The notes beneath the pieces were generated by a model, which was given only the letters and a program-made list of their open reading frames with translations, made no database searches and was not told the DNA's origin. Positions 1-64,000 of a DNA stretch of 64,000 nucleotides are shown piece by piece. Made by a program: the position numbers and the translations under genes. The stretch's first letter is position 1, and each line of letters starts with the position of its first letter. The DNA is from Levilactobacillus tangyuanensis (GTDB taxonomy: Bacteria > Bacillota > Bacilli > Lactobacillales > Lactobacillaceae): positions 186,001 to 250,000 of the forward strand of contig NZ_RHOA01000001.1 of assembly GCF_003946545.1 (NCBI RefSeq), given 5' to 3'.

Positions 1-315
1 CATGAAGCCGAAATCTTGGACAGCATCGTGAATAACGTGCCGGTATACATGCCTTACGCCTCGGCGTTGTTTAACAACCGGGCGAAGGCCGATCGGCCAA
101 AGGTCATTCCAGATCACTCGACCAATCTCGCCTTCACGGGTGAATTCGTCGACCAACCTTACCAAATGATCTTCACGGAACAAAGTGCCACGCGTTCCGG
201 TGAAATTGCGGCTTATCACTTTGCCGGGGTTTCGATGGACAAGCTGGTCAAGACGCCACGTTACGATAAAGATCCGAAGACGTTGGCGCGGGCAACCAAG
301 AAGATGTTTAGTTAA
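1..315 (+). CDS. ohyA: Oleate hydratase (fatty acid double-bond hydratase), C-terminal fragment
   Basis: The frame is open from the first base of the window, so the gene is cut at its 5' end and only about the last 104 codons are present. The fragment contains NVPVYMPYASALFNNRAK, RPKVIPDHSTNLAFTGEFV and QPYQMIFTEQSATRSGE, which I recognise as the C-terminal part of the FAD-dependent oleate/linoleate hydratases (MCRA family) of lactobacilli. These enzymes add water across the cis-9 double bond of unsaturated fatty acids to give 10-hydroxy fatty acids, a detoxification reaction at the membrane. The gene ends just before a strong terminator. Family assignment is from remembered similarity. The N-terminal FAD-binding region lies outside the window. 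Confidence 0.85.
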   Translation, partial: HEAEILDSIVNNVPVYMPYASALFNNRAKADRPKVIPDHSTNLAFTGEFVDQPYQMIFTEQSATRSGEIAAYHFAGVSMDKLVKTPRYDKDPKTLARATKKMFS

Positions 316-324
316 ACCGTGTTT

Positions 325-354
325 GAAGAACCAGACAAGTCGTCTGGTTCTTTT
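325..354 (+). terminator. Intrinsic terminator after oleate hydratase
   Basis: GAACCAGAC (328-336) pairs with GTCTGGTTC (342-350) across a five-base loop and is followed by TTTT. Confidence 0.85.
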
Positions 355-360
355 CGATCC

Positions 361-387
361 AAAAAGGCCATCACGTGGCGATGGCCT
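361..387 (-). terminator. Intrinsic terminator after the MerR gene
   Basis: On the minus strand AAGGCCATC pairs with GATGGCCTT and is followed by a T run. It serves the convergent MerR gene. Confidence 0.75.
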
Positions 388-394
388 TGGCTAA

Positions 395-1204
395 TTACGG
401 TTGGATTTGATATTGCAGACAAACCAGGTTGGAGGCGCCCTTGCTGGTGAAGGCCTCATCGCGGTTCATTTGCCATAGGTCTTGATTGATCTTCAAGTGT
501 TGGCTGGCGATGTATTCCGCCAGGATCTGTAACCCAATACAAATGCTCTTGGTGTCGTTGGTCGTATTGATCGCGACGAATTGGCCGGCCGGCTTGGACA
601 ATCGTGGCAGGTCGCCGGTCTCGGTGTCGTCGGTGATGGCCTTTAGAATGCAGAACGACGCGGTGGGATACAGGTTGGCATCGCTCTTGGGGAGTTGTGT
701 GAGAAAGCCGGAATCCTGTTTATTCATCAACTTGAGTTTGCCCAGTCGTTGGTAGAAGTCAGCATAGATCTCGGCAATCTCTTCCTCGGTACAGGCGACC
801 GACTGCTTCGATTGGCAGAATAGCTGCGCCGTCCCGGTGGTGATAAACGGTTGGTTTTTAATCACGGACTCACTGGGTGTGGGTTGATTGAAACGGGTAT
901 CCAGGGTCGACCGGAGCAAGTTGAGGTTGTCGATTCTCTGATTGATTTTGTCCAGAATGCTGGTCAACTGATCGTTTAATGCTGACTGATCCTGGGAGTC
1001 ATTCAGCGCCTTAATCTCTGAAATCGAGAGCCCTAGTCGCCGTAATTCTAGAATAAAGGTCGCGCGATATAGTTGGTCATAGTCGTAGTACCGGTAACCA
1101 TTGTCGGCAACCCGCTTGGGCTTGAACAGGTCCTTTTGATCATAGAAGATCAGGGTCCGTCGGGTCGTGCCGGCAAGTTCGGCAAATTTCTGAATCGTAA
1201 GCAT
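395..1204 (-). CDS. MerR family transcriptional regulator
   Basis: 269-residue protein. The N-terminal winged helix-turn-helix begins MLTIQKFAELAGTTRRTL and is followed by the typical MerR stretch FKPKRVADNGYRYYDYDQL. A coiled-coil dimerisation helix covers roughly residues 70-120. The C-terminal half (about 130-269) looks like a GyrI-like or effector-binding domain, as in BmrR/TipA-type MerR proteins that sense small molecules, but it is too diverged to name the ligand. The frame stays open further upstream. I chose the ATG at 1204 because the MerR domain starts exactly there and the extension would overlap the divergent promoter. It is transcribed divergently from the MDR oxidoreductase, with a 19-bp-spacer promoter between them, so it probably controls that gene. 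Confidence 0.88.
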   Translation of the reverse strand: MLTIQKFAELAGTTRRTLIFYDQKDLFKPKRVADNGYRYYDYDQLYRATFILELRRLGLSISEIKALNDSQDQSALNDQLTSILDKINQRIDNLNLLRSTLDTRFNQPTPSESVIKNQPFITTGTAQLFCQSKQSVACTEEEIAEIYADFYQRLGKLKLMNKQDSGFLTQLPKSDANLYPTASFCILKAITDDTETGDLPRLSKPAGQFVAINTTNDTKSICIGLQILAEYIASQHLKINQDLWQMNRDEAFTSKGASNLVCLQYQIQP

Positions 1205-1226
1205 AGGCCATCTCCTGACTAAAAAC

Positions 1227-1257
1227 TTGACTGTAACGTTACGATACACTCTATACT
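1227..1257 (+). promoter_or_regulatory. MerR-type promoter with 19-bp spacer and dyad operator
   Basis: -35 TTGACT (1227-1232) and -10 TATACT (1252-1257) are separated by 19 bp, the over-long spacing typical of promoters that MerR activators untwist. The spacer starts with the perfect dyad GTAACGTTAC (1233-1242). It drives the oxidoreductase at 1304 and lies next to the divergent MerR gene. Confidence 0.8.
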
Positions 1258-1303
1258 GAAACCATTGAATAAGCAACTGACTAAAGAATGGAGCAGATAA
1301 AGC

Positions 1304-2248
1304 ATGCGAGCAATTGTGATTAATGAACCCGGCGATGTTGATGTGATGAAACTGGTTGACCGGCCAATGCCTAAGGCCACCAAGCACCAATCGGTCATGC
1401 GGATTCATGCGTTTGGCGTTCACCGTTACGAGGTCCTAACGCGGGCCGGCGGCTCACCATCGGTGAAGTTTCCCCGGGTGATCGGTGTGGAGGCCGTCGG
1501 TGAGGTGGCCGAAGCGGCCACGGATGGGTCCCTAAAGGTCGGCCAAAAGGTCATGACCATGATGGGGGGCTTCGGTCGTGAGGTCGATGGTAGCTATCAG
1601 GAATACGCCCTGGTTGACGATGCCAACTTGTTCCCGGTGGACTACGATGGCGACTGGGTCACGTTGGCGGAATACCCTGAAAACTTCTATACGGCCATCG
1701 GCGCCCTTAAGTCGTTGGGCCTGCATGCGTGGCAAACGCTGTTAGTTCGGGGTGGAACCACGGCGGTTGGTTTGGCGGCCATTAAGTTGGCCAAGGCCAT
1801 GGGACTCACGGTGGCTGCCACGAGCCGCAGACCGGCCATGTTGGCCGAAATAACGGCCAATGGGGCCGACTCGGCCGTGCTGGACGTGGACAATCAGTTG
1901 GATACTGACGCGAGCTACGACGGCATCATTGACATGGTTGGGACGGTCTCCATGGCCGATTCCATCGCCCACCTTAAACAGGGCGGGGTGGCCTGCGTGA
2001 TTGGCCTACTGGCCGGTGAATGGGTGGCCAAGGAATTCTCGCCATTTAGCTTGGCTGGTAAGTTCCTGACCTGCTTCGATTCGACAGATGTTAAGCAAGA
2101 CTTGGTGGATGAGATGTTCCAGTTAATCAATGAGCACCATTTGGAAATCCCTATCGCTAAGGTCTTCAAGCTTGACCAAATTCAGGCGGCCCACGAATAT
2201 GTGATGGCCAGCCGTGAACTGGGGCAAGTGATTGTCGACAATGATTAG
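1304..2248 (+). CDS. Zinc-independent MDR family NAD(P)H:quinone oxidoreductase / alcohol dehydrogenase-like
   Basis: 314-residue medium-chain dehydrogenase/reductase. The N-terminal GroES-like catalytic domain (about 1-120) contains the family pattern FPRVIGVEAVGEV. The Rossmann domain (about 125-255) contains LLVRGGTTAVGLAAIKLAKA, the NAD(P)H-binding glycine-rich loop. The zinc ligands of classical alcohol dehydrogenases are not evident, so it belongs with quinone oxidoreductases and enoyl reductases that reduce quinones or reactive carbonyls. The ATG at 1304 follows a GGAGCAG ribosome site. The divergent MerR gene and the MerR-type promoter suggest induction by an electrophile or other small molecule. 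The substrate cannot be deduced. Confidence 0.85.
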   Translation: MRAIVINEPGDVDVMKLVDRPMPKATKHQSVMRIHAFGVHRYEVLTRAGGSPSVKFPRVIGVEAVGEVAEAATDGSLKVGQKVMTMMGGFGREVDGSYQEYALVDDANLFPVDYDGDWVTLAEYPENFYTAIGALKSLGLHAWQTLLVRGGTTAVGLAAIKLAKAMGLTVAATSRRPAMLAEITANGADSAVLDVDNQLDTDASYDGIIDMVGTVSMADSIAHLKQGGVACVIGLLAGEWVAKEFSPFSLAGKFLTCFDSTDVKQDLVDEMFQLINEHHLEIPIAKVFKLDQIQAAHEYVMASRELGQVIVDND

Positions 2249-2276
2249 TTTTATAAAAAATTGATTAGGTTCAAAT

Positions 2277-2320
2277 ACCACTCGGTCGGCCAAATCAGCC
2301 AATTCGAGTGGTTTTTTTGT
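2277..2320 (+). terminator. Intrinsic terminator after the MDR oxidoreductase
   Basis: ACCACTCG (2277-2284) pairs with CGAGTGGT (2305-2312) and is followed by seven T. Confidence 0.85.
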
Positions 2321-2425
2321 TTGGGGAAAATTTCTAATTGAGGGGTAAAGGGCATGGTCAACCTGTGAAACTAATAACTAACAAAAAGTAAGTAGAATTA
2401 ATAGCTATTCTATAAGGAGTGGACT

Positions 2426-2491
2426 ATGATGACCTTGTTAAGCGAGTTTGAGGCATTTCGACCAGGATTTGTTAGCCGCAATGACCATTAA
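2426..2491 (+). CDS. Putative 21-residue leader peptide upstream of pyruvate oxidase
   Basis: A perfect AAGGAG (2414-2419) sits six bases before ATG at 2426. The frame runs 21 codons (starting MMTLLSEFEAF, ending VSRNDH) to a TAA at 2489-2491. That stop is embedded in the TAAGGAG ribosome site of the pyruvate oxidase gene. The arrangement suggests translational coupling or a regulatory upstream ORF rather than a functional peptide. No terminator/antiterminator pair was obvious between it and the oxidase. Confidence 0.45.
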   Translation: MMTLLSEFEAFRPGFVSRNDH

Positions 2492-2506
2492 GGAGTGCGA
2501 GTGATT

Positions 2507-4267
2507 ATGGCAAAAATGATTGCAGGACAAGCGCTAGTTAAGGTTTTGGAAGCATGGAACGTGAACCACATTTACGGTATTCCCGGTGGGTCAATTAACC
2601 ATACCGTAGAAGGTCTGTATTTGGAAAAGGATCATATCGATTATATTCAGGTCCGTCACGAAGAAGTTGGGGCCTTAGCCGCCGCGGCCGATGCCAAGTT
2701 CACCGGTAAGATTGGTGTGGCCTTTGGGTCAGCGGGTCCTGGTGCCACGCACCTTTTCAATGGGTTATACGATGCTAAGATGGACCATGTGCCCGTTTTG
2801 GCCCTGGTCGGCCAAGTGCCACAGGCCGCGATGAATACGAACTACTTCCAAGAAATGGACGAAACACCCATGTTTAGCGACGTGGCTGTTTACAATCGCA
2901 CGGCCACCACGGCGGAACAACTGCCTTACGTCGTCAACCAAGCCATTCGTGAGGCATACCGGCAAAAGGGACCAGCCGTGGTCATCATTCCAGAAGACCT
3001 GGCCGCGACCGAGATTGACTATGAGCCCGTCAAGACGCCCAACGTCGTCTCCAACACGTTTAGTGAAGCCATCGATCCAGCCGCAGTTACCGCGACCATG
3101 AAGCTACTCAAGGCCGCTAAGCACCCACTAATTTATGCGGGCCGCGGCCTACTCGGGGCTCGCGACGAGCTGGTTAAGTTCAGCGAACAATTTAATATTC
3201 CCGTTATCAACACGGTTCCCGCCACCGGGGTGATTCCCACGAACCATCCGAATGCCATCGGGACGTTTGGCCGGTTGGGGTCCAAGTCCGGCTTTGAAGC
3301 CTTACAACACACGGACCTGATTCTCTTCCTGGGCTCCGAATTTCCATTCGCACAGTTCTGGCCAAAGGACATTAAGATTATTCAAGTTAACGATAATTCC
3401 TTCGATATTGGGAAAATGGTGCCGGTCGATTATGCCGTGATCAGTGACGCCAAGAGTTATCTGCAGGCCATGCTCGCCACGGGTGAGACCCTGCCGGAAA
3501 CGACTTGGCTCACCGCCAACCGAGAAAACAAGGCCAACTGGAACCGGTGGCTCGATCAATTGGCCGCCGATGACAGTGACGGCCTGGCTCCCGAGGCTGT
3601 CACCAAGAAGATTGCCTCCATGGTAGGGCCCAACGATACTTATGGCGTCGACACCGGGAACGTGTCCGGGTGGGCCGTTCGTGGCCTGCCAATGGATCGG
3701 GACCAACGTTTCGCCTTATCCGGCTTATTTGCCACGATGGGCTACGGCTTGCCGGCCGGTTTAGCCGGCGCGTTGAGCGTGCCCGACGCCCAATCCTGGT
3801 CGTTGTCCGGGGATGGTGGCTTTGCGATGGTCGCGCCCGATATCATTACCGAAGCGCGGTATCAATTGCCCGTCATCAACGTGGTCTTCAGTAACCGGCG
3901 CTTCGGCTTCATTTACCGTGAGCAGGTCGACACGAAGCAACACCTGTACGGGGTTGATTTGACCGATGCCGACTGGGCCAAGGTGGGCGAAGGACTGGGT
4001 GCCATTGGTTTTACGGCCTCCAACAACCAAGAAGTCGAGACGGTCTTTGATGAAATCAAGGATCTGCAGGCCAAGGGTAACCGTAAGCCGATCGTGGTCA
4101 ACGCCGTGATTAAGGACGACGATCCCATTGGCACGGCCTTCATGCCCCTTGATGCCAAGCTTTACGGCCAAGACGCCGTGGATGCCTACGCTAAGGAGAA
4201 TCATATCGACTTAACCGCACAACCCGCCTTAGGAGAATTACTGCGAGCACAAGGCGACAACCTCTAA
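2507..4267 (+). CDS. pox: Pyruvate oxidase (TPP- and FAD-dependent)
   Basis: About 586 residues, the usual length of lactobacillar pyruvate oxidase, which converts pyruvate, phosphate and oxygen to acetyl phosphate, CO2 and H2O2. The N-terminal TPP-binding (PYR) domain shows GIPGGSIN and the catalytic-glutamate segment QVRHEEVGALAAAADA. The central FAD domain follows. The C-terminal TPP (PP) domain has the GDGG motif (LSGDGGFAMVAPD) and VVFSNRRFGFIYREQ. Acetolactate synthase is related, but the overall sequence reads like Pox/SpxB. Three starts are possible (2495 GTG, 2501 GTG, 2507 ATG). The ATG is preferred because the conserved reading begins MAKMIAG, though its spacing from AAGGAG is long (11 bp). 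A 21-codon leader ORF precedes it and a bidirectional terminator follows. Confidence 0.92.
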   Translation: MAKMIAGQALVKVLEAWNVNHIYGIPGGSINHTVEGLYLEKDHIDYIQVRHEEVGALAAAADAKFTGKIGVAFGSAGPGATHLFNGLYDAKMDHVPVLALVGQVPQAAMNTNYFQEMDETPMFSDVAVYNRTATTAEQLPYVVNQAIREAYRQKGPAVVIIPEDLAATEIDYEPVKTPNVVSNTFSEAIDPAAVTATMKLLKAAKHPLIYAGRGLLGARDELVKFSEQFNIPVINTVPATGVIPTNHPNAIGTFGRLGSKSGFEALQHTDLILFLGSEFPFAQFWPKDIKIIQVNDNSFDIGKMVPVDYAVISDAKSYLQAMLATGETLPETTWLTANRENKANWNRWLDQLAADDSDGLAPEAVTKKIASMVGPNDTYGVDTGNVSGWAVRGLPMDRDQRFALSGLFATMGYGLPAGLAGALSVPDAQSWSLSGDGGFAMVAPDIITEARYQLPVINVVFSNRRFGFIYREQVDTKQHLYGVDLTDADWAKVGEGLGAIGFTASNNQEVETVFDEIKDLQAKGNRKPIVVNAVIKDDDPIGTAFMPLDAKLYGQDAVDAYAKENHIDLTAQPALGELLRAQGDNL

Positions 4268-4284
4268 ATTAAATCTGAAATGAG

Positions 4285-4326
4285 AAAATGCGAGTCCCCA
4301 GATAGTTGGGGCTCGCATTTTTTGTG
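4285..4326. terminator. Bidirectional terminator after pyruvate oxidase
   Basis: AAAATGCGAG and CCCCA (4285-4300) pair with TGGGG and CTCGCATTTT (4306-4321). There is a T run on the plus side and an A run on the left. Confidence 0.88.
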
Positions 4327-4535
4327 TGTCTTGACTAATTTGTGGGTAATGAGACGACCTGGCATGGCGACCCCCAAAATGGCCGGCAAGCCTTGAAAAG
4401 CTCAGGCGGGCCAACTGGTCGGTGGTTACCACAAGACCCGCCAAAAATAGGCGGTCGCTTTGCTTCGATTCGAATAGTGGGTATGCTAAACTATGAATCC
4501 GATGTTTAATTGCCAAGTCAATTGGGAGGTTCAAG

Positions 4536-6779
4536 ATGACAGACTCTGAGTACATAGAAATTGTGAATGACCGTCAGAATAATTTGAAGAACGTCAGTCT
4601 GCGAATTCCGAAGAATAAGTTGACCGTGTTCACGGGGGTCTCGGGTTCCGGGAAGTCCTCAATTGTGTTTGATACCATTGCCCAGGAGGCCGGTCGTCAA
4701 CTGAACAGCACCTATGATAGCTTTACGCGCCTGTACCTACCCCATTACCAGCGACCGGATGTCGATGCCGTGCGGCACCTGTCCACGGCCATCGTGATTG
4801 ACCAGAAGCCGTTGGGGGGCAATGCCCGTTCGACGCTGGGGACCATCAGCGATATCAATTCCTTGCTGCGGATTCTCTTTTCCCGATTTGGGGTGCCACA
4901 TTATGGTCAGGCTAGTAACGCCTTTTCATTCAACGATCCGGCGGGGATGTGTCCCGACTGTGAGGGGATTGGTAAAACCTATGTGTTGAAGCAAGCGGTG
5001 GCCTTGGATCGATCGTTGTCGCTCGCCGATGGGGCCATTCAGTTGCCAGGCTACGGCAACAATAGCTACTATTACCAGTCAATCATTGCCACCGGCATGT
5101 TTGATGAGCATCTGCCGCTAAAGGACTATGACGCGGCAACCTTTGCGTCACTGATGAATGGCGAACAGCCTGTCACCGTAGACTATCGAGGATCGCAAAT
5201 TAAGGGAACCTTCGAGGGGATTGAACGACTCTTTTACCGTCAGAACGTGAAGACCGGTAAGGCCATTAGCGATGGCGCTCGTAAGAAGATTGAGAAGTTC
5301 GCCGACCAAGTAGCTTGTCCAACCTGCGAGGGTAAACGCTATCGACCAGAGGTGTTAGCAGCCAAGATCAACGATTACAATATTTATGATTTGACCGCCA
5401 TGCAACTGGATCAGTTGGCGCAGGTCTTACAAGGCTTCGGGACCGATGAGATGCAGAGTGTGGTTCAGGGCGTTCGGGAACGGGTTCAAAGCCTGATTGA
5501 TGTTGGTCTGGACTACCTGAGCTTAACGCGGGAGACCACCACGCTGTCCGGTGGGGAATCGCAACGGGTTAAGACGGTTAAGTATCTCGCAAATAGCCTG
5601 ACGAATCTCCTCTACATCTTGGACGAACCCAGCACGGGGCTACATCCCCGGGACGTCCATCGGCTAAATGATCTGTTGTTGAAATTACGCGATAACGGCA
5701 ATACGGTGTTGGTGGTTGAACATGATCCGGATGTGATTGAGGTGGCTGACTTTATTGTGGATGTTGGGCCAAGGGCCGGGAACCATGGCGGTGAGATTAC
5801 CTTCACCGGGAGTTACGCCGACTTGTTAAAGTCTGACACATTGACGGGGCGTTACCTGACACGCCATTTGCCGCTAAAGGACCAGCCACGGCAGCCGACG
5901 ACCTTTCTGACTAGTCAACCGAGTCGGCGACATAATTTGAAGGACGCGGTTCTCCGCATCCCCGAGGGGCTATTCACAGTGGTGACCGGGGTGGCCGGTT
6001 CCGGGAAGAGCACGCTGGTTGAACAAGTCTTTGCGCAAGAACATCCGGAAGCCATTCGGATCAGTCAGCGACCTTTGCACGCCAACAGTCGGTCCAACCC
6101 GGCGACCTATGTAGGGGTCATGAACGACATCCGTAAGTTGCTGGCCGAGGAGAATGGGGTCAGTGACAGCCTGTTCAGCTACAATTCGAAGGGGGCCTGC
6201 CCACAGTGTGGGGGTAAGGGCGAGGTCGAGTTAAACCTCTCCTTCATGGAGAACACGACGGTTGAATGTTCCCTCTGTCATGGGGGTCGCTTCGATCCGG
6301 CCGTTCTGGATTATACCTTCGACGGTTGCAATATCGAAGAAATTATGGCGATGACGGTGGAGGAGGCGGTGGCCTTCTTTGCCGAAACCAAGGTCGCCAC
6401 CAAGCTACAACACGTGTTAAACGTTGGCCTCGAATATTTGGCACTGGGACAACCACTCACAACCTTGTCGGGTGGTGAAAGCCAACGCTTAAAGATTGCC
6501 AAGGAACTGAATCAACGAGGTAACCTGTACATCTTAGATGAACCCACGACGGGTCTTCACGCGGCCGATATTGAAACGATTATTGGTATTATCAATCGAC
6601 TGGTAGACCGCGGCAATACCGTGATTGTCATTGAACATAACCTAGATGTCATGCGGCAGGCCGATTGGCTGATTGATATTGGCCCGGATGGCGGGACCAA
6701 GGGTGGCGAGGTGCTCTACGAAGGGCCCGCTGGCGGTTTGCAGGCCGTTACGCGATCAGTCACGGCCCAGTATCTATAA
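4536..6779 (+). CDS. Short UvrA-like tandem ABC ATPase (paralogue 1)
   Basis: 747 residues against about 940-950 for housekeeping UvrA. It has two complete ABC ATPase heads: Walker A GVSGSGKSS (34-42) with signature LSGGESQ (337-343) and Walker B YILDEP (360-365), then Walker A GVAGSGKST (485-493), signature (644-650) and Walker B (665-670). UvrA-type zinc cysteines are present: CPDC at 139, CPTC at 261, CPQC at 555 and CSLC at 578. The first zinc motif falls about 115 residues earlier than in canonical UvrA, so the UvrB-binding domain appears to be missing. It is therefore unlikely to do classical excision repair. Short UvrA homologues are linked in the literature to drug self-resistance or DNA binding. 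GGGAGG precedes the ATG and it is monocistronic. Confidence 0.85.
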   Translation: MTDSEYIEIVNDRQNNLKNVSLRIPKNKLTVFTGVSGSGKSSIVFDTIAQEAGRQLNSTYDSFTRLYLPHYQRPDVDAVRHLSTAIVIDQKPLGGNARSTLGTISDINSLLRILFSRFGVPHYGQASNAFSFNDPAGMCPDCEGIGKTYVLKQAVALDRSLSLADGAIQLPGYGNNSYYYQSIIATGMFDEHLPLKDYDAATFASLMNGEQPVTVDYRGSQIKGTFEGIERLFYRQNVKTGKAISDGARKKIEKFADQVACPTCEGKRYRPEVLAAKINDYNIYDLTAMQLDQLAQVLQGFGTDEMQSVVQGVRERVQSLIDVGLDYLSLTRETTTLSGGESQRVKTVKYLANSLTNLLYILDEPSTGLHPRDVHRLNDLLLKLRDNGNTVLVVEHDPDVIEVADFIVDVGPRAGNHGGEITFTGSYADLLKSDTLTGRYLTRHLPLKDQPRQPTTFLTSQPSRRHNLKDAVLRIPEGLFTVVTGVAGSGKSTLVEQVFAQEHPEAIRISQRPLHANSRSNPATYVGVMNDIRKLLAEENGVSDSLFSYNSKGACPQCGGKGEVELNLSFMENTTVECSLCHGGRFDPAVLDYTFDGCNIEEIMAMTVEEAVAFFAETKVATKLQHVLNVGLEYLALGQPLTTLSGGESQRLKIAKELNQRGNLYILDEPTTGLHAADIETIIGIINRLVDRGNTVIVIEHNLDVMRQADWLIDIGPDGGTKGGEVLYEGPAGGLQAVTRSVTAQYL

Positions 6780-6786
6780 TCAACGT

Positions 6787-6822
6787 AAAAGAAGCTAACG
6801 CCGATCGGCGTTAGCTTCTTTC
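6787..6822. terminator. Bidirectional terminator between UvrA-like 1 and the DUF5776 gene
   Basis: AAAGAAGCTAACGCC pairs with GGCGTTAGCTTCTTT around a GATC centre. It serves both convergent genes. Confidence 0.88.
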
Positions 6823-6833
6823 CGTATCCATGG

Positions 6834-8339
6834 TTATTTAATGACCTTGAGGTCCCGTGCGTTGGCTAGTATATAGCCGCCGCTGACGCGATAAAGTTTT
6901 TGACCGGGTTTAGCGGAACGGTCGCCATTGGTGTCGTCCCAGCCCTTGACGGTGATGATGCGGTTCTTAGCGTAGTGGGTACGAATCTGCTTGAGATCGG
7001 TGTTCCGGTAAACGGCCACTTTCGCCTTGGTCTTCACGCGGGTGACCAATCGTGGTCGGTTCGGTGAGACCCATTGCTTATTGCCGGTGATGTAGGTGCC
7101 ATCGGCGAGTTGGTAACGGGTCATTTGACCTTGCCGGACACGCTTAATGACGGTGATCGCCGATCCCTGTTTGTAGTGCCCCAACTTATCAGTAAAGGTC
7201 GTGGCTTGATGGGCGGTTACGCCACGGGGGTTAGTCACGTAGAGGGTTTGATAGTGGGCACCTTGCCAATAGAGTTTGGCCACGTAGTCAGGGTTGGCGG
7301 TGATGTAGCTGCCATCACTGAGCTGGTAGCGGGCCAAGCCGGCCTTGTTTTTAACGGTTTTAATCACTGTAAAGATCGGCGCATAGGTCTTGGACTTTTG
7401 AGCATAGCCTTGTAGTCGTTCGGATTTATTGAAATCGGGGTTCTGGTAACGGTACAGGCCGCGCTTGCCGTAAACCTTAAAGGGATCCGGCGTCGCAACG
7501 TCGGGTTCACCGGGCTCCGCTGTGTTGTGACTTGATGGGATTTTGGTGTAAGTAATCGTGATATCTTGGTCACCTTTGACATCTAACTTGGCTTGATTGT
7601 CAAAGGTGAAGTTATCAGTACTGGCCTTATACCCGTCAATCTCGGGGATCAGGTAATGGTTAGTATCGGTGTAGGTGTCACCGCTCACGCCGGTAACGAT
7701 TCGTGGATTTTCTGGGATCTTATCTGCCGGTACGGCGGAACCGTCGGCCATTTTATAGGTAATCTTAGCTCTGGTATCGTTGGCTTTTTCCGGGTAATAC
7801 CAGTTGTATAAGTAAAAAACTTGGCCGGATACGGGATCTGTTCGTCTGTTATCATAGGTGTCCACGGCCCGTTTGTTTAAATAGTTCTCGAAGTTTTCAT
7901 TGTCGAAGGATTGTTTTAAAGGCAGATCGTCTGACTTTAACATCGTGGTGTAAGCGGCCCAGTCGTTTGCCGTGAATGGCAGGCCGACGTATTCGGTTGC
8001 CTGATCGATCGTCCATAGGTTGTTATTTAAATTTGACAGGCTAATTGAAAATTTGATGAATGAGAATGGCTGGCCTTCAAGAACATTATCACTCGTGGCT
8101 TTTTCAGTCATCGCGAGAATCTCGTGATTGGTGGTCGTTTCTGTCACTGGGTAATAAAAAGACTGGTCAATGATAGCTACCGGATCCTCATGGAATTTTA
8201 TCGTAATATTGATGCCAGCATCATTGTTGATATCATCGTCCGAAGCCGGGGTAACGCAGTGACGACTAATAGTATCGCCAATGAATCCACCTAAACAAAG
8301 TGCCATAGAAACTAACAGAATGCGTTTGAAAACTTTCAT
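6834..8339 (-). CDS. Secreted protein with MucBP-like region and three DUF5776 repeats
   Basis: 501 residues. The N-terminus MKVFKRILLVSMALCLGGF is a signal peptide or anchor. The middle, around residues 190-280, has MucBP-like beta-rich sequence (YLIPEIDGYKASTDNFTF, DITITYTKIP). The C-terminal 200 residues hold three DUF5776-like repeats, each with a YITAN/YITGN/YILAN signature (ARYQLSDGSYITANPDYV, TRYQLADGTYITGNKQWV, YRVSGGYILANARDL). DUF5776 units occur in cell-surface proteins of lactobacilli and are thought to bind the wall. No LPXTG motif is visible, so attachment would be non-covalent. The ATG at 8339 follows GGGAG. The promoter carries a consensus cre site over the -35, implying catabolite control. 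A lectin or adhesin role is possible but not shown. Confidence 0.75.
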   Translation of the reverse strand: MKVFKRILLVSMALCLGGFIGDTISRHCVTPASDDDINNDAGINITIKFHEDPVAIIDQSFYYPVTETTTNHEILAMTEKATSDNVLEGQPFSFIKFSISLSNLNNNLWTIDQATEYVGLPFTANDWAAYTTMLKSDDLPLKQSFDNENFENYLNKRAVDTYDNRRTDPVSGQVFYLYNWYYPEKANDTRAKITYKMADGSAVPADKIPENPRIVTGVSGDTYTDTNHYLIPEIDGYKASTDNFTFDNQAKLDVKGDQDITITYTKIPSSHNTAEPGEPDVATPDPFKVYGKRGLYRYQNPDFNKSERLQGYAQKSKTYAPIFTVIKTVKNKAGLARYQLSDGSYITANPDYVAKLYWQGAHYQTLYVTNPRGVTAHQATTFTDKLGHYKQGSAITVIKRVRQGQMTRYQLADGTYITGNKQWVSPNRPRLVTRVKTKAKVAVYRNTDLKQIRTHYAKNRIITVKGWDDTNGDRSAKPGQKLYRVSGGYILANARDLKVIK

Positions 8340-8387
8340 GTGATTAGCTCCCTTCGGAAGTGAACCTGTCTGGCTGTGTATAGGCAT

Positions 8388-8424
8388 AGTATACCCTAAA
8401 TCGCCCAAAATGTGAGCGTTTTCA
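8388..8424 (-). promoter_or_regulatory. Promoter of the DUF5776 gene with cre (CcpA) site
   Basis: On the minus strand the -10 TATACT occupies 8393-8388. TGAAAACGCTCACA (8424-8411) matches the cre consensus TGWAANCGNTNNCA at every defined position and covers the expected -35, so CcpA binding should repress. Confidence 0.65.
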
Positions 8425-8439
8425 CAAAATAGCATGACA

Positions 8440-8469
8440 AAAAAGGATCGGGACTATTCGGCCGATCCT
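8440..8469 (-). terminator. Terminator of the signal peptidase gene
   Basis: On the minus strand AGGATCGG pairs with CCGATCCT and is followed by six T. Confidence 0.85.
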
Positions 8470-8480
8470 GGCGATAAATT

Positions 8481-9113
8481 CTATGATGCAGCGCCTTGCC
8501 AGCTAAAGGAAGCTTGTACCTGGCCCTTCTGATTGGCGAGACTGTTAATGTTTTCACGATGGGTTGCGGTTCCCTGCCAGAAGGGTACTTTTACAACACC
8601 CATGACCTTATTGGCATTGACGTAGCCCCAGGCCCGCCCATCTTCTGAGACGCTGCGGTGGTCACCGAGCACGAAGTAATGGTTAGCGGGAACCACGCTG
8701 GTTGTCGTGGACCAGTGGTGCCGCTGGGCGAGACTGGCTAGTGTCCAGTTACCCGTTCCGCCGGCGCGTTCGGACTGATCGATGAATGACTGATTAAGCT
8801 TGTGGCCGTTGACGTAGAGATTACCATTGCGACTGGCGATCTGATCGCCGGGTAGGCCAATGACCCGCTTGACGTAGTTGGTTCCCGGTTGGGCATTGGG
8901 ATCTTCGCCGTAGGCATCGAAGACAATGACGCTGAGTCGCTTTATCTTGAGCGGCTTAACCACGACCATTCGCTCCTGATCAGCCAGGTTGGGTTCCATT
9001 GATCCCCCAGAGACTTTGACAATTTCAAAGAGATACGTTCGGACCAGCAAGACCAGGACCAAAGCGATCAAGATGGGAACGACCCATCCTAAAAAGTTCC
9101 GTGCAATTCTCAT
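8481..9113 (-). CDS. lepB: Signal peptidase I
   Basis: 210 residues. One N-terminal membrane helix (about 8-28) is followed by the extracytoplasmic catalytic domain. The serine motif SGGSMEP (Ser38), the lysine motif YVKRVIGLPGD (Lys82) and box E (VLGDHRSVSEDGRAWG) are all present, so the Ser-Lys dyad is intact. The enzyme removes signal peptides from exported preproteins at the outer face of the membrane. GGGGGAG lies upstream of the ATG. The gene has its own terminator and is probably monocistronic. Lactobacilli often carry several SipI paralogues, so this need not be the only one. Confidence 0.93.
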   Translation of the reverse strand: MRIARNFLGWVVPILIALVLVLLVRTYLFEIVKVSGGSMEPNLADQERMVVVKPLKIKRLSVIVFDAYGEDPNAQPGTNYVKRVIGLPGDQIASRNGNLYVNGHKLNQSFIDQSERAGGTGNWTLASLAQRHHWSTTTSVVPANHYFVLGDHRSVSEDGRAWGYVNANKVMGVVKVPFWQGTATHRENINSLANQKGQVQASFSWQGAAS

Positions 9114-9757
9114 AACAACACATTCTCCCCCATGATGAGTTATTCTACTTTTTAGTCTAGCATAAGTAGGTCGGTCAGGGATGAAAGAAGCCAGCGTTTA
9201 TTTATAATCTTTGAAAATTGACCCGTAATGTTAGGTCCGGGAGAATGTTGTGGTCAACCTTTAAAAAAGAATAATCACGGATTTAATCGTCTATTTGACG
9301 GTAAAAAGCCTGATATGGCGGGAACGACGACCATCGGTGGTCGTTGGTATGGTGAACTCCCACAGGTTGGCCGGGTTGGGTGGATCAGTGGTTAGACCAA
9401 AGCTGGCCAGATCGTCAAATGGCAGTCGCCATCTCAGTTGGCCAGAAATGATCCATCCAGAATAATTATTGGATCGGTCGTTTGGGGGATAACAGATTTT
9501 ACCCAATCAATTAAGCATTCTGTGTAACTTTCTGATTGTTACCAGTTTAGCAAAAGTGTGGTCAATCTTTTAACCAAAATGGGTTTATACTTTAATTAGA
9601 CTAGGACTAACTTAAAAGGTTTGTGGCTAATGATTGATTAGTGACAAACATCGTAGATTCACAAAAGAGAGCGTTTTCTTCAAATTGTAAAGAAATTACC
9701 AACAATTTAGCAAAAAAGGGTTTATTTTTTGCTGGAGAGAGGCGATACTATAGAGAG
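9114..9757. other. Gene-poor interval between lepB and the small palindrome-controlled gene
   Basis: No convincing gene. A 71-codon minus-strand frame at 9291-9506 starts with TTG and has no ribosome site. Two similar blocks occur, TTACCAGTTTAGCAAAA (9539-9555) and TTACCAACAATTTAGCAAAA (9697-9716). An A/T hairpin AGCAAAAAA/TTTTTTGCT lies at 9709-9733 and could end transcription of the gene at 9758. Confidence 0.5.
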
Positions 9758-10009
9758 TCAAGATGACGACCGGTCATACAGATGCCACCAAGATTGAAAT
9801 TGGTGCAGTTTAACCTGGGTAATTTGCGTGAGGGGAATTTCACGGAATTGACCAGCAGCTAGACCGAGAACAACGGAATTCGTCGACACTAAATCGACAG
9901 TCCCTGTACAACTAACATTGTTGAATGTCAGAGTTGTCAGTTGGTTATTTTGATACGCAGTTTGGAGTAGACGCCTGATTTGCTGACGGGCTCGTTGCAT
10001 AGTGAACAT
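9758..10009 (-). CDS. Small uncharacterised protein, possibly SOS-regulated
   Basis: 83 residues from the ATG at 10009 (a GTG lies one codon upstream). The N-terminal 30 residues are helical and basic (MQRARQQIRRLLQTAYQNN). The rest alternates short hydrophobic strands (LTTLTFNNVSCTGTVDLV, EIPLTQITQVKL), which suggests a small SH3/Sm-like barrel, loosely reminiscent of YolD-type proteins. I do not recognise the family. AGGA precedes the start. Immediately upstream is a 34-bp perfect palindrome with a LexA-type core and a minus-strand TATAAT placed to give a roughly 20-base leader, so expression may be induced by DNA damage. Confidence 0.6.
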   Translation of the reverse strand: MFTMQRARQQIRRLLQTAYQNNQLTTLTFNNVSCTGTVDLVSTNSVVLGLAAGQFREIPLTQITQVKLHQFQSWWHLYDRSSS

Positions 10010-10030
10010 CACATCCTAAACGAAAGATTA

Positions 10031-10064
10031 TTTCTATTATAGAACATATGTTCTATAATAGAAA
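10031..10064. promoter_or_regulatory. 34-bp perfect palindrome with LexA/DinR-type SOS box
   Basis: The two 17-bp arms are exact reverse complements. The centre reads GAACATATGTTC, matching the Gram-positive LexA core GAAC-N4-GTTC. Mirror-image TATAAT hexamers lie at 10036-10041 (minus strand) and 10054-10059 (plus strand), so a bound repressor would cover both -10 boxes. No good -35 is visible on either strand. Confidence 0.7.
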
Positions 10065-10245
10065 TAGGTTTTTCATATCATGGGATTAGGTGGTTTGCAG
10101 ATAAACTATCTGTATCGTTACGTACTTTGCAATATCGTTGGTGACTTGGGTCAGATTATCTAATTAAATTTCATCCCGGAGTAGCCACAATTTGGGCCGG
10201 CATGGAGCGGTTTTTGTGCTGGACAGAAGGAGTAATGGACATATA

Positions 10246-10767
10246 ATGACAGAGACAAATGACACGGTAACTGAAGCAGAATTAAAACAACAGTTTGACG
10301 ATCTATACATGCACATCTTCAAGTACATTGGAGATTTCGTTTCCATCCCTACGCAAAAGTATAATTTAACTTTTGAGGCGTTTATGGTCATGGATAATGT
10401 CGCTCACAGCAAAAATGGCCAGACTTTAGTTGAACTCGCTAAGTTAGAGGGTGTCTCTAAGAGTGCCATTGCTCGGCAAGTGAACGTCTTGCTGAAGGAA
10501 AACTACGTGATGCAAAAGGTTGATCCGAAGGACCGGCGGGTGAAGTACATTACCTTAACTGCTGCCGGTAGTCGGGTTCAACGGAACTTGTCTCAGGCAA
10601 CCGACGAACGTTTTCACCGTTGGTTAACCTTCTTCGGCGGTAAAGAAGAGGGCGAACGGTTCATTAAGGTCTTGAACCAAGCCAACGAACGGGCCATCGA
10701 AGCCGGGTTCGTTGGGTTTGACAGCTTGCACGACAAGCGGCGGAACTCTAACCGGAGTAGCCACTAG
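10246..10767 (+). CDS. MarR family transcriptional regulator
   Basis: 173 residues. A long N-terminal dimerisation helix is followed by a winged helix-turn-helix with the recognition segment LVELAKLEGVSKSAIARQV (about 66-84) and the MarR wing DPKDRRVKYITLTAAG. The C-terminal helix contributes to the dimer. AAGGAG (10227-10232) lies 13 bases before the chosen ATG. A nearer ATG at 10235 stops after three codons. It is monocistronic, with no adjacent pump or enzyme in the same direction, so the target is not evident from context. The 34-bp palindrome upstream could also influence its transcription. Confidence 0.85.
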   Translation: MTETNDTVTEAELKQQFDDLYMHIFKYIGDFVSIPTQKYNLTFEAFMVMDNVAHSKNGQTLVELAKLEGVSKSAIARQVNVLLKENYVMQKVDPKDRRVKYITLTAAGSRVQRNLSQATDERFHRWLTFFGGKEEGERFIKVLNQANERAIEAGFVGFDSLHDKRRNSNRSSH

Positions 10768-10836
10768 GCCGCAACAAATCATGATGAATTAACTTAGATC
10801 AGGCGCTGCCATTGACGGTGGGCCTGATTTTTATGT

Positions 10837-10879
10837 AAAAAGCCGGATCGACCACGAATGAAGGTCGATCCGGCTTTTT
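10837..10879. terminator. Bidirectional terminator between MarR and the GPH transporter
   Basis: AAAAAGCCGGATCGACC (10837-10853) pairs with GGTCGATCCGGCTTTTT (10863-10879). A weaker hairpin (ATCAGGC/GCCTGAT) precedes it at about 10798-10828. Confidence 0.9.
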
Positions 10880-10884
10880 CTGTT

Positions 10885-12201
10885 CTACTGCGCGATGGCC
10901 GCTTGTAATTGACGGTCGTTATAGAGTAAGAGCACCAGGAACATAATCACGTAGAGAATTAGCGGTAACCAGGCGTAATTAAGGGTAATCATGTGTTGCG
11001 TGGCCAGGTTTTGCGGATGGTTAGCGGCGTAGCCAGACAGATGGAAAAGGCCGGCGGTGATGAGGCCACCCAGTCCGAGGCCGACGTTGACGCCAAAGTC
11101 ATCGGTCGAGGCGAGGATACCCTCCGCCTGAATGCCCATGGCCACGCCGTAGCGGATGGTGTCGGCAATCATGATGGAGACCAGGCCAATGATTAGACCA
11201 TTGCCGACGGAATTGATCAGAATTCCAGTGAATAGGGTGGGCAGGTGGTTAAGCATCACACCGAGGCTTAGGATGACCTGGCCACCGGCAGCAATCGCGA
11301 TGCCACCGAGCATGGTGCGTTTCTTACCCCAGTGGCTGGCGGCGTGCACGATTAGCAACACGCCAATGAGGGCCGCAAAGGTAAAGCTATTGGCCCAGGG
11401 AACCAGGGTCTCGCTGTGTTGAATGTATTTGAAATAGTAGATCGTGGTTTGGTTCTTAATCGCCGTTGTCAGCCAATACAACAGGATGACCACCGAAATG
11501 ACCAGCCAGGGTTGATTCCGTTTCAGCATGGTCCCAACGGCTCGCCAAGACTGATGGGCCTGTTCCGGATTGGTGAAGCGTTCGTGAACGTGGAAGAAGG
11601 TATTCCAGATGAGCATTAGAGAAATCAGGCCGAACACGGCAATCGTGAGCAGAAAACCCTGGCGCTGATTGCCACGGCCTAAGAGCGCCACTAACGGTAA
11701 GGTGAAAATGGCCACGATGATTTGGACCGAGCTGCCACAGAACTGGCGAATAACGCCGAGCAGGGTCAGTTCGTCCTCATTCTGTGTCAGGGTTGGCAGG
11801 ATTGAGGTGATCGGCAGGTTGACGGCCGTGTAGAAGAAGCCTAGTCCGAGGTAGGTGACGTAGGCCCAGACGATCTTGCCCGAAGCGGTAAAGGGCGGGG
11901 TGACAAAGGTCAGAACGGCAAAGATGACATAGGGTAGCGCGTACCACAGGAAGAATGGCCGACTCTTCCCCCAGCGGGAATGGGTCCGATCGATCATGAG
12001 CCCAATGATCAGACTCTCCACGACGTCGGCGAGTCGGGCCACGATGAAGAGGATCGCGGCGCTACTTGCGGAGAGCCCATAAACATCCGTGTAGAAGAAT
12101 AACAGGTAGGTGGTCATCATTTGAAAGACCAGATTGTCGGCCGCATCGCTGAGTCCATAGCTCAAGCGTTCCGGCCATTTGGTTTGCCAGGGTTGATTCA
12201 A
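10885..12201 (-). CDS. GPH family sugar:cation symporter
   Basis: 438 residues with about 12 membrane helices. The N-terminal region has the glycoside-pentoside-hexuronide family pattern: LSYGLSDAADNLVFQM at the start and the cytoplasmic loop IDRTHSRWGKSRPFF. These carriers import sugars or glycosides with H+ or Na+. The phosphotransfer IIA domain fused to LacS-type members is absent, so length matches the simple MelB/XylP form. The start is TTG at 12201, chosen because GAAGGAGG lies seven bases upstream. It follows the YagU gene by about 30 bp and is probably co-transcribed. The sugar cannot be inferred because no glycosidase is adjacent. Confidence 0.85.
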   Translation of the reverse strand: MNQPWQTKWPERLSYGLSDAADNLVFQMMTTYLLFFYTDVYGLSASSAAILFIVARLADVVESLIIGLMIDRTHSRWGKSRPFFLWYALPYVIFAVLTFVTPPFTASGKIVWAYVTYLGLGFFYTAVNLPITSILPTLTQNEDELTLLGVIRQFCGSSVQIIVAIFTLPLVALLGRGNQRQGFLLTIAVFGLISLMLIWNTFFHVHERFTNPEQAHQSWRAVGTMLKRNQPWLVISVVILLYWLTTAIKNQTTIYYFKYIQHSETLVPWANSFTFAALIGVLLIVHAASHWGKKRTMLGGIAIAAGGQVILSLGVMLNHLPTLFTGILINSVGNGLIIGLVSIMIADTIRYGVAMGIQAEGILASTDDFGVNVGLGLGGLITAGLFHLSGYAANHPQNLATQHMITLNYAWLPLILYVIMFLVLLLYNDRQLQAAIAQ

Positions 12202-12233
12202 GGCGCCGCCTCCTTCGAGTAGCGACAAGGAGC

Positions 12234-12755
12234 TTACTTATTCTTTTCGTCGACTAACCGACGATAGACTTCGGCGCCAACCAGGTCATTGGTGACCATC
12301 CAGGCAATGTGACCCAGGGCCTCGGAAAAATGTTCCTCCTTGGGCTGGTCCTTGGCACTGGGAACGGTCCCCATGGCCGGCATGATCCCCAAGTGAAAGG
12401 CGACCCAGATCGCTAGGCCAAACCAGGTCCCAGCGTCCTTCTTAACGGCGGGAATTTTTTCGCCGATAATTTGATACAGGACGGCAAAGGTCGTCGAGAA
12501 GCCAAAATGAATCACGTAGCTGACCCATGGTAATGAATGGCCAGAGTAGTGATAGGTTGCGTGGGTGACTTCGGCGGGAATGCCCAATTGTTCGAGTAGG
12601 GTTTGGGGGGGATTGGTGGCATCCCGTTCCTCGGTCCGGGGTGGCAAGACATTTTCCCAGCCAAGCTTGACGAGGCCGGAGACGATCCCGGCGGCACTAC
12701 CGGCGATGACGGCGGCGGGAAAATTGAAAGGACGATGCGAGTTAAATAAGGACAT
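12234..12755 (-). CDS. YagU family (DUF1440) inner membrane protein
   Basis: 173 residues. FPAAVIAGSAAGIVSGLVKLGWENVLPPRT followed by the YSGHSLPWVSYVIHFGFS block, split here for length, matches the DUF1440/YagU pattern. There are about four membrane segments. The E. coli homologue has been linked to acid resistance, but the molecular function is unknown. GAAGGAGG precedes the ATG. The downstream sugar symporter is likely in the same transcript, and a physical or regulatory link between the two is only an inference. Confidence 0.8.
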   Translation of the reverse strand: MSLFNSHRPFNFPAAVIAGSAAGIVSGLVKLGWENVLPPRTEERDATNPPQTLLEQLGIPAEVTHATYHYSGHSLPWVSYVIHFGFSTTFAVLYQIIGEKIPAVKKDAGTWFGLAIWVAFHLGIMPAMGTVPSAKDQPKEEHFSEALGHIAWMVTNDLVGAEVYRRLVDEKNK

Positions 12756-12974
12756 GAGTGGTTCCTCCTTCAGTTAATAATCACATTTAAAGTATAAGCG
12801 TCTGGTGGCAGGATCGGGCGATTTTCGCTTGTGGTTTTTCATACAGCTACTGGTGGATGAGCCCCTGCGGATAGGGATGTTGTCGGGCCTGAATACCCGC
12901 CGCTGTTCCATTAAAAAAGAATATGTTATGGTGGGAAGGTAGTGGATTAACCGTATCATGAGAGGGGTAACGGG

Positions 12975-15245
12975 ATGCAAAAGACGTTTGAAAAAGGCTA
13001 TATTGAGATTAATGATGCCACCCAAAACAACTTGAAGCATGTGAGCCTGCGGGTGCCGAAGTATGAAACGACCGTCTTCGTGGGGCTGTCTGGTTCCGGG
13101 AAGTCCTCATTGGTTTTCGATACGATTGCGGCGGCCTCCCGGCGTGAACTCAACGAAACTTTTCCAAGCTTTACGCAGCAGTACCTGCCGAAGTTCGGCC
13201 AGCCTCACGTTAAGGACATCGAGCATCTGCCGGTGGCCATCGTGATTGAACAGCAACGGCTGGGGAAGAATGCCCGGTCAACGCTGGCCACCTACACCGG
13301 GATTTATTCGCTCATGCGATTACTGTTTTCACGAATTGGCAAACCCTTTATTGGCTATTCCGACACGTTCTCATTTAACCTGCCACAGGGGATGTGTCCC
13401 ACATGCCAAGGCCTAGGTTACATCGATTATATCGATGAGCACAAATTAATTGATCCGGAAAAGTCTCTTAACGAAGGTGCCATTACCTTCGTGAGCTTCG
13501 GACCGGACACTTGGCGTTGGCGGCGTTATGCCACCAGTGGCCTGTTTGATGACGATAAGCCGATTAAGGACTATACGGCCGAAGAATACGACCTCTTGAT
13601 GCATGCCCCCCAACAGCAACTGAAACATCCCGGCGAGGGTTTTCCCCGAACGGCACTATATGAAGGGGTGGTTCCTCGGATTCGCCGATCGGTTATCGGC
13701 AAGAAGGAAGCGGAACATCACCGCGAGGCCATTGCCGAGATCGTCACCCGTAAGGCTTGTCCGACCTGTCACGGCACGCGTTTGCGGCCCGAGGTCTTAA
13801 CCAATCACCTCAATGGTTATAATATTGCCGAGGTCACGGCCATGGACCTGCGGCACGTCCTGAGTTTTCTGAAGACGATCACCGAACCCCTGGCCACCGA
13901 CGTGGTTCGGGAACTGACGACGAAGATTCAATCGTTGGTCGACATCGGTTTGGGCTACCTGACGTTGGATCGGGGGACGAGTTCCCTGTCCGGTGGGGAG
14001 GCCCAACGGATTAAGATTGCGAAGTATCTGACGAGTTCCTTGGTCGATATGGTCTATATCCTGGATGAACCCAGTGTGGGTCTGCATCCGCACGATATTC
14101 AGTTGATCAAGCAAGCGTTGACTCGTTTGAAGGATAAAGGAAATACCATTTTAGTGGTTGAACATAATCCAGCCATGATTGACTTCGCCGATTACGTGGT
14201 GGAAATGGGCCCTCAGGCCGGCCAAGGCGGCGGCACTGTGACCTTTACGGGGACCTATCTGGACCTCTTAGCATCGGATACATTGACCGGCAAATGGTTG
14301 CGGCGCCCGCATCAATGGGGCCAAGAACGCCAGCCAAACGGGCAATTACACCTGACCCACGTGACCCAAAACAACCTGCAGGATGTGAGTGTTGACGTGC
14401 CGTTGGGCGTGATGACCGTTGTCTCCGGGGTGGCCGGTTCCGGGAAGTCGTCGCTTGTCACCGCGTTGAAACGGCAGTTAAAGACGGCCTATATTGACCT
14501 GGCTCAGGCGCCAGTTGGCATTAATATTCGGTCGACGCCGGCCACCTATCTGGGCATCTTGGATGAGATCCGCAAGCTATTCAGCCAGGCCAACGATCGG
14601 GTTGGCACGAGCTGGTTTAGCTACAACGGTAAGGGTGCCTGTCCCCGTTGTAAGGGCAAGGGCGTGACGATTACCAATATGGCCTTCATGGACCCGGTTG
14701 TCCAGACGTGTGAGCTGTGTCACGGTCAACGGTATAGCGATCAGGCCCTACAATACAGTTATCATGATAAAAACATCGCCGAAGTTCTCCAACTTTCGGT
14801 CGCAGCCGCGAGGGACTTCTTTGCCGATTCCCCCAAGTTGGCGGCGCAACTGGGTAACCTGGATCGGGTTGGCTTGGGGTATTTAACCTTGGCCCAACCC
14901 CTGACCACGCTCTCTGGTGGCGAACTTCAACGGCTAAAGCTAGCGGTTGAACTGGGTAAACAGGGCACGGTTTATCTGCTAGACGAACCGACCGCTGGCC
15001 TCCACTTGCAGGACACGGCCCGGCTCTTGAAGCTATTCAATGAGCTGGTGGCCGCCGGCAATTCACTGATTATCATTGAACACAATCTAGCGGTGATTGG
15101 CGCGGCGGACTGGTTGATTGACGTGGGTCCCGATGCCGGTCGGTATGGTGGCCGGATTCAATACAGTGGCACGCCGCGGCAAGCCGTCGACGTGGCTACG
15201 TCGCGAACCGGGGTCGCCTTGAAGCGGTGGATTGAGCAAAAATAA
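12975..15245 (+). CDS. Short UvrA-like tandem ABC ATPase (paralogue 2)
   Basis: 756 residues. Architecture is the same as the gene at 4536: Walker A GLSGSGKSS (37-45), CPTC at 141 and 262, LSGGEAQ (338-344), YILDEP (361-366), a second Walker A GVAGSGKSS (485-493), CPRC at 556, CELC at 579, LSGGELQ (646-652) and a second Walker B YLLDEP. As in paralogue 1, the spacing between the first Walker A and the first zinc motif leaves no room for the UvrB-binding domain. The two proteins are clearly related but diverged, so this is an old duplication or two independent acquisitions. GAGGGG precedes the ATG and a strong terminator follows. Confidence 0.85.
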   Translation: MQKTFEKGYIEINDATQNNLKHVSLRVPKYETTVFVGLSGSGKSSLVFDTIAAASRRELNETFPSFTQQYLPKFGQPHVKDIEHLPVAIVIEQQRLGKNARSTLATYTGIYSLMRLLFSRIGKPFIGYSDTFSFNLPQGMCPTCQGLGYIDYIDEHKLIDPEKSLNEGAITFVSFGPDTWRWRRYATSGLFDDDKPIKDYTAEEYDLLMHAPQQQLKHPGEGFPRTALYEGVVPRIRRSVIGKKEAEHHREAIAEIVTRKACPTCHGTRLRPEVLTNHLNGYNIAEVTAMDLRHVLSFLKTITEPLATDVVRELTTKIQSLVDIGLGYLTLDRGTSSLSGGEAQRIKIAKYLTSSLVDMVYILDEPSVGLHPHDIQLIKQALTRLKDKGNTILVVEHNPAMIDFADYVVEMGPQAGQGGGTVTFTGTYLDLLASDTLTGKWLRRPHQWGQERQPNGQLHLTHVTQNNLQDVSVDVPLGVMTVVSGVAGSGKSSLVTALKRQLKTAYIDLAQAPVGINIRSTPATYLGILDEIRKLFSQANDRVGTSWFSYNGKGACPRCKGKGVTITNMAFMDPVVQTCELCHGQRYSDQALQYSYHDKNIAEVLQLSVAAARDFFADSPKLAAQLGNLDRVGLGYLTLAQPLTTLSGGELQRLKLAVELGKQGTVYLLDEPTAGLHLQDTARLLKLFNELVAAGNSLIIIEHNLAVIGAADWLIDVGPDAGRYGGRIQYSGTPRQAVDVATSRTGVALKRWIEQK

Positions 15246-15282
15246 CCCATCTTGTCGCTCGATGGTGATGGAGAATATAGTT

Positions 15283-15316
15283 GAGGTCCCATTCAATTTT
15301 GAATGGGACCTCTTTT
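15283..15316. terminator. Terminator after UvrA-like 2
   Basis: GAGGTCCCATTCAA (15283-15296) pairs perfectly with TTGAATGGGACCTC (15299-15312) and is followed by TTTT. Confidence 0.88.
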
Positions 15317-15407
15317 CAATAGCAGCTATTTTGATCAAACACGTGTTCTGAATTTTGGCAAATTATGGTATGCTAAAGGAACGATTTTTCAACGAGAAAG
15401 GATGACC

Positions 15408-16943
15408 ATGATGGCAACGACCATTCTGACACCGGCAGAGAACCGGTTCCTTCAACTTAGTCAGCCAGCGATTCAGGTGCCGGCGTTAACCCGAGTGTTG
15501 CCAACGCTTCGGGACCATCCGACCATCAAAGATTCCAGTGACTTTTTGACCCGTTCGACGCGGCAGATCTTGTTGGATCAACGAGTCAATTGGCTTATTC
15601 AAGGGAGCCTGGCCTGGAAATTATTGGCCCGGTTACCCTACGCCATTAATGACAGCGATCAACGGCAGGACTGGCACCACTGTGCGTTGTGCCACAAGCC
15701 GGTTCGCTATGAGTATCATGTCGTCTTGAAGGCCACGGATCGTGAGGTTTTAGTCGGGTCCGAGTGTGTTAAAAAGTTTATGAGCGACGAGCTTCAATAT
15801 TTGATGACCATTACCACGGAGGATAATTTTCATGCGGTCACCCAGTACGATGCGTTAACCGCCAAGCATCCGGAGGTTCCAGAGATTTTATGGGATCGTG
15901 AAGCGCTGCCCAATCTACCTGAGGCATTGCGACCGCAACGACGTCAGGTTCGCCAGGGCACCCATTCGACGGTCACGGGTTATTTGCGGCATCGGCAAGC
16001 CAGCCTGCCCGAACGACAGTTGGCCCCCTATTTGCACGATTATCAGGGGCTACAGGCGGCCGACCAACAAGCAACGGCCGATCTCGTGGCGCAACGCCGA
16101 GTGGTCCAGCAACGGGCTCAGGACCTGGCCGAGCGTGAGGCCCAGGCGGCGTGGGATGCTGCTAATGCCGCACAGACGACCGCCGAACAGCAACTCCGTC
16201 AATCTACTGTTTATCGCGACTACCTCCGGTCGGTGGCGGCCCTCATTGCGGATCGCACAGGCCTAACCACCTTCAAGCAACAGTTAACCAAGGTGACCCA
16301 ACCCCGACAATTGAAGCGGTTGGTCAATTCCTATCAATTAGGCGTGATGGCCACGGAATTTTTACGCACCGGTCAGATCAAGGCCGAACGGTTACAGATC
16401 GTCCCCCGGTATTTTGTGGCGGACTTGAATCGGGTGACCCGGCGATTAGCGGCTCAGCGGTTACGTGATTGGCAGGACGATCTCTTTAATGCGGCCGTGG
16501 GGTTCGATCTCGATCTGGCTGAGCGACAACAGACGCTGGCGACCCTCCGTCAGAGTTGGGAAGGTCAACAGGTCCCGGCAACGGTGTACCAAGACCTACT
16601 GACATTGCGCGACCGGCTGACCGCGGGCAAGGCGGTGCCGCAGTCGTGGCCGACCGCACTGCGAACCGCGTTTACGCATCGATTGGCGGTGCAACCAACG
16701 AGTGGCTGGGTCCCAGCCAAGAAGAATCACGTGACGCCAATCCAACTACAGCAACTGGTGCGGCAATCGGTCGACTTTACCCAGTTAACGCGGGCCTATC
16801 ATCGTTTGTATACCCTGTCGGCCAAGGATGAGGCGGTGATCTTATCTGCATTGGAACAGGCCCAGCTCCAACTGGCAGACCAACAGGCCGGTCGGGCCCA
16901 GGCCACACGAAGCCTGGTTGACCGGATTCTTTCAAAGGATTAA
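15408..16943 (+). CDS. Uncharacterised protein with a Cys/His metal-binding-like motif and coiled coil
   Basis: 511 residues; family not recognised. An N-terminal motif HHCALCHK-x23-GSEC (Cys92, Cys95, Cys120, with His90/91/96 nearby) looks like a small treble-clef or zinc-ribbon-like site. The following 300 residues are rich in Gln, Ala, Arg and Leu and predict long helices or coiled coil (around 190-290, QQRAQDLAEREAQAAWDAA). There is no signal peptide or membrane helix, so it is likely cytoplasmic and may bind nucleic acid. Of three in-frame ATGs (15402, 15408, 15411), 15408 has the best distance from AGAAAGGA. It sits alone between UvrA-like 2 and the DUF805 gene. Confidence 0.6.
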   Translation: MMATTILTPAENRFLQLSQPAIQVPALTRVLPTLRDHPTIKDSSDFLTRSTRQILLDQRVNWLIQGSLAWKLLARLPYAINDSDQRQDWHHCALCHKPVRYEYHVVLKATDREVLVGSECVKKFMSDELQYLMTITTEDNFHAVTQYDALTAKHPEVPEILWDREALPNLPEALRPQRRQVRQGTHSTVTGYLRHRQASLPERQLAPYLHDYQGLQAADQQATADLVAQRRVVQQRAQDLAEREAQAAWDAANAAQTTAEQQLRQSTVYRDYLRSVAALIADRTGLTTFKQQLTKVTQPRQLKRLVNSYQLGVMATEFLRTGQIKAERLQIVPRYFVADLNRVTRRLAAQRLRDWQDDLFNAAVGFDLDLAERQQTLATLRQSWEGQQVPATVYQDLLTLRDRLTAGKAVPQSWPTALRTAFTHRLAVQPTSGWVPAKKNHVTPIQLQQLVRQSVDFTQLTRAYHRLYTLSAKDEAVILSALEQAQLQLADQQAGRAQATRSLVDRILSKD

Positions 16944-17042
16944 TGACTTTGGTGCGTAAAATTTATCAACCACAACTGTTCAACCTTCGCGAGGTTTGGT
17001 AGACTAATTGAGTAGAGTTAACGCGTGAAAGAAGGGGTCACC

Positions 17043-17903
17043 GTGCCAAACGAATCAGGCTTCAAATTCTGTTTTAACTGTGGGAAGAAGATTCCCGCGG
17101 AGGCTAAGTTCTGTCCCAATTGTGGAATGGATCAAACTCGGCCCGAATCAGCCCCAGCGACTAGTGCTGCCCCAGGTGAACAACGGCCTGGTGTCGCTTC
17201 GGATCAGGCCGAACCGGCCGAGCCAAGCCATGAGACCGACCAACCACAACCGGATACAATGGCCAAGCCGGACAAGGGTCGCGAACCGGTCGAGTCGTTT
17301 GTTGACCAGGGAGCAGATGACGAGCACGAGTCAACAAACGATGGTCCAGCGTTCGAACGGCCAGACTTTCAGCCGGTGATTCCGGCTAAGCCGACCCAGA
17401 ACGCCAACCTGATTAGTTCCCTGGAGTTGGGATTCAAGGACGCCTTCACCGTTGCTAAACGAACCTCACGGGCAGACTTCTGGTGGCTGTACCTGGTCAC
17501 CATCATTGTGGACAGCCTGGTGCAAAGCCTATTCATTTGGGACTTCCGGAAGAATCCGTTCACTATTCTTCCCATCAAGGCGGTTTGTTTTGTTATAGCT
17601 TCCCTGCTAACCGTCATGATGATTTCTGCCGGGATGCGCCGGTTGCATGATATTAATAAGTCCGGGAGCAACATTTGGTGGCTGCTCTTGCCGGTTATCG
17701 GCAGCCTGTTGCTGATCTTCTTCTGGGCGCAGCCAAGTGTTCCGGCCGGCCAGCGGTTCGATGACCCCAAGGTAACTGGTCGTCATTGGCTGACTACCTG
17801 GTGGCCATGGCTAATTTTAGTGCTCATGAGCGTGGGGTCGTATAGCTGTTACATCACAGCCCTGCAAAGCATCCCAGCGATCCTAACATTTTCAAATTAT
17901 TAA
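17043..17903 (+). CDS. Zinc-ribbon protein with DUF805 membrane domain
   Basis: 286 residues. An N-terminal zinc ribbon (FCFNCGKK and FCPNCGMD; Cys10, 13, 24, 27) is followed by a Pro/Glu-rich acidic linker (about 30-120). The DUF805 (YhaH-type) domain then carries the conserved TSRADFWW, SAGMRRLHDINKSG and FFWAQPSVPAGQRFDDP patterns within four membrane helices. Function of DUF805 proteins is unknown. The GTG at 17043 is preferred over GTG 17025 because GAAGGGG is correctly placed for it. A good terminator follows, so the gene is probably monocistronic. Confidence 0.85.
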   Translation: MPNESGFKFCFNCGKKIPAEAKFCPNCGMDQTRPESAPATSAAPGEQRPGVASDQAEPAEPSHETDQPQPDTMAKPDKGREPVESFVDQGADDEHESTNDGPAFERPDFQPVIPAKPTQNANLISSLELGFKDAFTVAKRTSRADFWWLYLVTIIVDSLVQSLFIWDFRKNPFTILPIKAVCFVIASLLTVMMISAGMRRLHDINKSGSNIWWLLLPVIGSLLLIFFWAQPSVPAGQRFDDPKVTGRHWLTTWWPWLILVLMSVGSYSCYITALQSIPAILTFSNY

Positions 17904-17928
17904 GACTGGAAAGTTCCAGTCTTTTTTG
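17902..17928 (+). terminator. Terminator after the DUF805 gene
   Basis: AAGACTGGAA pairs with TTCCAGTCTT and is followed by TTTTT. Confidence 0.88.
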
Positions 17929-18074
17929 TTTTCTTGATTTCTATCAATTTTGGCAACAGCCCAAGTGTGTATAATCAGACTTGCTGTTAGGATAAGCCGT
18001 CCTGGCGTGCTGGGGTAAAGGCTTGTGCTAAAATGTTGAGGAATTGAAGTCAAATCACGAAGGAGTTTTTAAGG

Positions 18075-18467
18075 ATGCCATTGATGCGAATTGATATGTT
18101 CAGGGGTCGGAGTAAGGCCGAAATCAAGACGATTTTGGATATTGCTTACCAAGTTGCCACGGAGGAGCTCCACTTGTTGCCGCGGGATCGTTACCAGATT
18201 GTGACGCAACACGATCCGGAAGAAATGATTATTGAAGACGTTGGCCTGGGTTTTGACCGGACAGACCAGGTCATGGTTTTTAGCCTGACATCCAGTCCGC
18301 GCGATGAAGGCGATAAGCAACGTTTCTACGCGCGCCTGGTGAAGGAATTGGCGGCCGGTGCTGGCGTGGCGCCGAGTGATGTCATGGTTAACATCACGAG
18401 TAATACCAAGGCCGACTGGAGTTTCGGCAACGGTGAGGCCCAGTTTATGAATGGAAAACTAAATTAG
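18075..18467 (+). CDS. Tautomerase superfamily protein
   Basis: 130 residues. It begins MPLMRIDMFRGRSKAEIK, so removal of Met exposes the N-terminal proline that is the catalytic base of 4-oxalocrotonate tautomerase and MSAD-like enzymes. The length and the tandem beta-alpha-beta pattern fit the longer Tautomerase_2 type. The segment VNITSNTKADWSFGNGEAQF is typical of the C-terminal half. The natural substrate is unknown. GAAGGAG lies upstream of the ATG. It is followed by a large folded intergenic element. Confidence 0.88.
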   Translation: MPLMRIDMFRGRSKAEIKTILDIAYQVATEELHLLPRDRYQIVTQHDPEEMIIEDVGLGFDRTDQVMVFSLTSSPRDEGDKQRFYARLVKELAAGAGVAPSDVMVNITSNTKADWSFGNGEAQFMNGKLN

Positions 18468-18480
18468 ATCACTTACTACC

Positions 18481-18656
18481 GAAGGGTCTGGGACAAAAGT
18501 CTCAGACCCTTCATGCGCTCCGAACGTATATTGCGGAAACGTGCGACAAAAGGCAGTCAACTCCGCTTAACCCCGATAGACAAAAAATCCAAAACCGGGA
18601 TTATTCGTCTATCGACGTTAATGCTCATTGACTAACCGCCTTCTGTCCCACTCTCT
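18481..18656. repeat. Folded intergenic element (two long hairpins)
   Basis: Hairpin 1: GAAGGGTCTGGGAC (18481-18494) pairs with GTCTCAGACCCTTC (18499-18512) with one mismatch and no T run. Hairpin 2 is a 111-base imperfect inverted repeat (18541-18651). GTGCGACAAAAGGC pairs with GCCTTCTGTCCCAC (12 of 14), AGTCAA with TTGACT, TTAAC with GTTAA, and CGATAGAC with GTCTATCG. It ends in CTCTCTTTTT. It looks like a REP/MITE-type repeat that may double as terminator of the tautomerase gene. Confidence 0.6.
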
Positions 18657-18704
18657 TTTTAATTGGCCGACCATAACGAGTCGCCAGCCAACATCCCGAT
18701 AAAT

Positions 18705-18733
18705 AAAAAATTCCGACCAATTGGCCGGAATTA
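18705..18733 (-). terminator. Terminator of the MFS gene at 18735
   Basis: On the minus strand AATTCCGGCC and GGTCGGAATT pair around an AATT centre and are followed by a T run. Confidence 0.8.
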
Positions 18734-18734
18734 T

Positions 18735-19913
18735 TTATGAAGCGTTATTTTTAGCTAAGTTGCGCCGATTTGGCAGGTAAACCATGATAATCACAGGCAG
18801 CGTGAGCATCATGACGGGGTAGAACCAGGCCCATGGTAAGGCGGTCGAAATGACCCCACCGAGCATTGGCCCCAACGCCATGCTGAGGTCGATCCCAATG
18901 TAGAAGGTACTGTTGGCCAGCCCGTGGTCGGCTTCGGGTACCAGCATCAGGGACTTGGCCTGGCAGATGGAGAACATCATGCCGTAACCCGCGGCGAGAC
19001 CGAAGGCGGCCATGATCAGCATGAACCAGTTGCTCAGCTGAGTCAGGCCAATTAGGCCCAGGAGGTTAAAGCCTAGGCAAAGCCAGATGAACCGCTTAAA
19101 TGGTACGTGGTCGAAGGCATCACGCAGTGTTAGCCGCAGGACCAGCAGGGTTATCGCGTAAATCGGGAAGAAGACCCCGGCCGGCACGCCGAAATGCCGA
19201 TGCGCAATGTAGGTCACGATGTAGGCTTGCGTCGCAAAGTATGGTAACGAGAATAACAGGATGATGACCGCTACCGGGACGACCTTTGGCTGCACCAAAC
19301 GGAAGCCGGGTTGCTTGTTCTTGCTCTTAGACGCCTTATAGTCGGGATGCGGAATGCCCTTGTCACCAACGAATTGAATCGTGACCAGCAATAAGAGGCT
19401 GAAGATGGCCGCCAACCAGAAGACACTTTGATAATTGAAATTTTGGTAGAGGAACACACTGACGGCGGGGCCCACGGCCATGCCTAGGGCGTTCGCCAAA
19501 CCGTAAATACCCATCCCGGAACCGATTCGGTCGGGTGGGAGCAGACTGGCCATCCAGGTGGCCATGCAAACGGAACAGAGAGTGTAACCCACCCCGTTGA
19601 CGATCCGGCACAGCAGAATCAGGGTGACGTTGTCGGTCATCCCATAGCCTAGGCTGGCGAGTAGGATCAGGACCCCACCGACGATAGTCAGATGGTACTT
19701 GGAGATGCGGTCGGTCAGGTTACCGGCCAGGGGCCGAAGAACCAACGAGGTTAAGTTCATGGCACCGGCAACGATTCCGGCAAAGATGCTAGTGGCACCG
19801 ATGTCCGAGGCGAAGCCGGCGATGATGGGGTTGATCAGCATGGAACTCATTAAGAAGAAAAAGCTAGCGGCAAGCACTAGGATGACGTCCTTGGTATATA
19901 AACGCGTTTTCAC
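18735..19913 (-). CDS. MFS transporter, DHA1-type
   Basis: 392 residues with about 12 membrane helices. The N-terminal half contains the MFS motif A-like loop LRPLAGNLTDRISKYH and motif C-like GLANALGMAVGPAVS. It resembles small-molecule/drug:H+ antiporters. The start is GTG at 19913 with AAAGGAAC upstream. A remnant that may be a decayed MarR-type regulator lies directly upstream on the same strand, the usual place for a local regulator of an efflux pump. The substrate is unknown. Confidence 0.83.
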   Translation of the reverse strand: MKTRLYTKDVILVLAASFFFLMSSMLINPIIAGFASDIGATSIFAGIVAGAMNLTSLVLRPLAGNLTDRISKYHLTIVGGVLILLASLGYGMTDNVTLILLCRIVNGVGYTLCSVCMATWMASLLPPDRIGSGMGIYGLANALGMAVGPAVSVFLYQNFNYQSVFWLAAIFSLLLLVTIQFVGDKGIPHPDYKASKSKNKQPGFRLVQPKVVPVAVIILLFSLPYFATQAYIVTYIAHRHFGVPAGVFFPIYAITLLVLRLTLRDAFDHVPFKRFIWLCLGFNLLGLIGLTQLSNWFMLIMAAFGLAAGYGMMFSICQAKSLMLVPEADHGLANSTFYIGIDLSMALGPMLGGVISTALPWAWFYPVMMLTLPVIIMVYLPNRRNLAKNNAS

Positions 19914-19919
19914 GCAAAC

Positions 19920-20188
19920 TCAGTTCCTTTCTAAATTGCTACGCGTTCGCGACAACTGGGTTAAGCGTTGTTGCTCGCGAGGAGTAAAGTCGGTCAGTAA
20001 TTTTTGGCGGGTTTGCCAAATGGGTTGGTATCTAAGTGGATTCGTTTGCCACGGATGATCGGCGGATACGCGCCGTGTGGCGGCGCGTTCGCTGGTCAGG
20101 TTTAGATGGCGAACGTCTTGGTGACGGTGTTGGCGAGGCTTCCGCCGAGAATGAATAGTTGGCGGACCACCGTTTCGTCACGGATCAT
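19920..20188 (-). pseudogene. Possible remnant of a MarR-like regulator gene
   Basis: A minus-strand ATG at 20188 opens a 28-codon frame (MIRDETVVRQLFILGG, continuing SLANTVTKTFAI) ending at 20102. A second frame, with no start codon, then reads through LNLTSERAATRR and WQTRQKLLTDFTPREQQRL to a TGA at 19920-19922, six bases before the MFS start. The first piece resembles the N-terminal helix and the second the C-terminal helix of MarR proteins. The winged-helix middle is absent. I infer an internal deletion with frame change. It could also be chance coding-like sequence. Confidence 0.35.
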
Positions 20189-20282
20189 GAAATAACTTCA
20201 TCTTTAAACTATACAGGGTTCGGTATGGTTTTGAAAGGGGTATTTTCAGTGGTCGCCAGCGTGAAAGCCATTGTACAGCAAA

Positions 20283-20320
20283 CAAAAACAACCGGCCCAC
20301 CTCAAAGTGTTGACCGGTTG
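20283..20320 (-). terminator. Terminator of the membrane protein gene at 20325
   Basis: On the minus strand CAACCGG (20320-20314) pairs with CCGGTTG (20295-20289) and is followed by TTTTTG. Confidence 0.78.
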
Positions 20321-20324
20321 TCCC

Positions 20325-21653
20325 TTACTTATTAGGTGATTTTTGACTGAGGTGGAGTGCCGTTAATCCCAGTGAAATCAAGGTTAGCGGCCAACTTAAG
20401 CTGTAGAAGTACAGGTTGAAGTCGGCGGCACTGTGAGGATTGAAGAAGGCTAGCAGGTCGGTATGTGCATAGGTGCTGGCTGTTACCAACAGGGTAAACA
20501 GGGCGAGCTGGCAGAGGAGGCCGCCATACGTCGAAAAGCGGTACTTGCGGATAATAGCGCTGTCGGCGTTTAATTCCGGCAGGTCGTAGAGATTCTCATT
20601 GACCTGGGGGTTGTCATGACCAACGTACAGGGTGACCAGCAGGAGGCCAACGATGTACGTTCCCACCCAGGGAATCAAGAGGAGAACCTGCCCACAGATA
20701 GCGGCGAGTTCGCTGAGGGTGAGCTTTCCTGGCAGGGGCCGCCGCTCAAGCTTGGTGAAGAGAGGATGACCAAGTTCGAAGCCGATAAGGTAAATGCCAA
20801 AGGTGGCGTACATGCCCATCTTTCCAAGATAGAAATAGGCGAAGAACCCATTGAATAGTAAGACCAAGGTCATGATAAAACCGCGATTTAATAGTCGGAG
20901 CTTAAAGGTTGGCAGGGTCTTCCAATCGGCGGCCAGCTCCAGAATGAGAATGATGAAGGCCACCGCTATCGCGACATAGATCAACCAGGTTGGCAGGTTC
21001 AGTGTCGTCTTACGCAACGCCGTTAAGAGGGCGACGATGGCGAAGCCGATGACGGATAGGCCCCAACGCCAGGCCTTGGTGTGTTCTGGGTGGAGCGCCA
21101 TTTCTGGATAGACCGTCCGCATGGGTTCCCGTAAGAGGAGACTGCCGGGGATGGCTGCGAGATAAAGTAACCCCAGCACGTCAAAGGAGAGCGTGTAGGC
21201 CAGGTGAAGTCCCAGGTCGGCGGCCACCATTAATCCCAGGAGGCCAAAGATAAGCCAGTAGAGGCGTTTCATTTTGAAGTGGCTGTAATGTTTGAGGTGG
21301 AGTTTAACGGTGAGAAAATACGGCCAGATGGTCGCGGCGCTGTAACCCCACAGCAGGCTGCCAATGACCAACCAGATAAAGTTGGTCGTGCTGGCAAAGA
21401 TGAGGGCGCCAGCGGCCCCTAAGACGAGGCTGAGGGTGAGGTAGGTGACGGACTTCAGGCCCATCCGTTGGGTGTAGAAGATGCTGGCGGACCGGGAAAT
21501 GTAGAAGGTCACCAGGGCGATCAACAGGGTGGTCGTATGTAATTGTTGATATTTCGCCATGATCAGCAGGTAGGGCAGGATTAGGCCGATGTTGGCCAAA
21601 AAGTTGAGAATCCCACCGGATAAATCGATGGCGGCGGACTTGAGTTTTTCCAC
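20325..21653 (-). CDS. Polytopic membrane protein, MFS-like, function unknown
   Basis: 442 residues, about 12 hydrophobic segments, basic loops; probably an MFS-fold permease but without a motif I can assign. The start is taken as GTG at 21653 because GAAAGGAG lies nine bases upstream. An in-frame ATG at 21680 falls within the expected transcription start region, directly after the -10 TATACT. The C-terminus (LTALHLSQKSPNK) is cytoplasmic and basic. It lies in a run of three separately terminated transporter genes on the minus strand, so it is probably its own transcription unit. Confidence 0.7.
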   Translation of the reverse strand: MEKLKSAAIDLSGGILNFLANIGLILPYLLIMAKYQQLHTTTLLIALVTFYISRSASIFYTQRMGLKSVTYLTLSLVLGAAGALIFASTTNFIWLVIGSLLWGYSAATIWPYFLTVKLHLKHYSHFKMKRLYWLIFGLLGLMVAADLGLHLAYTLSFDVLGLLYLAAIPGSLLLREPMRTVYPEMALHPEHTKAWRWGLSVIGFAIVALLTALRKTTLNLPTWLIYVAIAVAFIILILELAADWKTLPTFKLRLLNRGFIMTLVLLFNGFFAYFYLGKMGMYATFGIYLIGFELGHPLFTKLERRPLPGKLTLSELAAICGQVLLLIPWVGTYIVGLLLVTLYVGHDNPQVNENLYDLPELNADSAIIRKYRFSTYGGLLCQLALFTLLVTASTYAHTDLLAFFNPHSAADFNLYFYSLSWPLTLISLGLTALHLSQKSPNK

Positions 21654-21693
21654 AATGGGGACTCCTTTCGGTAACTTCATTTAGTAGTATACC

Positions 21694-21733
21694 AAAAAGC
21701 CGGGCCGATCCTCAGGTAGAGGACCGGTCCGGC
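21694..21733 (-). terminator. Terminator of the Bcr/CflA gene
   Basis: On the minus strand GCCGGACCGGTCCTC pairs imperfectly with GAGGATCGGCCCGGC and is followed by TTTTTGG. Confidence 0.82.
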
Positions 21734-21745
21734 GGCGATCATTGG

Positions 21746-22942
21746 TTATTCTTTAAGATTAATCGGCCGACGTTGGGCCAGTCTTAGGCGACTGAATATC
21801 AGCAACATCCCGGTACACAAGGCTAGGATGTACTCAGGCAGGGTGAGAATCTGACCATTGTGGAGGCCGCTCATTCCCCAGGTAATGGCACTGACCAGTA
21901 GATAATAGGCCAGGCTAAACCAACCGCTGGCACTGCCCATGACGGCCTCATAGCCGACTAAGGCGCGATTCAAGGCGTTAGGCAGGGTAATGTTGAGTCC
22001 TAGGAAGGTGATGAAGATGGCGAGAAGCATGGGCGTCACCAGCTGCCATTTGGCGGCCAATAGCCAGCTTCCGCACCCAACGACGCTGAGGGTTAACCCG
22101 CTCCAGGCCAATTGTTCGGGCGCCCACCAGGTGAGCAAACGATTGACGAGCACGGCGCCTAAGAGGCTGGCAGCCGCCAACACCAGGCCCAACCAGCCGT
22201 ACTGCACGCTGGAAAAGCCAAAATGTGTCATGAAGATGAAGGGCGCCTCGGCGTAGTAGCTAAACAAGATTCCGTTAATGCCGCCAATCAGTAACCCATA
22301 GGTCCAGGCCACGGGATCTCGTAGCAATCGTAGACACAGCTGCAGGTGGCGTGGCCGCACGGGGGTGGCGTTCACCGGCTGGGTTTCGGGTAGTCGCGCC
22401 CAGGCGTAACCGCCGACCGCGACGGCTAAGGTGACGAGCGCCGTGAAGACGCTGTGGACACCCCAGTAGAGCTGTAAACAGCCCCCAATTAGGGGGCCTA
22501 ACGCCGGGGCCAACGCCATGGCGGCGCTGGTTTTTGCAAAAATTTTGGCACCGATAATGCCGCTAAAGCTTTCGCGCATCATGGTTTGGGTAATCACGGA
22601 CCCGGCACTCGCACCGAAGGCTTGGACGAGGCGGCTCAATAATAGCCAGTCAAAGGTGGGGCTCCAACTCAGGCCGAGGTTGCCGATGAGGTAAATGGCG
22701 ATGCCGGCCAACATGGTGGGTCGGCGACCGAAGCGATCGGCGAGCTGTCCCCAGATAAGAACCCCGATGGCAAAGGCAATGAAGTACCAACTCATGGTGA
22801 GCTGGACCCGACTTGCGCTGACCTGTAGGGCTTTTTGTAGTTGCGGCAAAACGGGTGTGAAAATGGATTCGCTGATTTGTGGAAAACCAACGAGGGTGAT
22901 GATCAGTCCCAGTGAGGGGGCCGATCGGTGGACGTTTTTCAT
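21746..22942 (-). CDS. Bcr/CflA family drug:H+ antiporter (MFS)
   Basis: 398 residues with 12 membrane helices. The pattern SESIFTPVLPQLQKAL in helix 1, MSWYFIAFAIGVLIWGQLAD with RFGRRPTMLAG (motif A) and ALAPALGPLIGG (motif C) is characteristic of the Bcr/CflA multidrug exporters, which expel compounds such as bicyclomycin, sulphonamides or chloramphenicol in other bacteria. The actual substrate is unknown. AAGGAG lies seven bases before the ATG. It has its own terminator, and no regulator is adjacent. Confidence 0.88.
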   Translation of the reverse strand: MKNVHRSAPSLGLIITLVGFPQISESIFTPVLPQLQKALQVSASRVQLTMSWYFIAFAIGVLIWGQLADRFGRRPTMLAGIAIYLIGNLGLSWSPTFDWLLLSRLVQAFGASAGSVITQTMMRESFSGIIGAKIFAKTSAAMALAPALGPLIGGCLQLYWGVHSVFTALVTLAVAVGGYAWARLPETQPVNATPVRPRHLQLCLRLLRDPVAWTYGLLIGGINGILFSYYAEAPFIFMTHFGFSSVQYGWLGLVLAAASLLGAVLVNRLLTWWAPEQLAWSGLTLSVVGCGSWLLAAKWQLVTPMLLAIFITFLGLNITLPNALNRALVGYEAVMGSASGWFSLAYYLLVSAITWGMSGLHNGQILTLPEYILALCTGMLLIFSRLRLAQRRPINLKE

Positions 22943-23095
22943 GATATTTCTCCTTAAAAGTTATTCTGCGGAAAAACGTCCTTGTCCGTTTGCGGGGACA
23001 CACGCCATTAATTTAGTTAAAGTCATTGGGCTGGTCACCCCTCTCATAGTAATCGTTCCACCATACGGGATTGCTTAAGACCTGTCAAGTCGATC

Positions 23096-23118
23096 AAAAA
23101 AAGCCGGAAAATTCCGGC
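23096..23118 (-). terminator. Terminator of the opuC operon
   Basis: GCCGGAA/TTCCGGC (23103-23118) followed on the minus strand by seven T. Confidence 0.85.
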
Positions 23119-23135
23119 CGGATGAAACCGTAAGT

Positions 23136-23798
23136 TTAACGTTCCGAAGAAGTCTTTGGCGTTAAGCGTTTTTCAATGAAGGAGAGGACCAGGTCGGTGA
23201 TGATGGCCATCAATGCGGTGGGTAAGGCCCCCGCCAGGATGATGGCACCACCGTTGGTCGCATTGGTTCCACGAACGATGATGTCGCCCAGGCCGCCGGA
23301 CCCGATGAAGGACCCGATGACGGTAATCCCGATGCCAATGACTAGAGCATTACGAATACCGGCAATGATGACGGCTAACGAAAGGGGAATGCGAATGGTC
23401 TTCATGATTTGTAACCGCGTCATCCCCATCCCCTTGCCGGCATCCAAGACGTCGGGATCGACGCTGATCATGCCGGTGTAGGTGTTCTTGATGATGGGAA
23501 GAAGGGAGTAGAGGAAGACGGTCACAATGACGGTCGTTTGCCCGAGCCCCAGTCCCAGCATCAGAATGGACAGCATTGCCAGCGAAGGAATGGTCTGAAT
23601 CACGTTGGCGATGCCAATGATGGCGGGCGAGAGTTTCCGGTATTGAGAAATCCAGATGCCTAACGGAATGCCGACGATCGCTCCCAACAGGACGCCGTAG
23701 ATGGAAACCAGGAATGTTTGGTTGAATTGCCCGAGGACGTACATCCCGTTGTGTGAAAAGTAGTAGACCAACTGGCTAAATAAATCCATGCCTTTCAT
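23136..23798 (-). CDS. opuCD: Glycine betaine/carnitine/choline ABC transporter permease OpuCD
   Basis: 220 residues with about six membrane helices. The BPD_transp_1 EAA-like loop is VDPDVLDAGKGMGMTRLQIM, and ISQYRKLSPAIIGIANVIQTIP with the GSGGLGDIIVRG segment is typical of OpuCB/CD permeases. It is the last gene of the four-gene operon, three bases after opuCC, and ends at a terminator. With OpuCB it forms the membrane channel for compatible-solute uptake under osmotic stress. The in-frame ATG three codons later is an alternative start. Confidence 0.9.
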   Translation of the reverse strand: MKGMDLFSQLVYYFSHNGMYVLGQFNQTFLVSIYGVLLGAIVGIPLGIWISQYRKLSPAIIGIANVIQTIPSLAMLSILMLGLGLGQTTVIVTVFLYSLLPIIKNTYTGMISVDPDVLDAGKGMGMTRLQIMKTIRIPLSLAVIIAGIRNALVIGIGITVIGSFIGSGGLGDIIVRGTNATNGGAIILAGALPTALMAIITDLVLSFIEKRLTPKTSSER

Positions 23799-23800
23799 GC

Positions 23801-24730
23801 CTAATTCCCCCCTTCGAAGTAGTTGTGAGCCTTCAGATAATTGTTGGCAACGGTTTGTGGTTCTTGGAGTTCGTCGTCAACTTCGTAGTTCAGGTGTTGC
23901 ATGGTCTTCAAGGAAATCTTGCCGACCAAACGGTTCAGGACTGGTTTGAGTTCGGGATGCTTCTTCAGAATCGCGTTCGTGGCCACCGGGCTGGCATCGT
24001 ACGGTGGGAAGAAGTCGCGGTCGTCCTTCAGAAGTTTCAAATGGTAACTGGCGACCCGGCCGTCGGTGGAGTAACCCAGGATGGCATCCATCTTGTTGGC
24101 CGATAGCGCGTCGTAGAGCAGGCCAACCTGCATTGGATAGACCGTGCCGAAGCTGTAGCCGTAGGTCTTCTGAAAGGCGGGATACCCGTCACCCTGACGG
24201 TTCTGCCAGATTTGGTCGATCCCCACCTTCATATTGGGGGCCATTTTCTGCAGGTCACTGACCTTGGTTAGGTGATGTTTCTTGGCGTAGTCCGCCTTCA
24301 CCATCCAAGCATAGGTGTCGGCAAAGCCGTAAGACTTGAAGTAGGTCATCTGATAGCGATCGTTGAATTCACGCGTCACGATGCCCTTGACCTTGCTGGG
24401 ATCGCGTTGGAACTTTTCATTCAGGACGGTGGTGAGGTCGGTTCCATAGAAGCGGATCGCCGAGATGTCGGCGTCACCGTTCTTTAGAGCGTTAAAGCTC
24501 ACGTTACCGGAGCCTAAGTTGTTGATGATAGTCGAATCAAGGTTGGTGTAGTGATGAATCATGCCTTGAATCATGTAGGCCATAATTTGTTGTTCAGTTG
24601 TATTTTGTGAGGCAATCCGGACCGTTTGGTTGTTCGAGGCATTCAGCCCCGGTAGTCCGCAGCCGGCCAGTGGTAATAGGACAAGGGTTACCAACAGTCC
24701 GGCAAGCCATTGACGTAAGTGTTTTCGCAT
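23801..24730 (-). CDS. opuCC: Osmolyte ABC transporter substrate-binding lipoprotein OpuCC
   Basis: 309 residues. The signal peptide ends in the lipobox LAGC (Cys24; LVLLPLAGCGLPGLN), so it is a membrane-anchored lipoprotein. The mature part is an OpuAC-type periplasmic-binding fold: TVRIASQNTTEQQIMAYM at the N-terminus, GTDLTTVLNEKFQRDP in the middle and GYSTDGRVASYHLKLLKDD towards the C-terminal lobe. It captures glycine betaine, carnitine or choline for the OpuCA/CB/CD complex. The ATG at 24730 is chosen over an upstream frame extension because AGGAGG lies just before it and the signal peptide starts there. Confidence 0.9.
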   Translation of the reverse strand: MRKHLRQWLAGLLVTLVLLPLAGCGLPGLNASNNQTVRIASQNTTEQQIMAYMIQGMIHHYTNLDSTIINNLGSGNVSFNALKNGDADISAIRFYGTDLTTVLNEKFQRDPSKVKGIVTREFNDRYQMTYFKSYGFADTYAWMVKADYAKKHHLTKVSDLQKMAPNMKVGIDQIWQNRQGDGYPAFQKTYGYSFGTVYPMQVGLLYDALSANKMDAILGYSTDGRVASYHLKLLKDDRDFFPPYDASPVATNAILKKHPELKPVLNRLVGKISLKTMQHLNYEVDDELQEPQTVANNYLKAHNYFEGGN

Positions 24731-24740
24731 GACGGACCTC

Positions 24741-25367
24741 CTATCGTAGTTGTCGTGGGGAAACCAGCGTTTCAACCTTACCCAGTAGATAGTCGACGAT
24801 GAGCGCCAACAGGATGACGGGAATCGACCCGCCAAGAATCAGATCTGACCGGTAGAGGTTGAGTCCGTTGAAGATGAAGTCACCCAACCCCCCGGCGCCA
24901 ATGTAGGAAGCCAGGGTGGCCCAAGCAATGACGTAGGTGGCCGAGAGCCGGATACCGGACATGATAACCGGGGCGGCTAAGGGAATTTCGGCCTGAGTCA
25001 TTCGTTGCCACCAGGTCATGCCCATGCCTTCGGCGGCGTCCTTAACCGTGGGCGACACGCCCTGCATGCCCAAGTACGTGTTTCGTAGAATGGGAAGCAG
25101 AGAGTAAATGAACAATGCGACGATGGCTGGGGTTGAGCCAATCCCGAAGATGGGGATCATCATGGCCAGTAAGGCCATGGCGGGGATGGTTTGCAGGACG
25201 CCCGCCAAGGAAATAATAAAGTTGGCGCCATGTTTCATCCTAGTCAGGAGGACGCCTAGGGGCACCGCGACAATGACCCCCAGAAACAGAGCGGCGGCGG
25301 AGATGTAAAGGTGCTGGCCCGTCTTACTCAGCAATTGGGTCCCGTAGGTTGCAAAGAAGTGCATCAT
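24741..25367 (-). CDS. opuCB: Glycine betaine/carnitine/choline ABC transporter permease OpuCB
   Basis: 208 residues, about five to six membrane helices. The conserved loop is [20 protein letters not shown], and the [15 protein letters not shown] segment matches its partner OpuCD. Its first codons overlap the opuCA stop by four bases (ATGA type), which implies translational coupling. opuCC begins ten bases after its stop. It is the second gene of the operon and pairs with OpuCD in the transport channel. Confidence 0.9.
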
Positions 25368-26569
25368 TGTTGCGAGTCACCTCCTTCTTTCGTTGCCGTG
25401 GCGTGAATGTCCGCGTTGATTGGTGAGGCCGGCTTGTGATCGGATTCTGGAGCTCCTTTCAAAGCATCGTAGACGATATCGACCAGCGCCGTCCGGGTAA
25501 CAATCCCGACCAAGCGTTTGTCCTTATCGACAACGGGGACGTTCTTAACGCCTTGTTTTAAGATACGATCAACCGTGTCGCCAATCAGGGAGTCGGCCTG
25601 AACGTAGAAGACGTCGTGATTGGTAAAGCTCTTGATGGGTGTCGTCACGTCGGTGAGTCGGTTGATATCGTTTAGGTCGACGAAGCCTTGCAAGACATTC
25701 TGATCGTTCACGACCAATAAGGTGTCGACTCGCCGGTCATGCATGCGGTCGATGGCGTCCTTTAAGGTTTCCTCCGGCCGAATTGAGGCGGGATGATCCA
25801 ACATGATTTGGCTAACCGTTAAGATGTTCGGTTGGGCCCGAATCAGCCGTTCCTCACCGATCAGGTTGGTGACGAATTGGTTGGCGGGGTGCCGGAGAAT
25901 ATTTTCCGGCGTGTCAACTTGGACCTGCTTGCCCCGACTCATGATGACCACGCGAGTCGCCAGGCGTAAGGCCTCATCCATGTCGTGGGTCACGAAAATG
26001 AAGGTCTTGCCGAGATCTTCCTGTAGTCGTTTGACCAGGGATTGTAGGGATTCCCGCGTGATCGGGTCCAAGGCACCAAAGGGTTCGTCCATCAGGATGA
26101 TGTCTTGGTCGGCGGCCAGGGCGCGGACGACCCCGATTCGTTGTTGTTGACCACCGGAAAGCTCGCCGGGATATCGCTGTAACATGTCATCCGGTAGTTG
26201 GGCCAGCTCGATCATCTTATGGGCCTGGGTGTTCCGCTTTTCCTTGGACCAGCCTAAAAGCTTGGGCACGATTTCAATGTTTTCTTGAATGGTCATGTGC
26301 GGCATCAAGCCGATGTTTTGAATAACGTAGCCGATGGACCGACGTAACTTAACGGGGTCCATCTTGGAAATGTCTTCGCCATCGATCTTAATCGTGCCGG
26401 AGGTCTGATCCAGCATGCGGTTAATCATCCGCATGGTCGTGGTCTTACCGGACCCAGAGGTACCGATGAAGGCGATGAATTCACCGCGGTCGACCTGAAG
26501 ATTGAAGTCATCAACGGCGACTTTGCCGTTGGGATATTCTTTTCGTAAGTGTTCCATTGATAGCAGCAT
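25364..26569 (-). CDS. opuCA: Osmolyte ABC transporter ATP-binding protein OpuCA with tandem CBS domains
   Basis: 401 residues. The ABC domain (1-240) has Walker [10 protein letters not shown], signature LSGGQQQR and Walker [13 protein letters not shown]. Two CBS domains (about 255-375) follow. In OpuCA/OpuAA-type ATPases of Firmicutes these sense ionic strength or cyclic di-AMP, so uptake can be gated post-translationally. Start ATG 26569 follows AGGAGG. Upstream frame extension is rejected because the leader region contains promoter and hairpin elements. It is the first gene of the opuCABCD operon. The transport substrate (betaine, carnitine or choline) cannot be decided from sequence. Confidence 0.92.
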
Positions 26570-26723
26570 ACTAGTACCTCCTAATTTCGCAGCCGGTAAA
26601 AACTGCTGGAATAAAAATAACGATCGGCGTGTCGGGAGCACACGCGTAGACGAGAGCAACCTGGACCGATCGTATTAACTGACTAATTTAAGGCATTATA
26701 CATGAAATGATTAGCTAAATCAA
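26570..26723 (-). promoter_or_regulatory. opuC promoter and structured 5' leader
   Basis: On the minus strand -35 TTGATT (26723-26718) and -10 TATAAT (26700-26695) are 17 bp apart. The roughly 118-base leader contains ACGATCGG (26673-26666) able to pair with CCGATCGT (26627-26620), enclosing a second hairpin CGTGT/ACACG, and is followed by TATTTTTATT. This looks like an attenuator or riboswitch expression platform. It matches no class I can name with confidence. Confidence 0.55.
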
Positions 26724-26757
26724 AAGAAACCCCTTATAAAAATAAAAAGGGTTTTCT
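26724..26757. terminator. A/T-rich hairpin upstream of the opuC promoter
   Basis: AAGAAACCCC pairs with GGGTTTTCTT around an A/T loop, with T-rich flanks. Its position between two divergent genes is unusual for a terminator and may insulate the promoters. Confidence 0.45.
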
Positions 26758-26918
26758 TATTTATAGACAGGACTTGTTGTCGTCAACTTAACATATCTGC
26801 CGGGGCTTTTAAACCGAAGTCCTTTAAAATGGCAAACTTTTTTCAAAATAGGGTTGCCTTCTAGTTACTGTAACCCACTATAATAATTTTCATGATCAAA
26901 CGAAGGGAAGTTATTATC

Positions 26919-27392
26919 TTGAAAAGAGTGCTCATCATCGGGGCCCTGGATACCACCGCACAACGGTATGTGGACGACCTCAGTCATAATCAACAATTAC
27001 AATTGACGGTCTACACCCCTAGTAGAGTCCGTCTGTCCGCGTCGATTCATGCTCTAACTGAAGAGACCTTGGATGAAGGCGGGTTAACGGCCGCCATGTT
27101 AGATCAGGATGTTGTCGTGGCCTTGGTGCCAACCATTCGGTTAACGGCCACGGTTAAAACGCTGGTAACGGCCGCCTCCGCCACCGGGACGCGGTCATTG
27201 ATGATTAGCCGGACGGACGACATGGATGACTTGCCAGGCGAGATTCGGCGTGCTCGGCAGCAGTTGGCTAACGCGCAACTTCACTATGATTTCATTACCG
27301 GTTTGGGCGGTATCGGCACGCTTCTGGGAAGCACACCGGCTCCCGGCGAAGTCGTTCCCATCGACCCGTTCACTGACCAACAAGCAGGATAG
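26919..27392 (+). CDS. Rossmann-like NAD(P)-binding family protein, degenerate
   Basis: 157 residues. The start KRVLIIGALDTTAQRYVDDL is a Rossmann beta-alpha-beta unit, but the usual GxxGxxG is degraded to GALDTTA. Later segments (DQDVVVALVP, TRSLMISRTDDMDD, LHYDFITGLGGIGTLLG) follow the NmrA/SDR-a order seen in atypical short-chain dehydrogenases. At about half the usual size it may have lost cofactor binding. The TTG at 26919 is the likeliest start because GAAGGGAAG lies about eight bases upstream. It is divergent from opuC and closed by a strong terminator. Confidence 0.6.
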   Translation: MKRVLIIGALDTTAQRYVDDLSHNQQLQLTVYTPSRVRLSASIHALTEETLDEGGLTAAMLDQDVVVALVPTIRLTATVKTLVTAASATGTRSLMISRTDDMDDLPGEIRRARQQLANAQLHYDFITGLGGIGTLLGSTPAPGEVVPIDPFTDQQAG

Positions 27393-27424
27393 AAGCGATT
27401 GCGACAAGTGTCGTGATCAAAAAT

Positions 27425-27460
27425 AAGCGGGGCCATGACGATCGTCATGGCCCCGCTTTT
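27425..27460. terminator. Bidirectional terminator between convergent genes
   Basis: AAGCGGGGCCATGAC pairs with GTCATGGCCCCGCTT around GATC. Confidence 0.9.
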
Positions 27461-27469
27461 GTTGTGCTT

Positions 27470-28699
27470 TTAAGCCGGTCGTAGTTTGCTGTGCCTGAGT
27501 TCGGGTACGAGCCACCAGATCATCGCCAGGTTGATGAGCATCAACATGGCCGTTGAGATAAAGACCGCGTTGTAGTTGAAGATCCCAGCAATCCAGCCCC
27601 CCAATAGGGAACCCATCATGTTACCGATGGATTGAAACGATTGGTTCCAGCTGAAGACGGTTGACGTCAACTCGATTGGTGAATTTTTGGTCAGGAGCGT
27701 TTGGATTTCAGGGAACAGCGCGCCATCGGAAATACCGATCATGAAGCGGAGAATCCCCAGCATCCAGACGCTGTGAACGAAGCCTTGGGGGAGGTACATG
27801 ACCGTGGCGAAGATGTAACCAAAGATCAGGACCTTCCCGGAGCCATGCTTGTCCCCGTAACGCCCCAACCGAGGCGAAGCGAAGATGTTGGAAATCCCAG
27901 GTAACGCCGCGATAATCCCGGCCACCACGGTAATGGGGCCGACGTTATGCATCAGTTCCTTAACATAAAGACTGATGATGGGCGATATGGAAATATTCCC
28001 GAATTGCACGATTAAGGTGGAGGTTAACAGCACCAGAATTAATTTAGGCTTGGGAAAGGCGGCTAATGGATTCAGGCTCTTCTCGGAGGCTGGCTTGGTT
28101 GGAACGGGTTTGAACTTTTCTTGAACAAAGATCCAGCTGAGAACGAAGGTTAATAATAGTAGAAAGGCGGTGATGAAGAAGGTTAGCCGAATAGAGAATA
28201 GTTGGGCTAGGATCCCCCCGATCACCGGACCGAGTAACATCCCGCTGGTAACCCCGGTCATCAGGGTACTTAGAGCGGCCCCACTATGTTTCCGTGGTGT
28301 CTGGGAGGCAACCAAGGCCTGCGCGTTAGAAATGTAACCCGCGAAGACCCCTTGTAGGGCCCGCAGAGCGACTAACTGCCAAACGGTGGTGGCAAAGCCC
28401 ATCAGCCCCATGGCGATAGCCGTCCCGAAGGAAGCCCGCAACAACATGAGTTTGCGGCCCTTCTTATCGGCAATCATGCCCCAGAGTGGGGCGGAAATGG
28501 CGCTGACAAAGAAGTCGGCGGCATAGACCAGCCCGGCGTACATGGTGACCTGTGACTTGCTGTAATCACCTAAACTACTAATATATAACGACAGGAATGG
28601 CATGATTTCACTAAACGCCATCCCTGCGACGAACGTACAAAACCAGAGAACTCGTAAATTACGGCGCCAAGGGCCGCGTTCTCTTTCAGCCTCGTCCAA
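27470..28699 (-). CDS. PmrA/NorA-type multidrug efflux MFS transporter
   Basis: 409 residues, 12 membrane helices. MPFLSLYISSLGDYSKSQV, the motif A loop LWGMIADKKGRKLMLLRA and the motif C-like GVTSGMLLGPVIGGIL match the PmrA-type drug:H+ antiporters of streptococci and lactobacilli. A TTG at 28699 is used as start because AAGGAG lies about ten bases upstream and the frame is closed above it. A near-consensus cre-like sequence lies about 140 bp upstream. The substrate is unknown. Confidence 0.82.
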   Translation of the reverse strand: MDEAERERGPWRRNLRVLWFCTFVAGMAFSEIMPFLSLYISSLGDYSKSQVTMYAGLVYAADFFVSAISAPLWGMIADKKGRKLMLLRASFGTAIAMGLMGFATTVWQLVALRALQGVFAGYISNAQALVASQTPRKHSGAALSTLMTGVTSGMLLGPVIGGILAQLFSIRLTFFITAFLLLLTFVLSWIFVQEKFKPVPTKPASEKSLNPLAAFPKPKLILVLLTSTLIVQFGNISISPIISLYVKELMHNVGPITVVAGIIAALPGISNIFASPRLGRYGDKHGSGKVLIFGYIFATVMYLPQGFVHSVWMLGILRFMIGISDGALFPEIQTLLTKNSPIELTSTVFSWNQSFQSIGNMMGSLLGGWIAGIFNYNAVFISTAMLMLINLAMIWWLVPELRHSKLRPA

Positions 28700-28997
28700 A
28701 GTGGTTCAACTCCTTAAGATATGAATTGATTCGTGGAATTACCCAATGGTAATGCCCACTAATCGTTGTTTGATCGATATGGTAACCCCCCTAAGATACC
28801 CTCTTCATGCCGAACCGTCAACGTTACCTTAAAAAATGTATGCGCTCGCAATGGTTTAAGTAAAGGGATAGCGCCGCCTTTTGACAAATTATCTCAAATA
28901 CAAATAATTCAATGATGCGATGATTTTAGGGGGCGGGCATCGTAACTGTCGAGACACAAAAGCGACCGACGTTGAGCCAGTCACTCGGGTTATCGAG

Positions 28998-29945
28998 TTA
29001 GTCGATGAGTTCGCCAGCGGCGATGCGTTCCAGTAACGAGCGAGAGGGGATGAAGAAGACGCAACCGGTCACGGGGGTACTAAAGTCGAGTAGGCGATCG
29101 CTCTTGGTAAACATGTTCGTGAGCATGCGTTGGGTGACCGCGAAGTGGCGGGCGTAGCCGATGAAGTAGGTCCCCCGGATATTGTCGGCCTCATTAATAT
29201 AGGGAACATTCATCCGGACAATCTTGTGTTCAATGTCGTCTTGATTATCTTGGGAGGCTACGTTGTGCGCATTCGCTAACTTTTCGTCGTCCGTTAATTC
29301 CAGATCGTTGAATTTATGCCGACCGATGGCGGCCTCCTGACCACTGGTGTCGAGGTCGTCCCAGGCGTCTAAGTTGTGGACATACTTTTGGGCAAACGCG
29401 TAGGACCCGTTGATGAACTCGGGGTCTTCATCGCCAATCAGGGCATAGGGGGCGGCGTCACTTCCCGCCGGATTTTCGGTGCCGTCCACGAAACCAATGA
29501 TGGCCCGGCCTTCGAAGTAGCGAAAGCCAGGGGTGGCATCGATAACGGTCGTCCAGTCACGAAGAAAGCGGTTGGTCTGATCGATCACTTCATAGACGAC
29601 CGCCATTTCATTAGCCCGAATGTGGAGAAAGAGATCGCCTGCCGTGGCTGGAGCATTGTATTTAGGACCGGTGGCGCCGGTAAAGTCGTCCAATTCCTTG
29701 GGACGGTGGGCATGTGGAAAGAGCAGACGCCAGGCCGTGGCGCCAATTCCGAAGGCCACCTTGAGGTCGGCATCGGGGTACCGGACGGCCATGCTGCGTT
29801 CGATCGCCGCCAGTCGATCGGCAAATTCTGCGAGGGCATCGCGATCCTGTTCGAGATGTTCCCGGTCGATTAGGTAAGTTAGAAAGAAGACATTTTCGCC
29901 GGCGTCGCGGTAGACGTCTTGGGCATCAGCTGGATTAAGTGGCAT
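28998..29945 (-). CDS. DyP-type haem peroxidase
   Basis: 315 residues, normal for the family. The diagnostic motif GFVDGTENP carries the catalytic Asp. The proximal haem His is probably in AAIGRHKFNDLEL, and the distal-site Arg is in GTYFIGYARHF. No Tat signal is visible, so the protein is probably cytoplasmic or encapsulin-like cargo; no encapsulin gene is adjacent. It would reduce H2O2 using haem, useful in a bacterium that makes peroxide with pyruvate oxidase. ATG 29945 follows GGGAGG. The long upstream frame is rejected because it runs through the terminator of the preceding gene. Confidence 0.88.
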   Translation of the reverse strand: MPLNPADAQDVYRDAGENVFFLTYLIDREHLEQDRDALAEFADRLAAIERSMAVRYPDADLKVAFGIGATAWRLLFPHAHRPKELDDFTGATGPKYNAPATAGDLFLHIRANEMAVVYEVIDQTNRFLRDWTTVIDATPGFRYFEGRAIIGFVDGTENPAGSDAAPYALIGDEDPEFINGSYAFAQKYVHNLDAWDDLDTSGQEAAIGRHKFNDLELTDDEKLANAHNVASQDNQDDIEHKIVRMNVPYINEADNIRGTYFIGYARHFAVTQRMLTNMFTKSDRLLDFSTPVTGCVFFIPSRSLLERIAAGELID

Positions 29946-30049
29946 TGATGAAGACCTCCCCATAAATTTGGTAATAATTATGCCCAAAGTATAGCATTCC
30001 CAGGCCAGGGTGGTGGCTGGCAATGCTTGTTTTTTCGCGACTGGGGACA

Positions 30050-30090
30050 AATAAAAACAGACCCCCGTTAGTTCACCTAACAAGTGTCTG
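30050..30090 (-). terminator. Terminator of the PatB/MalY-DUF3737 operon
   Basis: On the minus strand CAGAC and GTTAG pair with CTAAC and GTCTG in a two-part stem, followed by TTTTTATTT. Confidence 0.75.
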
Positions 30091-30097
30091 CCATTAA

Positions 30098-31261
30098 TTA
30101 TTTTTGAAAGTTTTTAATGCCAGTTGCCAGTCGGTTGAGACCGTCTTGCAGGCGATCCGGTGGGCAGGCAACGTTCATCCGGAGATAATGGTCGCCATCA
30201 CCGCCATATTCCGCCCCATCCGATAGGAATAGGCCGGTCGTGTCGCGAATGGCCTGGCAAAGTTTGACGGAATCGTGACTGATTTCGCCGCAGTCGATCC
30301 AGACGAGATAGGTTGCATGTCCGGTAATGACGTGAAGTTGGGGAATGTTTGCTGCCACAAACTTAGTCAGGGCTTGTTTGTTCGCCGTGATCGTGGCGTT
30401 TAAGGCGTGTACCCAATCGGCACCTTGCGTATAGGCTGCAATCGTGCCGGGGATGGCGAAGGCGTTGGGTTCGGCCAGTTCATCCGTGTTGATCCCGCGG
30501 TCCACGATGTTGCGTAGGCGTTCATTGGGGATGATTAACGTGGCGGCGTGCAGGGCGGCGACGTTAAATGTCTTGCTAGGTGAGACCGCGGTCACACTGA
30601 GATTGGCTGCCGTGTCACTAGCGGCGGCGAATGGCGTGTAACCGTGGCCGGCGTCCGTGATGTCCCCGTGAATTTCATCGGAGAAGACCGTGACGTGGTT
30701 GGCCGCGGCCAGCTCGGCAATTCGCCGTAATTCGGCCGGTTGCCAGACCTTGCCCACGGGGTTGTGCGGGTTACATAGGATCATCATGGTTGTCAGGGGC
30801 GCGGCCATCTTGGCAGCCAAATCCGCCCAGTTGATTTCATAGGTGCCGTCGTTATTTACCAGGTCGCTCGAGAGAATATGCCGACCATTGTTGATGATCG
30901 AATTATAGAAAATGTTATAAACGGGGGCCTGAATCAGGACGTTGTCCCCGACGTTTGAGATCCGCCGAACGGCTGAGGAAATGGCGGGCACGACCCCCGT
31001 CACGAAGCGCATCCAACATGGTTGTGGCTGCCAGTTGTGTTCGCTGGTATACCAGTGTTGGACGGCGGCGAAGTAGTCGTCGGGTACTTCCTCGTAGCCA
31101 AAAATCCCGGTATCGGCCTTTTGCTTGATGGCCTCTACGATGGCTGGTGCGGTCCGGAAGTCCATGTCTGCCACCCACATGGGTAGCTCGTCGGCGCCAA
31201 CATCCCACTTAACGGAGTTGGTGTTCCGGCGGTCAATCATTTCTGAAAAGTCATTAGTCAT
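30098..31261 (-). CDS. PLP-dependent C-S lyase / aminotransferase, PatB-MalY family
   Basis: 387 residues of fold type I. The N-terminal signature SVKWDVGADELPMWVADMDF is typical of PatB/MalY. The PLP lysine lies in VSPSKTFNVAALHAA and the cofactor Asp in VFSDEIHGDI. NPHNPVGKVW holds the aminotransferase NP-x-NP loop. Members cleave cystathionine or cysteine conjugates, releasing thiols, or act as aminotransferases. The start at 31261 is preferred over a far upstream one because the family begins there. It overlaps the DUF3737 stop by eight bases, so the two genes are translationally coupled. Confidence 0.9.
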   Translation of the reverse strand: MTNDFSEMIDRRNTNSVKWDVGADELPMWVADMDFRTAPAIVEAIKQKADTGIFGYEEVPDDYFAAVQHWYTSEHNWQPQPCWMRFVTGVVPAISSAVRRISNVGDNVLIQAPVYNIFYNSIINNGRHILSSDLVNNDGTYEINWADLAAKMAAPLTTMMILCNPHNPVGKVWQPAELRRIAELAAANHVTVFSDEIHGDITDAGHGYTPFAAASDTAANLSVTAVSPSKTFNVAALHAATLIIPNERLRNIVDRGINTDELAEPNAFAIPGTIAAYTQGADWVHALNATITANKQALTKFVAANIPQLHVITGHATYLVWIDCGEISHDSVKLCQAIRDTTGLFLSDGAEYGGDGDHYLRMNVACPPDRLQDGLNRLATGIKNFQK

Positions 31262-32123
31262 TTGGGCTAGCCTCCTTGTCACCTGTGGTGATCGTTGTTT
31301 GGCTGGCATCAATCTGTGGGTCATCGAAGATGGTTTCACCGATAGCCGGAGCCGAAATCTTCCCATTGATCGGATTCTTAACGCTCGTGATTTGGGTGTT
31401 GATCGTGGCATCGATGTCGGAACAATATTCAAAGGCCAGGTTGGTATTTACCAGTGAACAATTTTTCATCGTCAGGTGATCAACGTAACATAACCCTTGT
31501 TCACTTTCAATCCAACAATTAACGAAGGTAATGTTTTTGGTGTTCCAGGCCAGGTATTCACCAATGATGGTTGAATCGTAAACGGTGACGTTGTCACAAT
31601 TCCAGAAGGCATCGTGGGTGATGAAGGTGGAGTGATGCACCTCGACGTTCTTGCTGCCATCGAAGGCGTAGTTGCCGTTGATGGTTAGGTTATTGGCAAC
31701 GACGTTCTCACTGTTCATGCCGAAGTAATCACCGGTGGCGGTGACATCGTCCAGTTGGACGTTCTGACACCACCAGAGGGTTTCACCGGCATCGGAGAAA
31801 GTGACGTCTTTCAAATGGAGATCGCTGGCGTGCCGGAAGGTCTTAGTGGCGCGGACACGGGTATGTTCCATGGTTAGGTCCTTGGTATACCAGATGCCGG
31901 CGTGGGCGTCCGGTTGCCAGGTCGTGTGATTGAGGGTGGCGTGGTTGGTGTACCACAGGGGGTACTTCCACTTGAAGATGGTGTGGTCAATGGCCAGGTT
32001 TTGGCCGTGCTTCAATGGTGATTCGCCGTCTTCAAAGACGCTATTGGTAATATGCAGGTCGTGGGCCTGAAAGAGGGCCCGTTCTCCGGTTAGGTTTGCT
32101 TGGTTAATAAGTTTTTTAGTCAA
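31254..32123 (-). CDS. DUF3737 family protein (right-handed beta-helix)
   Basis: 289 residues made of a repetitive ladder of short strands with N, D, T and W turns (for example LHITNSVFEDGESPLKHG, VTVYDSTIIGEYLAWNTK). This is the beta-helix pattern of DUF3737, whose function is unknown. There is no signal peptide, so it is cytoplasmic. The start is TTG at 32123 with AAAGGAAG seven bases upstream. An ATG-led extension has no ribosome site. It is the first gene of a two-gene operon with the PatB/MalY enzyme. The same pairing is, from memory, common in lactobacilli and suggests a shared pathway. Confidence 0.85.
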   Translation of the reverse strand: MTKKLINQANLTGERALFQAHDLHITNSVFEDGESPLKHGQNLAIDHTIFKWKYPLWYTNHATLNHTTWQPDAHAGIWYTKDLTMEHTRVRATKTFRHASDLHLKDVTFSDAGETLWWCQNVQLDDVTATGDYFGMNSENVVANNLTINGNYAFDGSKNVEVHHSTFITHDAFWNCDNVTVYDSTIIGEYLAWNTKNITFVNCWIESEQGLCYVDHLTMKNCSLVNTNLAFEYCSDIDATINTQITSVKNPINGKISAPAIGETIFDDPQIDASQTTITTGDKEASPND

Positions 32124-32240
32124 AAAAATAACTTCCTTTATTGGTTGGCTTGGGGTACTGGTCATAAGCGTCAAAATACGCTTCATGATCTAGTGTAGTA
32201 CCCTCGAGTAACCTTAAGGCAAGTTATTTGAATAATTTTT

Positions 32241-34307
32241 TTAAATTTGACGGCGATACCAGTAGAAACGGTCGATAATTAACAGGCCACCAAGCCACAA
32301 AGCGCCGAACAGGAGCCAGAATTTTCCGTGTGACAGTACCGGCGCGATACTGCGTTGTTGAATGAAGAAGCGCAGGTATTGGTGGGGATGTTGGCGGATA
32401 CCTTGTGGCAACAAGGCGTAGTTTGCCGGTGCCGAGATTAGCCGGAAAGGTTGGGCCCCGGTATTTTGCACCGTAATCGTGTAGCGACCAGCGGGCTGTA
32501 ACGGAATGGTCCCTAACAGGTCAATCTGGTCATCGTGGGTTTGCCAGACCGTCTTACCCTGCGCATTGGTTAGGGTAATTTTACCCGCGACGGATTCCCC
32601 ATTATTGATGACGAATTGGTCGAAGGGCAGACTGGCGGTGAACGGTTGCGAGACCTTTTGGTGTGGTAGCAACCGGTAATGATGGTTCTGGTAGTAGCGG
32701 CCCTCACCCTGGCTGATGACGCTGACCGGCTCGCTGTTGGAGTGGCTGATCAGTCCGGTGTTCTGCCAGGCCGCCACGCCCAGGATTAGGGTGAAGGCAA
32801 CGCCCATCCCCAAGGGTAACCAGCGAAGCTGATCGGACTTGCGGAATAGGTTGAGTGGTTGCCGGTAACCAGCCGCGGTTCCAGCGATGAGTAACGGCAG
32901 GATTGGTAGGGCATAGCGTTCTTCCGTTTCCCAGAAGATGATGTGAAATGCCGCTAGCCCCAGAATGAAGAGGCCACCTAACAGGAAACTGGCGCTGATT
33001 CGGCGTCGGCGGAGTTGTTGAATTCCCCAACCGAGGTTGACGATTAACAGGGCGAGATAGTTCATTTGGCACCAGTTGGCCAAGAACCAGTCGCTGGTGG
33101 CGCGGTGTTGCCGGTACCAGTTAGGTGCCCGATCGAATTCAGGCGAGATTTGGAAGGCATCGAAGGTCCCCGTGGCCAAGAAGAGCTGGGCCTTCTTGAA
33201 GAGATGGCCCACGATGCCGGTGACGCCCAGCCGATGGAGGCTATCGGTCAGGTTTTGTTTGGCTTGCGCCTTTTTAGCGGCCTGAGTCGGTTGCTTGATA
33301 ATCTGAGTGGCATCGGTTCGGTTGTACTGACCGTAGAGATCGGGATTCCAACTCATGGCGATCCAACTGACGGGTGGCAGGGCGGCACCATTGGTATGGT
33401 AGCCCTGTTGATGTTGGACGGACCGCATCAGGCTGGTTCCCGTGGCTAACGAGGCTAGAAGAATTAGGATTGCCAGGCTACGGGTAATGTTGGGTTGTGG
33501 TGCCCGGTTCTTTAGGAGCAGGAGGGCCAAGACCACGGCAATGATTAAGACGATGAAGTTAGCCTTTAGCAGATAGGCGCTCGTCACGATTAATCCCAGA
33601 ATGATACTCCAACCCGTGATTTGCGGCCAGGTGATGGCATCTTGCAGTCGGCGGAATGCCACGAGGCTTAAGAGAACTAACGGCAGAACGTAGGTATCAC
33701 TGTAGGTGTTTAGGGCGTAGGCGTATAGCGGAACAGTCCCCAAGATAATCATTAGAAAGAGGTTGGCGCGGACGATATTTAAGCGTTTTAGCTGGCGCCA
33801 ACTGGCCCAAAGGCTGAGGTCGAGCCAGGCAAATTGAATCACGTTCAGCCACACACCGGTGTGCTCACCAAAGAAAGTTTGACCGAGCCCGAGGAGGCCA
33901 CTGAGCAGAATGGTGAGGTTAACGTTGTTGGGATAGGTTTGAAAATAGGGGGCCCATTGATGGTTGCCGTGTAAGAGGTCCAGCGCCTGTTGGTGAACGA
34001 AGTAGAGATCCGCACGGGGAGCCGCCACCCAATGAACGGCCACCAGGATTTGAATCAGTAGAAGTAGCGCCCAGAGGCCACGGCCGATCCAATGATTCCG
34101 TCGATCGCTGGTGCGATGGAGTGCCCGAAAGGTCAGGCCGATCCCCCCAAGGTAGACACCGGCGCCGATCAGAATAACCAGTGGTGACAGCCAGTCGTGA
34201 TCCACGCGAAAAGTCACTGGCAGCGCGAACGCTAGACCAGCGGCTACGAACAACATGAGACTGATTAGGCCACCGAGCGTGGCGAAAAGGTGTTGGCGAA
34301 TTCGCAT
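32241..34307 (-). CDS. GT-C-like polytopic membrane glycosyltransferase
   Basis: 688 residues. There are about 11-12 membrane helices, the first extracellular loop carrying Asp-rich WVAAPRADLYFVHQQALDLL. A C-terminal extracytoplasmic domain of about 140 residues ends in a last helix and the basic tail DRFYWYRRQI. This layout fits GT-C enzymes that take a sugar from undecaprenyl phosphate outside the membrane. It starts 12 bp after the GT2 gene stop, with AAGGAAG before the ATG. The pair resembles the CsbB/YfhO and GtrB/Gtr systems that glycosylate teichoic acids or polysaccharide. The acceptor is unknown. Confidence 0.72.
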   Translation of the reverse strand: MRIRQHLFATLGGLISLMLFVAAGLAFALPVTFRVDHDWLSPLVILIGAGVYLGGIGLTFRALHRTSDRRNHWIGRGLWALLLLIQILVAVHWVAAPRADLYFVHQQALDLLHGNHQWAPYFQTYPNNVNLTILLSGLLGLGQTFFGEHTGVWLNVIQFAWLDLSLWASWRQLKRLNIVRANLFLMIILGTVPLYAYALNTYSDTYVLPLVLLSLVAFRRLQDAITWPQITGWSIILGLIVTSAYLLKANFIVLIIAVVLALLLLKNRAPQPNITRSLAILILLASLATGTSLMRSVQHQQGYHTNGAALPPVSWIAMSWNPDLYGQYNRTDATQIIKQPTQAAKKAQAKQNLTDSLHRLGVTGIVGHLFKKAQLFLATGTFDAFQISPEFDRAPNWYRQHRATSDWFLANWCQMNYLALLIVNLGWGIQQLRRRRISASFLLGGLFILGLAAFHIIFWETEERYALPILPLLIAGTAAGYRQPLNLFRKSDQLRWLPLGMGVAFTLILGVAAWQNTGLISHSNSEPVSVISQGEGRYYQNHHYRLLPHQKVSQPFTASLPFDQFVINNGESVAGKITLTNAQGKTVWQTHDDQIDLLGTIPLQPAGRYTITVQNTGAQPFRLISAPANYALLPQGIRQHPHQYLRFFIQQRSIAPVLSHGKFWLLFGALWLGGLLIIDRFYWYRRQI

Positions 34308-34319
34308 GTCGAGACTTCC

Positions 34320-35345
34320 TTACTTAATCGCGGAGTGCCGGTCGAAGTGTAATGTCACTGCGGCCGGTTGGGTCGTCGAGAATTTAGGTGAATAGGTATC
34401 TGTTTGAATGATGAAACGCGGCCGATGCTTAACTTCGGTAAAGGTACGACCGACGTACTCTCCAATGATGCTGATGGCGATGAGTTGAAAGCCACCAAGG
34501 AACCACAAGGAGGCCATGATGGAACTCCAACCGGTCACAACCGTTCCGTGGAGATGGGTCCAAAGAATCCAGATTAACATGGCTAAGGCCCCTCCACAGA
34601 TGAGTAACCCGGCGTAAAGGACCGCGCGGATGGGCGCAATCGTAAATGAGAGCAGGCCATCTAGGGCAAAGCGCAACATTTTACGCAGCGGATACTTGGA
34701 TGCGCCGGCTTGTCGTGGTTGGCGCTTGTAGTAGACCTTGGTGGACGGAAAGCCCAATTGTGGGATGATTCCCCGAATGAAGGGCTTGGACTCGCGACAG
34801 GCTAACAGGGCCCCGACAACCCGGCGACTCAGTAAGCGAAAGTCCGAGTGGTTGGGAACCAAGTCAACGCCCAGCTTGCGCATGAACCAGTAAAAGCCTT
34901 CGGCTGACGTGCGCTTGAACCAAGTGTCGGTTGACCGGTCGTTCCGTACCCCATAAACAATGTCACTACCGGCCTTGGCCTCAGCGACCATGGTTGGAAT
35001 TAGGGTCGGGTCATCTTGCAGGTCGGCATCGATACTGATGGTGAGGTCCGAGTAGGGATGGGCCGTTTGTAACCCGGCAATCAAGGCGGCTTCTTGGCCA
35101 AAGTTTCGGCTGAAACGGACGCCGGAAAATAGGGCTTGTTCGTGGCCAAGCTGAGTGATTTGGGCCCAGGTTTGGTCGTGGCTACCATCATCTACGAAGA
35201 GTATCCGGCTATCGGTGGCGACCTCATGGTCAGTCATTAATTGCCGCAGAATTTTCCCCAAAATCGCTGCGCTAGTGAGTAGAACGGGTTCCTCATTGTA
35301 ACAAGGAACGACGATGGTTAATCGTGGAATAGTTGTTTGTGTCAT
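34320..35345 (-). CDS. Polyprenyl-phosphate glycosyltransferase (GT2, CsbB/GtrB-like)
   Basis: 341 residues. The N-terminal GT-A domain has LTIVVPCYNEEPVLL, the metal site DADLQDDP and acceptor region HSDFRLLSRR. Two C-terminal membrane helices (about 235-300) end with the EYVGRTFTEVKHRPRFI pattern that is highly typical of bactoprenol glucosyltransferases. It would load glucose or GlcNAc on undecaprenyl phosphate at the cytoplasmic face. The adjacent GT-C enzyme would then transfer it outside. The ATG at 35345 lies behind GAGAGG. Confidence 0.9.
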   Translation of the reverse strand: MTQTTIPRLTIVVPCYNEEPVLLTSAAILGKILRQLMTDHEVATDSRILFVDDGSHDQTWAQITQLGHEQALFSGVRFSRNFGQEAALIAGLQTAHPYSDLTISIDADLQDDPTLIPTMVAEAKAGSDIVYGVRNDRSTDTWFKRTSAEGFYWFMRKLGVDLVPNHSDFRLLSRRVVGALLACRESKPFIRGIIPQLGFPSTKVYYKRQPRQAGASKYPLRKMLRFALDGLLSFTIAPIRAVLYAGLLICGGALAMLIWILWTHLHGTVVTGWSSIMASLWFLGGFQLIAISIIGEYVGRTFTEVKHRPRFIIQTDTYSPKFSTTQPAAVTLHFDRHSAIK

Positions 35346-35483
35346 GGTGATCCTCTCCCCCAAAATTACCTGAATTAATCTGTTTATTAATTAATAATAG
35401 ACGTAATTTAAGGTTAGTGGTCAGGGGTGACCCAATGTTTACCGATTTTTAAGGGGGATTAACTTTGATGATTCTTTAAAAAA

Positions 35484-35517
35484 ACCGTTTCGGCGTGATG
35501 TTCCGAAACGGGCTTTT
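35484..35517. terminator. Terminator of purH
   Basis: CCGTTTCGG (35485-35493) pairs with CCGAAACGG (35503-35511). A or T runs flank both sides. Confidence 0.85.
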
Positions 35518-35526
35518 TGGCGTGCG

Positions 35527-37056
35527 CTAGTGGCGGAAGTGACGATTACCGGTGAAGATTAAGCTGATGCCATATTCATTAGCCATCGCAATAGAATCAT
35601 CATCGCGAATGCTACCACCGGGCTCGGCAATGACCGTGATACCATGCTGGGCCGCATATTCGACACAGTCGTCCATTGGGAAGAAGGCATCGGATATCAG
35701 CACGGCCTGGTCGTAATCGGCCTGAACCTCGGCCTTGCCGACGGCAATTTTGACGGCATCGATACGGTTCATCTGGCCGGGGCCGATTCCCAATGTTTGG
35801 GTGGCCGAGTTGACCACGATGGCGTTACTCTTAACGAACTTAATCGCCTTTAAACCAAAGGTGACGGCTTGCAATTGTTCCGCCGTTGGTTGGGCATGGC
35901 TGACCACTTGGAAGTTGGCGGGGTCATCGTTGATGGTGTCGGGTTCCTGACGAAGCAGGCCCCCGCGAACACTCAGGACCTCATCCGCTTCGGGAGCCTG
36001 GGCCGTCGTAAAGTCGACGGTCAGTAGTCGAAGGTTTTTCTTCTTGGCTAGCACGTCGTAGGCATCGTCGTCGAAGCTTGGCGCGATGATGATTTCCAAG
36101 AAAAGATGATGCATCTTGGTAGCCGTTGCCAGATCGACCGGACGATTGAGCACGATAATCCCACCGAAGATGGACATGGAGTCGGCGGCATAACACTTAT
36201 CCCATGCCGTTGTGAGGCTGGTTGCCGTGCCAATGCCACAGGGATTCATGTGCTTGAGGGCGACCACAGTTGGTTCGCTGAATTCGCGAATTAGGCCCAG
36301 GCCGGCATCGGCATCCTTAATGTTGTTATAGGACAGTGGCTTGCCATGGAGTTGCTTAGCGGCCGCGATTGAGAACGGTACCGGCTGGTCGGTTTGATAG
36401 AAGGTGGCCGTTTGCTGAGGATTTTCACCATAGCGCAGGGCCTGCTTCCGCTGGTAGGTGAGTGTCAATGTTTCGGGCTTGGCCTCATCGGTTAAGTAGT
36501 TGGCGATAACGGCATCGTAGTGCGCCGTGTGATGGAAGACCTTAGCCGCCAGGTGCTTGCGGAACAGGCGATCATCGGTGTGTTCAATCAGGGCTTGGCT
36601 GACCTGGTCATAGTCGGCGGGATCGCAGACGACCAGCACGTCTTCATAATTCTTGGCCGCTGCCCGGATAAGTGAGGGACCACCAATGTCGATCTGTTCC
36701 GTGGCTGCCGTTAAGGTCACGTCGGCCTGGGCAATGGTTTGCGCGAAAGGATAGAGGTTCACGCAAACCAGATCGATGGGCGCAATCACATGTTCCTGCA
36801 GTGTTTGGAGGTGGTCCGGATTATCTCGCCGGGCCAAAATGCCCCCAAAGACCCGTGGATTCAAGGTCTTTACCCGGCCATCCAGCATTTCTGGAAAGTG
36901 CGTGACTTCTTCGACGGGGATGGTGGGAATGCCTGCGGCGGTTAAGACGGCAAGGGTACCGCCAGTAGAAACAATTTCAAAATCCTGAGAGACCAAGGTT
37001 TGGGCAAATTCAACGAGTCCGACTTTATCGGAGACACTTAACAGAGCACGGCGCAT
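35527..37056 (-). CDS. purH: Bifunctional AICAR transformylase / IMP cyclohydrolase
   Basis: 509 residues, full length. The N-terminal MGS-like IMP cyclohydrolase domain reads [18 protein letters not shown] and STGGT, and contains [16 protein letters not shown]. The C-terminal AICAR formyltransferase domain has [24 protein letters not shown] and the catalytic-region [11 protein letters not shown]. It performs the last two steps of de novo IMP synthesis in the cytoplasm. AGGAGG lies before the ATG. Unusually for lactobacilli, where purH is normally inside the pur operon, no other pur gene is next to it. Confidence 0.95.
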
Positions 37057-37550
37057 GGTAGACCTCCTACTGATTTAGAATATTTAGGCTTATCATACCC
37101 GATTGTATCTGAACGATCAACGGGAACAAATTATAAATATTCGTATATTGGCGGTTTCATCTAAGGCCGACCAGTCAATCAGGTCAATTGCTAACAAATA
37201 ACTTTATATTTAAGCGAAGTTGGCACTGATCGTTTATGATCCAGTCATTTTCCGTTTTGAGGCGGCCAAACCTGGATACGTGCGCTTGAATTCCGGTCAA
37301 TTTCTTAACGATTAGTCGGCCTGACAGTTGGCCGTATCGTTGATTTAGCAGGCTTTATGTAATAAATATAATTGTAAGACGCGGTAATTAAAATGCAATC
37401 GATCTGTTACGAGCAGCACATGAAAGAAGGTTACAGTGAAAATGGTTTAAGAAATGAGGAGGTGAATGAAGGGGAGTTTTACGTGACGGGGAGCGTCCCG
37501 CACGATTAGGAGTAGGGCACACCAAATTTAAGTAGGGAAGTGCCAACATT
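37057..37550. other. Intergenic region between purH and the GH25 gene
   Basis: 494 bp without a supported gene. A 38-codon plus-strand frame (37393-37509, starting MQSICYEQHMKEGY) lacks a ribosome site. Several purine-rich Shine-Dalgarno-like runs (37455-37480) lead nowhere. The purH side contains an AATATTCGTATATT segment only loosely like a PurR box. Confidence 0.5.
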
Positions 37551-38900
37551 ATGTCGAATACACATCTTTGGGCCAAGCGATTAACCCAAGCCGTTGTCGC
37601 CGCGAGCGCACTACTAGGGATTGCTTGGAGCGGCCAAGTCGTCGCCCATGCCAGTACCTTGGCCATTCCGGATATTTCCGAGTGGCAAGGCAAATTAACG
37701 GATAGTCAGGTTTCAAATTTAAAAAGTCAGGTTTCATTTGTGATCAACCGGCGGCAGTATGGCTCCTCGTACACGGACCTCTATGCCGCCAACAATACCG
37801 CACTCTACGTCAAGCATGGAATTCCGTTTGGTGAATACGACTACGCCCGGTTTACGAGTGCGGCCAGTGCTAAGACCGAGGCTAAGGATTTCTACAATCG
37901 GTCGAATAAGAACGCTAAATTTTATGTGTTAGATTTTGAAGAGAACGATGTGAGTTCCGGGACCACCAACGCCGCGGTGAAGGCCTGGTATGATGAAATG
38001 CGGTCATTGACCAATAAGAATCTCGTTTTCTATTCATACCAATCGTTTGCAACCTCCTATGCCAACACGGCGCGGCAAAATTTTGATGCGCAGTGGATCG
38101 CTAACTATTCCACGACACCAACGATTTCGTACGCCCTGTGGCAATACACCGATCACAACTATTTGTCGGCTCTAAGCGAATACACCGATAATAGTCAGGC
38201 CGTCACAACCGTTCACCCGATGAGTTGGTGGACGGATGGCCTGACCACGGCGTTATCAACGGTTTCCTATGCCTATAGTAGCTACAATGCGGGTCAACAC
38301 ATCTTCCTACATAAGGGCGCCTCAAAGTATCAGGACGGTACGGCCATTGCCAATTCCGACCGGCAGAAGTTCTATAAGATTTCGAAGGTCAAGAGTCTCA
38401 CGCAGTCGAAATCCAAGCAGGCTCTCTACATCAGTGAGCTGGGTAAATGGGTTCTGTCCCAGGATGCGTCGGGCTTCTGGGTCGGTCAACATGGGTCCTT
38501 TAATCTGACCCACAAATTGAATATTTATTCTGACTCGAGTCTGAGCAAGAAGACGGGAAGTTACTATGTCTCTGGCGATACGGTGGCCGGCAAGGTCGTC
38601 AAGGCGCCAAGTGGCAAGTCGTATCGGATCAAGACTAATCTAGGTTATATTTCCGCCAACACGCAGTTCTCCAATCACGCCTATTACGAATCGGTGGCTG
38701 CATCTAAGACGTTGACGACTAAGAAAAAGTTGTACGAATACAAAAAGTCTTCGTTTGCCAAGTCTAGCCGGTCCACGGCGGTTGCCAAGGGAACGAAGCT
38801 GAAGGTGACGGCGGTGAAGAAGCGGTCAACCGGGTCGCGTTACTTTGTCTTGAGCAATGGCAAATACGTGACGGCTTTGCGGAGCTACGTTAAGGAATAA
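37551..38900 (+). CDS. Secreted GH25 muramidase with DUF5776 cell-wall domain
   Basis: 449 residues. A signal peptide (cleavage near residue 34, VVAHA-STLAIP) is followed by a GH25 lysozyme domain (about 38-225) with the catalytic acids in IPDISEWQG (Asp41) and YVLDFEEND (Asp128, Glu130). SH3-like and DUF5776-like segments follow (about 245-449), the last ending SRYFVLSNGKYVTALRSYV. It would cleave the N-acetylmuramyl-beta-1,4-N-acetylglucosamine bond during growth or autolysis. The ribosome site (AGGGAAG) is modest. A small secreted protein follows 21 bp later in the same transcript. Confidence 0.88.
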   Translation: MSNTHLWAKRLTQAVVAASALLGIAWSGQVVAHASTLAIPDISEWQGKLTDSQVSNLKSQVSFVINRRQYGSSYTDLYAANNTALYVKHGIPFGEYDYARFTSAASAKTEAKDFYNRSNKNAKFYVLDFEENDVSSGTTNAAVKAWYDEMRSLTNKNLVFYSYQSFATSYANTARQNFDAQWIANYSTTPTISYALWQYTDHNYLSALSEYTDNSQAVTTVHPMSWWTDGLTTALSTVSYAYSSYNAGQHIFLHKGASKYQDGTAIANSDRQKFYKISKVKSLTQSKSKQALYISELGKWVLSQDASGFWVGQHGSFNLTHKLNIYSDSSLSKKTGSYYVSGDTVAGKVVKAPSGKSYRIKTNLGYISANTQFSNHAYYESVAASKTLTTKKKLYEYKKSSFAKSSRSTAVAKGTKLKVTAVKKRSTGSRYFVLSNGKYVTALRSYVKE

Positions 38901-38921
38901 CGGAAGAGAGGTTGAATAAAT

Positions 38922-39566
38922 ATGCAACGAAAGACGAAAATCATTACCGGGGTTACCGCCGCACTGGCCATCGTGACGCTGGGATCAGGAACGGCCTTGC
39001 AGATGCATGCCGCCAATAACGTCAGTTCGGTGAGCCAGACGACCGCGCCAAAGACGGCCAGTACTGATAGCACCAAGTTGGCGGCCACGTCAACGAGTGG
39101 TACCAAGCAAGCTTACACCGTTAAATACACGGATAAGAGCACCGAAGGGAATTCGGCAACTTTTCAGAAGAAAACCTACGGATCGGCGGCAACGGCGGCC
39201 GATCAGGTGGACTACGTCGGCAGCGCCAGTGGATCCACGGTGAAGTTGAATCACGGGACCAAGGCCGTCGTTCAGGGAACCATGGGTCACACCTATGTCC
39301 ATTGGACCAAGGGCGACTGGTCGGTGACCGCCGTGACCGACAATGCCGATGTGACCGGGACGCCCACCCAATTTGCTAAGCAGGTGAATCAACAAATCGC
39401 CAAGAGTCATCTGCCTAAGCGGGCGGATACCGGGGCCATCACGGTTTACAGCCAGGATGAACAGAATGAGACGAATTCCGTGAGTTGGCAACAGGGCAAG
39501 CAGCTTTACCAAGTTAGCGGCACCTCGGCTGATGCCACGGTCAAGGTCGCCCAAAACGCCAAATAG
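38922..39566 (+). CDS. Small secreted protein of unknown function, lysozyme operon
   Basis: 214 residues. A signal peptide (MQRKTKIITGVTAALAIVTLG, cleavage near LQMHA) is followed by a Ser/Thr/Ala-rich spacer. A compact domain of about 150 residues starts at QAYTVKYTDKSTEGN and includes VVQGTMGHTYVHWTKGDWSV. It has no cysteines and no anchoring motif. The family was not recognised; the domain resembles lipoprotein-like secreted proteins. It lies 21 bp after the GH25 gene, behind AGAGAGG, and before the terminator at 39582, so it is probably co-expressed with the muramidase. Confidence 0.65.
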   Translation: MQRKTKIITGVTAALAIVTLGSGTALQMHAANNVSSVSQTTAPKTASTDSTKLAATSTSGTKQAYTVKYTDKSTEGNSATFQKKTYGSAATAADQVDYVGSASGSTVKLNHGTKAVVQGTMGHTYVHWTKGDWSVTAVTDNADVTGTPTQFAKQVNQQIAKSHLPKRADTGAITVYSQDEQNETNSVSWQQGKQLYQVSGTSADATVKVAQNAK

Positions 39567-39579
39567 TTCGGATGGTTGA

Positions 39580-39612
39580 TGAAGCAGTCGTGAGGTCAGG
39601 GCTGCTTTTTCT
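39580..39612 (+). terminator. Terminator after the GH25 operon
   Basis: AAGCAG (39582-39587) pairs with CTGCTT (39602-39607), followed by TTTC. It is moderately strong. Confidence 0.6.
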
Positions 39613-39716
39613 ATGGTGTGGTGGCCAGAGTGACCGTCTCGCGAATTTTTTCGATCTGGACTGGTCAGGAGCGACCGTTAGCCGTACACTTAAAGTACTG
39701 AACGGAGGGGGTTGCC

Positions 39717-40901
39717 GTGAACAAACAGGGCCAGTCCGAATCGGGATTCTCCTGGTTTTATCGACGCTTTTTAAATAATCATATAACGATTCTTCTATTA
39801 AATATCTTCCTGCTATTATTGGTCATTCATGAACTGCTACAAAACGCTCAGTTGCTAACGCCAATCTGGCGGTTTATCAGTATCACCACGCCATCCTTGG
39901 TGGTGGCCGGAATCCTATTCTACGTGTTAGATCCGTTCGTTCACTTCATGGAACGGCGGTTGCACCTGAATCAGGGGACGGCGATCGCGATTGCCATGGT
40001 ACTGACGGTCGCCTTGATCGCGTTGGTCTTCATCCTGTTAATTCCATTTCTAGCGCGCCAAATGGCGGGGGTGATTGCGTCCTTGCCGCAGTTCTCAAAT
40101 GATATGTTCCGCCATTTCAATCGGCTTAACCGAGAACACCATTGGCTGTCGAGTGATACGCTGGCCGACATCAATAGCCGAGTATCGACGTACTTCTCAA
40201 AACGCGGCTTTAACATCTTGACCGGGACGCTGACTTCTCTCGGCAACGTGGTCACCACGGTCACGGATTGGGTCATCACCCTCATCACGGCGCCGTTGGT
40301 GCTGTTCTTCATGTTGAAGGATGGCACGCGTTTTCCCCACTACGTTAGTCAAGTGGTGCCGACGCGGTATCGTAAGCGTTTTGTGACGATGCTGGCGCAG
40401 ATGAATCAAAAGGTTAGTTCGTATGTTCGTGGTCAACTGACCGTGGCCTTCTGTGTGATGGCGATCTTCACCGTGGGCTATACGATTATTGGCTTGCGCT
40501 ATGCCTTACTGATTGGCCTGCTAGCTGGGCCGTTGAACCTAATCCCGTACTTTGGATCGGCGATTGCGCTGGTACCGGCGTTGATCATTGGTTTTCTAAC
40601 CAGTCCCTCGATGCTGATCGGGGTGATCGTGGTCTACCTGATCGAATGGGTGCTGGAGACTCAGGTCTTATCACCACTGATCATGGGGAACAGTCTGGAA
40701 ATGCATCCCATTACCATCGTTTTCGTGCTGTTGGCCGGGGGTAAAATGTTTGGGTTGATCGGCGTGGTCTTCGGGGTTCCTGGTTTTGCCATCCTGAAGG
40801 TTTTCGTCGTCACCGCCTTTCATCTGTATCAAGAGTATTCCGCCCTGTATCCGGATATTTTACCGGATGAGGAAGACCTGGATGATTGGGAACAAGACTA
40901 A
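39717..40901 (+). CDS. AI-2E family transporter
   Basis: 394 residues with about eight membrane helices in the AI-2E (PF01594) order. Two N-terminal helices are followed by VLDPFVHFMERR, a large loop with helices, then VTDWVITLITAPLVLFFMLKDG and the conserved MNQKVSSYVRGQLTVAF and GPLNLIPYFGSAIALVP segments. The proteins are linked to autoinducer-2 or Na+/H+ export in different bacteria, so the substrate is uncertain. The start is GTG 39717 behind GGAGGGGG. An acidic C-terminal tail ends DEEDLDDWEQD. Convergent with the surface protein gene, sharing a terminator. Confidence 0.9.
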   Translation: MNKQGQSESGFSWFYRRFLNNHITILLLNIFLLLLVIHELLQNAQLLTPIWRFISITTPSLVVAGILFYVLDPFVHFMERRLHLNQGTAIAIAMVLTVALIALVFILLIPFLARQMAGVIASLPQFSNDMFRHFNRLNREHHWLSSDTLADINSRVSTYFSKRGFNILTGTLTSLGNVVTTVTDWVITLITAPLVLFFMLKDGTRFPHYVSQVVPTRYRKRFVTMLAQMNQKVSSYVRGQLTVAFCVMAIFTVGYTIIGLRYALLIGLLAGPLNLIPYFGSAIALVPALIIGFLTSPSMLIGVIVVYLIEWVLETQVLSPLIMGNSLEMHPITIVFVLLAGGKMFGLIGVVFGVPGFAILKVFVVTAFHLYQEYSALYPDILPDEEDLDDWEQD

Positions 40902-40914
40902 AAATGGCTATACA

Positions 40915-40957
40915 CAAAGAGGCCTGCTCAACTAAATTTGTTGAGCGGGCCTCTTTG
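40915..40957. terminator. Bidirectional terminator between AI-2E and the surface protein
   Basis: CAAAGAGGCC and TGCTCAAC pair with GTTGAGCG and GGCCTCTTTG with a single mismatch. Confidence 0.88.
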
Positions 40958-40979
40958 TCGGTTAATCAGTTAAAGTTTA

Positions 40980-42287
40980 TTAGTCTTGGTTACGACGACG
41001 GCGAGCGCCGAAGAACCAGGCGAAGACGGCTGCGGCAACGACAACCAACCCGCCTAAAAGGTAGAGTTGATGCTTGTCATTTTCCTTGTTCGCCGCGGAT
41101 TCCTTGTTGTTTGAAGCGGAAGCCTGTTTCGTCGTTTGCGTCGTGGTCGAATTAGAATTGTCCGACTTGGATTGCTTGTCGGTAGTCTTCTTGTCCTTAG
41201 AAGATGCGGCCTTATTGGTCTTCTTAGAGGTGTCAGCCTTCGTTGCGGCGTGGGCCACGGTTTCACCCGTAACTTGATCGAGTGCATGGGTGACGGCTGG
41301 AATAACGGCCGTTAAGGCACCTTGCGCCTGGTTACCAGCAAAGGCCAGGACAGACGTCCCATTATGACTACCAGAGCGAGAGGTGGTTAACGTTGCCCGA
41401 TGACTGGTCCCGGTTGAAGCGCCAGTACCCTTGGCAGCAGTCTTGCCAGATTGCTTGGAAGACTTGGTCGACTTCGTGCTCTTCTTGGTCGACTTTTTAA
41501 CGACCTTGGCTGGTTTCTTGCCAGTATCGGTGGCTGGCTCGCCCGCGGTGTGCGTCGTTGAGGTGTCCGTGTCCGGCGTTGCGGGTTGCGTTGGTGTTGT
41601 CGTGGTTGTACCGGTTTGGCCACCATTATTGTGGTTATTATTGGCAGCGGCAATTAACGCGTCCAGAACGGTCTGCCGAACCGTGGCCAGCTTGCTGTCG
41701 GCCTGCTCCTTGGCAGTCTTAGCTTGACTGAGAAGGTCTTCGTCAGTCGCTAATAGCGCTTTGGCTGCGGTCAGTGCCGTGTCAGCAGCAGTACTAGCGT
41801 CCTGTGCTGATGAAAGAGCTGTTTTGGCGGCCTCGACGGCAGCGTCGGCGTTACTTGCATCAGTCGATGCGGTATCGAACTTACTTTGAGCATCACTCGC
41901 CGCGGTCTTGGCAGCGTCGGCAGTGGATTTAGCGCTGGTAACCTTGCCATTCAGCGCTTTTTGATTATCACTAGCGGATTGCGCGGCACTGGAGGCTGCG
42001 GCACTAGCGGTTGCGGCCTCGTCAGCGGCAGTTTTGGCTGCGGCAAAATTAGCTGCGGCCGTTGTGTAGTCACCTAACTTAGCCCTCAAATCGTTGAGCG
42101 TTTTTTGAGCATCCGAAGCCGTAGATTTCTGGCCAACTAACTGGGTGTTTAGTTTATCCAGGCTAACCTGCGCATTTGAAGCTGCAGTCGAATCAACGGC
42201 GGCATCAGATGAAGCATTGGTGTAGGCCTCACTGGCAGCGGTGTCAGCGACTTTAGCATCTGAGAGGGCCCCTGATGTGCTAGTCAC
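40980..42287 (-). CDS. C-terminal part of a frameshift-split surface protein (coiled coil plus membrane anchor)
   Basis: 435 codons from a GTG that overlaps the TGA of the upstream frame (GTGA). The start has no Shine-Dalgarno and no signal peptide. Residues 1-200 continue the Ala/Ser/Thr heptad-like coiled coil of the upstream frame. A Thr/Lys-rich wall-spanning linker follows, then a membrane helix YLLGGLVVVAAAVFAWFFGA and a RRRR tail. The layout matches a sortase substrate C-terminus, but no LPXTG motif is present before the helix. I read it as the 3' part of the gene above, separated by a one-base shift. Confidence 0.7.
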   Translation of the reverse strand: MTSTSGALSDAKVADTAASEAYTNASSDAAVDSTAASNAQVSLDKLNTQLVGQKSTASDAQKTLNDLRAKLGDYTTAAANFAAAKTAADEAATASAAASSAAQSASDNQKALNGKVTSAKSTADAAKTAASDAQSKFDTASTDASNADAAVEAAKTALSSAQDASTAADTALTAAKALLATDEDLLSQAKTAKEQADSKLATVRQTVLDALIAAANNNHNNGGQTGTTTTTPTQPATPDTDTSTTHTAGEPATDTGKKPAKVVKKSTKKSTKSTKSSKQSGKTAAKGTGASTGTSHRATLTTSRSGSHNGTSVLAFAGNQAQGALTAVIPAVTHALDQVTGETVAHAATKADTSKKTNKAASSKDKKTTDKQSKSDNSNSTTTQTTKQASASNNKESAANKENDKHQLYLLGGLVVVAAAVFAWFFGARRRRNQD

Positions 42288-44590
42288 AGCATCGCTGGCG
42301 TATTGTTAGTTGTCGTGGCAGCATCGAAGGCCGCTTGTGCGGGAGTAATGGCTTCCGAATCAGTCGTTTTTGTCGTATTAGCTTCGGTAAGCGCAGCGGA
42401 AGCCGTGTTAACAGCGTCTTGTGCCTTGGACTGGGTGTCTTGTGCTGTAGCTAAGTCGGCTTGTGCTGTAGCTAAGGTGGCGTTGGCCGCCTTTAAATTG
42501 TTTTGAGCAGTGGTGTTGTCGGTATTCGCAGTATCGAGGACGCCTTGTTGAGTTTTGAGTTGAGGGGTTAAATCATCAACTTTTTTCTGTGCGGCTGCGT
42601 TATCAGCGGCAGTGGTATCGGTAATGACGGTCCCAGCTGAGAATTTCGTCGGATCCGGAATGTAAGCCTTGGAATCTAAAACCTGTTCAAAGTGAATTTG
42701 ATCAAGTCCGTCAATGGACAATCCAAAGTAGTTTGTGACCTTGTCGGTGTCGGCAACGCCAGATAGGGAGATTGCGTGACCAAAGTTGGCAGATTGATCA
42801 CTAAACATCATTTGAATAATGGCATTGTAAATACCTGCCTTAACATCGTCCAAGGTTTTGTGATCAGCAAGCATGCCCTTTGATTCGGCGTTTTCGTAGT
42901 AGTTACCACCGGCGTTTAAACCGTAATTGCTGGCAACGGATTTAATGGCGGCATCATCGTGGCGTCCCTGAGCATCAAGGTCCCAGTTATCCGTGTCATA
43001 TTGAGCCGCGATGTCCTTGGCGAAGGCCATCATGGTGGTTGTCAGGATGACTTGTGGCTCTCCAAGCTGTGTCCGTATCTGATTAATCAGCGAAGCAGCG
43101 AACTTGCCGAGGTCTTCATATTGATCGGCGGTCAATGAATCGGCACCGTTGTAGTCAATGGCCACATCACTGGGATTTGATTGGTATTTATTACTTTCCA
43201 TGGTGGCGCCTGGATTAGCGATAGTTGTTAAATCCGCGGCTATTTGGGCGAGCTGTGTAGCAGCTGTGGTCTTATAGGAATTAGTCTTTGCTAATGTAGC
43301 TGATGCTGCGTCACGGGCAGCCGAGTTAGCAGCTGTGGGATCGTCTGTATACTTTTGTGATGCATCCATAAATGCGGCATCATCCGTCTCATACTCCGCA
43401 GCATACTCGTTATACATGTCAGTTGCTTGCGACATCTGGACTAGTGCAGCCGAATCCATGCCAGCTGGTAATGTGATGGTACTTGGTGTTTGGATGGTTG
43501 CTGATGCGGAGCTGATTGCCGCCGAAAGTGAATTGGCCGCGGACTGAGCCGTTGAAGCGGCGTCAGATGCCGTTGTCGCGGCTAAAGAAGCTGTTGATGC
43601 AGCATCAGAGGCCGTTGAGGCCGCGTCTGATAATGGCTTGATAGCATTCTTAGCAGCAGTTAAGGCTTCGTTGGCAGTCTTAAGTGCAGTTTCTGCCTCA
43701 GTCACTTGGACAGTCGCATTTGTCAGCGCATCCTTAGCGTCATTGAGTTTTGTCGTCGCATCGTCCAGAGCGGTTTTGGTTGTGCCGGCCTTTGCGACGG
43801 CGTCATCGTAGGCACCTTGTGCTTGGTCCAGGGTAGTCTTGGCGGCCGCTTGGGCAGCCAATTTTTGTGCGGCTAAGGCACTAGCATCTTGAGCCGCAGT
43901 ATTAGCCTTGGTTACCGCTTGGCCTTGTGCCGTAATGGCGTCCGAGGTGTTCTGGACATCGGTGTTGTCTTGGCCGACAACCCCCTCTTGAGTGGTGATC
44001 TGCTTATTCAGATCGTCGATATTAGCCTGTGTGGCATCGGCAGCGGCCTTTGAAAGAACATCCGCTGATGATTGGGCAGCGGCGGCAGACTTTGCAGCAT
44101 CGGCGGCTGATGAAACAGCAGCATCAGTGGAACTCTGGGCCGCTGCACTAGCACTGGCCGCCTGGTCACTGGCATCGCTGGCGTTTTTGGCCGTCTCGTT
44201 GGCCTTATCCAACGCCGATTGGGCATCGCCCTTGGCAACGGCTGCCGAGGATTGGTTCTTGGTTGCATCGGCAAGACTCGTCTGAGCATTGGAGACCGCG
44301 GTGGAGTTAGTGTTGGCCGCGCTTTGGGCATCGGTAACGCCTGATGTGTCCTTGTCGACAACGCCTTGAGCCTTGTCGACTGCCGTACTTGCGTCAGAGG
44401 CAGCACCACTGGCCGCCTGAACTTCTGGGTTGGCTTCAACTTCAGCGTTTAAGGCGTCCTGTGACCCTTGATTGGTGGTTGTGTCACCGGGTGTGGGGGT
44501 GGTGTCGGCGTTAGCCATGACACTGTTCGTCATGATGGTTCCGGCCAGCACCGCGGTGGTTCCGGCAATAATTTGAATAGTTTTTTTCAT
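42284..44590 (-). CDS. SEC10/PgrA-type surface protein, N-terminal part (frameshifted)
   Basis: 768 residues from ATG 44590 (AGGGAG upstream). There is a signal peptide MKKTIQIIAGTTAVLAGTIM, then about 400 residues of Ala/Ser/Asp-rich coiled coil. A globular domain (about 460-655) with ANFGHAISLSG, SLINQIRTQLGEPQV and NAGGNYYENAES resembles the SEC10/PgrA surface-exclusion domain with a CAP-like core. More coiled coil follows until the frame ends in TTTNNTPAML at a TGA. The downstream frame continues the same composition and supplies the anchor. Expected role: cell-surface adhesin or surface-exclusion factor. As it stands, the product would be released unanchored. Confidence 0.75.
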   Translation of the reverse strand: MKKTIQIIAGTTAVLAGTIMTNSVMANADTTPTPGDTTTNQGSQDALNAEVEANPEVQAASGAASDASTAVDKAQGVVDKDTSGVTDAQSAANTNSTAVSNAQTSLADATKNQSSAAVAKGDAQSALDKANETAKNASDASDQAASASAAAQSSTDAAVSSAADAAKSAAAAQSSADVLSKAAADATQANIDDLNKQITTQEGVVGQDNTDVQNTSDAITAQGQAVTKANTAAQDASALAAQKLAAQAAAKTTLDQAQGAYDDAVAKAGTTKTALDDATTKLNDAKDALTNATVQVTEAETALKTANEALTAAKNAIKPLSDAASTASDAASTASLAATTASDAASTAQSAANSLSAAISSASATIQTPSTITLPAGMDSAALVQMSQATDMYNEYAAEYETDDAAFMDASQKYTDDPTAANSAARDAASATLAKTNSYKTTAATQLAQIAADLTTIANPGATMESNKYQSNPSDVAIDYNGADSLTADQYEDLGKFAASLINQIRTQLGEPQVILTTTMMAFAKDIAAQYDTDNWDLDAQGRHDDAAIKSVASNYGLNAGGNYYENAESKGMLADHKTLDDVKAGIYNAIIQMMFSDQSANFGHAISLSGVADTDKVTNYFGLSIDGLDQIHFEQVLDSKAYIPDPTKFSAGTVITDTTAADNAAAQKKVDDLTPQLKTQQGVLDTANTDNTTAQNNLKAANATLATAQADLATAQDTQSKAQDAVNTASAALTEANTTKTTDSEAITPAQAAFDAATTTNNTPAML

Positions 44591-45415
44591 AAAAGTAATC
44601 TCCCTTGGATAACAAAATAAGTAAATGAAACTTACAAATGCGACGAGCGGCAATCATCATCAACCGCCGTCTTAACCAGGAATGATTTCCAAATTAGCGG
44701 TATTAGTGGTGGTAAAACCAATGAGTTTTTTGGCCAAAGACGCGACTCTGAAGATGAAACTAGTCGTGAGGGTAACTAACAATCATTGGCGATGGATGAA
44801 AATAACTATGAAAAATGTTGATTTAAAATGAATGCGTGAAGCCACTGTCGACCTGGTCCTAGTTATAACGTCAGGATCGACAACCCGTTGCCAACGGCAA
44901 ATCCCCCTTTTAAATCTGAAAACATTTTCACTGTATATTTCTTTGGTGTAAAACTATTTTGCCCTTTAGTGTACACCTTTTTTTCTGCATAATAAACACT
45001 ATGTTTTTGTAACCTGGTTTAGTAAATAATTATCATGAAAAAAGTCGTTAAAAGACTGATAGAACAATAGGCAGCGCCTGATGTGTATCGAAAACTCATT
45101 TATGAAAATGGTCATAGTTGGGTGGGATGAAAGGGCTACCAATGAGTCAATGCTTTTCGGTTGTCTGACGGTGGGACGAGGTGAATTAGGACCGAACATT
45201 TACCCCATTTTTGGTCAATCGTGAAGGCGTGAACGACGGGACTTAACGGATTATTAAACGACTACCTAAAAATTAACACCTTTGAAACGTTGATACACCA
45301 TGGAATCCCGCCCTAATCGGCTAAATTTCCCGCCAACGAGTTTCGCCAGATTTAGGTTTGCGATAAGTCCGCTTTGCCATAATCGATCACATGTTTAGAA
45401 ATGGAGGCGACCCAA
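44591..45415. other. 825-bp intergenic region with several inverted repeats
   Basis: No gene supported. Visible structures: GTCGACCTG against CAGGATCGAC (44848-44884), TTGCC-AAC-GGCAA (44888-44900), TGAAAACATTTTCA (44917-44930, cre-like but with CA centre), and GGTGTA/TACACC (44945-44977). A GGTGGGATGAAAGGG...GGTGGGACGAGG segment (45121-45182) resembles part of the folded element at 18.5 kb. It separates divergent genes, so it should hold both promoters. It may contain a long leader or small RNA. Confidence 0.45.
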
Positions 45416-46867
45416 GTGAACTTTATCAAACGGGCCTGGTTAAACGTGTGGGCCAAGAAGGGCCGGTCAGTCTTACTGATTCTGGTCTCGTCGGCGATTC
45501 TCATGTTTGTCTTGGCAGGATTATTGATTCGCAGTGCCGCCGTTAAGGCGACCAATCAAGCAAAGGCTGATGTGGGGGCGACGGTGACCCTATCGGCTAA
45601 TCGGCAGGCAGCGTTCAAAAAGATGCAGAGCAGTAGCTCTAGCAGCAAGAGCAGTCGGCCAAAATTGTCGTTAACGCCGGTTAAGTTGAGCGATGCCAGC
45701 AAGATTGCTAAGCTGAGCAACGTCAAGAGTACCAACGTGACGAGCAGTACTGCCGTCAACGCCAGCTCCTACGACGTGGTGTCGACCAGCAGTAGCCTGG
45801 GCGGCAACAGTGGTGGGCCGGGTGGCATGAAGTCCAGCACGAGTTCCGGCGACACTCAGATAGATGGGGTCACGGCGACGAGTCTGGCCACTGATTTCAG
45901 TAGTAAGCAGAGCAAGATCACTAAGGGTCGTGGGATCACCGCGGCAGATAAAAATACCAACCATGTGGTGATCGAGAAGGAATTGGCGAGTCAGAACGAC
46001 TTGACGGTGGGCGATACGGTCACCGTCAAGGAGTCCAGCGGTGATAAGGCAAAGGTCAAGATGACCATCGTTGGGATCTACAAGGCCAGCTCGACCAGCT
46101 CCAGTAGCGCGGGGCCAATGAGTACCGATCCTTCAAATACGATGTACACGTCCTACACCTTGGCGAATACGTTCAAGGGGAGTAAGTATGCGGGAACCGC
46201 AGACTCCGTGACCTTTAATGTTAGGAATCCGGCCAAGGTCGGCAGCCTGAAGACCGCCGGTAAAAAGCTGATTAATACCAGCAAGTATTCCCTGAGCACG
46301 GACGATTCCAGTTACCAAACGGTGAAGGCCTCCATGAACAGTGTCGAGGGTTTTGCCAACAAGATCGTCTGGCTGGTGGCAATTGCCGGAACGATTATCC
46401 TAGCACTGATTGTCATCCTGATGATTCGCGAGCGCCGCTTTGAAATCGGCGTCCTGCTGTCATTAGGCGAGGCGCGGTGGAAGATTATCGCCCAATTCTT
46501 TACGGAAATGCTCATGGTGATTGTGGTGGCGGTTGCCATCGCGGGAGCCGGCGGTAAATTCGTTGGGGATCAACTGGGATCACAACTGGTTGCGCAAAGC
46601 ACGACAACCCAGACCACCAGCACGAGTGCGAGTGGTCAACCAGGCGGCGGTGGCCAACCGGGTGGTAACGGTACTCGTGGTGGTGGGCCCGGTAATACCG
46701 GCTCAACTAGTAAGCAGGCTACTAAGAAGACCGATCTCGATATCAGTGTGAGCGCCGTCAACTTAGCCGAGCTCGGCGGATTTGGCCTGGCAATCACGTT
46801 CCTGTCGATCATGATTGCCTCGGGCGGCATCCTGCGTCTGGAACCGAAGAAGGTTTTGATTTCCTAA
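45416..46867 (+). CDS. FtsX/MacB-like ABC transporter permease
   Basis: 483 residues. One N-terminal membrane helix (about 15-38) is followed by an extracytoplasmic MacB_PCD-like domain rich in Ser/Thr/Gly (about 40-310). Three C-terminal helices form the FtsX domain (LVAIAGTIILALIVILMIRERRFEIG, MVIVVAVAIAGAGG, FGLAITFLSIMIASG). A low-complexity Gly/Pro/Gln loop (about 400-440) is unusual. The GTG at 45416 is chosen because GGAGG lies eight bases upstream. The next gene is the matching ATPase, 13 bp away. Such pairs export peptides or sense antimicrobial peptides. Confidence 0.85.
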   Translation: MNFIKRAWLNVWAKKGRSVLLILVSSAILMFVLAGLLIRSAAVKATNQAKADVGATVTLSANRQAAFKKMQSSSSSSKSSRPKLSLTPVKLSDASKIAKLSNVKSTNVTSSTAVNASSYDVVSTSSSLGGNSGGPGGMKSSTSSGDTQIDGVTATSLATDFSSKQSKITKGRGITAADKNTNHVVIEKELASQNDLTVGDTVTVKESSGDKAKVKMTIVGIYKASSTSSSSAGPMSTDPSNTMYTSYTLANTFKGSKYAGTADSVTFNVRNPAKVGSLKTAGKKLINTSKYSLSTDDSSYQTVKASMNSVEGFANKIVWLVAIAGTIILALIVILMIRERRFEIGVLLSLGEARWKIIAQFFTEMLMVIVVAVAIAGAGGKFVGDQLGSQLVAQSTTTQTTSTSASGQPGGGGQPGGNGTRGGGPGNTGSTSKQATKKTDLDISVSAVNLAELGGFGLAITFLSIMIASGGILRLEPKKVLIS

Positions 46868-46880
46868 GGAGGACTTGCGA

Positions 46881-47540
46881 ATGTTAAAGACAACGGACCT
46901 GGGTTATTGGTATCAGGACAAGCAACAACCCTTATTTGAAGGGATCAATCTCGAATTCGAGGCCGGTCAATCCTATGCCATCATTGGCCATAGCGGGACG
47001 GGTAAGACGACTTTTCTTTCATTAATTGCGGGACTGGATCGGCCCAAGGCCGGCGAGATTAGTTTGGACGGGAAGTCGTTGTCTAAGATCGGCTTAACAA
47101 CCTATCGACGCCACGATGTTTCCATCGTCTTTCAGGCCTACAACCTGTTTACCTACATGTCGCCGCTGAACAATCTCATGACGGCGATGGCGATCACAGC
47201 GGCCGAGCATGCCGGCGACCGGGACTATGCACAGAAGATTCTAGAAGACTTGGGAATCGGCGCGGATCTCATCAATCGAAATGTTCAGCGCCTCTCGGGT
47301 GGGCAACAACAGCGAGTGGCCATTGCGAGAACGATGGCCTGCGATGCCAACCTGGTGGTGGCCGATGAGCCGACCGGGAACCTGGATGAAGACAACACCA
47401 AAGAGGTGATTGCTCAATTCCAACGGATTGCCCACGACCAGCATAAATGCGTGATCATTGTCACGCATGAACCCAATGTGGCCGACCAGTGTGACCATCA
47501 GTATCGTTTGGAAAATAAGCAGTTTACCGCCGTCAGTTAA
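46881..47540 (+). CDS. ABC transporter ATP-binding protein (MacB/LolD type)
   Basis: 219 residues, single ABC domain. Walker A GHSGTGKTT, Q-loop VFQAYNLF, signature RLSGGQQQR, Walker B LVVADEPTGNLD and H-loop VTHEP are all present. ATG 46881 follows AAGGAGG by seven bases. Partner of the FtsX-like permease upstream. No adjacent two-component system, so the pair may be an exporter rather than a dedicated bacitracin-type sensor. A strong terminator follows. Confidence 0.9.
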   Translation: MLKTTDLGYWYQDKQQPLFEGINLEFEAGQSYAIIGHSGTGKTTFLSLIAGLDRPKAGEISLDGKSLSKIGLTTYRRHDVSIVFQAYNLFTYMSPLNNLMTAMAITAAEHAGDRDYAQKILEDLGIGADLINRNVQRLSGGQQQRVAIARTMACDANLVVADEPTGNLDEDNTKEVIAQFQRIAHDQHKCVIIVTHEPNVADQCDHQYRLENKQFTAVS

Positions 47541-47556
47541 TGACAAGTGGCATTAA

Positions 47557-47595
47557 AGAAAGCCCCGCACAACTTAGGTTGTGCGGGACTTTTTG
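47557..47595 (+). terminator. Terminator after the FtsX-like ABC operon
   Basis: AAAGCCCCGCACAAC pairs with GTTGTGCGGGACTTT around TTAG, then TTTTT. Confidence 0.88.
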
Positions 47596-47691
47596 TGATT
47601 AGTTTAAATGGTGGTGACCGGTTGACAATTGGACCTAAAATGATGGGATCATGAGCGGTTTATTCATGGACAGCGGCTCCCTTTAATTTTG

Positions 47692-47711
47692 TTACCCACA
47701 GTTTACCCACA
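47692..47711. promoter_or_regulatory. Tandem TTACCCACA direct repeat
   Basis: Two exact copies of TTACCCACA (47692-47700 and 47703-47711) spaced 11 bp start to start, one helical turn, 114 bp before the FAD-dehydrogenase start. The spacing is like operators of OmpR-type regulators. Each copy is one base from a DnaA box (TTATCCACA). Confidence 0.45.
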
Positions 47712-47824
47712 AATTAAGTTGAGAGGTTCAGACGTCCCATCGAAAGAAATAATCGTTAAAGGTAAAAACTAGTGGTAAGATGACCAATGACTTAAAAATA
47801 ACTAACAAAAAGAAGGGTGTTAGG

Positions 47825-49222
47825 ATGACAGTATTCAGTGCATATTCGGATGAAGAAATCTTGGCGGATTTAAAGAGTCAAGTTGTCGATGGAACGGTCG
47901 CAACCGATACCGCAACATTGCAGGAACAATCATTTAATTCTCGGGCAACCGGTGGCGACAACAGTGGCTTAGCGCGAGCGTTTGTTGAGGTTGCCAGCGT
48001 GACGGATATTCAAGGGGTACTGCACGTGGCCCGAAAGTATCACATTGCCATTATTCCGCAAACCACGGCAACCAGTACTGTGATTGGTTCCGATGGGATT
48101 GCCGGCGCCATCATTCTTTCCACTCGTAAAATGAATGAAATCCTAGAAATCAGTAAGGAAGACTCCGTGGCCGTCGTTCAACCCGGTGTGGTTAACGGCA
48201 ATCTGGATAAGGCAGCCCGTAAGCAAGGCCTGTTCTATGCGCCAGATCCTGGCTCTAAGCCCATCTCGTCCATTGGAGGGAATGTCTCCACGAATGCCGG
48301 TGGGATGAGTACGGTGCGTTTCGGTGCGACCAAGGATAACGTCCTAGGCGTTAAGGCCGTCTTGGCCGATGGCCGGGTCGTTAAGTTAGGTGGTCGGACC
48401 TTGAAACAAGCCTTTGGTTATGACCTGACGCAACTCTTTGTGGGGTCTGAAGGAACCCTGGGCATTATCTATGAAATTACGGTTAAGTTGATGCCAATTC
48501 CGTTAGGCAAATCAGTCATGGGGGTGGCCTTCTTCGATGATATGGGCGCCTTAGCCAAGGCCGTCACCGCAGTGCGGATGTCAGGCGTCTACCCAAGTAT
48601 GCTGGAAGCTTTGGATGGCAACACGGTGGTTGCGTTGGATCGGTTTGAAGATACGCACTATGCTGATAACAGCGGCTCCATGCTGATCTTCCGTCTGGAC
48701 GGGAGTAGCGATGAAAGTGTTCAGGTCTTAAATGACCTGCTGGCCGAATATGGTGGTCAACACGTTCAGGTCACCACCGATCCCGAAGAACAAGCCGGAC
48801 TGTCCAAGTTGCGGCAAGATATGCTACCAGCCGTCTTCGCCGGTCAGAATCATCTGATGGAAGATATGGCCATGCCACTCTCCCAATTAGCCCCAATGAT
48901 GGATTACCTGCAAGACCTTGGCAAAGAGATGGGTATTAAGATTTATACCGCCGGTCATGCCGGGGATGGGAACGTTCATCCAACCTTTGTGTGGTCGAAG
49001 GACGAACCAGAAACGCCCGAGGTCATCATCGAAGCCCTCCGGAAGACCTTCTGGAAGACCCTCGAATTGGGTGGAACCATCTCTGGTGAACACGCTGTGG
49101 GGATGTTGAAAAACCAATGGAACAATCCTGAACTTGGTGAGACGGTTGACCTATTACAGCATCAAATCAAGGACCTGTTTGATCCAATGAATCTGTTGAA
49201 CCCTAAGCGGAAGATCGATTAG
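47825..49222 (+). CDS. FAD-linked D-lactate dehydrogenase / glycolate oxidase-type protein (GlcD family)
   Basis: 465 residues. The N-terminal FAD-binding (FAD_binding_4) domain contains the PP-loop region PDPGSKPISSIGGNVSTNAG and VGSEGTLGIIYE. The C-terminal FAD-oxidase domain contains the substrate-site motif HAGDGNVHPTF and GTISGEHAVGMLK. Such flavoenzymes oxidise D-lactate or glycolate to the keto acid. Substrate choice is not decidable here. ATG 47825 follows AGAAGGG; an ATG 45 bases earlier lacks a site. With pyruvate oxidase it would allow lactate reuse under oxygen. Tandem repeats lie upstream and a terminator downstream. Confidence 0.87.
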   Translation: MTVFSAYSDEEILADLKSQVVDGTVATDTATLQEQSFNSRATGGDNSGLARAFVEVASVTDIQGVLHVARKYHIAIIPQTTATSTVIGSDGIAGAIILSTRKMNEILEISKEDSVAVVQPGVVNGNLDKAARKQGLFYAPDPGSKPISSIGGNVSTNAGGMSTVRFGATKDNVLGVKAVLADGRVVKLGGRTLKQAFGYDLTQLFVGSEGTLGIIYEITVKLMPIPLGKSVMGVAFFDDMGALAKAVTAVRMSGVYPSMLEALDGNTVVALDRFEDTHYADNSGSMLIFRLDGSSDESVQVLNDLLAEYGGQHVQVTTDPEEQAGLSKLRQDMLPAVFAGQNHLMEDMAMPLSQLAPMMDYLQDLGKEMGIKIYTAGHAGDGNVHPTFVWSKDEPETPEVIIEALRKTFWKTLELGGTISGEHAVGMLKNQWNNPELGETVDLLQHQIKDLFDPMNLLNPKRKID

Positions 49223-49333
49223 GTCAACCGATTGGTTGGTTATTGAGATCGTTATAATCATGACAGGTGTTAGTTAATAATCCGGTTAGCCGGATTACCC
49301 TAAAAAGGTTCATTCGGTAATCAGTCGATAAAA

Positions 49334-49372
49334 GGCCCGTACATCGCGATTTCTCGCGAGTCCGGGCCTTTT
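49334..49372 (+). terminator. Terminator after the FAD dehydrogenase
   Basis: AAAGGCCCG pairs with CGGGCCTTT around an inner TCGCGA/TCGCGA hairpin, followed by T residues. Confidence 0.8.
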
Positions 49373-49654
49373 CGATTCTAAAATTTTGCAAAAGAGCCGA
49401 CAAAAGGAAATTTTATTGTTACAATTGAGCCATAAATATTAGGTAACCTTACAAACCGTTGTCAGGAAGTTTGGTACACAGACCAATCAAAACGATTTTA
49501 TTCGTTCCGGTCTGACGCCCGTCTGTAAAGGGATTGTATCCCACATGTCCATTTTATATGGTAAACTTTTTCACATTTCGGCGAGTAATGCTTGCAATTT
49601 ATGGAGTTCTTCTTTACTATTAAATGTATAGATATTTCTATGGGGTCAACCATT
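49373..49654. other. AT-rich region upstream of the MarR gene
   Basis: About 280 bp with no ORF support. It is notably AT-rich relative to its neighbours. I see no hairpin or repeat strong enough to name. Confidence 0.4.
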
Positions 49655-49683
49655 TTGCATATTGCTAATCATGTTAATTATAT
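49655..49683 (+). promoter_or_regulatory. Promoter of the MarR gene
   Basis: -35 TTGCAT (49655-49660) and -10 TTATAT (49678-49683) with 17-bp spacing. It predicts a transcript start only a few bases before the ribosome site AAGGA (49705). Confidence 0.6.
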
Positions 49684-49713
49684 CGACGGTTAGTGAGTGA
49701 AGATAAGGATATG

Positions 49714-50193
49714 ATGAATATTATGTCAAAGAGTAAGGTCGTTCATGCGGAAAGTTTCTTTGAATCTTACATGGGGTTGAAACGGGAGTTAGAAAAGTCT
49801 GCAACTCGGTTCCAGCGGACTATGGGGATCTCAGTGGATCAATATGCGATTTTACACCATATTTTAGAGAACCCGGGGAAACTGACGTCAGCCACAGTCG
49901 CGGATAGTCGGGGGATTTCGCGGGCGGAAGTTTCACGAGGGATTTCTCAGTTAATTCGCCGAGGATACGTCGTTCAGAGCTATCAAAGCACCGACCGGCG
50001 TGTTCGGCCATTGTCGTTGACGGCGGCGGGGGAACAATTAGAAATTGACTGTCATGATGCGTTAAAGAACGCTGCGAACACCATGAGTCGAGTCGATCTG
50101 GTCGACCAGGGTAGTGAATTTACAGTGGGTCAGTTGACACAAATGTTGGCGGCCATCACCACGAAAGATGATGCTGATTCAGTAGAGAAGTAA
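49714..50193 (+). CDS. MarR family transcriptional regulator
   Basis: 159 residues. A dimerisation helix is followed by the winged helix-turn-helix TSATVADSRGISRAEVSRGI (about 59-78) and the wing STDRRVRPLSLTAAG. Of the candidate starts (GTG 49693, ATG 49711, 49714, 49723), the ATG at 49714 has the best spacing from AAGGA. The predicted transcript begins around 49690, excluding much longer forms. Monocistronic with its own promoter and terminator. The target is unknown. Confidence 0.85.
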   Translation: MNIMSKSKVVHAESFFESYMGLKRELEKSATRFQRTMGISVDQYAILHHILENPGKLTSATVADSRGISRAEVSRGISQLIRRGYVVQSYQSTDRRVRPLSLTAAGEQLEIDCHDALKNAANTMSRVDLVDQGSEFTVGQLTQMLAAITTKDDADSVEK

Positions 50194-50211
50194 AAGGATT
50201 TATAGTCCGGT

Positions 50212-50241
50212 GAAGAATTGACGGGTAATCGTCAATTCTTT
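50212..50241 (+). terminator. Terminator after the MarR gene
   Basis: AAGAATTGACG pairs with CGTCAATTCTT, followed by seven T. Confidence 0.9.
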
Positions 50242-50402
50242 TTTTATGGCCTGATTTAGCCACACATTTAGCGATGTGGACAAATCGACCTAGCCGATAA
50301 AAGTTGTTTCACAGGGCGCCCAGCCTAAATGAAAACGGTTAAGTTACCCTGGTTTTCCATGAAACAAATCTGAATTTTACGGCCAATTCGCGTAAGTTCC
50401 AT

Positions 50403-50517
50403 GCTATAATCAATCCTGTTGTTCAAAAACGACACCACAATATATTGTGCTCATAGCCAAATCTCACCGGTGAGTAACACTAGATATGACAATTATTTTA
50501 TAAGGGAGCGCAAGCAT
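50403..50517 (+). promoter_or_regulatory. pnuC promoter and structured leader, candidate riboswitch
   Basis: Extended -10 TGCTATAAT (50403-50410? TATAAT at 50405-50410) gives a leader of about 100 bases. It contains GTTGTT-CAAA-AACGAC (with one G.U), CACAATATATTGTG and CTCACCGGTGAG hairpins. Some lactobacillales pnuC genes are controlled by the NAD+-II (pnuC motif) riboswitch. I cannot confirm the consensus here. Confidence 0.4.
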
Positions 50518-51270
50518 ATGACGCATTATTTTCAGTTTCTATCGCATCAATTAAAAGGGTGGCCCCAACAGAATTATTACTTATTCTTCTTTAGCTTGGG
50601 TTGTCAGGTCATGACTTTGGTTAGTTCACCAATCACTTGGCTGACGGTCTTAACCTTTATTGGGACCACGCTGGGTGTGCTCTGCGTCCTGGCGATCAAC
50701 GCCGCCAAGTCGGTTAATGGTTTCCTAGGCGTTGTCTCGGCCTTTTGTTTCATCGTGACCGGGTACGCCGCTAAGAATTACCTGAGCATTTTTGAACAGG
50801 TGGCCTACGTGGCGACGTTAGATATCCCCGTCCTCTTGAGTGCGAGCTGGAACGTCAATATGGCCTCAAAGATTCGGCGCTTTACGGGTAAGTCATGGGC
50901 CATCGCCGTGGCTTCAACGGTCGTGGTCTACCTGGTTGCCGGTTGGGGCATTGGCACATTTACCGATGATCCACGGCCTTGGGTCGATGCGATTAGCTTT
51001 GCCATCAGCTTGTCGGCGGGCGTAATTTGCTTCCTGCGCTTCAATAATCAATACGTCTGGTGGATTGCCTCAGGGTTGGCACAAATGGTTCTTTGGTTTA
51101 TTTCCTTCCGCCAAGGTTCGGCGACACTGGCCATGTTTATCAATAGCTCAATCTACCTGTTGAATGACGTCTTGGCCTTCACGATTTCACCGTGGTATAA
51201 CCAGAAGGAACGGCAACGCGTGATGAAGCAAGAGGCCGCCTATGCCGCCAGCTTAGAGCAGGCGGACTAG
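50518..51270 (+). CDS. pnuC: Nicotinamide riboside transporter PnuC family
   Basis: 250 residues, about seven membrane helices. The order TFIGTTLGVLCVLAINAAKS, GYAAKNYLSIFEQV and WVDAISFAISLSAGVICFLR with C-terminal YLLNDVLAFTISPWYNQK matches PnuC, which imports nicotinamide riboside for NAD synthesis. Start ATG 50518 with AAGGGAG upstream; the longer frame through the leader is rejected. No nadR or kinase gene is adjacent. It is followed by corA after 80 bp with no terminator between. Confidence 0.87.
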   Translation: MTHYFQFLSHQLKGWPQQNYYLFFFSLGCQVMTLVSSPITWLTVLTFIGTTLGVLCVLAINAAKSVNGFLGVVSAFCFIVTGYAAKNYLSIFEQVAYVATLDIPVLLSASWNVNMASKIRRFTGKSWAIAVASTVVVYLVAGWGIGTFTDDPRPWVDAISFAISLSAGVICFLRFNNQYVWWIASGLAQMVLWFISFRQGSATLAMFINSSIYLLNDVLAFTISPWYNQKERQRVMKQEAAYAASLEQAD

Positions 51271-51350
51271 CTCGTCATTTGTATTTAGAAGGCAAAATTT
51301 TGGCGGTCGTGGTACACTTAAACCAATGTTTTTTAGAGGAGTGAGCGGCC

Positions 51351-52268
51351 GTGATTGTCGAAAGAAAAATCGGAACGAGTGACCAAAACCTAGTCTGGGT
51401 GATGGCAATGATGGAAGACGATAGTGACCGTGAAGCCTTACAGGTCAAGTATGGCCTGACGGATGAAATCATTACTTATGTGACCGACGTTAACGAACGG
51501 TCGCACTATGACCGTGATGAATACTTGAATACACAACTGATCGTTTTTCACGTGCCCGTCGTCGTTGACCAGATCTCGCAGCGCTACATTACGCGACCGG
51601 TCACGTTTCTGTTGAAGGGTAATCAGATCTTTACCATTACCACGAAGCGTACGCAATGGGTTAACCAGACCCTGACGGAACGGTTGAAGCTCGAGACGAT
51701 TGCCGATACTAATGAATTCATGTTAATTGGGCTGTTTATTCTGTTTGACCAATTTATCCCCCCAATTCGCAAGATTAATGCGGAACAAAACCGGCTGGAT
51801 AAACAACTGAATCAGTCCCCAGATAATAAGGATCTAATTGCCCTATCTAACCTGCAACAGAGTCTGGCCTACTTCGTGAGTGCCACGCGTAACAACGCCA
51901 TGATGGTATCAAACCTGAGTAGCACACCATTTGGCAAGCAGCTCTCTGACCGCAACAATGAGCATCTGGCGGATGCGGTCATCGAAGCCCGGCAAACCTC
52001 TGAAATGACGGCCATTGAAGCCGACGTTGTCGATCGGATATCGCGAACTTTCAATAACGTCTTAAATAATAACTTGAACGATACCATGAAATTCCTGACT
52101 ATTTGGTCATTGGTCTTAACCATTCCAACGATTGTCACGGGATTCTATGGCATGAACGTTAAACTCCCCTTTGCTAACCAGGGACTCTCCTGGGTCATCA
52201 CCGTCCTCATTATGGTAGGAATCATGATTTGGGTGGCCATCGCATTACGGCATCGCCACTTCTGGTAA
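51351..52268 (+). CDS. corA: CorA-family magnesium/cobalt transporter
   Basis: 305 residues. A large cytoplasmic N-terminal domain ends in a long stalk helix. Two C-terminal membrane helices flank the signature GFYGMNVKLPF (GMN motif), and the basic tail LRHRHFW follows. It forms a pentameric Mg2+ channel. The start is GTG 51351 behind GAGGAG. It could read through from pnuC. A strong terminator follows. Confidence 0.92.
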   Translation: MIVERKIGTSDQNLVWVMAMMEDDSDREALQVKYGLTDEIITYVTDVNERSHYDRDEYLNTQLIVFHVPVVVDQISQRYITRPVTFLLKGNQIFTITTKRTQWVNQTLTERLKLETIADTNEFMLIGLFILFDQFIPPIRKINAEQNRLDKQLNQSPDNKDLIALSNLQQSLAYFVSATRNNAMMVSNLSSTPFGKQLSDRNNEHLADAVIEARQTSEMTAIEADVVDRISRTFNNVLNNNLNDTMKFLTIWSLVLTIPTIVTGFYGMNVKLPFANQGLSWVITVLIMVGIMIWVAIALRHRHFW

Positions 52269-52279
52269 GGGAACGATTA

Positions 52280-52311
52280 AGCTCACAGCTGAATGGCTGT
52301 GGGCTTTTTTT
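52280..52311 (+). terminator. Terminator after corA
   Basis: AGCTCACAGC (52280-52289) pairs with GCTGTGGGCT (52296-52305), followed by a T run. Confidence 0.88.
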
Positions 52312-52353
52312 GCCGAAATTAATCCTTGTATTTTCGGCGACAGTGTTTTAACA

Positions 52354-52371
52354 TTGTTAGCTGACTAACAA
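52354..52371. promoter_or_regulatory. MarR operator dyad
   Basis: TTGTTAG-CTGA-CTAACAA is a perfect 7-bp-arm dyad placed just before the ribosome site of the MarR gene. It is the expected position for autorepression of the marR-efflux operon. Confidence 0.65.
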
Positions 52372-52386
52372 AAAGGAGGCGGTCGT

Positions 52387-52848
52387 ATGACGACCCGACG
52401 ATTAGGTGCTTGGCTTCGAGATGCCGAGCATCAGATGAATCTTGAAATGAATGAATTTGCTCGGCCCTTTGGCCTGACGGGCATGCAACTCTCCGTGATT
52501 GATTATCTCAATCACCAGGGTGACGCGGTGACCTATCAGGTCGATGTTGAACGGGAATTTCACGTTCAACGGTCGACCGCATCGCTCTTGATTAAACGAA
52601 TGGTGGAACGCGACCTGGTGACCCGCGTCGTGGCCGCTAGTGATAGTCGGAAGCGGCAGTTGCAGCTGACGGCCAAGGGCCAACAGTTGGTGCCTGTGGT
52701 GACGCAACATTTGAGTCAACAGGATGCCAAGATGGTGGCGGCGTTGTCGCAGGAGGAAGCGGCAGCGTTCCGAACCGCGTTGCAGACCATTGCCCGCTGG
52801 GAATTTTCAACCGAACAGGAGGATGAGCATGGCAACAGAAAAGATTAG
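52387..52848 (+). CDS. MarR family regulator of the adjacent efflux pump
   Basis: 153 residues. N-terminal helix MTTRRLGAWLRDAEHQMN, winged helix-turn-helix YQVDVEREFHVQRSTASLLI (about 45-64) and wing ASDSRKRQLQLTAKG. AAAGGAGG precedes the ATG. Its 3' end overlaps the DHA2 transporter start by 20 bases, so the two are translationally coupled. A perfect dyad overlaps the leader. It is inferred to repress its own operon until the pump substrate or a stress signal releases it. Confidence 0.9.
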   Translation: MTTRRLGAWLRDAEHQMNLEMNEFARPFGLTGMQLSVIDYLNHQGDAVTYQVDVEREFHVQRSTASLLIKRMVERDLVTRVVAASDSRKRQLQLTAKGQQLVPVVTQHLSQQDAKMVAALSQEEAAAFRTALQTIARWEFSTEQEDEHGNRKD

Positions 52849-54217
52849 TCCACGAGTAGTCGGAGCGGTCCTAGCGACTGGGTTGATGTCACTAAGTGGC
52901 GTGATCGTGGAGACGGCCATGAACATTACCTTTCCAACCCTGATGCGACAGTTCCATGTGACCACGGGGACGGTGCAGTGGATGACGACCCTGTACCTGT
53001 TGATTGTGGCCTGCATCGTGCCGGTGTCATCTTACCTAAAGCGGCGGTTTCGTTTGCGGCAATTGTTTGTGGTCGCCAACCTGTTATTCATTGTGGGCCT
53101 GGCGGTAGATGCCTGTGCGACGAGCTTCCCTTGGTTACTTGCCGGGCGAGCCATCCAGGGATTTGGGACCGGGATTGCATTGCCTTTGATGTTTAATATT
53201 ATTCTGGAACAGGTCCCACTGAGTCGGATTGGGATGATGACGGGAATTGGCACGCTAATCACCGCCGTGGGACCGGCAATCGGACCAACCTATGGCGGTA
53301 TCCTGGTGACGCATCTGAACTGGCGCTATATCTTCTGGATCCTCTTGCCATTTCTGGTTATTTCCTTCTTCGTTGGGGTGCTGACCATTAAGCAGGTGGC
53401 GCCAACGACTAAGGAACGATTTGATTGGTTGAGTATGCTGGAAGTTGTCGTGACTTTTACCGGGCTCATCTTTGGATTTAGCTCGCTCAGTGACCAACCC
53501 TTGCTAAGTTGGTCGGTTGGTGGGTCGATTATCATTGGACTCTTAGGACTGCTGGCCTTTGTCCACCGTTCCCAGCATGAGAGTCAGCCGCTAATTCACT
53601 TGGCGGCCGTCAAGAATCGGCCATTCGCCTGGCATCTCAGTGCCTTCTTCCTCATGCAGATCACGGCGCTGGGACTCTCGTTTGTCCTGCCAAATTACCT
53701 GCAGTTGGTCAACCAACAGACGGCCTTCACCGCGGGATTAGTGGTGCTGCCGGGTGCCTTAATTGGCGCCGCGTTTTCACCAATTGGTGGGCAAATTCTT
53801 GACCGATTTGGCGCGAAGAAGCCGATTGCCTTGGGCCTTTCGCTGGTTGTCGTGATGTTACTGATCATGGCCACATTCGCCCGTAGTCTATCGGTCGTTG
53901 CCATCCTGGGCCTGTATCTTGGTTACATGGTGGGCGTGGGCTTAGCCTTTGGGAACATTATGACGGCGGGGTTGAAATACCTGAGTGCTGACTTGAAGGC
54001 GGATGGCAATGCCTTGATGAATGCAATGCAACAATTTGCCGGTGCGATGGGGACGGCCATTGTTTCCGCGATTGTCGCCACCAGTCAGGCTGGCCATGTC
54101 GGGAGCACCATGACGAAGACGGCTGTCGGCTCGCAGTGGGCCCTGGTGGTCTTGCTGATAGCCGGTACCTTCTCGCTGCTGGCCATGTTGTCGGCTTGGC
54201 ACAGCGACCGGCGTTAA
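52829..54217 (+). CDS. DHA2 (EmrB/QacA-type) multidrug efflux MFS transporter
   Basis: 462 residues, about 14 membrane helices. VIVETAMNITFPTLMRQFHV in helix 1, TVQWMTTLYLLIVACIVPVS and the motif C-like TLITAVGPAIGPTYGGILV are DHA2 hallmarks. The C-terminal half carries GLVVLPGALIGAAFSPIGGQ and RFGAKKP. ATG 52829 is six bases after AGGAGG, within the end of the MarR gene. Exports cationic or lipophilic compounds in characterised relatives; the substrate here is unknown. Confidence 0.9.
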   Translation: MATEKISPRVVGAVLATGLMSLSGVIVETAMNITFPTLMRQFHVTTGTVQWMTTLYLLIVACIVPVSSYLKRRFRLRQLFVVANLLFIVGLAVDACATSFPWLLAGRAIQGFGTGIALPLMFNIILEQVPLSRIGMMTGIGTLITAVGPAIGPTYGGILVTHLNWRYIFWILLPFLVISFFVGVLTIKQVAPTTKERFDWLSMLEVVVTFTGLIFGFSSLSDQPLLSWSVGGSIIIGLLGLLAFVHRSQHESQPLIHLAAVKNRPFAWHLSAFFLMQITALGLSFVLPNYLQLVNQQTAFTAGLVVLPGALIGAAFSPIGGQILDRFGAKKPIALGLSLVVVMLLIMATFARSLSVVAILGLYLGYMVGVGLAFGNIMTAGLKYLSADLKADGNALMNAMQQFAGAMGTAIVSAIVATSQAGHVGSTMTKTAVGSQWALVVLLIAGTFSLLAMLSAWHSDRR

Positions 54218-54250
54218 TCAAAATTTAAATGACGCGATGTGACCGCGTTG

Positions 54251-54260
54251 GTAGCGCTAC
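54251..54260. promoter_or_regulatory. GTAGCGCTAC palindrome
   Basis: A 10-bp perfect palindrome with a GCGC centre, like LacI-family half sites, between the DHA2 gene and the small membrane protein. No matching regulator is nearby, so the role is uncertain. Confidence 0.25.
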
Positions 54261-54361
54261 TATCCTAACTATGGGAGGTGGCGTTATTTTTATTTAAGGT
54301 TAAACATGGTAAACTTCAGCTCCAAATAAGGCGACAGGCCGATGAAAGCGAGGCGATTCGC

Positions 54362-54778
54362 ATGAAATTTGACTGGCGGTATGCATTTCATTCATTTTGG
54401 CTTTTAATGGCGGCAACGGTACTCTTGAGTACGGTTGCCGTGACCGAACATCATGCGCTCCGAGTGGCACTCTGCATCGTGCTCGCTTTCGGCGTAATCG
54501 ATCTGCTGTGGACCTGGGAATATCCTTACTTTAGTCGTTTTAGCCGGCAAGGGTCCTCGGCACTCATTAACCTAGCATTATTCGTTATGGTGGCCTTCGT
54601 GGCGGTTAAGATTGGTCGTGGTTGGACTCCTAAGGAATGGGGCTTATTGAGTTTCAGTTTGGCTAGCATTGCCGGCACCATTGATGGTTACCTGGCGCGA
54701 CCAACGAAGATTCAACTGATGCAAACTCGGCAACAACTTCGTAAGAAGGCCGAAATTTTACGGAACTCATTACGATGA
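54362..54778 (+). CDS. Small membrane protein of unknown function
   Basis: 138 residues with about four membrane helices (FHSFWLLMAATVLLSTVAVT, LCIVLAFGVIDLLW, ALINLALFVMVAFVAVKIG, a weaker fourth) and a basic C-terminal tail RQQLRKKAEILRNSLR. The family is not recognised. ATG 54362 has only a weak GAGGCG site, and the frame is open from 54278 behind GGGAGG, so the true start is uncertain. A terminator follows. Confidence 0.6.
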   Translation: MKFDWRYAFHSFWLLMAATVLLSTVAVTEHHALRVALCIVLAFGVIDLLWTWEYPYFSRFSRQGSSALINLALFVMVAFVAVKIGRGWTPKEWGLLSFSLASIAGTIDGYLARPTKIQLMQTRQQLRKKAEILRNSLR

Positions 54779-54823
54779 GGCTGATCACGGTGATCCAACG
54801 ACCGTGAATTCAGGACTTATCGG

Positions 54824-54856
54824 GAAGCCAGGGATATGTCCCTGGCTTCTTTTTTG
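54824..54856 (+). terminator. Terminator after the small membrane protein
   Basis: GAAGCCAGGGA pairs with TCCCTGGCTTC around TATG, followed by six T. Confidence 0.9.
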
Positions 54857-54954
54857 TGCAACCGACAAGGCTACTCGACCTGGAATCACAAGATCTCAAT
54901 CTCTTAGAAATGCTGAATCAGCTGGTAAATTAAGTCGTAGAAGCAAGCCATTTG

Positions 54955-54990
54955 GCAACCGTGAGTCTGTTCACAGTTGCTGTTTTTTTT
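54955..54990 (+). terminator. Orphan intrinsic terminator, possible small RNA end
   Basis: GCAACCGTGA pairs with TCACAGTTGC (one mismatch) and is followed by TGTTTTTTTT. It lies 100 bp past another terminator with no ORF between, so it may end a small RNA starting around 54860-54900, or belong to the insertion target of the neighbouring element. Confidence 0.5.
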
Positions 54991-55000
54991 GTTGCCAGAG

Positions 55001-55173
55001 CCGTAGGGGGTCAGGGACAGAGCCTGTGAAGGTGGTCTTAGAAGGGTGGGTTGACCGTTCTTAGACCACGGGCCGAGCTTGGGGACTCGGGTTGTGAGGC
55101 GCCAAGTCGCCATCGCAGACCGCACTTTGGCTGGGATGGTTGCCCCACAGGCTCTGTCCCTGACCACCGTAGG
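55001..55173. mobile_element. MITE-like palindromic element with 20-bp terminal inverted repeats
   Basis: GGTCAGGGAC-AGAGCCTGTG (55009-55028) and its exact reverse complement (55146-55165) bound a 157-bp unit with no ORF. The unit is flanked by the 7-bp direct repeat CCGTAGG (55001-55007 and 55167-55173), a possible target-site duplication with one unpaired base on each side. Inside are GTGGTCTTAGAA/TTCTTAGACCAC (11 of 12 paired), CCGAG/CTCGG and GGCG/CGCC stems, so it can fold as a multi-branched structure. Confidence 0.6.
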
Positions 55174-55188
55174 CGGTCTTTCTCAAAT

Positions 55189-55222
55189 AAAAAGGTACCG
55201 CGGCACGAGGCCAGCGGTACCG
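55189..55222 (-). terminator. Terminator of the gene at 55237
   Basis: On the minus strand GGTACCGC pairs with GCGGTACC and is followed by TTTTTATT. Confidence 0.78.
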
Positions 55223-55236
55223 GATTAATGGTTTAG

Positions 55237-55485
55237 TTAAACGGCCGAGTAGGTCCAGTCATAGGAGAGTAGTTGGTGAAACTTCTCTCCTATGGGGATC
55301 CACAGCTTGGCCTTAGCAATGTTAGCGATGGATTCCCAGAACAGGGGGTCCTGACGTTCCTGGTCGCTCAGGTTAATGTTGACGTAACTCCCTGCTTCCG
55401 TTTTGGCGATTACGTAGGGATAGAACACCTTGGTAATTTGGGCGGGAGTGATACTTGTAATTTGCGGGTTGTCATCAATCAGCAT
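55237..55485 (-). CDS. Small uncharacterised cytoplasmic protein
   Basis: 82 residues, starting MLIDDNPQITSITPAQITKV. Mixed charged and aromatic composition (LSDQERQDPLFWESIANIAK, FHQLLSYDWTYSAV), no signal peptide or membrane helix. The family is not recognised. ATG 55485 follows AAAGGAAGCG at normal spacing, which supports it being a real gene. It is transcribed away from the two-component genes towards the MITE-like element and has its own terminator. Confidence 0.6.
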   Translation of the reverse strand: MLIDDNPQITSITPAQITKVFYPYVIAKTEAGSYVNINLSDQERQDPLFWESIANIAKAKLWIPIGEKFHQLLSYDWTYSAV

Positions 55486-55575
55486 ACGAACGCTTCCTTT
55501 CAATTTATAAACCCAGTATACCGGGGAAAGGTCGCGTGCGTCCTTGATTTCAGTTAAGGATTTCCTGAGAATTTC

Positions 55576-56949
55576 TTATTTTTCCGTAGCGTCGGTCACG
55601 ACCCGATTGAGGGTCAAGGTGAACTGACTCCCTTGGGGATCGTTACCGCTAACCGTCACTTGACCGTGGTTCAGGCGGGCCAGTTGCGACACGATGGCTA
55701 ACCCGAGGCCACTGCCTTCGATCTGATTAGACCGTGAGGCATCGACCCGATAGAAGCGATCGAAGATGTGTGCCCGATCGGCTTCGGCGATGCCTTCACC
55801 CTGGTCGGCAACGGTGAGCGTCACCGTCTGTGGGGCCACGTGAACACGGACAATGATGGGCGCGGTTGTTGGCGAATACTTGTGGGCATTATCCAATAAG
55901 GCGGTTAGAATTTGGTGGATCATATCCTGATTGCCCTGGACCATGGCGACAGATGTGGGCGCCACGAACGTGATGGGTTGCTTAACCAGTGGTTGATAGT
56001 GTTCAACGACACCTTGAGCCAGGAGACCTAGGTCTAAGGGCTCCAGGGTGACCTCGGCCCGATCGGCACGCGACAGGTGGAGGAGATTCTCGATAAGGTG
56101 CTGCATCCGTAGGGACTCCTGGTCGATAAAACCAAGCGATTCGGGGATGATCTCTGGATGTTGGTCGCCCCGCCGTTCAATCAACTTGATATTGCCACGA
56201 ATCGTGGCGATGGGCGTTCGTAACTCATGTGAGGCATCGGAAATAAATTGACGTTCCCGTTGTAACCGACCATTTTGGGCCGCCAAAAGTTGGTTAAAGT
56301 CCTTGGCCAACTGAGAAATTTCGACCGGCTCCGTGGGCTCGGGCAATTCCGTTTGGGTGCTTTCGGGATTCGCTGCCGCCTGCTGCGCTGCCCTGGCTAA
56401 TTGTAGTGTGGGGTCGCTGAGCCGGCGGGCGAGTCGGCGAACGAAGAACAAGCCAATCAAGAGACTCAGGCCGATCGCAATAATGAGAACGGACACGAGG
56501 ACGTGGAGATTGCCGACCAGGACCTTCATCCCAATGAAAAGAAAGTAGGTTCGCGACCCCGTATGAATCGTTTCGGAGAAGTAGAGGCCCCAGTGTTTGA
56601 TGTAGACTAAGTGGGTGAAGGGCACGGACCAGGTGTTGGCGGCGGTGAATTTTCCCGCGTGAGGTAATAGGGAGGTGATGGTACCGTCGCTGTTCTTAAT
56701 CATGGCGAAGGTGTTGTGTGAGTTCAGGCCACTACTCTGGTTCACCGTCAGCCATTCCTTGAAGTTACTGACCTGAGTCGTTTCCAGACTGGCGCTCAGG
56801 CGCTGGGCTTGATCCTGCGCCCGAAGGATCTGATCGACCGTCAGCGTTATCGTGACGGTTAAGACAATGATGAGGCCAATCGCGACCAGGAGACTGGTGA
56901 ACGATTGGCGAATAATGGTCGCATAGGACCGTGGGGCTTTAGTGTTCAT
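55576..56949 (-). CDS. Two-component sensor histidine kinase
   Basis: 457 residues. Two membrane helices (about 18-40 and 150-172) enclose a roughly 110-residue extracellular sensor. HAMP-like linker, HisKA with the phospho-acceptor in FISDASHELRTPIATIRGN (His241), and HATPase_c with N-box LLDNAHKYSPTT, DQGEGIAEADRAHIF and GSGLGLAIVSQL follow. It autophosphorylates and passes phosphate to the response regulator. ATG 56949 lies nine bases after AAGGAAG; ATG 56955 is too close. It overlaps the response regulator gene and is co-transcribed after it. The signal is unknown. Confidence 0.92.
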   Translation of the reverse strand: MNTKAPRSYATIIRQSFTSLLVAIGLIIVLTVTITLTVDQILRAQDQAQRLSASLETTQVSNFKEWLTVNQSSGLNSHNTFAMIKNSDGTITSLLPHAGKFTAANTWSVPFTHLVYIKHWGLYFSETIHTGSRTYFLFIGMKVLVGNLHVLVSVLIIAIGLSLLIGLFFVRRLARRLSDPTLQLARAAQQAAANPESTQTELPEPTEPVEISQLAKDFNQLLAAQNGRLQRERQFISDASHELRTPIATIRGNIKLIERRGDQHPEIIPESLGFIDQESLRMQHLIENLLHLSRADRAEVTLEPLDLGLLAQGVVEHYQPLVKQPITFVAPTSVAMVQGNQDMIHQILTALLDNAHKYSPTTAPIIVRVHVAPQTVTLTVADQGEGIAEADRAHIFDRFYRVDASRSNQIEGSGLGLAIVSQLARLNHGQVTVSGNDPQGSQFTLTLNRVVTDATEK

Positions 56950-57640
56950 CCGCATCAGCTTCCTTTAGGCTATAGCCGACCCCCCGAATGGTGTGGAAGA
57001 GGTGGGGGGCATCGTCAGTGTCAATTTTGTTTCGTAAGTAACCAATATAGACGTCGACCACGTTTTGTTGGCCTAAGAAGTCGACGCCCCAGACGTTATC
57101 GAGCAATTCATCGCGGGTGAAGACCTGTCCGGGATGTTGCATTAAGAATAGAAGCAGATCGTATTCTCGTTGGGTGAGTTGGAGACTGCGTTCACCGCGG
57201 GTCACCTGACGCGTTTTGGTAATGAGGGTGAGATCACTAATCCGGTAGGTCTGGTCCAGCCCACTCTGATGGGCGGTCCGCCGTTGGATGACCCGGATAC
57301 GGGCGAGCAGTTCCTCAATTTCGAAGGGCTTCGTGATGTAGTCATCGGCCCCGTTGTCGAGGCCGGTGACCTTGTCGCCCAGATAGTCGCGGGCGGTCAT
57401 CATGATGACGGGCAGGTCGTCGTGCTTACGAATTCGCCGGAGAACCTCCATGCCATCCATCTTAGGCAACATCCAGTCTAAGAGAACCAATAGGAGGTCA
57501 TCTTGATTGGCCTGATAGGTTTCCCAGGCCGTCTCACCATCGGCAGCGGTGAGAACGTTGAAATCTTCAAAGGTTAATTCCTTGGCAACGTAGCTAGCCA
57601 GACCAGTCTCATCTTCGACTAGTAATATGGTGTTTTTCAT
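56939..57640 (-). CDS. OmpR/PhoB-family response regulator
   Basis: 233 residues. Receiver domain with acidic pair ED at 9-10, phosphorylation site Asp55 (LVLLDWMLPKMDG), switch Thr82 and Lys104. C-terminal winged helix (about 135-228) with LTQREYDLLLFLMQHPGQVFT and VVDVYIGYLRNKI, split by about 40 residues. AGGAG precedes the ATG. First gene of the two-component operon, divergent from a small secreted protein at 57830 that is a plausible target. Confidence 0.93.
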   Translation of the reverse strand: MKNTILLVEDETGLASYVAKELTFEDFNVLTAADGETAWETYQANQDDLLLVLLDWMLPKMDGMEVLRRIRKHDDLPVIMMTARDYLGDKVTGLDNGADDYITKPFEIEELLARIRVIQRRTAHQSGLDQTYRISDLTLITKTRQVTRGERSLQLTQREYDLLLFLMQHPGQVFTRDELLDNVWGVDFLGQQNVVDVYIGYLRNKIDTDDAPHLFHTIRGVGYSLKEADADEH

Positions 57641-57829
57641 CGTTAATTATGGCTCCTTATCTATGCGTGACGGGGTTTATAGGCATCATACCATATCGCT
57701 TCTCTTCAAAACTAAGAAATTCACAGACGAAGTTTATTTTAGTTTCAAGATGGTTAAGGGTGGGGAATGGTATAACTAGACTATCGAAAGCGAAGAGCTA
57801 AAACAGATAAACGTTGAGGAGCGATTAAA

Positions 57830-58141
57830 ATGATGAAAATTAAAAAAATGATGAGCAAATTGGTCTTAGGGGCCATGACGGTGACCACCTTATTAGCAAC
57901 GTCCGCAGGGGCCTCCGCGGCAACGACGGCCACGGTGACGGCCACACCCGTCAACCCGGCGGTGACCGCAACAGTTAAGCTAAAGGCCCAGCCGGTTGGC
58001 GAACTTCAACCAACGAAGATTCACTTGAAGCGGGTCACGACCAAACAAATTTCTAGTGAAGTTCAAACCAACATTGACGCCAGCGCATTAAGCCTGGATC
58101 AGAAGCACCAGACGAGCCAACTCACCAGTCAACTGAAGTAA
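57830..58141 (+). CDS. Small secreted protein divergent from the two-component system
   Basis: 103 residues. A clear signal peptide (KKMMSKLVLGAMTVTTLLAT, cleavage near ASA) leaves about 73 residues with TATVTATP repeats, no cysteines and a hydrophilic C-terminus (SLDQKHQTSQLTSQLK). No bacteriocin leader (GG) motif and no anchor. The family is not recognised. GAGGAG precedes the ATG, and an extended -10 TGGTATAAC lies at 57768-57776. The location opposite the response regulator suggests regulation by it, but this is inference. Confidence 0.65.
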   Translation: MMKIKKMMSKLVLGAMTVTTLLATSAGASAATTATVTATPVNPAVTATVKLKAQPVGELQPTKIHLKRVTTKQISSEVQTNIDASALSLDQKHQTSQLTSQLK

Positions 58142-58181
58142 TCTGCTTCAGGACAACCAACCAGAATAGAAGCTAACTGAC

Positions 58182-58213
58182 CAGCAGCGGCGGGACCGTT
58201 GCTGATTTTTTAG
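58182..58213 (+). terminator. Terminator after the small secreted protein
   Basis: CAGCAGCGG pairs with CCGTTGCTG (one G.U) and is followed by six T. Confidence 0.82.
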
Positions 58214-58309
58214 TTGGCCGACTTTTTAATGAGCTATTGCCGATCGTTGGTCTATACTGGATGAGTAGTGTTACCAGAAATAGCCAAGCCTTGGCGAAAG
58301 GAGTTTGTT

Positions 58310-59944
58310 ATGAAAGTAGGAATCGACCGTTTGAACGACCCCTTCTTAAATAAAGGGACGGCATTTACCACTGCCGAACGTGAGCAATTTAAATTGACGG
58401 GGCTTTTACCCCCGCGAATGCAGACGCTGACACAACAGATTCATCGGATGTATGACCAGGTAGAACGTCAGAGTGACGACCTGGCTAAACGCCAATTTCT
58501 CATGAATTTGTTTAACACCAATCGCGTTTTGTTTTTTGCCCTCTTTGCGGACCACGTTGAGGAGTTCATGCCCATCGTCTATGATCCCACGATTGCGGAG
58601 TCTATCGAACACTATAGTGACCTGTATCTGAATCCACAGAACGCGGCCTTCCTGTCGATTGACGATGATCCGAAGACCTTCCAGTCGACCCTGGAACGAG
58701 CCGCCGACGGTCGAGAGATTAAGTTGGTCGTGGTTACCGACGCCGAAGGAATCCTAGGCATCGGTGATTGGGGCACCAACGGGGTTGATATCGCCATTGG
58801 TAAATTGATGGTTTATACGGCCGCAGCGGGAATCGATCCACGCCAGGTGCTTCCCGTCATGTTAGATGCCGGGACCAACAATGCCGCCCTCCTGAAGGAT
58901 GCCCATTACTTGGGCAATCAACACGCTCGGGTTGAGGGCGATCGGTATGCAAAGTTTGTAGATGACTTTGTGACGGCGGCCACAACGGCCTTTCCCGACT
59001 TGTATTTACACTGGGAAGACTTTGGTCGGGGCCACGCGGCTAAGATTCTCCAACGGTATCAGGGCCGTTTGGCAACGTTTAATGATGATATTCAAGGAAC
59101 GGGGATTATTTCTTTGGCGGCCATCCTCGGGGCGCTGAACATATCTGGTCAAAAGCTGACCGAACAGACCTATCTGACCTTTGGTGCAGGGAGCGCTGGG
59201 GCCGGTATTGCTCATCAGATCTTTGCGGCAATGGTGACCGCCGGACTATCGCCGGATGAGGCGCGGCAACACTTTTACATGGTTGATAAGCAGGGGTTAT
59301 TGTTCGATGACATGCCCGACCTGACGCCGGAACAGCGGCCATTTGCCCGGAGACGTGCCGAGTTTGCTAACGCAGCAGCCTTAACGTCATTGGCGGCAGT
59401 CGTGGCAACGATTCATCCGACCATTATGGTGGGAACCTCCACGCAACCCGGCACCTTTACGGAGGCCATCGTTCGGGACATGGCGGCGCATACCCCCCGG
59501 CCCATTATTTTACCGTTGTCGAATCCAACCAAGCTGGCGGAAGCGACGGCGGAGGACCTCTTGAAATGGACGGACGGTCGGGCATTGGTGGCAACCGGGG
59601 TGCCATCCGCACCGATCAAGGTGAATGGGGTGACCTACCAGATTGGTCAAGCTAACAATGCGTTGGTGTACCCAGGATTAGGTCTGGGCGTGCTGGCCGT
59701 GGCCGCCAATCGGCTAGATGAACCCATGATTTCCGCGGCCGCCCATTCCTTAGGTGGTTTAGTGGATGTTCATCAGGCGGGTGCGGCGGTGCTGCCTCCC
59801 GTTGACCAGTTGAGTCACTTCAGTCGGACGGTGGCAACTGCCGTGGCTCAGAGTGCCCTGGATCGCGGGCTGGCGACCAAAGCCGTTAGTGATGCCAAGG
59901 CGGCCGTGCGCGCTGCGCAGTGGCAACCGGTTTACGATGATTAA
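58310..59944 (+). CDS. mleA: Malolactic enzyme
   Basis: 544 residues, the usual malolactic enzyme length. The segments [75 protein letters not shown] and [16 protein letters not shown] follow the malolactic family closely, including the NAD site [12 protein letters not shown]. It decarboxylates L-malate directly to L-lactate with bound NAD+ and Mn2+. Malic enzyme is related, but these blocks favour malolactic enzyme. ATG 58310 follows AAAGGAG. No mleP permease or mleR regulator is adjacent, so malate import must be encoded elsewhere. Confidence 0.92.
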
Positions 59945-59948
59945 GATC

Positions 59949-59988
59949 AAAAAAGCCTCTGCTGACCAATGGTCGGCGGAGGCTTTTG
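59949..59988. terminator. Bidirectional terminator between mleA and the SDR gene
   Basis: AAAAGCCTCTGCTGACC pairs with GGTCGGCGGAGGCTTTT with two wobble or mismatch positions. Confidence 0.88.
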
Positions 59989-59999
59989 TCATGATGGGC

Positions 60000-60650
60000 T
60001 TAGTTAAGGTCGACAGCCGTCTTAATTGGCGTGTCGCCGTTAACAATTGAGATAACCTTAGGTAACTTTGCGGCGGGGTCAAGAACGGCCACGACCGTGG
60101 CCGCAACATCGGCACGGGTAATTTCCTTGGATGAACTCTCGGATGGATCGAGGGTAATCTTGCCGGTGGCGTCGGCGTCGGTTAGAATGCCTGGCCGAAC
60201 AATCGTGTAGTCCAAGTTGGTTCGGTGTTGTAACCATTGGTCGGCATAGTATTTAGCGACATAGTAAGGCCGAATACCAGATTTTTGCCAGAATGACCGA
60301 TCGTCGGTGCCAATGGCACTCACCAGAACGAATCGCTTAATCCCAACCTTTTCGGCGGCAATCATGGTCTTGATGGCCCCGTCGAGGTCGATATTTAAGG
60401 TCATGTCATCACCAGTGTTGCCACCAGATCCGGCAGTGAAGATGATGCGGTCGATACCAGCCATGTCGGCCGCTAGTTCCTCGACAGAGCCCATGAGATC
60501 GACGGTGCGGGCTTCACCACCGAGTGACTTCATGGTGGCTGCTTGAGCGTCGTTACGAACACTCCCATAGACCGTTTCACCCGTTGCTGCCAAGTCCTTA
60601 ACGATGAATTGACCCACACGACCGTGGGCGCCGATAACTAATGTCGTCAT
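60000..60650 (-). CDS. NAD(P)-binding protein, atypical SDR (NmrA/YwnB-like)
   Basis: 216 residues. It begins MTTLVIGAHGRVGQFIVKDL with an intact GxxGxxG cofactor loop. The SDR-a pattern continues with GIDRIIFTAGSGG, IKRFVLVSAIG, YYVAKYYADQWLQ and LDYTIVRPGILT. The Tyr-xxx-Lys of classical SDRs is shifted or atypical, so it may be a redox sensor or NAD(P)H-dependent reductase. AGGAGG is upstream. A monocistronic gene between malolactic enzyme and NDH-2. Confidence 0.85.
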   Translation of the reverse strand: MTTLVIGAHGRVGQFIVKDLAATGETVYGSVRNDAQAATMKSLGGEARTVDLMGSVEELAADMAGIDRIIFTAGSGGNTGDDMTLNIDLDGAIKTMIAAEKVGIKRFVLVSAIGTDDRSFWQKSGIRPYYVAKYYADQWLQHRTNLDYTIVRPGILTDADATGKITLDPSESSSKEITRADVAATVVAVLDPAAKLPKVISIVNGDTPIKTAVDLN

Positions 60651-60982
60651 TAAAAATCCTCCTATTCATAACTCAATTTACTATCTCTTACCATAATCTT
60701 TTTAATAAGAAAAATCAGTGATCACGACTTGACGGTGACTGTCCGGATGAGCGTGAAAACCTGATTAAACTCCTGAGACGATCAGTTAAAAAAGCGGTTT
60801 CTTAAAACTGGCTTTTCGGGTGATAAGCTTTATAATGAAGATAAATCTTCCCTACGGTTAGTTCTTTAAGCGCTCGTTCCTTTGGGGGGAGTGGGAGTTA
60901 GTGGCTAAGCAGTGCGATTAGTCAGAATGACATGAAGATAACTACTCGGGGAGAACTTCAAGAGAAAAGGGGTCGTTAAATA
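60651..60982. other. Intergenic region between the SDR gene and ndh
   Basis: 332 bp between divergent genes. TATAAT at 60831-60836 may be the ndh -10, with no good -35, giving a leader of about 140 bases with GGGGGGAGTGGGAG (60892-60905). No gene seen. Confidence 0.45.
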
Positions 60983-62188
60983 ATGGCAACGATTTTAGTT
61001 CTAGGTGGCGGTTACGCAGGGATGCGAGCTATCAAGTTCCTTCAACGCGAAGTTCCCAGCGAGGACCGGCTAATTTTAGTCGATAAGTCCGGGACCCATG
61101 CGGAAAAAACGAATTTACACGAAGTGGCGGCAGGGACGATTGCGCCCGGTCGGATTACCTACGAGATTAATGACGTGATCGGTCGTCGGGTTGAATTCAT
61201 CCAAGACGCGGTGACTAATGTGGATGTGGACCAAAAGCAAGTCACGTTAGCTAACCATGACCCATTGACCTATGATTACCTGATTGTGGCGTTGGGTTTC
61301 CAATCCGAAACCTTTGGCTTAAAGGGTGCGACTGAAAATGCCCTACCAATGGATGACTTGGAAACCTCCGAAGCCGTGTACCGGCATATCGAAGACAAGA
61401 TCAAGGGGTATGCGGACTCCAAGGATGATCGGGATCTGACGATTGCCGTGTGTGGTGCGGGCTTCACTGGGATCGAACTCCTGGGCGAATTGACCCAATC
61501 GATGCCGAAGCTTCAAGCCAAGTATAATACGCCCGCAATCAAGCTGGTTTGTTTGGAACGGGCAACCACCATTTTGCCAATGTTTCATGACAAGACCTTG
61601 GCGGACTACACGATGCGGTTCATGGCCAAGCACGATGTTGAAATGAAGTTAGGGTCCAACATTGCTGAAATCAAGCCGGGTGCCGTGGTCTACACCGACA
61701 GTGATGACGCTGAACACGAAGTAGCGGCGAACACCATCGTTTGGACGGTTGGGGTCAGCGGATCCCAAGTTATGGCGGATTCTGGGTTTGATCAACGCCG
61801 TAACCGGGTGGTTGTGAAGGATGATTTATCCCTGGAAGGCCACCCAGAGGTCTATATCATTGGGGATGTCTCCGCGGTGATGGATCCCGACAGCGGTCGG
61901 CCATACCCAACGACGGCCCAAATTGCTTTAGCCAGTGGAACCACCGCGGCTAAGAACATTGGCCTGGCCATTCGGGGTCGAGACACGAAGCCATTTGTTT
62001 ACAAGGCTTTGGGAACCGTGGCATCGTTGAGTGATCGTGATGGGGTTGGGGAAGTCTTTAGCACCAACCGTCCGGTCCGGGGGTACATGGCCTCGGCCTT
62101 GAAGAAGGTTATTACCGACCGATCCTTACTTGAAAGTGCCAAGGTTAGCACGTTGTTAGCCAAAGGACGCTTCGACTTGTATCACTAA
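60983..62188 (+). CDS. ndh: Type II NADH:quinone dehydrogenase
   Basis: 401 residues. N-terminal FAD motif ILVLGGGYAGMRAIKFL, internal NAD(P) motif IAVCGAGFTGIELLGEL, and the FAD-binding VYIIGDVSAVMDPDSGRPYPTT, split here in reading order. A C-terminal amphipathic segment would dock on the membrane. NDH-2 oxidises NADH and reduces quinone without proton pumping. With lactate oxidation and pyruvate oxidase it could regenerate NAD under oxygen. ATG 60983 follows AAAAGGGG. A terminator follows. Confidence 0.9.
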   Translation: MATILVLGGGYAGMRAIKFLQREVPSEDRLILVDKSGTHAEKTNLHEVAAGTIAPGRITYEINDVIGRRVEFIQDAVTNVDVDQKQVTLANHDPLTYDYLIVALGFQSETFGLKGATENALPMDDLETSEAVYRHIEDKIKGYADSKDDRDLTIAVCGAGFTGIELLGELTQSMPKLQAKYNTPAIKLVCLERATTILPMFHDKTLADYTMRFMAKHDVEMKLGSNIAEIKPGAVVYTDSDDAEHEVAANTIVWTVGVSGSQVMADSGFDQRRNRVVVKDDLSLEGHPEVYIIGDVSAVMDPDSGRPYPTTAQIALASGTTAAKNIGLAIRGRDTKPFVYKALGTVASLSDRDGVGEVFSTNRPVRGYMASALKKVITDRSLLESAKVSTLLAKGRFDLYH

Positions 62189-62305
62189 AATCGTTGCGAC
62201 AATGGCCCGATCCACCTCACGGCCGGCGTCGTTTCTGGTGAACAGGGGAATCACAATAACTAAACCTTTGAAAACCAGCGAATAAAATAGGTGAAATCCA
62301 TGAAA

Positions 62306-62339
62306 ACGCGGGAGCGACAAGTGATCCCGTGTTTTTTTT
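62306..62339 (+). terminator. Terminator after ndh
   Basis: ACGCGGGA (62306-62313) pairs with TCCCGTGT (62325-62332), one G.U, followed by seven T. Confidence 0.8.
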
Positions 62340-62373
62340 ATGGTAGAATAACTGATAAAAGGGATGAGCGCAG

Positions 62374-62898
62374 ATGTTAAAGAAGGATCTCTCGACACCG
62401 TTGGGCCCTGTCACGGTCATGACAGATGGCCGAGCCATCACGGGCTTGTGGTTTACCGATCAACAGCACTATGGGAGTACCTTGCCACGCCTGACGTTGG
62501 TCGGGGACAGTCCACTGTTTAAGGAAACGCAAACCTGGTTGAATCAGTATTTCGCAGGCGACCAACCGGCAATGACCCTACCCGTGCGGCCGGAAGGGAC
62601 CACCTTTCGCCAAACAGTCTGGCAGGTGTTACAGAGTATCCCATACGGACAGGTTAGGACCTATGGCGAAGTTGCCCAAGTGGTTAGTGATCAGGTTGGT
62701 CACGACGTCGGTGCTCGGTCGATTGGTGGGGCAGTTGGCAACAATCCCATTAGCTTGTTGATTCCGTGTCACCGGGTTGTGGCCGGCACCGGCGATTTAA
62801 CTGGCTATGCTGGCGGGCTGGACCGAAAGCGATCGTTGCTGGAACTGGAGGGGCAGCTCAAATCTGGTCAGGTACGGGTTGAACGAGTAACGGACTAG
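62374..62898 (+). CDS. ogt: O6-alkylguanine-DNA alkyltransferase (methylated-DNA--cysteine methyltransferase)
   Basis: 174 residues. The N-terminal domain is followed by the DNA-binding/catalytic domain with QVLQSIPYGQVRTYGEVA, GARSIGGAVGNNPISLLIP and the acceptor motif PCHRVV; the Cys accepts the alkyl group irreversibly. YAGGLDRKRSLLELE is typical of the C-terminus. Direct reversal of O6-methylguanine damage. ATG 62374 has a GGATGAG-type site. It is probably a single-gene unit. Confidence 0.93.
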   Translation: MLKKDLSTPLGPVTVMTDGRAITGLWFTDQQHYGSTLPRLTLVGDSPLFKETQTWLNQYFAGDQPAMTLPVRPEGTTFRQTVWQVLQSIPYGQVRTYGEVAQVVSDQVGHDVGARSIGGAVGNNPISLLIPCHRVVAGTGDLTGYAGGLDRKRSLLELEGQLKSGQVRVERVTD

Positions 62899-62922
62899 AC
62901 CCTTTTGAAAAAATTTTCATTT

Positions 62923-62977
62923 TCTGTCCTATTGTGCACAAAAGTATCGTACAATAGGACAGAGGTTATGCTATAAT
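62923..62977. promoter_or_regulatory. Double dyad and promoter upstream of the TetR gene
   Basis: TCTGTCCTATTGT (62923-62935) and ACAATAGGACAGA (62951-62963) are exact reverse complements around a 15-base centre. Within this lie two smaller dyads, TTGTGCACAA (62932-62941) and TATCGTACAATA (62945-62956), 14 bp centre to centre. A TGCTATAAT extended -10 follows (62969-62977), so a bound repressor would cover the -35 region. No T run follows, so it is not a terminator. Confidence 0.6.
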
Positions 62978-63193
62978 CAATGAAGTTGAAATACATAGTC
63001 CCATGATTGTTGATAGGCATAATAAGTATGAGTTAGTTGAAATTATTTGCCCTGGGGGGTTCCTTCTCACCAGAAGACGCGTATAATTTTAGCTAGCTTA
63101 GGCGATTTGTTAGGATTACTGACTTCCGGGGGGGACGTCAGCCAACGACAAATATTAATTTTTAATGGTGTGTGAATGATTGGAGGTATCACG

Positions 63194-63760
63194 ATGGCTG
63201 CATCAGAAACTAAGGAGCGAATTGCGGAGGCCTTGGCTTCGTTGTTGAACCACAATACATTTGATAAGATCACGGTTCGGGAGATTGCGGATGAGGCGGA
63301 AGTCCACCGCAAAACGTTCTATTACTATTTCGCGGACAAGTACGAGCTGTTAGCGTTTGTGTATGAGCACTTCATCGTTGAAGCGCCCCGACATGAACAG
63401 CCGTTAACGCTGACCTTAGAGAATTGGCGGCCGGCAGTAATTCAGGTGCTTGAACGAATTGCCGATCACTCAAAAATATTCTTGAATGCTTACCCCTATG
63501 ATGATGGGGTATGGCGTCGGACTATGAATGAATTTGTGGCTTCACGACTGTCAATCTTGTTGCATGCAATGCCGGAATACCGGTATTTAAAAGAAGATGT
63601 GATTGACACCTCAGCGGAGTTTATTGCTGCGGGTTCTCTGGGTATCATTAACAAGTGGGCGGACGGTAGTTTCACGGCCAGCCCACGAACGGTCTTAGAC
63701 CAAATCACAACCGCTAACCGGTTGATGAATGGGATCCTTGATCGTTGGAAACTTAGTTAA
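63194..63760 (+). CDS. TetR family transcriptional regulator
   Basis: 188 residues. Helix-turn-helix DKITVREIADEAEVHRKTFYYYFADK (split: ITVREIADEAEVHRKTF then YYYFADKYELL) at about 23-52, then an all-helical ligand domain resembling the TetR C-terminal group of DhaS-like regulators. ATG 63194 follows GGAGG. The predicted transcript starts about 210 bases upstream at the double dyad, leaving a long leader with a CTGAC/GTCAG hairpin (63119-63140). The target gene is probably outside the window or downstream. Confidence 0.88.
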   Translation: MAASETKERIAEALASLLNHNTFDKITVREIADEAEVHRKTFYYYFADKYELLAFVYEHFIVEAPRHEQPLTLTLENWRPAVIQVLERIADHSKIFLNAYPYDDGVWRRTMNEFVASRLSILLHAMPEYRYLKEDVIDTSAEFIAAGSLGIINKWADGSFTASPRTVLDQITTANRLMNGILDRWKLS

Positions 63761-63780
63761 TTAAGAAATCTATCTGTGGT

Positions 63781-63809
63781 CATCGACGTTATTTGTCGGT
63801 GATTTTTTT
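63781..63809 (+). terminator. Terminator after the TetR gene
   Basis: CATCGAC pairs with GTCGGTG (one wobble) and is followed by seven T. Confidence 0.8.
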
Positions 63810-64000
63810 GTGTCTAAACGAGCAAGACCAATTGGGACAAGGATCGCCAGCAACTTTCCCGGGAGTCGATCGGAAAGTATAAAATTCACAAACTTATTGA
63901 ACTTTTTATCACAATCAAATTGCTGGCATTCCAGTTTTAGGACGGGTATAGTTGCGCTTGTAAGGGGTTACATTGTGAAATGGCAATGGCCCTAAAAGGA
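63810..64000. other. Window end, no gene recognised
   Basis: A 61-codon frame here has no ribosome site and an unlikely composition. TGTAAGGGGTTACA (63959-63972) is a perfect-armed dyad one base away from the cre consensus and may belong to a gene beyond the window. Confidence 0.4.

Follow-up and report, generated by a model that had tools for sequence, protein, structure and literature searches.

The hairpin at 55001-55173 of the window, which is the whole stretch of 64,000 nucleotides of Levilactobacillus tangyuanensis analysed here, is interpreted with moderate confidence as a single arm from a mobile, non-autonomous repeat found in the Lactobacillaceae, the folded ends of which would serve its own spread. 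It has the appearance of a mobile element devoid of genes, and not of a switch for host genes. Its dispersal in multiple copies, its strand-specific and covarying fold, the outward pairing of its copies, the existence of occupied and unoccupied sites, the decay at orthologous sites, and the lack of detectable copies in one near relative, the sites of which are shortened, are all directly supported by the data.

Direct reading identifies 20 exact inverted base pairs at 55009-55028 and 55146-55165, which independent repeat detection recovered as arms of 23 nt at 55006-55028 and 55146-55168, with 96% complementarity and a single mismatch. The motif CCGTAGG flanks both arms, at 55001-55007 and 55167-55173, and no evidence of coding was seen in the element, including the interior of 117 bp, the ORFs that cross it being mechanical. 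An earlier note on this stretch had reported the perfect inverted ends, the repeated motif, and an interior with several nested stems and no ORF, all of which were confirmed, the stems being the P2, P3, and P4 hairpins. The minimum free energy of the element is -108 kcal/mol, in comparison with -70.0 +/- 4.1 kcal/mol in 200 shuffled sequences (z -9.2), none of which was as low. The complete structured module, of class A with helices P1-P4, extends over 54997..55177 on the + strand (its sense is the + strand of the window), and matches positions 1-186 of the covariance model R1 with 163.5 bits. The P1 stem is formed by a 5' strand at 55006..55028 (+; fold, covarying helix 2) and a 3' strand at 55146..55168 (+; fold, alignment, covariation), which are the left and right inverted ends of the earlier note. 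It encloses, on the same strand, the P2 hairpin at 55032..55069 (fold, alignment, helix 4), with a conserved CUUAG/CUUAG and a U.U mismatch, the P3 hairpin at 55077..55107 (fold, alignment, helix 6), with a conserved A.G mismatch (GAC/GGC), and the P4 hairpin at 55109..55140 (fold, alignment, helix 7), with a conserved GACCGCnCUUUGGC. Alignment and end comparison also place the two copies of CCGTAGG, both on the + strand, at the conserved ends of the module, GCCGnAGG on the left and CCGnAGGCG on the right.

The module is widespread in the genus of its host. The BLASTN search with the window element recovered six places in its own genome (G000, 2.19 Mb; the other G numbers refer to the genomes of relatives, and the L numbers to fetched loci). 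Of 58 genomes, 19 had a match, including G000, and all 19 are Levilactobacillus; no match was found in plasmids and phages at E 0.01. The R1 model, which was built from 29 copies, gave at least 73 matches in G000 at E 0.01 (150 of 430 candidates scored), and matches in 33 of 35 Levilactobacillus genomes, where up to 75 candidates were scored per genome, a number reached in many of them. With eight candidates scored per genome and stricter filters, matches were found in 75 of 301 Lactobacillaceae genomes, which represent 10 of 40 genera including its own, and in ten of the 295 genomes of a sample of the order, all ten of which belong to the Lactobacillaceae. All these copy counts are lower bounds, given the hundreds of first-look candidates per genome that lie beyond the scored set. 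Levilactobacillus, Secundilactobacillus, Companilactobacillus, Lactiplantibacillus, and some genomes labelled Lactobacillus sp. were among the matches listed in a pattern scan. The Rfam scan, at the gathering threshold and also at a relaxed E-value, returned no family-grade match on any module, the weak matches to miRNA and viral 5' UTR families being at chance level. The copies are crowded in one region: C7 and C32 (149 kb) of G000 hold approximately half of its 73 matches, C2 of G034 holds most of the 45 matches in that genome, and crowding is also seen on C1 of G009; many of the crowded copies are of the short class.

The aligned copies share a common architecture and key letters, with strongly divergent stems. 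The module is branched and approximately 180 nt in length, ranging from some 140 to 235 nt across its classes, and many copies carry CCGnAGG at both ends. In the A1 alignment (29 copies, MAFFT), double changes, that is, on both sides of the pair, are found at 43 of 55 pairs, a value that none of 500 shuffles reached; 94.7% of the cells are paired, in comparison with 77.5% in shuffled and no more than 49.9% in slid versions, and the covariation score is 0.49, as against 0.05-0.11 when slid. The A4 alignment (122 copies), which was fitted to the model and is thus biased towards it, has double changes at 48 of the 55 pairs, again with none of 500 shuffles as high. The alignment also reveals conserved non-pairs, a U.U in P2 and an A.G in P3 and P4. 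A shorter class, represented by 30 copies in G000 with a mean length of 148 nt, does not have P3. The fold is specific to one strand: the module sense folds better than its complement in 42/42 full and 25/30 short copies of G000, in 111 of the 122 copies of A4, and in 16/16 of the B modules of Secundilactobacillus similis, and the RNAalifold energy of A1 is -69.4 in the module sense and -50.1 in the other. This preference is explained by a fold that has to function in RNA or in a single strand of DNA, and not by a symmetrical DNA palindrome. The alternative of a structured RNA, which the earlier note had also raised, is borne out to the extent that the module is a highly structured nucleic acid in which covariation is massive.

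The copies are organized in pairs. Neighbours of opposite orientation within 750 bp of each other face outward (-,+) in 21/21 cases in G000, 9/9 in G034, and 33/33 in a further set, a total of 63/63. Further hits examined by eye comprise one set of loci with ten outward pairs and one inward pair, and a second with eight outward pairs and none inward; the sole inward pair is found at L131 (173-347 on the + strand and 975-1164 on the - strand), with the 88-aa ORF that also borders the window site between its members. No conserved cargo was seen in the spacers between the G000 copies, which are unrelated across loci except for local duplications, and no clear terminal repeats were found beyond the modules of the G000 and G034 pairs, where the scores are mostly at shuffle level. 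Two of the single copies of G000 (C32:30049 and C32:58552) belong to pairs of which G034 retains the second module, which indicates that at least some of the singles are broken pairs. The copy in the window has probably lost its left arm, the probable place of which would be the stretch at 54856..54996 (no strand assigned), between the T-run of a host terminator and the module, although no arm is recognizable there; the gap is 323 bp here, in comparison with 128 bp in G034. On sequence reading, this terminator (GAAGCCAGGGA/TCCCTGGCTTC with a T-run; 54824..54855, +) is an intrinsic one of the upstream gene, and a terminator-like hairpin of the convergent small gene (GGTACCGC/GCGGTACC) lies on the other side of the module, at 55188..55221 (-). 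Tandem copies in the same orientation are found at L107:3946/4207, L102:11175/11446, L098:3429/3652, and L112:12036/12233, and each case represents a single arm that was duplicated locally, sometimes together with its flank.

In S. similis, the module is found inside units with terminal repeats, such as the perfect 25-bp TGTCGTTTGTGTCCAGCGTAAGCAT and its complement at L214, and the core of these terminal inverted repeats (TIRs) has 257 matches with no more than one mismatch, as against none in the reversed control. Of the 20 units read, nine are 316-329 bp long with other contents, and 11 measure 768-900 bp between the cores; all 11 of these large units have an A motif at one end and a B motif at the other, both facing outward. 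On sequence reading, GGCUCAGCnGUGUCG and CACnGCGUUCCAGCC are common to the B motif and to the short-class copies of G000. No target duplication was evident at the units read, and no autonomous relative or transposase was noticed in the 20. The L349-L357 loci of this species contain a compact repeat of approximately 318 bp with the same terminal core and a different interior, and these units, when oriented alike, prefer one strand in 9/9 cases (-148.5 vs -161.4 kcal/mol).

The site of the window lies between two convergent genes, an 88-aa ORF and the gene at 54278-54778. Both genes are within reach at 25 of 30 loci of the genus, and a module match is present at eight of the 25, in G000, G024, G030, G012, G027, G025, G023, and G020, while G034 retains a decayed remnant and the remaining loci have no match. 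The module is thus neither a single copy lacking empty sites nor a fixture of this locus in all relatives. The shortest gaps at this site, of 112-196 bp, are found in G016, G004, G010, G028, G029, G002, and G031, and consist mainly of two facing terminators. Where present, the module nearest the 88-aa ORF is directed towards this ORF, just as it is in the window, and the occupation of the site in eight genomes may reflect either a single old insertion followed by losses or repeated entry. The ORF itself (55237-55503, -), which lies beside a histidine kinase gene, is found in 30/30 of the loci examined in the genus with 80-100% identity, and has no Pfam family. At L117, L121, and L123 (G007, G009, and G032), the equivalent of the window site holds a different inverted repeat of some 110 bp, GTGCGCCATCAGGCGGTTAGTCGGC and its near complement, with no module match. 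Of the 30 loci, 17 have a gap of 54-74 bp between the histidine kinase (55576-56955) and the ORF, and the other 13 have one of 117-717 bp; nine of these 13 have a module match, two of them weak (G026 and G019); no match was found in the longer gaps of G015, G008, G030, and G031. One insert, with short inverted ends, lies near the start of the ORF in G007, G009, and G032, and in decayed form in G031, with CATARAT/CATAATT flanks that form imperfect 7-bp direct repeats, a single event only, and another lies at the stop codon of the kinase in G002, G019, and others, so that this region has been entered at no fewer than two places. The copies avoid genes, as none of the 66 examined in G000 shares 60 bp or more with a called gene, and they are common in convergent gaps and rare in divergent ones. 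Known riboswitches are also found near some copies, with a guanidine-I riboswitch at L096:11445-11539 (-), near a short-class copy, and a TPP riboswitch at L111:14476-14582 (-), near another.

The comparison of close relatives points to little recent movement. A counterpart within the fetched G034 sequence could be assigned to 30 of the 43 clusters of G000, and 26 of these 30 sites have a match in both genomes, on which this assessment is based; the four without a match in G034, including that of the window, have gaps of 51-128 bp there, as against 186-323 bp in G000. The ortholog test used 15 of the 18 pairs listed, one having no partner row and two others, which look replaced, being left out. 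In these 15, 44% of the changed base pairs are still paired, in comparison with 34% (26-44%) in a neutral simulation, which is slightly above neutral (P 0.03; doubles, P 0.005) and may reflect local constraint or conversion at settled copies; when the two replaced-looking pairs are included, pairing is preserved at 57 of the 110 changed pairs. These two, L112:5184 and L112:11580, are 73% and 70% identical to their G034 partners, with 18/25 double changes (8-10 per pair), and look as if other copies had overwritten them by gene conversion. Among the G000 paralogs (the first 36 rows of A2), 76-81% of the changed pairs stay paired in the bins of 45-85% identity, 55% at 90-95% identity (six pairs of copies), and 75% above this (one pair). 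Divergence time confounds the test, so the contrast between orthologs and paralogs is only suggestive of a decay of the fold in settled copies.

Stronger evidence comes from the near relative G031, in which no match was found at E 0.05 (150 of 289 candidates scored), the best hit in 120 kb being at chance level, with 13.7 bits. By contrast, G009, the kinase DNA of which is 85.5% identical to that of G031, has 77 matches. In the syntenic block, 16 of 19 G009 clusters were matched in G031, and the gap is shorter in G031 in 16/16 (24-688 bp vs 195-1308 bp in G009), with end remnants recognizable by eye in several of them. There was also no match in G022, and ten were found in G016.

A number of other explanations may be weighed against these data. 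The earlier note had described the hairpin as a MITE-like element, and an ordinary MITE, with 20-bp TIRs at 55009-55028/55146-55165 and CCGTAGG as a 7-bp target duplication, would account for the perfect inverted ends and the many copies, but is very improbable, given that the ends are the base stem P1, the sequence of which varies between copies and covaries, that CCnnAGG is a feature of the module itself, and that outer terminal repeats, where present, lie elsewhere, in the S. similis units and in one Levilactobacillus insertion. Among the copies with CCnnAGG at both ends, the two ends are identical in 1/10 (A1), 3/17 (A2), and 2/55 (A4), in comparison with 0.6, 4.6, and 17.4 after shuffling, and since they agree no more than shuffled ends, CCGTAGG is conserved module sequence and not a target duplication. 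What survives of the MITE proposal is a dispersed, gene-free repeat of the mobile type; its ends and its duplication were misread, and the element-like unit is larger, being best read as an outward-facing pair of modules, one of which the window retains. It is also unlikely that the modules serve the host as regulatory RNAs, be it as leaders, 3' ends, or small RNAs, each copy being retained to control genes at its own locus. Covariation of riboswitch grade, strand specificity, the location of some copies shortly before a codirectional gene (L097), the 26/30 matched sites that keep their match in G034, and the module at 8/25 loci of the window site would all fit this role, but the adjacent downstream gene is codirectional for only 23 of 66 G000 copies, 17 of the 25 loci have no module match, no copy was detected in G031, and the orthologous copies change in a near neutral pattern. 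Promoters are equally unhelpful to this explanation, as no enrichment was found upstream of the module, and promoter-like sites are more common downstream (11.8% vs 3.2% on the other strand at a score of 10), which indicates that the module is often outside that transcript. Two specific candidates were dropped, a 5'-leader riboswitch, raised by L097, on the orientation counts, and a dedicated sRNA with its own promoter, on the lack of upstream enrichment. The probability is lower still for modules that terminate or insulate transcription, as a terminator or 3'-protector, which would explain their placement in convergent gaps. In the window and the fetched stretches, a copy occupies 14/32 convergent, 23/106 codirectional, and 2/35 divergent gaps (p 9e-4), and a stop codon often lies at a distance of 13-60 nt from the GC-rich hairpins. 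However, many of the occupied gaps, that of the window included, already carry their own ordinary hairpin-plus-T terminators, the short unoccupied gaps at the window site hold just such terminators, and a branched fold of 180 nt with conserved mismatches would be superfluous for this function.

A rather different alternative accepts the mobility of the repeat, with the fold acting only as RNA, in a transcript that RNA-dependent machinery would process or copy, and not as single-stranded DNA. This is quite possible, if somewhat short of an even chance. G-U pairs are common in the + strand structure of A1 (79, in comparison with 26 A-C) and are stable in places (at one pair of A4, 40 of 119 are GU), and the conserved U.U and A.G mismatches appear RNA-like, but the same pattern would result from G-T wobbles in a DNA single strand, and no upstream promoter signal was found. 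Reverse transcriptase was found in 10 of 35 genomes of the genus, in a pattern that does not follow the carriers, with no match in the other 25, of which 23 are carriers. The Y1 transposase, present in 23 of the 35, does not follow the carriers either: no match was found in G000, G034, G002, G012, and G032, which carry many copies, and it is present in G031 and G022, in which no copies were detected. Both enzymes were thus rejected as partners on their phyletic patterns, and neither an autonomous copy nor any other transposase or partner came to light.

In the reading of the module as one arm of a mobile repeat, the complete unit would consist of two outward-facing branched modules of approximately 140-235 nt around a short spacer with no conserved content. 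These modules would be of class A, with P3, of the shorter class, without P3, or, in S. similis, of the B type, and in some lineages ordinary terminal inverted repeats would mark the limits of the unit. With the modules pointing outward, a correctly folded module would stand at the 3' end of either DNA strand and of any transcript that crosses the unit, which is the simplest reason seen for the fixed orientation of the pairs. The unit would carry no gene and be moved in trans by a putative enzyme, the machinery may recognize the folded 3' end, and the fold would be retained in the copies that spread and decay in those that have settled. A more specific version, which is held only tentatively, is that of a new type of mobile repeat, with large, branched, strand-specific structural ends in place of TIRs defined by their sequence. 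Here, the machinery would recognize the 3' ends by their shape, the spreading arms would undergo compensatory changes as a functional RNA does, and a genome-wide factor acting in trans, gone or inactive in G031, would keep or make the copies.

A number of known systems resemble this repeat in part. The REPIN and REP-RAYT systems are inverted pairs of structured repeats that are moved in trans by a single-strand transposase, and the REPs are short hairpins, whereas the lactobacilli modules are approximately 140-235 nt in length, and the Y1 transposases of the genus do not follow the carriers. In the foldback elements, long inverted arms surround a variable spacer, whereas the arms here are covarying and sometimes different modules, rather than copies of one another. 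The bcr1 repeat is intergenic, approximately 150-170 bp long, with a common secondary structure, and its host belongs to a different order of bacteria from the lactobacilli; to our knowledge, no outward pairing has been described in bcr1. The lactobacilli repeat is like it in being an intergenic structured repeat and unlike it in its outward pairs. Bcr1 of the Bacillus cereus group appears in the tables of PMC2267715, a source in which Lactobacillus johnsonii is among the genomes listed. The BOX, RUP, and SPRITE elements of the pneumococcus are described by Croucher et al. 2011 (PMC3049150) as small interspersed repeats with extensive secondary structure and many copies, judged to be parasitic, with slow current insertion. 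The lactobacilli repeat is likewise small, structured, interspersed, and multicopy, and differs in its two outward branched modules, deep covariation, presence in several genera, and near relative in which no copies were detected, the relationship of the sequences having been compared through the Rfam scans only. In its workings, the repeat is like BOX, RUP, SPRITE, and bcr1, but no membership of these families is claimed.

The repeat is seemingly undescribed. Searches of the open-paper literature found no such repeat in lactobacilli, and as the subscription literature was mostly outside their scope, a prior description is possible. Bacteria of food and fermentation carry, in tens of copies per genome, a repeat with covariation like that of the classic structured RNAs and no Rfam family. 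The natural copies, the occupied and unoccupied sites, and the near relative in which no copies were detected together provide material on why selfish repeats keep elaborate folds, and the same material is useful for finding the enzyme that moves the repeats of the lactobacilli.
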